Of a stretch of DNA of 23,627 bases, positions 1-23,627 are shown in pieces. The translations under genes were made by a program, and so were the position numbers. A model generated the notes under the pieces. That model did not search any database. It worked only from the letters and a program-made list of their open reading frames with translations, and was not told the origin of the DNA. The first letter of the stretch is position 1. Each line of letters begins with the position of its first letter. Location of the stretch: positions 1 through 23,627 of IMG/VR virus record IMGVR_UViG_3300044692_000147; one strand, written 5' to 3'. The DNA is from a virus.

Positions 1-1266
1 TCATCCGGAGACGGCGCGCGGACGGAACAGCTTCTCGTCGATGACCCGGCGGGCCCGCTCGTGGCTGTCCGGCAGCAGGTGCGCGTACAGCCGGAGCGTG
101 AAGCCGGCATCGTGGTGGCCGAGGTACTCGGCCAGTTCCTTGATGGACACGCCGCCGGCGAGCATCACCGACGCGTAGTGGTGCCGGAGTTGGTGTGTGC
201 CCTCCTTCCTGGTGGTCCGGTAGCGCTTCCGCTTCCGTTCATCCTTCACCGGCGGTGGGATCACGCCGGCCGCCGCGATCGCCGGCTTCCACGCGGTCTC
301 CGAGTAGGCCCGCGGCTTCACGTGCCCGCCGTCGGTCCAGCGGACCAGGATGTTGTGGGTCCGCAGCGGGCCGTCCGGCTTCTCCCACGCCAAGGTGTAC
401 GGCGCGGGTGCGAACTTCGCGATGTGGGTCCGGATGCACTGCGCCGTCCACGCCGGCAGCGGCACATCCCGTTCCCGGTCGTTCTTCGGCAGGGCGAACA
501 CGTAGTCCTTGCCCAGCTTCTTGATCTGCCGGCGGACGTGCAGGACCTGCTCGGCGAAGTCGATGTCCTCCAGCGCCAGCCCGAACTGCTCGGCCTCCCG
601 CAGGCCGCACGTCGACCCGATGATCGGCAGCAGCCGCAGCGAATCGCGGTGCGCGTCGGTGATCTTGTCGACGACCTCACTGCTCCACGCCTGGATCTTC
701 TCGCCGTCGTCGGCCGTGACCGCCGTGACGACGTTCGACCGGGCCGGGTTCTTCTTGATGAGGTCGTCCGCCACGGCCAGGTCGAGAACGCCCAGCAGTA
801 CAAGCCGACTCGTGGCGACCGTCGACGTACCGAACTTCTCGCCGAGCTTCGCCTGCCAGGTCTGCACCTCGCTGGGCTTGATCGCCTTGACCGGCCGGTG
901 GCCAAACGCCGGCTTGACGTGCAACCGGTACTTCGATTCGTACTGGATGGCCGTGCTCGGGTCCACCACGCGAGAGGCCAGCCACCGGGCGGCGACCCCG
1001 TCGAACCGCTCGGTGCCGGCCTTCGGGTCGAAGTACTCGCCCCGGTCGCGGTCGGCCTCCATCTTCTTCCAGTACTTGTCCGCCGGAGTCTTCGTGGCGA
1101 ATGCCTTCGTATGCACGGCACCGTCCGGGCCGAACCAGCACGCCAGGTAGCGCTTGCCCTTGCCCCACCGGGCGTTGGCGGTGCGCTGTTCCTTACCGTC
1201 CTGGTAGACGATCTTGTCGTCAGGGCTGCGGAGTGGCTTGGTCCAGAGGTCCTTGGTGTAACCCAC
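1..1266 (-). CDS. int: Tyrosine-family site-specific integrase
   Basis: This 421-residue protein is a phage tyrosine recombinase that would integrate and excise the element by attP x attB recombination. The catalytic set is complete: Arg223 in GLREAE, Lys261 in ALPKND, His358 and Arg361 in HQLRHH, His384 in YLGHHD and the nucleophile Tyr394 in LRLYAH. Residues about 85-180 match the core-binding (SAM-like) domain, and the N-terminal 80 residues look like an arm-binding domain. The start is a GTG at 1266 preceded by a purine-rich GGGGGGAC ribosome binding site that lies inside the end of the upstream repressor gene. Only three bases separate the repressor stop from this start, so translation is probably coupled. 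The window begins exactly at the stop codon, so any attachment site to the left is out of view. Confidence 0.96.
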   Translation of the reverse strand: MGYTKDLWTKPLRSPDDKIVYQDGKEQRTANARWGKGKRYLACWFGPDGAVHTKAFATKTPADKYWKKMEADRDRGEYFDPKAGTERFDGVAARWLASRVVDPSTAIQYESKYRLHVKPAFGHRPVKAIKPSEVQTWQAKLGEKFGTSTVATSRLVLLGVLDLAVADDLIKKNPARSNVVTAVTADDGEKIQAWSSEVVDKITDAHRDSLRLLPIIGSTCGLREAEQFGLALEDIDFAEQVLHVRRQIKKLGKDYVFALPKNDRERDVPLPAWTAQCIRTHIAKFAPAPYTLAWEKPDGPLRTHNILVRWTDGGHVKPRAYSETAWKPAIAAAGVIPPPVKDERKRKRYRTTRKEGTHQLRHHYASVMLAGGVSIKELAEYLGHHDAGFTLRLYAHLLPDSHERARRVIDEKLFRPRAVSG

Positions 1267-1269
1267 TCG

Positions 1270-1941
1270 TCACGTCCCCCCTGCGTTTTCTTCTAGCTCT
1301 GCGCTAATAACCGCCTCCCGAATCTGGCTCCGTCGGAGCGCGTCTTCGAGTTCTTGCTTCCTCGCCTCTAGATCTTCTAACCGTAGTCTAAGGTCGTCGA
1401 TTTCATATCCCTCGAATTCCGTCCTATGACGTATCTCATCAACTCTTAATTGAACATTAATGAGGATTGATGTCCACTTCTGGCTCTCTAGTCGAGTCGC
1501 TTCGAGCTGCTTGATAAGGTCACGATGCCGCTCTTGGCGTGCCTTTCTGGCCTCAAGTCGCGCTATTTCTCGTTGTGCTTCCACAGCGCTACGAGCAGCA
1601 TCGTCGGCACGTGCCTGTGCCATCCGATACAGCTCCCGCGCATTGCCAAGTAGTTCGTCTATGTTCCGTTCCGGACGCAGCATGTCATGTATATTCGACC
1701 CCAGTGCATTAGCGATTGCCGCCGCGTCCCCTAGTCGAATCCTCCGAGGCTCTTTGCCTTCTCCCATGCCCTTCTTCTCCATGCGGAGAATTGCGAGATC
1801 ATCGATCTTGACGCCTGCCTCGGACAGCTTCTGCGCGAGGGCTGCCTGCGACAGGCCGAGTTCGGTCCTGAGTTCGCGCATGCGCCTGGCGAACATCTGC
1901 TCGGTCTCGTCGACCGGTGACGTTGGCTGGCGTTGGTTCAT
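1270..1941 (-). CDS. HTH repressor with long coiled-coil C-terminus
   Basis: This 223-residue protein is the likely lysogeny repressor. Residues about 15-90 form an Xre/Cro-type helix-turn-helix (LGLSQAALAQKLSEAG, then a RMEKK segment). The C-terminal half is almost entirely charged heptad-like sequence (about 95-155 and 175-210), predicted to be a coiled coil for oligomerisation. There is no visible LexA-type autoprotease domain, so SOS-type self-cleavage is not indicated. The ATG at 1941 has no Shine-Dalgarno upstream and lies only a few bases from the predicted transcription start, so the mRNA is probably leaderless. The gene is markedly AT-rich for this window (1441-1500 is 25 G+C of 60), suggesting separate acquisition. 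It is upstream of, and coupled to, the integrase. The repressor role is inferred from position and fold. Confidence 0.8.
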   Translation of the reverse strand: MNQRQPTSPVDETEQMFARRMRELRTELGLSQAALAQKLSEAGVKIDDLAILRMEKKGMGEGKEPRRIRLGDAAAIANALGSNIHDMLRPERNIDELLGNARELYRMAQARADDAARSAVEAQREIARLEARKARQERHRDLIKQLEATRLESQKWTSILINVQLRVDEIRHRTEFEGYEIDDLRLRLEDLEARKQELEDALRRSQIREAVISAELEENAGGT

Positions 1942-1943
1942 AA

Positions 1944-2016
1944 GATGAAGTTGTACCTGCTTGACTTGAAGGAGTCAACAGGTAAGGTTGGCGATCAACG
2001 GTACTGCAACTTCATC
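1944..2016. promoter_or_regulatory. Divergent promoter/operator between repressor and early genes
   Basis: Two nested inverted repeats are visible. The outer pair is a perfect 10-mer, GATGAAGTTG at 1944-1953 and CAACTTCATC at 2007-2016. The inner pair is ACCTGCTTGACT at 1955-1966 and AGTCAACAGGT at 1973-1983, identical apart from one extra base. Each inner arm contains a TTGACT -35 hexamer facing outward. Leftward, TTGACT (1978-1973) is followed after 17 bases by TACAAC (1955-1950), placing the start about at the repressor ATG. Rightward, TTGACT (1961-1966) is followed after 16 bases by TAAGGT (1983-1988). A repressor bound to the inner repeat would cover both -35 elements. The promoter assignments are by eye. 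Confidence 0.65.
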
Positions 2017-2044
2017 AGCATCCCCTGACAGAACGGAAGCCTAC

Positions 2045-2248
2045 ATGGCTGACCAGGAGAACGCGGGCTATCTGACCACCCGCGAAGTCGCCGCGAGGTA
2101 CCGAACACCGGAGTCCACCGTGCGGTACTGGCGCATGATCGACTACGGCCCTCGTGGCGTGAAGGTCGGCAGACGGGTGCTCTACCCGATCGGCGAAATC
2201 GAACGCTTCGACAAGGAGTTGGCCGAGCAGGCGCAGGTGGCGGGATGA
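2045..2248 (+). CDS. Excisionase-like MerR/AlpA-type DNA-binding protein
   Basis: This 67-residue protein has a single winged-helix domain of the excisionase/AlpA type: LTTREVAARYRTPESTVRYW is the helix-turn-helix and VGRRVLYPIGEIERF the wing and following helix. Proteins of this kind act as recombination directionality factors or early regulators. I chose the ATG at 2045 because GGAAG lies five bases upstream. An in-frame TTG at 1988 would add 19 residues but has no ribosome binding site and sits inside the predicted rightward promoter. It is the first gene of the rightward early operon, divergent from repressor and integrase, which fits an Xis or Cro-like role. The exact function is inferred. 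Confidence 0.75.
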   Translation: MADQENAGYLTTREVAARYRTPESTVRYWRMIDYGPRGVKVGRRVLYPIGEIERFDKELAEQAQVAG

Positions 2249-2346
2249 CCACCCTGCCAGCCATTCAAGAGAAGACGGACCACCCGACCAGGAGCTTGGC
2301 GGCACAGGTCGAGCGGTCCGCGATGAACACAGACCAAGGAGGTCCC

Positions 2347-2751
2347 GTGTCCGACGACATGGTAACGCCGCCGGGCGAACCCGGCACCCTGTTCGGCCTC
2401 GAACCCGTCGCCGACACTTCGGCGATCACCGGGCCGAGTGAGGGCCTGGTGCGCGCCGACGCGTCCGACACGTCGCGCGCTGCCGCCCGGCTGGTCCAGA
2501 TCCGCACCGGCACCCAGCGCGCCAAGGTGCTGATCTTCCTCGTCAAGTTCGGTCCGGCGACCGACGTGGAACTCGCCGAGGCCCTCAACCTGTCCCCGAA
2601 CAGCGAGCGGCCGCGTCGCATCGAGCTGACCAGCGGCGGCTTCGTCACCGACACCGGCGAGACCCGCGAACACCACGGCGCCGCCCACACCCTGTGGGCC
2701 GCCACCGACGCTGGCCGCCGGGCGGCTGGAGACCTGGAGGCAGGCGCGTGA
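2347..2751 (+). CDS. Winged-helix DNA-binding protein, early operon
   Basis: This protein of 134 residues has an unstructured, acidic/Pro-rich first third and a winged-helix domain over about residues 50-125 (QRAKVLIFLVKFGPATDVELAEALNL, then a recognition helix and a wing ending in LWAATDAGRRAA). The sequence resembles phage-encoded wHTH proteins that predict whether a target is bound, but no specific family is recognised. I chose GTG at 2347 because a near-perfect AAGGAGG (2336-2342) precedes it. The frame is open to an ATG at 2245 that overlaps the excisionase stop (ATGA), giving a 168-residue alternative. The stop overlaps the next start (GTGA). Confidence 0.7.
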   Translation: MSDDMVTPPGEPGTLFGLEPVADTSAITGPSEGLVRADASDTSRAAARLVQIRTGTQRAKVLIFLVKFGPATDVELAEALNLSPNSERPRRIELTSGGFVTDTGETREHHGAAHTLWAATDAGRRAAGDLEAGA

Positions 2752-3584
2752 ACGTCCGCAAGCAGATCCGCGACAAGTACGCCGCCAGCTACCCGCTGCT
2801 CGCCGCGTACGACGCTGTCGTCGCCGAACACAGCGAGCCCCAGGTGAGCATCAACGAGCCGTGGACGGGCGGTATCGAAGAACGCGCCGCCATGGAGATC
2901 GCGCTGACCCGTATCGGCCGGCCAGCCCGCGACACGCAGGACATCGACCACGCTCTGGCGTATGTGGCGTCCCTCAACGCCGACTACAGGGCGGAACTCG
3001 ACCTCGAACCCACCATCCGCGAGTTGGTCATCGACGAGTTCTTCCCGTACGGGGGCTGCGTGCCGACAGCCGAGTCGTGGCTGAGCGACGACTACGACGA
3101 CGAGGATCGCGACGGCATCCTCGACGACCTCGTCGCCACTATCCACAGCTCGCTCCCGACCGAGACGCTGAACCACCTGCTGCGCGAGCTGCTGGAGTAC
3201 GCGATGGCGCCGATCCTCGCGCACATCACGGCCGAGGACGAGGAGCGGCGGGCGACCCGGCGGCGTCCAGTGAAGATGGACGAGGCGGGCATCTTCGCGG
3301 TCCGCGAAGCGAACCCGATCGCCGACGTGATCGGCGAGCGCGTCACGCTTCGCCCGGCCGACGACGGGACGCTGGTAGGCGCGTGCCCGTTCCACGGGGA
3401 TCCAGCGGATTCCTTCACCGTGCACACCGGACTCGGCGCGTTCAGGTGCGTCCACTGCGGCACCGGCGGCGACGTTGTCGCGTTCGTCATGCTCACCGAG
3501 GGCCTCGGGTTCGCCGAGGCGGTCCAACGGCTCGCGACGCGCGGCGGCGTCCAGCTCTCCGGTGAGGACCGGCACGGTGAGTGA
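2748..3584 (+). CDS. CHC2 zinc-finger (DnaG-type) protein without visible primase core
   Basis: This 278-residue protein ends in a DnaG-like CHC2 zinc-binding domain: CPFH at 213-216 and CVHC at 234-237, followed by GGDVVAFVMLTEGLGFAEAV, the usual sequence after the second pair. In DnaG primases this domain contacts single-stranded template at initiation sites. Here no TOPRIM or RNA-polymerase core follows. The N-terminal 180 residues are an acidic, mostly helical region I do not recognise. GTG at 2748 is preceded by GGAGG with seven-base spacing and overlaps the previous stop. Its place just upstream of an initiator and a DnaB-like helicase supports a replication role. Confidence 0.8.
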   Translation: MNVRKQIRDKYAASYPLLAAYDAVVAEHSEPQVSINEPWTGGIEERAAMEIALTRIGRPARDTQDIDHALAYVASLNADYRAELDLEPTIRELVIDEFFPYGGCVPTAESWLSDDYDDEDRDGILDDLVATIHSSLPTETLNHLLRELLEYAMAPILAHITAEDEERRATRRRPVKMDEAGIFAVREANPIADVIGERVTLRPADDGTLVGACPFHGDPADSFTVHTGLGAFRCVHCGTGGDVVAFVMLTEGLGFAEAVQRLATRGGVQLSGEDRHGE

Positions 3585-3864
3585 GATCCGCACCCTCGTC
3601 AGCCGCACGTACAACGGTGTGCGCGTGGAGATCGACGAGGACCGTTCGCAGGCCCGGATCGACATCGGTGGCCTGCCCAGTTGGGACCTCGTCGGCCTCG
3701 TCGACCGCAGGATCGCGCCGGCTGTCGCCGGCTGTGCGGTCGTCGAGGTCGTCGGCGAGGACGCGCGGTCACTTGCCTACCTGGCGTCGGAGTTGGAGAA
3801 GCGGTTGCCGCATGTTGAGCAGTGGCTGTATCCGTCGGAGGACACCTGGCGGGGTGTCGGTTGA
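3577..3864 (+). CDS. Hypothetical protein, replication module
   Basis: This 95-residue protein is not recognised. It begins with a predicted beta-strand-rich stretch (TYNGVRVEIDEDRSQARIDIGGLPSWDLVGLVD) and ends with a helical segment rich in Leu and Glu, compatible with a small alpha/beta fold. There are no cysteines forming a metal site and no membrane segment. The GTG start at 3577 overlaps the end of the CHC2 gene by eight bases, with GGTGAGG about nine bases upstream. Tight coupling with both neighbours marks it as part of the replication operon. The function is unknown. Confidence 0.65.
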   Translation: MSEIRTLVSRTYNGVRVEIDEDRSQARIDIGGLPSWDLVGLVDRRIAPAVAGCAVVEVVGEDARSLAYLASELEKRLPHVEQWLYPSEDTWRGVG

Positions 3865-4097
3865 CCGAAGCGTCCGACGGGGCGTGGGAACGGTTGGACA
3901 TGCTGCACGCGAACCTGATGGCCGCTTACGCGGTCGCCGAGGAGTCGCTGGCCCGGTGCCAGTCCACAGGCCAACAGGCCGATGTGGACCGGCACCGGGC
4001 CGATCTCCGGCACGCGTGGCGCGTGTCCAACTCCTACCACCTCGAAGCCGATCTTGTGATGTTGGCCGCGTGGTCACGGGAGGAGGTGCCGCGGTGA
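3861..4097 (+). CDS. Small helical hypothetical protein, replication module
   Basis: This 78-residue predicted all-helical protein (AWERLDMLHANLMAAYAVAE and a second helix DVDRHRADLRHAWRVSNSYH) is not recognised. The likely start is TTG at 3861, overlapping the preceding stop (TTGA) with a GGCGGGG stretch upstream; a GTG/ATG alternative further upstream is not better supported. The stop overlaps the next start (GTGA). It may be a small accessory protein of the replisome, but that is inference from position only. Confidence 0.55.
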   Translation: MTEASDGAWERLDMLHANLMAAYAVAEESLARCQSTGQQADVDRHRADLRHAWRVSNSYHLEADLVMLAAWSREEVPR

Positions 4098-5092
4098 GCA
4101 ACAGGCTGCTCAACCTCGCGTGGCGGGTGACCCTGCCGGCACCGGCGAAGATCCTGCTGGTCGCGCTCGCTGACCGGGCCGACGACTCCGGGAAGTCGTG
4201 GCCCTCGCGTGAGGTGTTGGCGCGGCAGACCGGCCTGAGCGAGGTTTCGCTGTGGCGGCGGCTCCGGGAGTTGGTCGACGCCGGACTGGTCAGCCAGCAG
4301 CGGCGCCGGCAGGCGAGCGCGGTGTACGTCGTGCACGAGGACGCGCTCACCGTGGCGGCTACTGACAGTGATCGTGTCGGGATCGACGAGGCTCCCGTGG
4401 GCGGTGAGACATTTCAGCCGGAAACCTTTCACGATGAAACCTCTCAGCCCAAGACCCTTCAGGCTGAAGGGTTTCAGGATGAAAGGTCAGGAGCCAAGAC
4501 ATTTCAGCCTGAAACTCAAGACATTTCACAGCGAAATCTCCCTAAAGGGAACCCTCAAAGAACCCCCAACAAGAAGTCCACGACCGACGAACCCCGGCAG
4601 GACGTGGACCGCCTCTGCGCCGCTCTCGTCGAGCACCGCGTCCGCCTCGGCTGCAAGCGGCCCACCGTGACCGCTACGTGGCGTCAACAAGCCCGGCTGC
4701 TGCTCGACGCAGACAAGCGCCCGTTGGACGAAGTGCTCGCCGTCCTGGACTGGTCGCAGCGTCACGAACCCCGCAACGGGTTCTCCTGGGCGGCGAACGT
4801 CCAGTCCATGCCGAAGTTCCGCGAGAAGTACGACCAGCTCCGGCTGCAACGCGAAGCCGACCCGAAGGCCGCGGCCGCGACACCCGGTCGCGACCACGAG
4901 CAGTGGCTGCGGGAGCAGTGGCAGGAAGGCCGCGTGACGGAGATCCAGAAGGTCTACAACATCGGCTACCAGCGACCCGACCCTGGCGCCGGGGACTACT
5001 GGGCCGACGTGCTCAAGCCCTACAACCGCCGCTGGATCGAACAGCACCGCGACGCGATCCTGGCCAGACTCACCTCGGAGGCAGTGTCGTGA
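4094..5092 (+). CDS. Replication-initiator-like wHTH protein carrying iterons
   Basis: This 332-residue protein resembles phage replication initiators/replisome organisers. Residues 1-85 contain a helix_turn_helix_36-like winged helix (SWPSREVLARQTGLSEVSLW, then RLRELVDAGLVS). Residues 105-145 are a low-complexity linker made of five-residue repeats of type ETFQP/ETFHD/KTLQA. The C-terminal 160 residues are helical, with a RPTVTATWRQQARLLLD segment and a conserved-looking tail (YNIGYQRPDPGAGDYWADVL) suited to loading a helicase. It directly precedes the DnaB-like helicase and overlaps its start (GTGA). GTG at 4094 has a strong GGGAGGAGG seven bases upstream. The linker-encoding DNA is a candidate origin, as in lambda O. 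Confidence 0.78.
   Translation: MSNRLLNLAWRVTLPAPAKILLVALADRADDSGKSWPSREVLARQTGLSEVSLWRRLRELVDAGLVSQQRRRQASAVYVVHEDALTVAATDSDRVGIDEAPVGGETFQPETFHDETSQPKTLQAEGFQDERSGAKTFQPETQDISQRNLPKGNPQRTPNKKSTTDEPRQDVDRLCAALVEHRVRLGCKRPTVTATWRQQARLLLDADKRPLDEVLAVLDWSQRHEPRNGFSWAANVQSMPKFREKYDQLRLQREADPKAAAATPGRDHEQWLREQWQEGRVTEIQKVYNIGYQRPDPGAGDYWADVLKPYNRRWIEQHRDAILARLTSEAVS
4406..4525 (+). repeat. 15-bp tandem iteron-like repeats, candidate phage origin
   Basis: Seven contiguous 15-bp units start at 4406, 4421, 4436, 4451, 4466, 4481 and 4496, with a decayed eighth at 4511. The approximate consensus is GAAACCTTTCAGCCT. Unit junctions create 13-bp palindromes of form TTTCA-nnn-TGAAA (4427-4439, 4472-4484, 4502-4514) and a 17-bp one, CCCTTCAGGCTGAAGGG (4455-4471). 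The following 4501-4560 is only 26 G+C of 60, and contains another short inverted repeat at 4539-4550. Iterons plus adjacent AT-rich DNA inside an initiator gene is the classic lambda-type origin arrangement; the origin role is inferred. Confidence 0.7.
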
Positions 5093-6411
5093 CCGACGAC
5101 CCGACCCTCGACCGTCCCGACGAGGAGCGCTACCTCGCCGCCCTGCTGCTGTCGGTCACGCTGCGGACGTTGCGCGACGAGGCGCTGGCCCGCGTCGACC
5201 CTGCCGACTTCGGCTCGGGCAACTACGGCGGCCTGTGGGCGGCCGCACGGCGGTTGCAGGCCAACGACCAGCCGATCAACCGCCGCACTCTGATCGCGGA
5301 GTCCCAGCGGGAGGCGGGCGGCAGCATCGCCGCGCAGATCCTCGACGGCCTCGTCGAGTACGTACCGCACCCGAGGGACTTCCCCCGCGTCGTACGGGAG
5401 GTCATCACCACGGGCAAGCTCCGACGCCTTGTCGAAAGCCTCGTCCGTGGCATCCAGCGCGCCCGTGGCGCCGAGGACTTCGGCTCCGCGTGGAGCGCCG
5501 CGATGGAGGAGTTGGAGCGCGTCGCCGACCAGGACCAGACCGACGACCTCGTGCCGATCGGCGACATCATCGATCGGCTGGAGGACCGGTTCAAGCATGG
5601 CCTGGGCGACCGGGCGATCCCGTCACCGTGGCCGGACTTCAACGAGCGGGCCGCCGGCGGGTTTCACCGCGGCCGGCTGTACGTGATCGGCGGCCGGCCC
5701 GGTGACGGCAAGTCCATCGCTGGCCACCAGGCCGCCGCGCACGCCGCCGAGTGCGGCCAGTGGGCCGTGATCTTCAGCATGGAGATGGGCGGTGATGAAG
5801 TCGGCGGCCGGATGGTGGCCAACGGCTCACGGGAACTGGACGAACGCGGCCGGCTCGGCGCCGGCATAGACATGGGGGAGATCACAGAGATGCGGCTGGA
5901 ACCCGATTCCTGGCGCCGCTACTACGAGTTCGCCTCGCGTGCCCGCGACTGGCCACTGCGGGTTGTCGACCGCGCCGGGCAGACCGTGGACTCCATCAAG
6001 TCGACCTGTCGCCTGATGAAGCGCCGTCACGGCCTGGATGTCGTCTGCGTCGACTACCTGCAACTGCTCTCGATCAAGGGCATCCAGTCCAGGGAACAGC
6101 AGGTGTCCGAGATAGCCCGCGAGTTCAAGAACCTGGCCCGCGAGCTGGACTGTGCGGTGCTGCTGCCCAGCCAGCTCAACCGGGACACCGCCAAGCGCGG
6201 CAAGCCGTCCCTGGCCGACCTGCGCGAGTCAGGCGGCATCGAGGCGCACGCCGACCTCGTGGTGCTGCTGGCCCGGCAGGTGTTCCCGGAAGGACACCCC
6301 GAGGCGGGCCAGCACAACGGCACGATCGCGCTGGACATCGCCAAGAACCGGTTCGGCCCGACTGGTGCCATCGAACTGCCCTGGCGCGGCTGCTACGCGT
6401 CCATCGGATGA
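5089..6411 (+). CDS. DnaB-like replicative DNA helicase
   Basis: This 440-residue protein is a hexameric DnaB-family helicase, unwinding the phage fork 5' to 3'. It has an N-terminal helical domain (about 10-130) and a RecA-like motor: Walker A GGRPGDGKS at 201-209, FSMEM at 229-233, Walker B VDYLQLL at 321-327, SQLNR at 361-365 and the terminal KNRFGPTG at 419-426. Length is near the family norm. GTG at 5089 overlaps the initiator stop, with GGAGG seven bases upstream. The initiator next door would load it. The host supplies no visible primase core here, so priming is probably by host DnaG, perhaps with the CHC2 protein. Confidence 0.95.
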   Translation: MTDDPTLDRPDEERYLAALLLSVTLRTLRDEALARVDPADFGSGNYGGLWAAARRLQANDQPINRRTLIAESQREAGGSIAAQILDGLVEYVPHPRDFPRVVREVITTGKLRRLVESLVRGIQRARGAEDFGSAWSAAMEELERVADQDQTDDLVPIGDIIDRLEDRFKHGLGDRAIPSPWPDFNERAAGGFHRGRLYVIGGRPGDGKSIAGHQAAAHAAECGQWAVIFSMEMGGDEVGGRMVANGSRELDERGRLGAGIDMGEITEMRLEPDSWRRYYEFASRARDWPLRVVDRAGQTVDSIKSTCRLMKRRHGLDVVCVDYLQLLSIKGIQSREQQVSEIAREFKNLARELDCAVLLPSQLNRDTAKRGKPSLADLRESGGIEAHADLVVLLARQVFPEGHPEAGQHNGTIALDIAKNRFGPTGAIELPWRGCYASIG

Positions 6412-6428
6412 CAAAGGGAGACACGGCT

Positions 6429-6593
6429 ATGCCCACCCAAGCTCAGGTCCTCGCGTCGATGGTGCCGTGCACAATGCCCACTCGGGACGGCCAGCCCTGC
6501 GGCAAGCCCGGCGTCACCGGCCTACCCAGCGGCGTGTGCCAGCAGCACGCCATCGCCATCTACCGCGCCGTCCTCGCACTGGCCGGCCGGTGA
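6429..6593 (+). CDS. Small Cys/His-rich hypothetical protein
   Basis: This 54-residue protein carries CTMPTRDGQPCGKPG and GVCQQH, giving three cysteines and a histidine (C-x9-C and C-x2-H) that could bind zinc. ATG at 6429 is preceded by AAAGGGAG at eight bases. An ATG at 6408 overlapping the helicase stop (ATGA) would add seven residues. It is coupled to the HNH gene downstream (GTGA overlap). The function is unknown. Confidence 0.6.
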   Translation: MPTQAQVLASMVPCTMPTRDGQPCGKPGVTGLPSGVCQQHAIAIYRAVLALAGR

Positions 6594-6856
6594 GCAAGGC
6601 CTGGCAGGGCGGCAGCACCCGGTCATGGCGCCGGGTGCGCGCCGCCGTGCTCCAACGCGACGGCCACCGCTGCCAGCTCAAGCTGGACGGGTGCGAGGTG
6701 CGCGCCGACCAGGTCCACCACACCCGCAACCGGCAGCTCGTCGGGGACAACCCGGAGTTCCTGGTCGCGGCCTGCGGGCCGTGCAACCGCGCCGCTGGCG
6801 AACCCGGCCGCCACGACCCCGCACCAGCACCGCGCCAGTGGTGGCAGCAGACATGA
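6590..6856 (+). CDS. HNH endonuclease
   Basis: This 88-residue protein is a compact HNH nuclease. Zinc ligands C28, C35, C62 and C65 flank the beta-beta-alpha metal motif, with H43-H44 (QVHHTRN), the DNPEFLV Asn at 54 and the CGPCN tail. Small HNH proteins beside terminase genes are often required for cos cleavage and packaging in long-tailed phages; here it precedes the terminase pair by about 1.2 kb because the toxin-like cassette intervenes. The GTG start overlaps the preceding stop. No separate ribosome binding site is obvious, so coupled translation is likely. Confidence 0.88.
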   Translation: MSKAWQGGSTRSWRRVRAAVLQRDGHRCQLKLDGCEVRADQVHHTRNRQLVGDNPEFLVAACGPCNRAAGEPGRHDPAPAPRQWWQQT

Positions 6857-6999
6857 CCCGACAAGCCACTGACCTGCGGAAACGTCACACCACAGTGGAC
6901 ATGCGTTCTGACCTGCGGTTTTTCAAGGACCAAGATCGACCGAACACCCGCGTCCTTCTGGGTCTCCCTCCCCGGGGTGGTCGGCGGCTGGCGGTGTGA
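6853..6999 (+). CDS. Possible small basic ORF coupled to HNH gene
   Basis: An ATG overlaps the HNH stop as ATGA and opens a 48-codon frame ending at 6999. The peptide is basic (MTRQATDLRKRHTTVDMRSD at its start) with no recognised domain. Its DNA contains a direct repeat CTGACCTGCGG at 6869-6879 and 6908-6918. The coupling supports expression, but the lack of homology or internal logic means it may be non-coding leader of the next module. Confidence 0.3.
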   Translation: MTRQATDLRKRHTTVDMRSDLRFFKDQDRPNTRVLLGLPPRGGRRLAV

Positions 7000-7075
7000 C
7001 GCTCCGGCTCGTCCGAGCGACATTCAGGTGTTGGTTGGCGTGCTCGCCTGTCGGCGTGTCGAGGCCCGGAAATCC

Positions 7076-7103
7076 TTGACGATCACTCGTGTCACCTTAT
7101 TCT
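7076..7103 (+). promoter_or_regulatory. Promoter for HicA-like cassette
   Basis: TTGACG at 7076-7081 and TATTCT at 7098-7103 are separated by 16 bases, a good match to a housekeeping actinobacterial promoter. Expected start near 7110, about 20 bases before the ATG at 7130. An inverted repeat overlaps the start point (see 7102-7117). Confidence 0.65.
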
Positions 7104-7117
7104 TGACAGTCGTCAAG
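7102..7117. promoter_or_regulatory. Operator-like palindrome at cassette start
   Basis: CTTGAC and GTCAAG form a perfect 6-bp inverted repeat around AGTC, directly across the predicted transcription start of the two-gene cassette. It is a reasonable site for autoregulation by the HTH protein encoded downstream; that is inference. Confidence 0.5.
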
Positions 7118-7129
7118 GGAAAGGGCATC

Positions 7130-7372
7130 ATGGCTACAGACTTCGACAAGCTCGTCAAATGGGCGGAGTCACAGAAGTGGAACGTGGAACGCGACGCCAG
7201 CAACCACTACCAGTTCTACAACCCGAACGGCGACCACGTCACCGACTACCCCAGCACGCCGTCCAGTCAGCGAAGATGGCAGAACCTGATCGCCGCACTG
7301 AAGAGGGCGGGGTTGCCATGGCCGCCACCCAGCAAGAAGGAACAGCGAGCCCAGCGCAGAAGGGGGCAGTGA
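7130..7372 (+). CDS. HicA-like toxin candidate
   Basis: This 80-residue protein shows the HicA (YcfA) pattern: an N-terminal helix, a KWNVERDASNHYQFYNPNGD hairpin with the conserved-type His26, then a PSTPSSQRRWQNLIAALKRAG segment analogous to the HicA helix after the basic strand. HicA proteins are ribosome-independent mRNA interferases with a dsRBD-like fold. It has a basic C-terminal tail beyond the usual ~60 residues. The ATG at 7130 has AAAGGG upstream. It shares its own promoter with the next gene, one base downstream. The match is to fold pattern, so activity is unproven. Confidence 0.6.
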   Translation: MATDFDKLVKWAESQKWNVERDASNHYQFYNPNGDHVTDYPSTPSSQRRWQNLIAALKRAGLPWPPPSKKEQRAQRRRGQ

Positions 7373-7373
7373 C

Positions 7374-7865
7374 ATGAACTGTTGGATCGTCACCGTGACC
7401 TACCCTGGCAAGCTCGACCCCAAGGTGACCAGCTACCTCGCGGATGCTCTCCTTGACCGCGACGGGCTCGCCGCGAACCTGCCTGACTTCCGGTTCAGCG
7501 TGGCCGCGACCAGCCACCTCGCTGGCGAGAAGGCGGCCGAGGATGTTGTCGGGGTCGTCCATGACGCGCTGTTCAGTTGCGGGTTTTGCGATGCCGAGCC
7601 GATCTCCATCGAGGCGGTCGAGTGTGGCGAGTACGACCGGAGGGCTGAGGAGCCGACCTACCCCGAGTTGATGTCTGCCGGTGAGGTCGCCGAGGAACTC
7701 AAGATCAGTCGTCAGCGGGTTCATCAGTTGGCCGCCGAGAACTCCGGGTTCCCGGCACCTCTGTACGAGTTGGCGATCGGCAAGCTTTGGTCCGCACATG
7801 CGATCCGTGGCTTCGATCGAACTTGGACCCGGAAGCCTGGCCGACGCTCGTTGCGCGCCGTCTGA
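7374..7865 (+). CDS. HTH protein, probable antitoxin of HicA-like cassette
   Basis: This 163-residue protein has two parts. Residues 1-90 form an alpha/beta domain (MNCWIVTVTYPGKLDPKVTS, then RFSVAATSHL and DVVGVVHDAL), and residues about 97-152 are a helix-turn-helix of AlpA/MerR type (LMSAGEVAEELKISRQRVHQ and a IGKLWSAHAIRGF wing-helix). HicB antitoxins also join an alpha/beta toxin-binding domain to a DNA-binding domain, but this N-terminal domain is not an obvious HicB domain. AGAAGGGGG precedes the ATG at seven bases. It likely binds the palindrome at 7102-7117. The cassette ends in a strong hairpin. Confidence 0.6.
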   Translation: MNCWIVTVTYPGKLDPKVTSYLADALLDRDGLAANLPDFRFSVAATSHLAGEKAAEDVVGVVHDALFSCGFCDAEPISIEAVECGEYDRRAEEPTYPELMSAGEVAEELKISRQRVHQLAAENSGFPAPLYELAIGKLWSAHAIRGFDRTWTRKPGRRSLRAV

Positions 7866-7880
7866 TCGAGTCATCTCCCG

Positions 7881-7908
7881 GTGCCCCGACGTTTCGGCGT
7901 CGGGGCAC
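7881..7908 (+). terminator. Strong hairpin terminator
   Basis: GTGCCCCGACG (7881-7891) and CGTCGGGGCAC (7898-7908) form a perfect 11-bp stem with a six-base TTTCGG loop, 15 bases after the stop of the HTH gene. There is no U-tract, which is common for actinobacterial terminators. It separates the cassette from the late operon. Confidence 0.8.
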
Positions 7909-7957
7909 AGCCATGTCTGCTGGTTCCTGCAATCGGGTAGGCGCGCGGCGCGCATGC

Positions 7958-7997
7958 TTGACATATTGCTCAGCTATCGGGAATTCAGTCGTACACT
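7958..7997 (+). promoter_or_regulatory. Candidate late promoter region
   Basis: Between the terminator and the small terminase gene lies the least GC-rich intergenic stretch here, with TTGACA at 7958-7963 and a -10-like TACACT at 7992-7997. Their spacing (28 bases) is too long for one standard promoter, so they are either separate elements or activator-dependent. A direct repeat TTGCTCA (7966-7972 and 7998-8004) lies 32 bases, about three helical turns, apart. Confidence 0.35.
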
Positions 7998-8026
7998 TTG
8001 CTCATCCGGCGTGAGTGGAGGTGAAC

Positions 8027-8428
8027 GTGGCCGAACCTCGAGGTTTGCAGTCTGCTGATCGGCTGCTCGCGCCGGCCGTCACGGCGTCGCTGGCGGCCCT
8101 GGACCTGGCCGACGAGGACCAGGCGGCGGCGAAGCTGGCCGAGTCGTACGCGCGGGCACTGGACTCGGCGGCCGGCATGGAGTCGCAGGCCCGGAAGGTG
8201 CTGCGGGACGCTGCGGGTACCGACGAGGACCTGATGGCGCGGGTCGAGGCGCTGGCCACTGCGTTGAGTGCCCGGAAGTGCCTGGCCGAGATCGGCCCGA
8301 AATTGACCGCGGTGCTCGTCGAACTGGGCGCCACGCCGAGGGCGCGTGCCGGGCTGTCGAAGGGCCCGGCGGTGTCGGTTCCGGGCGCGAGTGCGCTGGA
8401 CCGTCTGCGGGCGGCGTCCGGTGCCTGA
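8027..8428 (+). CDS. Terminase small subunit
   Basis: This 133-residue, mostly helical protein resembles actinophage small terminase subunits: a DQAAAKLAESYARALDSA helix and a C-terminal KCLAEIGPKLTAVLVELG then ATPRARAGLSKG segment typical of that group. It would recognise the packaging site and load the large subunit. GTG at 8027 is chosen because GGAGGTGA lies five bases upstream; in-frame GTGs at 8015 and 8021 fall inside that ribosome binding site. The large terminase gene overlaps its end by eight bases, the usual arrangement. Confidence 0.82.
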   Translation: MAEPRGLQSADRLLAPAVTASLAALDLADEDQAAAKLAESYARALDSAAGMESQARKVLRDAAGTDEDLMARVEALATALSARKCLAEIGPKLTAVLVELGATPRARAGLSKGPAVSVPGASALDRLRAASGA

Positions 8429-9896
8429 CGGGCGGCTGGTTGGCCGCACCGAGCCTCGGCTGTTCACGCCGCCGTTGCGGCCGTTGACTCGGCAGACCAG
8501 TTGGGGTTTCGAGGTGGCCGACTTCGCCGATGAGGTGCTGGGCGAGCCACTGTTGCCGTGGCAGCGCTACGCGGCCATCCACGCGTTGGAGCTGTTGCCG
8601 GACGGTCTGCCCCGGTTCCGCACGGTGTTGTGCCTGGTAGGCCGGCAAAACGGTAAAACACGCCTGAGTCGGACGCTGGCGTTGTGGCGGTTGTACGTGC
8701 GCCGGGCGCGGCTGGTGCTGGGCACCGCGCAGGACCTGGGCATCGCGCGGGAGGTGCTGGACGCGGCCGACGAGGCGATCGACGCGACACCCGCGTTGGC
8801 CGCCGAGAAGCTGTTGCGGCGGCGCACCAACGGCGACGAGTACGTGAAGCTGATCGGCGGTGGCCGGTACCTGATCCGCGCGTCGACCCGCAAGGCGGGC
8901 CGTGGCCTGTCCGTGGATCACCTGACCATGGACGAGCTGCGCGAACAGCGCGATTTCAAGGCGTGGTCTGCGCTGTCCAAGACGCTGAACGCGCGGGCCG
9001 ACGGCCAGCTCTGGGCGCTGTCCAACGCGGGCGACCGTGAGAGCGTGGTGCTCAACCAGCTTCGCGCCGCGGCTGGCGTGTTGACCGACGAGAACGGCGT
9101 CTCCTACCTCGGCGAGGCGCGGGACGCGTCGATCTGCCTGCTGGAGTGGTCAGCTCCCGAGGGTTGCGCGCTCGACGACGTGGACGGCTGGTGCCAGGCG
9201 AACCCGGCACTGGGTTACACGGTGTCGGAGGCGGCGATCCGCTCGGGCCTGGGCACCGACACCCCGGACGTGTTCCGCGTCGAGGTCCTGTGTCACCAGG
9301 TCGAACTGCTCGACGGCGCGATCGACCTGGCCGGGTGGAAGGCCGGTGCGGACGCGGTCGGGTCGCTGGCTGACCAGCGTGACCGGATCGTGGCGTGCCT
9401 GGACATCGCCCCGGACGGCGCGCACGTGTCGCTGGTCGGTGCGGCGGACCTGCCGGATGGTCGTGTCCGGGTGGAGGAGTTCGGCGGTTGGGCGTCGTGG
9501 GCCGAAGCGCGTTCGGCGTTGGCCGACATGCTGCCGAAACTGTCTCCGGTGCGGTTGGTGTGGCTGCCGACCGGTCCGGCGGCCGCGGCGGGCAACGACA
9601 TCAGGGCGTTGGCGAAGAAGGTTCGCCGGATGGAACTGGTGGAGTTGACCGGCGTCGAGGTGCCGGCCGCGTGCCAGGAGTTCGCGTCACTGGTGGCCGC
9701 GCGTTCGGTTGTCCACGGTGGCCAGCCGTTGCTCGACGCCCACATCGCGGGCTGCAAGAAGTACTGGACCGGTGACGGCTGGCGGTATGTCCGCCGGGGC
9801 GCGGGCCACGTGGACGCGGCCTATGCCGCGGCTGGTGCGGTTCATGTGCTGCGCGGCCTGCCGCCGGTGGCACCCAAGCGAAGGTTGGTCGTGTGA
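8421..9896 (+). CDS. Terminase large subunit
   Basis: This 491-residue protein is the packaging motor. The ATPase domain has Walker A VGRQNGKT at 73-80 and Walker B LTMDE at 168-172. The C-terminal nuclease domain begins near ACLDIAPDGAHVSLVG (first catalytic Asp about 328) and ends with a GAGHVDAAYAAAGAV segment that fits the last acidic residue of the RNase H-like fold. The length is typical of HK97-type terminases. GTG at 8421 overlaps the small subunit stop. The stop overlaps the next start (TGATG). Confidence 0.95.
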   Translation: MPDGRLVGRTEPRLFTPPLRPLTRQTSWGFEVADFADEVLGEPLLPWQRYAAIHALELLPDGLPRFRTVLCLVGRQNGKTRLSRTLALWRLYVRRARLVLGTAQDLGIAREVLDAADEAIDATPALAAEKLLRRRTNGDEYVKLIGGGRYLIRASTRKAGRGLSVDHLTMDELREQRDFKAWSALSKTLNARADGQLWALSNAGDRESVVLNQLRAAAGVLTDENGVSYLGEARDASICLLEWSAPEGCALDDVDGWCQANPALGYTVSEAAIRSGLGTDTPDVFRVEVLCHQVELLDGAIDLAGWKAGADAVGSLADQRDRIVACLDIAPDGAHVSLVGAADLPDGRVRVEEFGGWASWAEARSALADMLPKLSPVRLVWLPTGPAAAAGNDIRALAKKVRRMELVELTGVEVPAACQEFASLVAARSVVHGGQPLLDAHIAGCKKYWTGDGWRYVRRGAGHVDAAYAAAGAVHVLRGLPPVAPKRRLVV

Positions 9897-10114
9897 TGTG
9901 GCCGAAGGTGTTGGCGTGGCTGGCCTCGGTGTTGCCGGGCGTGGCGAAGTGGGCCGCGGCGAGTAGGGCGCACGCCGCCGAGGCGTTGCAGGTGGCCGGC
10001 GTGGGCACTGTCGTGGCCGGGGTGTACGTGCTGTGGCATCTGGGCGTGGCGCTGCTGGTCGGCGGTGTCCTGGCGGTCGGCCTCGGCGTGTTGTTCGAGC
10101 GGGAGGCGGGCTGA
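9896..10114 (+). CDS. Small membrane protein between terminase and portal
   Basis: This 72-residue protein is strongly hydrophobic, with an N-terminal amphipathic/hydrophobic helix (VLAWLASVLPGVAKWAA) and a long hydrophobic stretch from VAGVGTVVAGVYVL to LLVGGVLAVGLGVLF, enough for two membrane passes. Either GTG 9893 or ATG 9896 may be the start; I chose ATG, which overlaps the terminase stop as TGATG. Small membrane proteins occur at this place in other actinophages, but the function is unknown. It could be a holin-like or superinfection-related protein. Confidence 0.65.
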   Translation: MWPKVLAWLASVLPGVAKWAAASRAHAAEALQVAGVGTVVAGVYVLWHLGVALLVGGVLAVGLGVLFEREAG

Positions 10115-11664
10115 TGGGGTTGAAGCGGGCGTTCGTCCGGTCGATCGGTCACGTGCCCGACGCGCCGCCCACGACCGGGCCGCGGCTGTCGTTCTGGGCG
10201 AACCTGCGGGACTCGGTGGGTGTCGCCCCGCAGGGTGTGTCCGGCAACAGTGGACTGTGGCTCTGGCATGACGTGATGAGCATTCCTGCGTTCTGGCGCG
10301 GGTCGAACCTCTTGTCTGACCTGATGGCGCAAGTCGACTGGGACGCGTTCACCGTGCACGGCCGCGACCAGGAGGAACTGGTCACGCCCCGCCCGTCGCT
10401 GTTGGAGCAGCCGTCACCCCCGGACGCCCGGTATGTCACGCTGAAGTCCGGATTCCTGGACTTCTTGATCAACGGGAACGCGCTGTTCGTGATCGCGACG
10501 CGGGACACCGCTGGCCGGCCCACGTCGGTGTGGCCGGTTCCGGCGGCGTGGTGTGGTGTCCGCCGTGTCGGGCCGGGTGCCAGTTCGATGCTGCCGAAGG
10601 GCGCCATCGAGTACAGCATCGCGGGTCAGACGTATGACTCGTCCGAGGTGATCCACGTCAAGGGTCCTTGCGGGCCTGGCAGCCTGAGAGGCTTTGGCAT
10701 CCTCGAAGCGCACTTTGCTGGTGCGATCGCGACGGCGCACGAGCAGCAGCGGTTCGTGCGGAACATGTCCCGGCCGGGTGTGCCACCGGGCTACATCCAG
10801 TCCAGCGACCCGGACGTGACCGAGGACGAACTGGACGACGCGCGGGCGAACTGGATGCGTCGCCGCGACGAGGGTGGTGTCGCCGCGCTGTCGGCGAACG
10901 CGAAGTTCGAGGCGATCGCCTGGAATCCCGATGACATGCAGCTGATCGAGGCCCGGCAGCTCAACCAGAACGAGATTGCGAACCTGCTGGGCCTGCCGGC
11001 CGGGTTCGTCAACTCGACCAACAGCGGCGGGACCTCGCTCACCTACGCCACGTTGGACATGGAGGCTCGCGCGCTGATCAAGCTCACGATGGGCGGGCAC
11101 TTCGTGAACTGGGAGCAGACGTTGTCCCTGGTGTTCCCGCGCGGCACGCGGGTGCGGGCGAACCTGGACCAGTTCCTGCGCACCGACACCCAGTCGAGGT
11201 ACAACGCCTACTTCTCCGGTATCTCCGCTGGCTGGTTGCGTCGGTCGGAGGTGCGTCGCCTGGAGAACCTGCCGCCGGTGGCCGGCATCGACGACGAGCC
11301 GCTGCCGGCCAAGGCGGAGAAGAACCTGATGTGGACCGACCCGAAGGCCGGTGAGGCGGTGCCGCCGCCGGGCGCACCGATCCAGGCCACGGCGCAGCGC
11401 GTCCCGGAACTGGATGGTGTGCGGGCGGCGTCCCGGCTGCCACTGTCGGAGAACGGCCGGCACCTGTGGAACTGGTTGACCTCCGCGCCGGGCATGGCTC
11501 ACTACCTGACCGCCGAGCACCCGTGGATGACGCTGCGGGACTTCCTGCTCGAACACGGCGTCGCTGCCGACGAGGCAGACGGCGAGGCAACGAACATCAT
11601 GTTGGCGACCGCGGCCGGGCGTGCCGCGTTCCAGGCGCATCACCAGGGAGCCGACCATGGCTGA
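10114..11664 (+). CDS. Portal protein, HK97-like family
   Basis: This 516-residue protein is the dodecameric portal through which DNA is packaged and to which the neck attaches. Typical portal features are the LLSDLMAQVDWDAF start of the wing, FLDFLINGNALFVI with the PTSVWPVPAAWCGV segment, and the LNQNEIANLLGLPAGFVN motif followed by TSLTYATLDMEAR and the stem helix. The ATG at 10114 overlaps the preceding stop (TGATG), with GGGAGG seven bases upstream. The C-terminal 80 residues are a Pro-rich and helical extension that overlaps the protease gene by eight bases. Confidence 0.94.
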   Translation: MGLKRAFVRSIGHVPDAPPTTGPRLSFWANLRDSVGVAPQGVSGNSGLWLWHDVMSIPAFWRGSNLLSDLMAQVDWDAFTVHGRDQEELVTPRPSLLEQPSPPDARYVTLKSGFLDFLINGNALFVIATRDTAGRPTSVWPVPAAWCGVRRVGPGASSMLPKGAIEYSIAGQTYDSSEVIHVKGPCGPGSLRGFGILEAHFAGAIATAHEQQRFVRNMSRPGVPPGYIQSSDPDVTEDELDDARANWMRRRDEGGVAALSANAKFEAIAWNPDDMQLIEARQLNQNEIANLLGLPAGFVNSTNSGGTSLTYATLDMEARALIKLTMGGHFVNWEQTLSLVFPRGTRVRANLDQFLRTDTQSRYNAYFSGISAGWLRRSEVRRLENLPPVAGIDDEPLPAKAEKNLMWTDPKAGEAVPPPGAPIQATAQRVPELDGVRAASRLPLSENGRHLWNWLTSAPGMAHYLTAEHPWMTLRDFLLEHGVAADEADGEATNIMLATAAGRAAFQAHHQGADHG

Positions 11665-12325
11665 GTTCGACCGCTCGGTGACCGCCGAGCTGTACATCCG
11701 GTCCGCTGCGCAGGGCGGTGACGGTCGGACGGTGCACGGCATCACGGTGCCGTTCGACACGCCGACGTTCATCGAGCCGGGGTTGACCGAGTCGTTCGAC
11801 CGGGCGGCGTTCAACCACCAGATGGGCGCGATCCACCGGGTGCCGCTGTTCCACGGGCACAAGGTGCACGGCGGCAGGCACGTCGGGCATCTGACGATGG
11901 CACGGTCGGACCCGGCCGGCCTGTACGTGGAGGGCCGGGCCAGCCGGACACAGGCGGGTGACGAGTTCCTGGAGATGGTGAAGGACGGCAGCCTGCCGCA
12001 CTTCTCGGTGGGGTTCCGGGTGAGCCCGTCCGGGTCGCTGATGCGCGGTGGGGTGACGCACCGGGTGCGGGCGGACCTGTCCGAGGTCGCCGGTGTCCCG
12101 GAGGGCGCCTACGGCGACCATGCGGCGATCGCGGGTGTGCGGGCGTTGACGACGGCGGCCAACGGTGTGGGTCTGGTCCAGCCGGGCGGCGTCGAGGATC
12201 CCGACCACGACGCCGACAACGACTCGGCGTTGATGGACCTGTTGGCCGACTGCACCCCGGAGGAGTGCGCGCGGCTGGCGCAGATGGCCGAGCAGATGGT
12301 TGCCGAGGGGAGCCACGTGGCATGA
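11657..12325 (+). CDS. HK97-family prohead protease
   Basis: This 222-residue protein is the procapsid maturation protease. It carries the family signature: ELYIRS start, VHGITVPFDTP, PLFHGHK with catalytic-type His66/His68, DEFLEMVKDG and LPHFSVGF with the nucleophile-type Ser117. It would cleave the N-terminal scaffold region of the capsid protein. The ATG at 11657 overlaps the portal gene by eight bases, with AGGGAG six bases upstream. The acidic C-terminal tail (DPDHDADND) is likely a self-processed region. Confidence 0.92.
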   Translation: MAEFDRSVTAELYIRSAAQGGDGRTVHGITVPFDTPTFIEPGLTESFDRAAFNHQMGAIHRVPLFHGHKVHGGRHVGHLTMARSDPAGLYVEGRASRTQAGDEFLEMVKDGSLPHFSVGFRVSPSGSLMRGGVTHRVRADLSEVAGVPEGAYGDHAAIAGVRALTTAANGVGLVQPGGVEDPDHDADNDSALMDLLADCTPEECARLAQMAEQMVAEGSHVA

Positions 12326-12585
12326 GCAGGTTCGACGAATTGACGGCGGAACTGGCCGCGAAGGGCGCCACCGACCCGGCTGGGTTGGCGCGGCACATCG
12401 GGATGCGCAAGTACGGCGCCGAGGGGTTCAAGGCGTTGCAGGCCGCCGGCCGGGCGCGTCGCCGGCATTCGACCGGTACCCGGTCGGTGTGTCCGTCCTG
12501 TGCGGCCCTGCGGGCGGCGGAGCCGACGCGTGCGGCGCGTGTGGCGGCGATGGTGGCGAATCTGCCGGTTCTGCCGTTGTCGTGA
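12322..12585 (+). CDS. Small CxxC hypothetical protein between protease and capsid
   Basis: This 87-residue helical protein has one CPSC pair at about residues 57-60 and a basic RARRRHS segment before it. It is not recognised. The ATG overlaps the protease stop (ATGA), with GAGGGGAG about nine bases upstream, so it is probably translated. The position between protease and capsid suggests a small capsid assembly or decoration factor, but nothing in the sequence proves this. Confidence 0.6.
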   Translation: MSRFDELTAELAAKGATDPAGLARHIGMRKYGAEGFKALQAAGRARRRHSTGTRSVCPSCAALRAAEPTRAARVAAMVANLPVLPLS

Positions 12586-12727
12586 GCTACACTCGCGTCT
12601 GAACGGCCGACACCCCGGTTCGCGACGGCGACACCCCGGCTGCCAGTAGGGCAGGCGACACCCCGCCGGTATGGGCGCTCCGACACCCCGGTCAAGTGAT
12701 CAGTCCACTTGACACCGGGAGAGTGTC
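12586..12727 (+). promoter_or_regulatory. Capsid mRNA leader with four repeats complementary to its RBS
   Basis: This is the longest non-coding gap in the structural genes. It contains CGACACCCCGG at 12608-12618, 12629-12639, 12656-12665 (10 of 11) and 12681-12691. The capsid ribosome binding site region CCGGGAGAGTGTC (12715-12727) is complementary to the repeat: GACAC pairs with GTGTC and CCCGG with CCGGG, leaving AGA bulged. A separate local hairpin (CCCGGTCAAGTG against CACTTGACACCGGG, loop about 12699-12705) also takes in the start of the Shine-Dalgarno. A TACACT -10-like hexamer lies at 12588-12593. This looks like a regulatory leader controlling capsid translation; no known RNA class is recognised. 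Confidence 0.6.
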
Positions 12728-14038
12728 GTGCCCAACCCATACTTGAGCCGGCTGCGTGAGCAGTACGAGTCCATCCGTTCCGCCGTCGAGGGTTTCCAGC
12801 AGCGCGCGGTCGACGAGAACCGCGACCTGACCGAGGACGAGCTGCGTGCCGTCACCGGGCAGACCGAGCAGGCCCGCAGCATCTACGCGCAGATCGAGGC
12901 GCTGACCGAGCAGGAGAAGCGCAACCAGGCGGTCGGCGAACTGGCCGCGAACCTGGAGAACGGCGCCGACGAGCAGGCCCGTGCCGCCGGCCGGACGACC
13001 GGCACCGCCTACACCCAGGCGAGGGACCCCGGTCATTACCGGTCGGTGAAGGACGGCGGCCGGTACTCGTTCTTCGGCGACATGTTCCGCGCCGGCAAGG
13101 ACGGCGACGAGGCGGCCAAGCGGCGCCTGTCCGAGCACCAGCGCGCGGTGACGCAGTCCTCGGGCGGAACGGGCATCCTGCCGCCCAAGTGGCTGACCGA
13201 CGAGTACCAGGCGATGGGCCGGCAGAACCGTGTCCTTGCCGACCTGGTGCGCCGGATTCCGCTGGGCGACGACCCGCGGCCGATCAACCTGCCCAAGCAG
13301 ACCGCGCAGACCGACGCGAACCTGCTCTCGCAGTCCGCCGAGGGTGCGAACACCTCGGGTTGGGGCAACGACCGGTTCACCACGAACAAGGACACCCTGA
13401 CGCCGACCACGTACGCGGCGTACCAGGACGTGTCCCGGCAGTTGCTCAACGGTTCGGACCCGGCCGTGGACGCGCTGATCATGGGTGACCTGCACGGCGC
13501 GTGGGACACGAAGATGGAGGCGCTGGTCGGCGCGGCCGTCGTGTCCGGTGGCACCACGGCGGCGACGTTCGCGACGCTGACGCTGTTCAAGGCCAACGCG
13601 GCGGGTATCGACGCGGTCGTGGACGCGCAGACCGCGGTCGCGGGTGACCTGCGCGGCCCGGCGGACATCGCGGCGATGTCGTACTTCTCCTTCGGTGCGT
13701 TCCGGAAGCTGAAGGACAGCAGCAACCGGCCGTTGATGCCGGTCAGCCGGTACAACCCGCAGAACGCCCGCGGGTCGCTGGGCAACGTCCTGGTCGGTGA
13801 CATCGAGGGTGTCGACGCGTACGGCACCGTCGGCATCGTCCGGGCCACGAACACGGAGACCATCGCCGTGATGCGGTCGCAGGCGGTCCTGTTCGCCGAG
13901 TCCGACCTGCTCCAGTTCTCCTACGACCAGGTCGTGGGCCCGGCCGCGGTGCGGATGGGCATCTTCGGCTACGCCGGCGTGCTGGTCCGCAACCCGGTCA
14001 GCGTGCAGTTGGTCGTCATCACGGATGCGACGACGTGA
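12728..14038 (+). CDS. Major capsid protein, HK97 fold
   Basis: This 436-residue protein has the two-part HK97 layout. The first ~100 residues are a charged helical scaffold (delta) region (RLREQYESIRSAVEGFQQRA, then EQARSIYAQIEALTEQEKRN) normally removed by the prohead protease. The capsid domain follows: GGTGILPPKWLTDEYQA, RRIPLGDDPRPINLPK, YAAYQDVSRQLLNGSDPAVD, and a C-terminal segment with LLQFSYDQVVGPAAVRMGIF. GTG at 12728 has GGGAG six bases upstream inside a structured leader. The cluster protease-capsid confirms the assignment. Confidence 0.93.
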   Translation: MPNPYLSRLREQYESIRSAVEGFQQRAVDENRDLTEDELRAVTGQTEQARSIYAQIEALTEQEKRNQAVGELAANLENGADEQARAAGRTTGTAYTQARDPGHYRSVKDGGRYSFFGDMFRAGKDGDEAAKRRLSEHQRAVTQSSGGTGILPPKWLTDEYQAMGRQNRVLADLVRRIPLGDDPRPINLPKQTAQTDANLLSQSAEGANTSGWGNDRFTTNKDTLTPTTYAAYQDVSRQLLNGSDPAVDALIMGDLHGAWDTKMEALVGAAVVSGGTTAATFATLTLFKANAAGIDAVVDAQTAVAGDLRGPADIAAMSYFSFGAFRKLKDSSNRPLMPVSRYNPQNARGSLGNVLVGDIEGVDAYGTVGIVRATNTETIAVMRSQAVLFAESDLLQFSYDQVVGPAAVRMGIFGYAGVLVRNPVSVQLVVITDATT

Positions 14039-14337
14039 TGTGGGTTGAGCAGGCGAAGGTCCAGCACGGCGACGACGGCTCGCCGATGCTGGTCGCCAGC
14101 GGCCAGTTCCGTCAGCTCGACGCGGAGACGCACATCGCGTTGGCGCAGTGGGGTGCGGGTCGGTGGGGTTTCCAGTTCACCGACGGGCAGCGTGTGCTGG
14201 CCGACTACCCGACCGAGCAGGCCGCACGGACCGCGCTGCACGATGCGGTCGGCGTGGTCAGGTTCGACGTGCAGGGCGACGGGCCGGCACCGGCTGACAA
14301 GCCGGCCGCGACACGGAAGCGGGCCGGGTCGTCGTGA
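14038..14337 (+). CDS. Hypothetical protein after capsid
   Basis: This 99-residue protein is not recognised. It has a beta-rich first two-thirds (FRQLDAETHIALAQWGAGRW, GFQFTDGQRVLADYPT) and a Lys/Pro/Ala-rich tail. ATG at 14038 overlaps the capsid stop (TGATG); GTG at 14035 is the alternative. No strong ribosome binding site is visible, so coupled re-initiation is likely. Its position between capsid and connector proteins suggests a head-completion or decoration role; unproven. Confidence 0.6.
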   Translation: MWVEQAKVQHGDDGSPMLVASGQFRQLDAETHIALAQWGAGRWGFQFTDGQRVLADYPTEQAARTALHDAVGVVRFDVQGDGPAPADKPAATRKRAGSS

Positions 14338-14684
14338 GCCGCACGTGGCCGCCGTCCGTCGCGGACGTGAAGACCGACGCGAACATCACCGTCGACACCG
14401 ACGACGACCGGTTGTCGATGGTCCTGGACGCGGCGGTGGCCTACGTGCGGCGTGCCCGCCCGGCGCTGAACTACGACGCCGACCCGCTGTCGTGCTGGCC
14501 GGCACCCGACGACGACGTGTGGCTCGGGACGGTCCGCCTCGCGGGTCGGTGGCACAGCCGCCGTCGGGCAGCGGCCGGTTCGATCTTCATGGGTGACGGC
14601 GCGACGGACTCCGTGCCGTTCGTCGACCCGGACATCGAGCGGCTGTTGCGGATCGGCCGGTTCGCGAAGGCGGTGTTCGCGTGA
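14334..14684 (+). CDS. Head-tail connector/adaptor protein
   Basis: This 116-residue protein is of the gp6/gp15-like adaptor type: it starts WPPSVADVKTDANITVDTDD, followed by LSMVLDAAVAYVRRARPAL and a LGTVRLAGRWHSRRR helix, the helical bundle usual in adaptors that dock on the portal. GTG at 14334 overlaps the preceding stop (GTGA). It is followed directly by another short neck gene, the normal place for an adaptor. Confidence 0.75.
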   Translation: MSRTWPPSVADVKTDANITVDTDDDRLSMVLDAAVAYVRRARPALNYDADPLSCWPAPDDDVWLGTVRLAGRWHSRRRAAAGSIFMGDGATDSVPFVDPDIERLLRIGRFAKAVFA

Positions 14685-15037
14685 GCATCGTGGACACCTC
14701 GAACGCGATCGCGGACGCGCTGCGCACGGTCGAGGGGTTGAGCGTCTACACCGAACTGGACGCCAACCCGAACCTACCAGCGGTGTTCGTGGGCCCACCG
14801 GAGCTGACGTGGACGGCCTACAACTCGGCTCGGGCGGATCAGCTCGTGTTCCGGTTGTACCTCGTGGTGGCCAGCAACGGTTACGCCGTCGCCGCCCTGG
14901 AACCGCTGCTGGACGCGATCTCCGACGCGTTGGCGTCGCAGACCGACTCCGCGCTGACGCAGGCCGTCCCATCGAACTGGCCGGCCGGCACCGCGAACCT
15001 CCCGGCCTACCTCCTGACCTTGGAAGCGGGGACCTGA
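14681..15037 (+). CDS. Tail terminator-like or neck protein
   Basis: This 118-residue protein has an alpha/beta pattern (SNAIADALRTVEGLSVYTEL, then AVFVGPPELTW, LVFRLYLVVASNGYAVAALE) seen in tail-completion/tail-terminator proteins, with beta strands alternating with helices. It precedes the tail tube gene, which fits. The GTG at 14681 overlaps the adaptor stop (GTGA). Exact family membership is not certain. Confidence 0.65.
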   Translation: MSIVDTSNAIADALRTVEGLSVYTELDANPNLPAVFVGPPELTWTAYNSARADQLVFRLYLVVASNGYAVAALEPLLDAISDALASQTDSALTQAVPSNWPAGTANLPAYLLTLEAGT

Positions 15038-15038
15038 C

Positions 15039-15479
15039 ATGACCGCACCGCAGCCGCACATCCGCCGGCTCAAGATCATCACGTTGACGTTGGACGCGAC
15101 CGAGGTGTCCGGCCAGATCAACTCGTGGACCTTCGACCCGGGGTTCAAGCTGGGCGACCAGCTGTGGACGTTCGCCACGGCCGGCGAGGGCCACAACATG
15201 GCCTACGAGGAGACCGACCCGCAGGCCACGCTCGAACTGAAGTTCTACGACGACTGGCGCAACGGCGGGATCTCCGACTTCCTGTGGTCGACCGCGCCGA
15301 ACACCGTCGTGGACTTCACGCTGGAACACCATCCCGACATCCCCGCCGAGCACGTCACGGTCTCCGGGTCGCTGATCGTGCTGCCGCACCAGATCGGCGG
15401 GGACGCACGGTCCAACGAGCAGGGCGACCAGACGTTCGGCGTGCTGGCCGGCTACACCTACACCCCGGCAGGTGGATGA
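15039..15479 (+). CDS. Major tail tube protein
   Basis: This 146-residue protein is the probable tail tube subunit. It is nearly all beta strand (IITLTLDATEVSGQINSWTF, LELKFYDDWRNGGISDFLW, VDFTLEHHPDIPAEHVTVSG), with the terminal DQTFGVLAGYTY strand expected of tube proteins. The ATG at 15039 follows the preceding stop by one base, with GCGGGGA upstream. It precedes the tail assembly chaperone and tape measure as in most siphophages. Confidence 0.8.
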   Translation: MTAPQPHIRRLKIITLTLDATEVSGQINSWTFDPGFKLGDQLWTFATAGEGHNMAYEETDPQATLELKFYDDWRNGGISDFLWSTAPNTVVDFTLEHHPDIPAEHVTVSGSLIVLPHQIGGDARSNEQGDQTFGVLAGYTYTPAGG

Positions 15480-15832
15480 TGGCGCGCACGAGTGTGACGA
15501 CCCAGCCGATCGTGTTCGCCGGCCTGGTCCCGTCGATGACGGCACCGGCGGGCACCGGTTCGACGAGCGGTGACATCGTCGACGTGGGCCGCAACATCCT
15601 GGTCGTGAAGAACGGTGACGTGTCGTCGATGACGGTCACGGTGGAGACACCGGAAACGGTGGACGGCCTGGACATCGCCGACCGCACGGTGACGGTCGCG
15701 GCCGGCGCGACCGCGTACATTCCGCTGACCTCAACGCACTACCGGCAGCCGGTGGGCAGCGCGGACGCCGGCCGCGCGTACGTCGACTACTCGTCGGTGA
15801 CCTCGGTGACCCGGGCGGTGATGGGGCTGTGA
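15479..15832 (+). CDS. Beta-rich structural hypothetical protein
   Basis: This 117-residue protein has an Ig-like beta pattern (SSMTVTVETPETVDGLDIAD, RTVTVAAGATAYIPL) and is probably a virion component, for instance a tail-tube decoration or domain. It is not recognised further. Two ATGs in series (15476, 15479) are possible; I chose 15479 because AGGTGG then lies at a proper distance. It lies between the tail tube and the chaperone. Confidence 0.6.
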   Translation: MARTSVTTQPIVFAGLVPSMTAPAGTGSTSGDIVDVGRNILVVKNGDVSSMTVTVETPETVDGLDIADRTVTVAAGATAYIPLTSTHYRQPVGSADAGRAYVDYSSVTSVTRAVMGL

Positions 15833-16140
15833 GCGCTGTCGCGTTGCGGCTGGACGTGTGGCCCGACGGCGCGGAGAAGCCGACGGTGCTAGAGGTCAAA
15901 CCGCGGGATGTCCTGGCGTGGGAGCGCAACAACCGGGGCCGTTCGGCGGTGCAGCTGGGCGACGAGGCGTGGAAGCTGGAGTACCTCTACGAGGTCGCAT
16001 GGCAGGCGCTGGGCCAGCCGGGCGGCGACTTCGCGAAGTTCTGCGCGACAACGGATGTCACCTGGACCCAGGGCGCCAGCTCCGACCAGGAGGACGAGGC
16101 AGCGGACCCTACGAGCGTGGCAGCATCCACCGAGTCCTGA
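15829..16140 (+). CDS. Tail assembly chaperone, short (G-like) form
   Basis: This 103-residue protein starts with a beta-strand-rich part (VALRLDVWPDGAEKPTVLEV) and contains DVLAWERNN and WKLEYLYEVAWQALGQPGGD, as in tail assembly chaperones of the gpG type that bind the tape measure protein. GTG at 15829 overlaps the preceding stop. The last ~25 residues are an acidic, Ser/Ala-rich tail, typical of the region before a frameshift. The longer form extends in the -1 frame to 16250. Confidence 0.75.
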   Translation: MSAVALRLDVWPDGAEKPTVLEVKPRDVLAWERNNRGRSAVQLGDEAWKLEYLYEVAWQALGQPGGDFAKFCATTDVTWTQGASSDQEDEAADPTSVAASTES

Positions 16141-16250
16141 TCGAACTGGCGTTGCAGACCGGTATCCCGGTCAGCGAGTGGCGCCGGGAGTATGAGGAGG
16201 ACGAGAGGGTTGTTGCCACAGCGGTGAGTTTGGTACGGAAGCGGAAGTGA
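16110..16250 (+). CDS. -1 frameshift extension of tail assembly chaperone (GT-like)
   Basis: In the -1 frame relative to the chaperone gene, the reading continues past its stop (16138-16140) to 16250. It encodes LIELALQTGIPVSEWRREYE and then DERVVATAVSLVRKRK, which is the usual second-chaperone domain ending (a TGIP-x-S-x-W then VAT pattern). The extension has no good start codon of its own, so it is best read as a ribosomal frameshift product. The slip site is uncertain; CCCT at 16107-16110 lets the Pro codon slip from CCT to CCC and would give a 140-residue fusion with Tyr next. No classic heptamer is seen. Confidence 0.65.
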   Translation, partial: YERGSIHRVLIELALQTGIPVSEWRREYEEDERVVATAVSLVRKRK

Positions 16251-16311
16251 CGACTGGCGCGGAGCCCGCCTGACGGCTCGGTCCACAGCGGATCGGGAGG
16301 AGGCGGGTTCC
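16251..16311 (+). other. Gap with SD-overlapping inverted repeat
   Basis: This 61-base gap holds CCCGCCT (16265-16271) and AGGCGGG (16301-16307), a perfect 7-bp inverted repeat, plus a smaller GAGCC/GGCTC hairpin in its loop. The right arm overlaps the strong GGGAGGAGG of the gp10-like gene. Confidence 0.45.
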
Positions 16312-16797
16312 GTGGCGAAGTCGGGTTTGACGTTCAAGGTCAGCATCAAGGGGCTGCGGGAGACGCTGGCCGCGTTCCGGGAGCTGCCCAAGGAAGCCAA
16401 CGCCGAGTTGCGGACCCGCACGCGGGAGCTGGCCGACAAGGTCGCCCAGTCAGCGGAGGCCGCGGGTATCCGGTCCGGGGCGCAAGCGGCGCTGGTGGCG
16501 CGTACGGTCAAGGCCCGCCGCGACCGGGTGCCCAGTGTCCAGGCCGGTGGCGGTGCGCGGCTCGGGCGCAACGGGTCGCCCGCGTACGCGTTGCTGTTCG
16601 GTTCCGAGTTCGGCATGAACGAGCACTCGGGCTGGTACGGCAAGCCGCGCTACGACGAGTCGACCGGGTTCCAGTACCACCCGCACACCGGGACCATCGG
16701 CCTGTGGTTCTTCCCCACGGTCGAGCGTGAGGCGCCGGCGATCGCGGACGCCTGGGACAAGGTCGCCGCGGACATCATCGCCAGGTTCGGTGCGTGA
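16312..16797 (+). CDS. HK97 gp10-like protein
   Basis: This 161-residue protein resembles the HK97 gp10-like head-tail/tail family: FKVSIKGLRETLAAFRELPK, then ELRTRTRELADKVAQSAEAA, a GSPAYALLFGSEFGM segment and a C-terminal EREAPAIADAWDKVAADIIA helix. GTG at 16312 is preceded by GGGAGGAGG (16295-16303). The arm AGGCGGG (16301-16307) also pairs with CCCGCCT (16265-16271), so the ribosome binding site may be structured. The position after the chaperone, instead of before the tail tube, is unusual. Confidence 0.65.
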   Translation: MAKSGLTFKVSIKGLRETLAAFRELPKEANAELRTRTRELADKVAQSAEAAGIRSGAQAALVARTVKARRDRVPSVQAGGGARLGRNGSPAYALLFGSEFGMNEHSGWYGKPRYDESTGFQYHPHTGTIGLWFFPTVEREAPAIADAWDKVAADIIARFGA

Positions 16798-19097
16798 TGG
16801 CCGGAACCCGCACGATCACGATCAAGTTCGACGGGACCGCCAAGGGCCTGATCACCGAGGCTGCCCTGGCGGGCAGGGCGATCGACGGCATCGGCAAGAA
16901 CACGTCGGGCATGAAGAAGGCCGAAGCCGAGGCCGACGCGCTGAGCAAGAAGCTGAAGCAGACCGCCACCGACGCCAAGGAGTCCGGCAGCCTGGCGGGC
17001 GCTTCGTTGGCGCTGGGGTTGTCGGCGGCGGCTCCGCTGATCAGTTCGGCGTTGATCGGTGGTGTGTCGCTGGGGTTCGTCGGCGTCGCCGGCCTGGTGC
17101 AGAAGAACAACCAGCAGGTCAAGGACAGTTTCGGTGATCTGAAGTCCCAGGTCGTCGACGAGATGCAGGGCGCGTCCGACCAGGTCGTGCCGTACCTGGT
17201 GAAGGCCGGGCACTCGTTGCAGCAGGAGTTCGCGAACCTCGGCCCGCAGTTGCACGAGGCGTTCTCCTACGCCGGCCCGGACATCCAGATCCTGACCGAT
17301 GGCGTGGACAACCTGGCCGACAACGCCATGCCCGGCCTGGTCACCACGATGCGCAACAGCAAGCCGATCGTGCAGGGTGTGTCCACCGTGCTCGGCGACT
17401 TGGGCACGACGGCGACGACCGTGCTGGACTCGGTGTCCAGCCACAGTCAGGAGTTCGGTACTGACCTCGCCGAGATCGGCGGCCTGATCAAGAACGTGGG
17501 CAGTATCACCGCTGGTGTGCTGCCTGGCCTGGCCAGCGGGTTCGGCACCACGGTGGGTACCGCGAACACGCTGCTGGGCGCGCTCAAGCCGATCGCCCCG
17601 GTCGTCGGCGACATCACCGGTGAAGTACTGCCCGCCGTCGGCGCGTTCAAGCTGTTCGGCCTGGCGACCGCGCCGCTGAACAACCTCGGCAGCAAGGTCG
17701 CCGGACTGGCTGGCCGGTGGGGTGACTTCACCGCGAAGCTGACGGGCAGCGAGGCGGCCGGTGTGAAGGTCACCAACACCGCGGCGAAACTGGGCGGCGC
17801 CGTCGGCAAGATCGGCGACGCGTTGCCGCTCACCGCCGCGGGATTGACCGCGCTCTCGGCGATCTCGGACAAGCTCCACGGCAACGCCGATCAACTGGCC
17901 AATAGTCTGCTCAACGACACCGGGCCGGCGTTGAACGCGACCAGCTTGCAGTTGGCCAAGAACAACGTCCAGGCGGACATCACCAACCACACCCTGGGCG
18001 TCACCAACAACATCCTCGGCAACCTGGTGCCGACCACGCAGGACGTGGAGTCCGGCCTCTCCGACGTGCAGAAAGCACAGGTCGACTACAACCAAGCGGT
18101 CTCCGATTTCGGGGAGAACTCGAAGCAGGCCACGGTCGCGCAGAAGAACCTGGCCGCTGCCAACGACAAGGACCAGGAAGCGCAGAAGCGGCTCAACCAG
18201 GCGCTGCTCAACACGAACGCGCAGCTCGTCCAGCAGGAGACCGACACCCTGAACCTGGTCAACGCGTCCCTCGGATTGCAGGGCGCGGCGCTCAACGTGC
18301 AGACCGCGCAGAAGTCCTATTCGGACGCAGTCAAGGCGTCCGGGAAGAACAGCACGGACGCCAAGCAGGCGTTCATTGCGTTGCAGCAAGCCCAGTCCGA
18401 CGAGGCTACGGCCGCTGTCAACTCCGCTGCCGCCGCGCATTCGAACGCCAGCGCGAGTGACCTGGCCAAGTTCAAGAGCGACGCCTACACGGCCTCGGTG
18501 TTGGGCATGGCCGCGGCGTCGAAGGGCCACCTGACACCGGCGTTGCAGGAGATGGTCAACGGCCTGACACAGGCCCAGGTGTCCGCGTTCGAGGCGACCG
18601 GCAAGGTGAACGGCACGTCGCAGGCGATCGTCAAGGTCAACGGTAAGACCGTGAAGATCAACGTTGACGGCACCGGGCAGGCCGTGGCGAACGCGAAGGC
18701 GGTGCAGACCGCCATCGACAAGGTCCACGGCAAGAGCGTCTACCTGAACACGTACATCGACACGATCGTGAAGGGTCCTGGGGCTAGCGCTATCGGCAGT
18801 GCGCCCGGGCTGGCCGGGCTGCTCGGCCTGTCCGCACCGCATCGCGCGAAGGGCGGCCCGGTGCTTGCCGGCATGCCCTACGTGGTCGGTGACGGCGGTG
18901 GCCCGGAGATCTTCGTTCCACAGCAGACCGGGCACATCGTCGGCACCAAGGAATCCGCGGACATCCTCGGCGCCGGTGGTGACACGTTCGACCTGATCAT
19001 CGCCGACCAGGTCATCGCGTCCATCGTGGACGGCCGACTGCGCGCGCACAACAGGACCCTGGTCAGCAGGGTCAAGGCCGGATCGGGGGTCCACTGA
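16797..19097 (+). CDS. Tape measure protein
   Basis: This 766-residue protein is the tail-length ruler. It starts with a beta-strand KFDGTAKGL and a long helical region, holds hydrophobic segments (ALGLSAAAPLISSALIGGVS, LGFVGVAGLV) typical of tape measures, repeated coiled-coil segments (about 420-570, rich in Gln/Asn/Ala), and ends with the tape-measure tail AKGGPVLAGMPYVVGDGGGP followed by EIFVPQQTGHIVGT. The usual 0.15 nm per residue implies a tail near 115 nm. ATG 16797 overlaps the preceding stop; GTG 16794 is the alternative. Confidence 0.93.
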   Translation: MAGTRTITIKFDGTAKGLITEAALAGRAIDGIGKNTSGMKKAEAEADALSKKLKQTATDAKESGSLAGASLALGLSAAAPLISSALIGGVSLGFVGVAGLVQKNNQQVKDSFGDLKSQVVDEMQGASDQVVPYLVKAGHSLQQEFANLGPQLHEAFSYAGPDIQILTDGVDNLADNAMPGLVTTMRNSKPIVQGVSTVLGDLGTTATTVLDSVSSHSQEFGTDLAEIGGLIKNVGSITAGVLPGLASGFGTTVGTANTLLGALKPIAPVVGDITGEVLPAVGAFKLFGLATAPLNNLGSKVAGLAGRWGDFTAKLTGSEAAGVKVTNTAAKLGGAVGKIGDALPLTAAGLTALSAISDKLHGNADQLANSLLNDTGPALNATSLQLAKNNVQADITNHTLGVTNNILGNLVPTTQDVESGLSDVQKAQVDYNQAVSDFGENSKQATVAQKNLAAANDKDQEAQKRLNQALLNTNAQLVQQETDTLNLVNASLGLQGAALNVQTAQKSYSDAVKASGKNSTDAKQAFIALQQAQSDEATAAVNSAAAAHSNASASDLAKFKSDAYTASVLGMAAASKGHLTPALQEMVNGLTQAQVSAFEATGKVNGTSQAIVKVNGKTVKINVDGTGQAVANAKAVQTAIDKVHGKSVYLNTYIDTIVKGPGASAIGSAPGLAGLLGLSAPHRAKGGPVLAGMPYVVGDGGGPEIFVPQQTGHIVGTKESADILGAGGDTFDLIIADQVIASIVDGRLRAHNRTLVSRVKAGSGVH

Positions 19098-20467
19098 TGC
19101 CCGTCACCGCGACCTACGACGACACGACCGCGAAGGTCACCGTGTCCGCGACCGGCGCGCCGGCCACCTCGTCCACGGCGCTGTTCGAGCGATCCACCGA
19201 CCAGGTCACCTGGACGCAGGTCCGTGGCGGCCAGGCCGTGCCGGTGGCGTCCTCGACCGCGTCGATCATCGACTACGAGTACGCGGCCGGCGTGCCGAAC
19301 TACTACCGGGTGACGTGGATGTCCACGACCCTGTCGGCGTGGGTGTCCACCGGCGACACCAGCGGGCAGACCGCGTCCAACGTGCCCTCGACGACGACGA
19401 TCCCGGTCTCCGGTGCCACCGGCATCGGGGACCTGGTCGGCATCCTGGTCAGCCTGTCCGCCGCGCCGACCTCGGGCACGATCACGTGCACGACGCCCGG
19501 ATGGACGATCTGCACCATCGGCACCCTCGGTGCGCTGCTGACCGCCTCGTACGTGCCCGGCCTGGCGAACCCGGTCGTCGGTGTCACCGTCGCCAGCACG
19601 ACGAGCCTGTCGTGGTACCAGTTCCGCTACCGCAACAGCGTGCTGCTGTCCGCGGGCAGCCAGGTCAACGCGGCCGCGACGAGCATCGCCGTGCCGAATG
19701 TCATCGCGGGGTCCGGTGTGGAGCTGGTCCTGCTGGCCGCACGCGCCGCCTCGTTCACCGCGCCGGTCACGCCGACGATGGACTTCGCCGACGCGACCAA
19801 GGGCATCGTCGCCGACCACAACGCCGCGTTCTGGGGCGCGCCGTTCACCATCACGTTCGGCTCGGCCAGCTCGGCGGCGTCGTTCGAGATCCAGCTGTGG
19901 ACCGGGCAGGCACCCTATCTGTTGCGGGAGACCACCAGCGTGACGCCCAACCAGACGGCCGCGTGGCTGAAGAACCCGCTGAGGCCGTTCCTCAACCGGG
20001 TCGTGCAGGTCGTCGGTTTCGACGACATCACCCGGCAGTCCCGGAGCGGCGTGTTCGACGTGATCGGCAGGACGCTGCCGGTCGCGGTCACCGACCTGAT
20101 GTCCGGGCGGTCGACGACGATCACGATCCGCACCACCACGGCGGAGGAGGCCGATGACCTCGACGGCCTGATCGCCGTCGGTGAGGTGCTGCTGCTGCAC
20201 CCGGTCGGTGGGTCCGCGCTGCCGACCATGTACGCCGTGCCGGGCAACACGGCGCGGTCACGGGTCGCGCAGACCTCGGCGGTGCGCCGGTTCTCGCTGC
20301 CACTGGCCGAGGTCGCCGTGCCCGACCTGACGCTCGCCGCGGTGCAGTCGACCTGGCAGACCGTCGTCAACACCTACGCCACGTGGGCGGATCTCGTCGC
20401 GGCGAAGGCGACGTGGAACGACGTGTTGCAGATCGTCGGCTCGGCCTCGGATGTGATCACCTCATGA
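19097..20467 (+). CDS. Distal/minor tail protein
   Basis: This 456-residue, beta-rich protein follows the tape measure. Residues 1-75 have an Fn3/Ig-like pattern (TATYDDTTAKVTVSATG, FERSTDQVTWTQVRGG, YYRVTW). The C-terminal 170 residues contain WLKNPLRPFLNRVV and RSGVFDVIGRTLPVAVTDLM followed by SGRSTTITIRT, a distal-tail type signature of actinophage tails. The ATG at 19097 shares the last base of the tape-measure stop (TGATG). It is probably part of the tail tip. Confidence 0.75.
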   Translation: MPVTATYDDTTAKVTVSATGAPATSSTALFERSTDQVTWTQVRGGQAVPVASSTASIIDYEYAAGVPNYYRVTWMSTTLSAWVSTGDTSGQTASNVPSTTTIPVSGATGIGDLVGILVSLSAAPTSGTITCTTPGWTICTIGTLGALLTASYVPGLANPVVGVTVASTTSLSWYQFRYRNSVLLSAGSQVNAAATSIAVPNVIAGSGVELVLLAARAASFTAPVTPTMDFADATKGIVADHNAAFWGAPFTITFGSASSAASFEIQLWTGQAPYLLRETTSVTPNQTAAWLKNPLRPFLNRVVQVVGFDDITRQSRSGVFDVIGRTLPVAVTDLMSGRSTTITIRTTTAEEADDLDGLIAVGEVLLLHPVGGSALPTMYAVPGNTARSRVAQTSAVRRFSLPLAEVAVPDLTLAAVQSTWQTVVNTYATWADLVAAKATWNDVLQIVGSASDVITS

Positions 20468-21594
20468 GGCCGGTCACCGCTCGGTTCCTCGCCGCCGTGG
20501 CCAACGGTGGCAGCTACCGCGCGGACACTCGCGTCCGTGTCGTCCCGGCCGGGCAGAACGGCGTCAACCCCGGTTCGGTGTTGGCCACCCTGGACAACGT
20601 CGGCGGTACGGTGACGCTGGACTCGACGGCCGACGTGCGCGGCACGGTCGATCTGACCACGTCGGCATCGTTCTGGCCGGCCTCGGCGAGCGACCCGTTG
20701 ACCCCGTACGGCCACGAGTTGTTCGTCGAACGCGGCGTTGTCTACGGCGACGGCTCCCGCGAGTGGGTCAGCCAGGGCTACTACCGCATCGAGTCGGTCG
20801 ACCAACGCACCGCCCCGACCGGCACGGTCGACGTGGCCGGGTCGGACCGGATGGCCGGCATCAAGGACGCCCGCATCCCCTCACCGGTCACGTTCGCCGC
20901 CGGCACCGCCGTGACCACGGTCATCGAATCCCTGGTGTCCGACGTGTACCCGTGGGCCGTGTTCGACCTGGACGACGGTCTCACCGGTGTCCCCCTCGAC
21001 GCCGCGCAGACCACCACCGACGACCGGCACGGGTTCCTGCACGACCTGGCCACCAGCTACGGCATGGTCGCGTACTGGGACTACCGGGGCGTGTTCGTCG
21101 TGGCCCCACCACCGGACATCACCGTGCCGGTCGTGACCATCAAGAGCGGCGCCGGGGGCGTGCTGACCAGCCTGTCGCGGACCCTGTCCCGGGATGGCGT
21201 GTACAACGCGTGCGTCGCCTCGGGGGAACAGCTGTCCGACTCCATCCCGCCGGTGTCGGCGACCGTGGTCGACGACGATCCCGCCTCGCCGACCTACTGG
21301 GACGGCGAGTTCGGCCACGTGCCGCAGTTCTACAGCTCGTCCTTCCTGACGACCGGGTTGCAGTGCTACACGGCCGCGCAGTCGATCCTGGCCCAGAGCA
21401 CGGGGCTGCCCTACAGCGTCGACTTTGGACAGGTCCCCAACCCGGCCCTGGAGCCGCTGGACCCGATCCAGCTCAACTACCCGGGCCGCCGCGAGCAGCA
21501 TGTCATCAGCCAACTGGTGATCCCGCTGGACGCGGCCACCGCGCAGACCGCGCAGACCCGACAGCTGGTGAGCGGTGAGTTCAATGCGATCTGA
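20464..21594 (+). CDS. Tail hub-like protein (DUF5047-type)
   Basis: This 376-residue protein starts RPVTARFLAAVANGGSYRAD and RVRVVPAG, as in the DUF5047 group of actinophage tail proteins, and has hub-like features (TVDVAGSDRMAGIKDARIPS, ATSYGMVAYWDYRGVFVVAP, VLTSLSRTLSRDGVYN). Hub proteins close the tail tube at the cell-facing end. ATG 20464 overlaps the previous stop (ATGA). The family name is from memory of the pattern and is not verified. Confidence 0.7.
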   Translation: MRPVTARFLAAVANGGSYRADTRVRVVPAGQNGVNPGSVLATLDNVGGTVTLDSTADVRGTVDLTTSASFWPASASDPLTPYGHELFVERGVVYGDGSREWVSQGYYRIESVDQRTAPTGTVDVAGSDRMAGIKDARIPSPVTFAAGTAVTTVIESLVSDVYPWAVFDLDDGLTGVPLDAAQTTTDDRHGFLHDLATSYGMVAYWDYRGVFVVAPPPDITVPVVTIKSGAGGVLTSLSRTLSRDGVYNACVASGEQLSDSIPPVSATVVDDDPASPTYWDGEFGHVPQFYSSSFLTTGLQCYTAAQSILAQSTGLPYSVDFGQVPNPALEPLDPIQLNYPGRREQHVISQLVIPLDAATAQTAQTRQLVSGEFNAI

Positions 21595-22285
21595 CGATCT
21601 GTCGAGCTTGTTCACGCCGAACCCGATCGGCCCGGCGTTGCCGGCCGCTTTCCGACAGGCGCAGCTTCTCGCGTTCGACGCTGACGACGGGTCGAACACC
21701 GTCCAAATCGGAACCTCGACGATCGACGATCTACCACTGTTGGTGACAGGCGCGGAGATCGGCCTGTCGGCGGGTGACACCGTGGTCGTGATGTACCTCG
21801 GCAACACACCCATGATCGTCGGGAAGATCGCATCGGTCGGCGGCCCGAACTACGGTGCCAGCAGCACCGGGCATGCCCGGTTCCTGGACAACCTCAATGG
21901 GTTCGGGATTTCGAGTTCCGGGTCCATCTTGATCACGGACAGCACGGTGACCGTTCCGTCATGGGCTCACAGTGCCCAACTGGTGGCTTTCGGCTCGGCG
22001 TACATCTTCAACGGGGCTGGCGTCGATTGCGATTTCTACGTTCAATTCCTGTGGTCGGATTCGGCTGGGAACTCCGGTCACTCCGCGACCATTCAAGGCC
22101 CTTCTGTGGCTGGCAAACGCAATCCGGCGTACGCGCAGTACGCTGAGCTTATCCCCGTGGGCCCGGGGGCGACGCTGACGTTTCAGCTGAAGGCGTTGAC
22201 CTCGGTCACGCAACCGAACGATGTGAACGCATTCGCCGGCATGACCGGGTACCTGGAATTTTATCGCGAGTCGGTTCCCAGCTAG
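21584..22285 (+). CDS. Tail protein with OB-like N-terminus and adhesin-like C-terminus
   Basis: This 233-residue protein has an N-terminal domain of about 85 residues (AFRQAQLLAFDADDGSNTVQ, then AEIGLSAGDTVVVMYLGNTPM) resembling the OB-fold of tail spike/baseplate proteins. The remaining 140 residues are beta-rich and Gly/Ser-rich (SGSILITDSTVTVPSWAHSA, VDCDFYVQFLWSD) like a jelly-roll receptor-binding domain. Base composition falls in the C-terminal part (22021-22080 is 32 G+C of 60). ATG 21584 has GGTGAG upstream; GTG 21575 is possible. It ends in TAG, not the TGA usual here. Confidence 0.65.
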   Translation: MRSDDLSSLFTPNPIGPALPAAFRQAQLLAFDADDGSNTVQIGTSTIDDLPLLVTGAEIGLSAGDTVVVMYLGNTPMIVGKIASVGGPNYGASSTGHARFLDNLNGFGISSSGSILITDSTVTVPSWAHSAQLVAFGSAYIFNGAGVDCDFYVQFLWSDSAGNSGHSATIQGPSVAGKRNPAYAQYAELIPVGPGATLTFQLKALTSVTQPNDVNAFAGMTGYLEFYRESVPS

Positions 22286-22294
22286 GAGGCATTG

Positions 22295-22894
22295 ATGACT
22301 GCGCACACCGCGAACTACTCGTTCCCGTACCCGGAGCTGACCGACACGCCCGACGGTGCAACGGAAACGCAGAACCTGGCCGTCGCGGTCGACGCCGCCC
22401 TGGCGACGGAAGCCTCGACCCGCACGACCGCGACCGGCCGTGCCGCGCTGCTGGCGACGCTGATGGGCAGCGCGGTCATGCGGTACACGACCCTGTCGGG
22501 CACGATCAACAGCTTGTCGTCGTCCAGCTATGGCGCATTGTTGGACAGCAGCTCCAACAGCTGCGGACACTCGTTCGTCGCGCCACCGTCCGGAATAGTG
22601 GTGATCAAATGGGGTCTCAACGTCTCGTCCGGGACGACCAGCTCCACCGTGTTCGTCGGCACCGCGGTGAAGACGGGCGGCACGGTCGGTGCCGGCACGC
22701 TGGTATCCGATGTCACCGACGACGAGGCGTTCACCTGCGCCGACACACAGCGCTACCCCGGGCAACGGGAACGGCCGGTGACCGGCCTGACGCCGGGATC
22801 GACGTACAACGTCCGCATCTCCTGGCGTAACTCCGGTGTCACCACGTCCACGGCCAACAAGCCGTGGATCATCACCGAACCGAAGCTGGCATGA
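22295..22894 (+). CDS. Minor tail/fibre-like protein
   Basis: This 199-residue protein starts NYSFPYPELTDTPDGATETQ followed by NLAVAVDAALATE, a fibre-base segment seen in actinophage tail proteins, with a beta-rich Ser/Thr/Gly C-terminal part (FVAPPSGIVVIKWGLNVSSG, YNVRISWRNSG). It is a likely receptor-binding fibre or appendage. ATG at 22295 is chosen because a strong TAGGAGG (22283-22289) lies five bases upstream. An upstream TTG at 22292 is less likely. The stop overlaps an ATG (ATGA). Confidence 0.7.
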   Translation: MTAHTANYSFPYPELTDTPDGATETQNLAVAVDAALATEASTRTTATGRAALLATLMGSAVMRYTTLSGTINSLSSSSYGALLDSSSNSCGHSFVAPPSGIVVIKWGLNVSSGTTSSTVFVGTAVKTGGTVGAGTLVSDVTDDEAFTCADTQRYPGQRERPVTGLTPGSTYNVRISWRNSGVTTSTANKPWIITEPKLA

Positions 22895-22905
22895 CGGGAG
22901 CCGAC

Positions 22906-23139
22906 GTGACCGACACGGACCGGATCGACGAGCTGATCCGCACCACGGCCCGCATCGAGGCCAAGGTGGACACCCTGGACGCCAAGCTGGACGGCCACGC
23001 CGAGAAGCTGGCCGGCCACGAAGTGCGCATCGCGATGCTCGAACGGACCGGGCAACGCCAGTGGGAGCGGTTCGCGCTGTGGGTGACTGTGCTGGTCGCG
23101 CTGCTGGCCGCGGTCCTGCCGCAGCTGATGGGCCACTGA
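22906..23139 (+). CDS. XhlA-like coiled-coil membrane protein, lysis module
   Basis: This 77-residue protein has an N-terminal coiled coil (IDELIRTTARIEAKVDTLDA, then KLDGHAEKLAGHEVRIAMLE) and a C-terminal transmembrane segment (FALWVTVLVALLAAVLPQLM). That is the XhlA/hemolysin-type layout that assists lysis beside an endolysin. I chose GTG 22906: TGACGGGAGCC at 22892-22902 ends 3 bases before it and the same 11 bases occur at 23137-23147, with the start again at +14. ATG 22891, overlapping the preceding stop, is the alternative (82 residues). Confidence 0.75.
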   Translation: MTDTDRIDELIRTTARIEAKVDTLDAKLDGHAEKLAGHEVRIAMLERTGQRQWERFALWVTVLVALLAAVLPQLMGH

Positions 23140-23150
23140 CGGGAGCCACG

Positions 23151-23627
23151 ATGACACGCCGGATGTACGACAGCACGACCGCCGGGGACATCCCGACGAC
23201 GGCGCAGATGGTCGCCGGGTACCTGCCGCCGTCGCCGTACGCGTGGTCGGCGGCGGACTGGGCTCGGTTCCCGCACGCCGTGAAGGTGCGCATCGCGGTG
23301 CGGGCGTACACCGACGACGGCCACGTCCTGGACGTGGAGTCCGGCGACGCGACTCCGGCGCAAGCACCCGGCTGGGTGCAGATGCGGCGGGCGGCCGGTG
23401 CCGACCCCACGGTGTACTGCTCCGCGTCGGCGTGGCCCACCGTCAAGGCAGCGTTCGCCGCGGCGCACGTCGCCGAGCCGCACTGGTGGATCGCCGCTTA
23501 CCCCGGTGGTGGACCAGTGATCCCGGCCGGCGCGGTCGCCCACCAGTACGCCGACCCGCTCACCTCGGGCGGGCACTACGACATCTCAGCCGTGGCCGAT
23601 CACTGGCCCGGCGTGGACGAAGGAGGA
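23151..23627 (+). CDS. GH25-like lysin, 3' end outside window
   Basis: At least 159 codons are open to the window edge with no stop. The protein starts MTRRMYDSTTAGDIPTTAQM and contains DVESGDATPAQ, whose DVE matches the catalytic Asp-x-Glu of GH25/DUF1906-like hydrolases, followed by ADPTVYCSASAW, EPHWWIAAYPGG and VAHQYAD then GHYDIS, the end of such a TIM-barrel. It would hydrolyse peptidoglycan at lysis. ATG 23151 has CGGGAGCC upstream. The last bases GAAGGAGGA look like a ribosome binding site for a gene further on, so the catalytic part may end just beyond the window. Confidence 0.75.
   Translation, partial: MTRRMYDSTTAGDIPTTAQMVAGYLPPSPYAWSAADWARFPHAVKVRIAVRAYTDDGHVLDVESGDATPAQAPGWVQMRRAAGADPTVYCSASAWPTVKAAFAAAHVAEPHWWIAAYPGGGPVIPAGAVAHQYADPLTSGGHYDISAVADHWPGVDEGG

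Follow-up and report, generated by a model that had tools for sequence, protein, structure and literature searches.

A predicted rod-shaped RNA with facing CACC loops in the leaders of phage major capsid genes

What is the role of short tandem repeats located directly in front of a phage capsid gene? This question is raised by the viral record IMGVR_UViG_3300044692_000147, analysed here as a single stretch of 23,627 nucleotides (the window). The intergenic gap between the end of the upstream gene (12585) and the GTG start codon of the major capsid protein (MCP) gene (12728) harbours four copies of CGACACCCCG, all on the plus strand (12608-12617, 12629-12638, 12656-12665 and 12681-12690). Four copies before the capsid GTG had been pointed out in a first-pass annotation, and they are confirmed: they span 12608-12690, downstream of a -10-like box, and precede the MCP GTG by 38-120 nt. 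Three of the four copies are CGACACCCCGG; the third copy ends in C. The nine-mer GACACCCCG occurs seven times in the window versus 0.87 expected (at least seven in none of 100 shuffles), and four of the seven occurrences fall inside 82 nt. Capsid protein is the most abundant product of tailed phages, and the matching of its supply to assembly is poorly known in actinophages.

The MCP gene (12728-14038, plus strand) encodes a protein of 436 aa, identified as an HK97-type capsid protein by Pfam (PF05065, E 1e-11) and PHROG (2263, E 5e-34) matches. A prohead protease gene is located at 11621-12325. Between them, and adjoining the leader, lies a small ORF of 88 aa (12321-12585) with a CPSC motif and the C-terminal sequence LPVLPLS, for which Pfam and PHROG searches returned no match. 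A similar LPxLP tail closes the upstream gene in many relatives, and CPNC is found in L107.

Relatives were sought in viral contigs by capsid protein, by capsid alignments and by repeat patterns. About 100 homologous capsid leaders were obtained, the capsids themselves being down to about 25-30% identical. In nearly all of them, two to six copies of RCACCY (R is A or G, sometimes C; Y is C or T), all pointing the same way, sit immediately ahead of the capsid start; 54 of the 97 leaders tallied have exactly four. The segments of four-repeat leaders are designated S0-R1-I12-R2-I23-R3-I34-R4-S5 below.

Three pairing models were compared on identical columns in 41 non-redundant four-repeat leaders. 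Only the nested rod (S0 with S5, I12 with I34 at both ends, I23 with itself) covaries. In this structure, the flanks pair to form helix P0, I12 pairs with I34 (P1), I23 folds into a hairpin (P2), and the repeats become halves of internal loops. P0 is paired in 77% of cases (z 7.0), outer P1 in 74% (z 6.8), inner P1 in 85% (z 10.3) and P2 in 82% (z 8.0), none of 500 shuffles scoring as high for any of them. In the same leaders, hairpins formed locally around each repeat, or by I12 or I34 folding on itself, reached only z -0.4 to 2.3. A model in which each repeat forms its own hairpin (CCG-ACACCC-CGG) was rejected as well, since it scored at shuffle level with no covariation in 63 leaders. Further, the lengths of I12 and I34 correlate at 0.87, versus 0.27 and 0.13 for other segment pairs. 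These shuffle controls disregard phylogeny, which is offset in part by the same-column alternatives, by the length correlation and by a sliding control, where shifting the partner by one to three columns lowered pairing to 23-44%.

The rod was also predicted by RNAalifold without prompting from a MAFFT alignment of 18 sequences, in which 88.8% of pairs are formed and the covariation score is 0.432 versus 0.154 after shuffling. When 63 leaders were aligned to a covariance model, 86.4% of rod cells pair; such an alignment is biased towards the model structure, and a free RNAalifold fold on it gave the same helices. Compensatory double changes occupy 203 cells versus 69.8 in shuffled data, and all 16 pairs have changes on both sides. 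P0 (helix 1) is 82% paired in this alignment, with double changes in all four of its pairs, and P2 (helix 4) is 90% paired. Complementarity of I12 and I34 is kept, as read by eye, even in the AT-rich leader L090. Judged from these sequence comparisons, it is nearly certain that homologous leaders form the nested rod R1-I12-R2-[hairpin]-R3-I34-R4.

In the window, the covariance model matches at 12600-12697 on the plus strand (cmsearch with model R1, 56.9 bits, E 9e-10; the window is among its 18 training sequences). All parts described here lie on the same strand. P0 is formed by GGCCG (12605-12609) and CGGTC (12689-12693). Repeat R1 (ACACCC, 12610-12615) constitutes the loop half opposite R4 (ACACCC, 12683-12688). 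P1 follows, with its 5' strands CGG (12616-12618), CGC (12621-12623) and CGGCG (12626-12630) in I12 (12616-12630) and its 3' strands CGCCG (12664-12668), GCG (12675-12677) and CCG (12680-12682) in I34 (12664-12682). R2 (ACACCC, 12631-12636) is opposite R3 (ACACCC, 12658-12663), and the rod is capped by I23 (12637-12657), that is, hairpin P2 composed of CGGCTGCC (12637-12644) and GGCAGGCG (12650-12657) with loop AGTAG. Downstream, the region 12689-12713 contains the 3' strand of P0 overlapping another hairpin, P3, formed by GTCAAGTG (12691-12698) and CACTTGAC (12706-12713). The 3' edge of P3 abuts the Shine-Dalgarno sequence GGGAG (12717-12721), assigned from the sequence, six nucleotides before the GTG. 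The pentamer GTGTC (12723-12727), complementary to GACAC of the repeats, is found mainly in the clade of the window.

A -10-like hexamer, TACACT, is located at 12588-12593, 22 nt before repeat 1, and the predicted transcript start is likely at about 12600. Of the 41 non-redundant leaders, 38 have a TANNNT box within the stretch 10-50 nt ahead of repeat 1 (9.3 expected), and none has one in a control stretch after R4 (7.6 expected). The distance from the end of R4 to the start codon is 17-55 nt. A P3 stem of at least six pairs is present in S5 of 20 of the 41 leaders, its 3' edge lying mostly at -12 to -15, just 5' of the Shine-Dalgarno sequence, and P0 and P3 overlap in the window as in many other leaders. 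Given the box before R1 and the placement of R4 and P3 near the start codon, the rod is probably the first folded part of the capsid transcript. The window leader thus belongs to the rod RNA family both by structure (P0, P1 and P2 helices with four facing RCACCY repeats) and by location, after a -10 box and directly 5' of the capsid gene.

We examined the loops across 252 repeat copies. Positions 2-5 are almost invariant (C in 252, A in 249, C in 252 and C in 246 copies). Position 1 of one repeat lies opposite position 6 of its partner; in all 24 cases of T at position 6 the opposite base is A, compared with 46-71% in other registers. The loops are closed by G-C, A-U or A.C opposition. It follows that the invariant element is CACC opposite CACC, arranged symmetrically in that R1 faces R4 and R2 faces R3. 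Moreover, 32 of 61 leaders have one and the same base at position 1 of their four copies, whereas 9.7 would be expected. This concerted identity suggests that one factor reads every copy, although recent shared ancestry of the copies could contribute.

To what extent is the element specific to capsid genes? At E<=0.01, covariance model R1 matched 55 of 81 sources from the first capsid family; in a second set, 34 of 74 sources were matched. Every one of these matches (89 of 155 sources) lies on the coding strand, immediately ahead of the MCP gene; 71 of the 89 lie outside the training set, some being near-duplicates. The first off-target matches had E-values of 0.019 and 0.23. Further model matches precede other HK97-type capsids, including that of an AT-rich phage (L090). 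The leader had been described in the first pass as a multi-copy, self-complementary structure tied to the capsid gene, and both covariation and covariance-model matches bear this out. Loci selected by repeat pattern yielded additional capsid leaders along with low-complexity false positives. The latter were GGCACCCCGAAG arrays scored by the model (L329, L341, L356); the same three loci contain long tandem arrays of GGCACCCCGAAGNTC-like 15-mers, low in complexity and not linked to capsid genes.

Hosts identified so far are actinobacteria. The leader is present in Pseudonocardia broussonetiae plasmid NZ_CP053567 and in Amycolatopsis plasmid pAmyYIM10, both with phage capsid genes, and also in an Amycolatopsis thermalba contig. 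The two plasmids, L369 (P. broussonetiae plasmid unnamed3) and L368 (pAmyYIM10), are circular records containing phage protease and capsid genes with the rod leader, and they are probably phage-plasmids. A model search of host genomes of one genus, with few candidates scored per genome, gave a sole match, inside a coding region (L321), which was discarded as chance. No rod was found in the collection of isolated phages; the nearest capsids there belong to Mycobacterium phages, and the leaders read carry other repeats. Some related capsid families of cultured mycobacteriophages have other repeated hairpins in the capsid leader in place of the rod. Therefore, presence of the rod is not strictly tied to capsid relatedness, and its binding partner need not be the capsid protein.

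The first-pass annotation was aware of no described class with such a layout. In agreement with this, Rfam 15 gave no matches at the gathering threshold in the window and in ten relatives, and the best sub-threshold matches in the leader were at chance level (E 0.14 and 0.76). No description of the rod family was found in the literature searched (open-licence papers). The family is thus new to Rfam and to this literature, although structured leaders acting in cis are a known kind. The rod spans very different capsids and host compositions, yet it is missing from Rfam.

Our preferred reading, held tentatively, is that the leader is a conserved cis-acting structured 5'-UTR, a platform with several sites for an RNA-binding factor through which MCP expression is adjusted. 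The two-fold symmetric loops would be candidate sites for a trans-acting factor encoded by the phage or its host; the capsid protein and an assembly partner are among the possibilities. With several equivalent sites, the degree to which they are filled could determine how efficiently the highly abundant capsid mRNA is translated or how long it lasts, perhaps through a choice between P0 and an extended P3 able to cover the Shine-Dalgarno sequence. Thermodynamic predictions count against this reading, as do the ordinary Shine-Dalgarno accessibility and the rod-free leaders of some related capsid families. According to the nearest-neighbour model, the rod lies a median of 7.8 kcal/mol above the minimum and other folds are preferred in most leaders; in the window, other folds that close the Shine-Dalgarno sequence are favoured by about 15 kcal/mol. 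P2 and inner P1 are included in the unconstrained fold of 30 of 41 leaders, P0 in that of one. Large internal loops are penalised by energy models, and the cost of the rod could be paid by a bound factor.

A more specific version of the platform reading, which we consider distinctly less probable, is that the capsid protein or an assembly factor binds the tandem CACC x CACC loops cooperatively. The phage would in this way measure free subunits and adjust capsid translation, and in other actinophage groups the equivalent position would be occupied by tandem hairpins unrelated to the rod. If true, this would represent a new regulatory RNA class controlling capsid supply in dsDNA phages. The coat-protein operators of MS2, PP7 and Qbeta type consist of a single bulged hairpin over the replicase gene start. 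Like them, the rod is a phage RNA structure beside a start codon, linked to the capsid, with proposed tuning of synthesis by a protein; unlike them, it has several symmetric internal loops on a long rod and resides in the capsid mRNA of dsDNA phages, upstream of the Shine-Dalgarno sequence. Should any protein read the CACC loops, it and the rod would form a new RNA-protein pair with which expression could be controlled in actinobacteria. The rod offers a handle for this, with its defined structure, invariant loop residues and ready covariance model.

The original interpretation of the repeats was different: each was proposed to pair with the segment carrying the capsid Shine-Dalgarno sequence and ending at the start codon, in competition with a local hairpin. 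In the window, the pairing of repeat GACAC/CCGG with CCGGG (12715-12719) and GTGTC (12723-12727) does exist and is used by one copy, GACACCCCGG, in the unconstrained minimum-energy fold. The competing hairpin GTCAAGTG/CACTTGAC is likewise physically possible and appears in the unconstrained fold. A two-state switch can be built from these parts, in which one repeat and P3 pair in the free RNA via CCGG/GTGTC with the Shine-Dalgarno and start region, until a factor bound to the rod frees them. The overlap of P0 and P3 in the window and many leaders would suit such a switch, and the GACAC/GTGTC complementarity is kept in L161, L162 and L163 besides the window. We nevertheless regard it as rather improbable. 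GTGTC is missing before the start in most other leaders, and in L218 the repeats have become GCCAC facing GTGTT, which creates a mismatch. Own repeats barely beat swapped ones at the start region of the 41 non-redundant leaders (mean duplex -10.3 versus -9.9 kcal/mol, the former equalled or bettered in 41 of 2000 permutations; mean rank 0.51). Shine-Dalgarno accessibility is the same for MCP and control genes (0.33 versus 0.33, P 0.99). On the strength of the swap test, the distribution of GTGTC and the ordinary accessibility, the general anti-Shine-Dalgarno reading fails; instead of four interchangeable antisense strands, relatives covary in a different structure, the rod. The leader resembles ROSE/fourU-type thermometers and ribosomal protein leaders that sequester the Shine-Dalgarno sequence in that its structure ends at this sequence. 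Unlike them, it displays neither covarying repeat pairing with the Shine-Dalgarno or start region nor lowered accessibility. An alternative fold closing the Shine-Dalgarno sequence is possible as a lineage-specific trait of the window's clade.

In two-repeat leaders L164, L166, L168 and L170, a 5' GACGCCG has its complement, CGGCGTC or a sequence close to it, immediately ahead of the ATG. This may be a long-range closing helix specific to that subgroup. The repeats were also considered as mimics of the 16S 3' end, a candidate rejected because the mimicry is lost in variants ACACAC (L257), ACCCCT (L263) and CCTC (L252).

Alternatively, the rod and P3 might guard the capsid mRNA against 5' decay and screen the ribosome site from upstream sequence, the loops merely setting geometry. 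The rod starts within about 15 nt of the predicted transcript start, and P3 ends just 5' of the Shine-Dalgarno sequence in most leaders with long P3, as would be expected of such a stabiliser or insulator. However, this function needs neither a near-invariant CACC core across GC-rich and AT-rich phages nor concerted change of the copies, and we regard this function, too, as rather improbable.

It is unlikely that the nascent rod modifies RNA polymerase to permit read-through of the long head-tail operon, as a put-like or EAR-like element would. There is a precedent in HK022 putRNA, a phage RNA that is short and, while nascent, acts on RNA polymerase in early operons to suppress pausing and termination (PMC9378689). 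The rod is similarly short, structured and promoter-proximal, and the transcript that it heads has to run through the structural genes. It differs from putRNA in its fold, its occurrence is confined to sites immediately ahead of capsid genes, where 17-55 nt separate repeat 4 from the start codon, and no Rfam family matches. Still less credible is a sensor of small molecule, ion or pH, for which the C.C and A.C oppositions of the invariant and symmetric CACC x CACC loops would offer a ligand or proton site: the element is restricted to capsid genes, no metabolic gene is linked to it, and riboswitch families gave no match. Finally, a DNA operator, that is, a phage transcription factor binding same-strand tandem repeats on double-stranded DNA just past the promoter, can be practically dismissed, since such an array would function independently of RNA helices, whereas the helices between the repeats covary with compensatory changes and strand polarity before MCP genes is strict.

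Arrays of TGACACCCC/GGGGTGTC-like repeats distant from capsid genes were noticed in many viral contigs (L005, L048, L092, L095, L133 and others). They represent a separate feature, possibly DNA sites. An interpretation of the capsid-leader repeats as iterons or operators was rejected, since the TGACACCCC arrays near other genes, without capsid context, are a different feature.

Other short repeated motifs are known from mycobacteriophages. The start-associated sequences, and likewise the repeats of 17 bp that characterise Cluster O, are distributed genome-wide near many genes (PMC4351075). They resemble rod repeats in being short phage motifs, some of them near gene starts; the rod differs in occurring once per phage locus, before the capsid gene, and in its covarying structure. 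Two TCTCGYTRGCCGAGAGGGCTG copies precede the capsid gene of phage Firecracker (L127, NC_023712.1, about 715-770), and no mention of them was found in the consulted passages of the Cluster O genome paper (PMC4351075).

Capsid leaders of Mycobacterium phage MooMoo (L126, NC_051721.1, about 800-880) and prophiGD91-2 (L129, about 615-690) contain three hairpins whose stems vary while the loop stays similar (GAA..GCAGTA or GTAGTA). Examples are GGCC-GAACAGTAGTA-GGCC, TGACC-GAATGGCAGTA-GGTCA and GGCT-GAATTGCAGTA-AGCC. As judged from these repeats, another kind of tandem RNA-like element occupies the place that the rod has in other leaders. Two copies of CCCTGGCACTGGG, a short hairpin common to two phage groups, are found in the capsid leaders of phages Courthouse (L128, NC_023690.1, about 740-800) and Bipper (L130, NC_031253.1, about 680-725).
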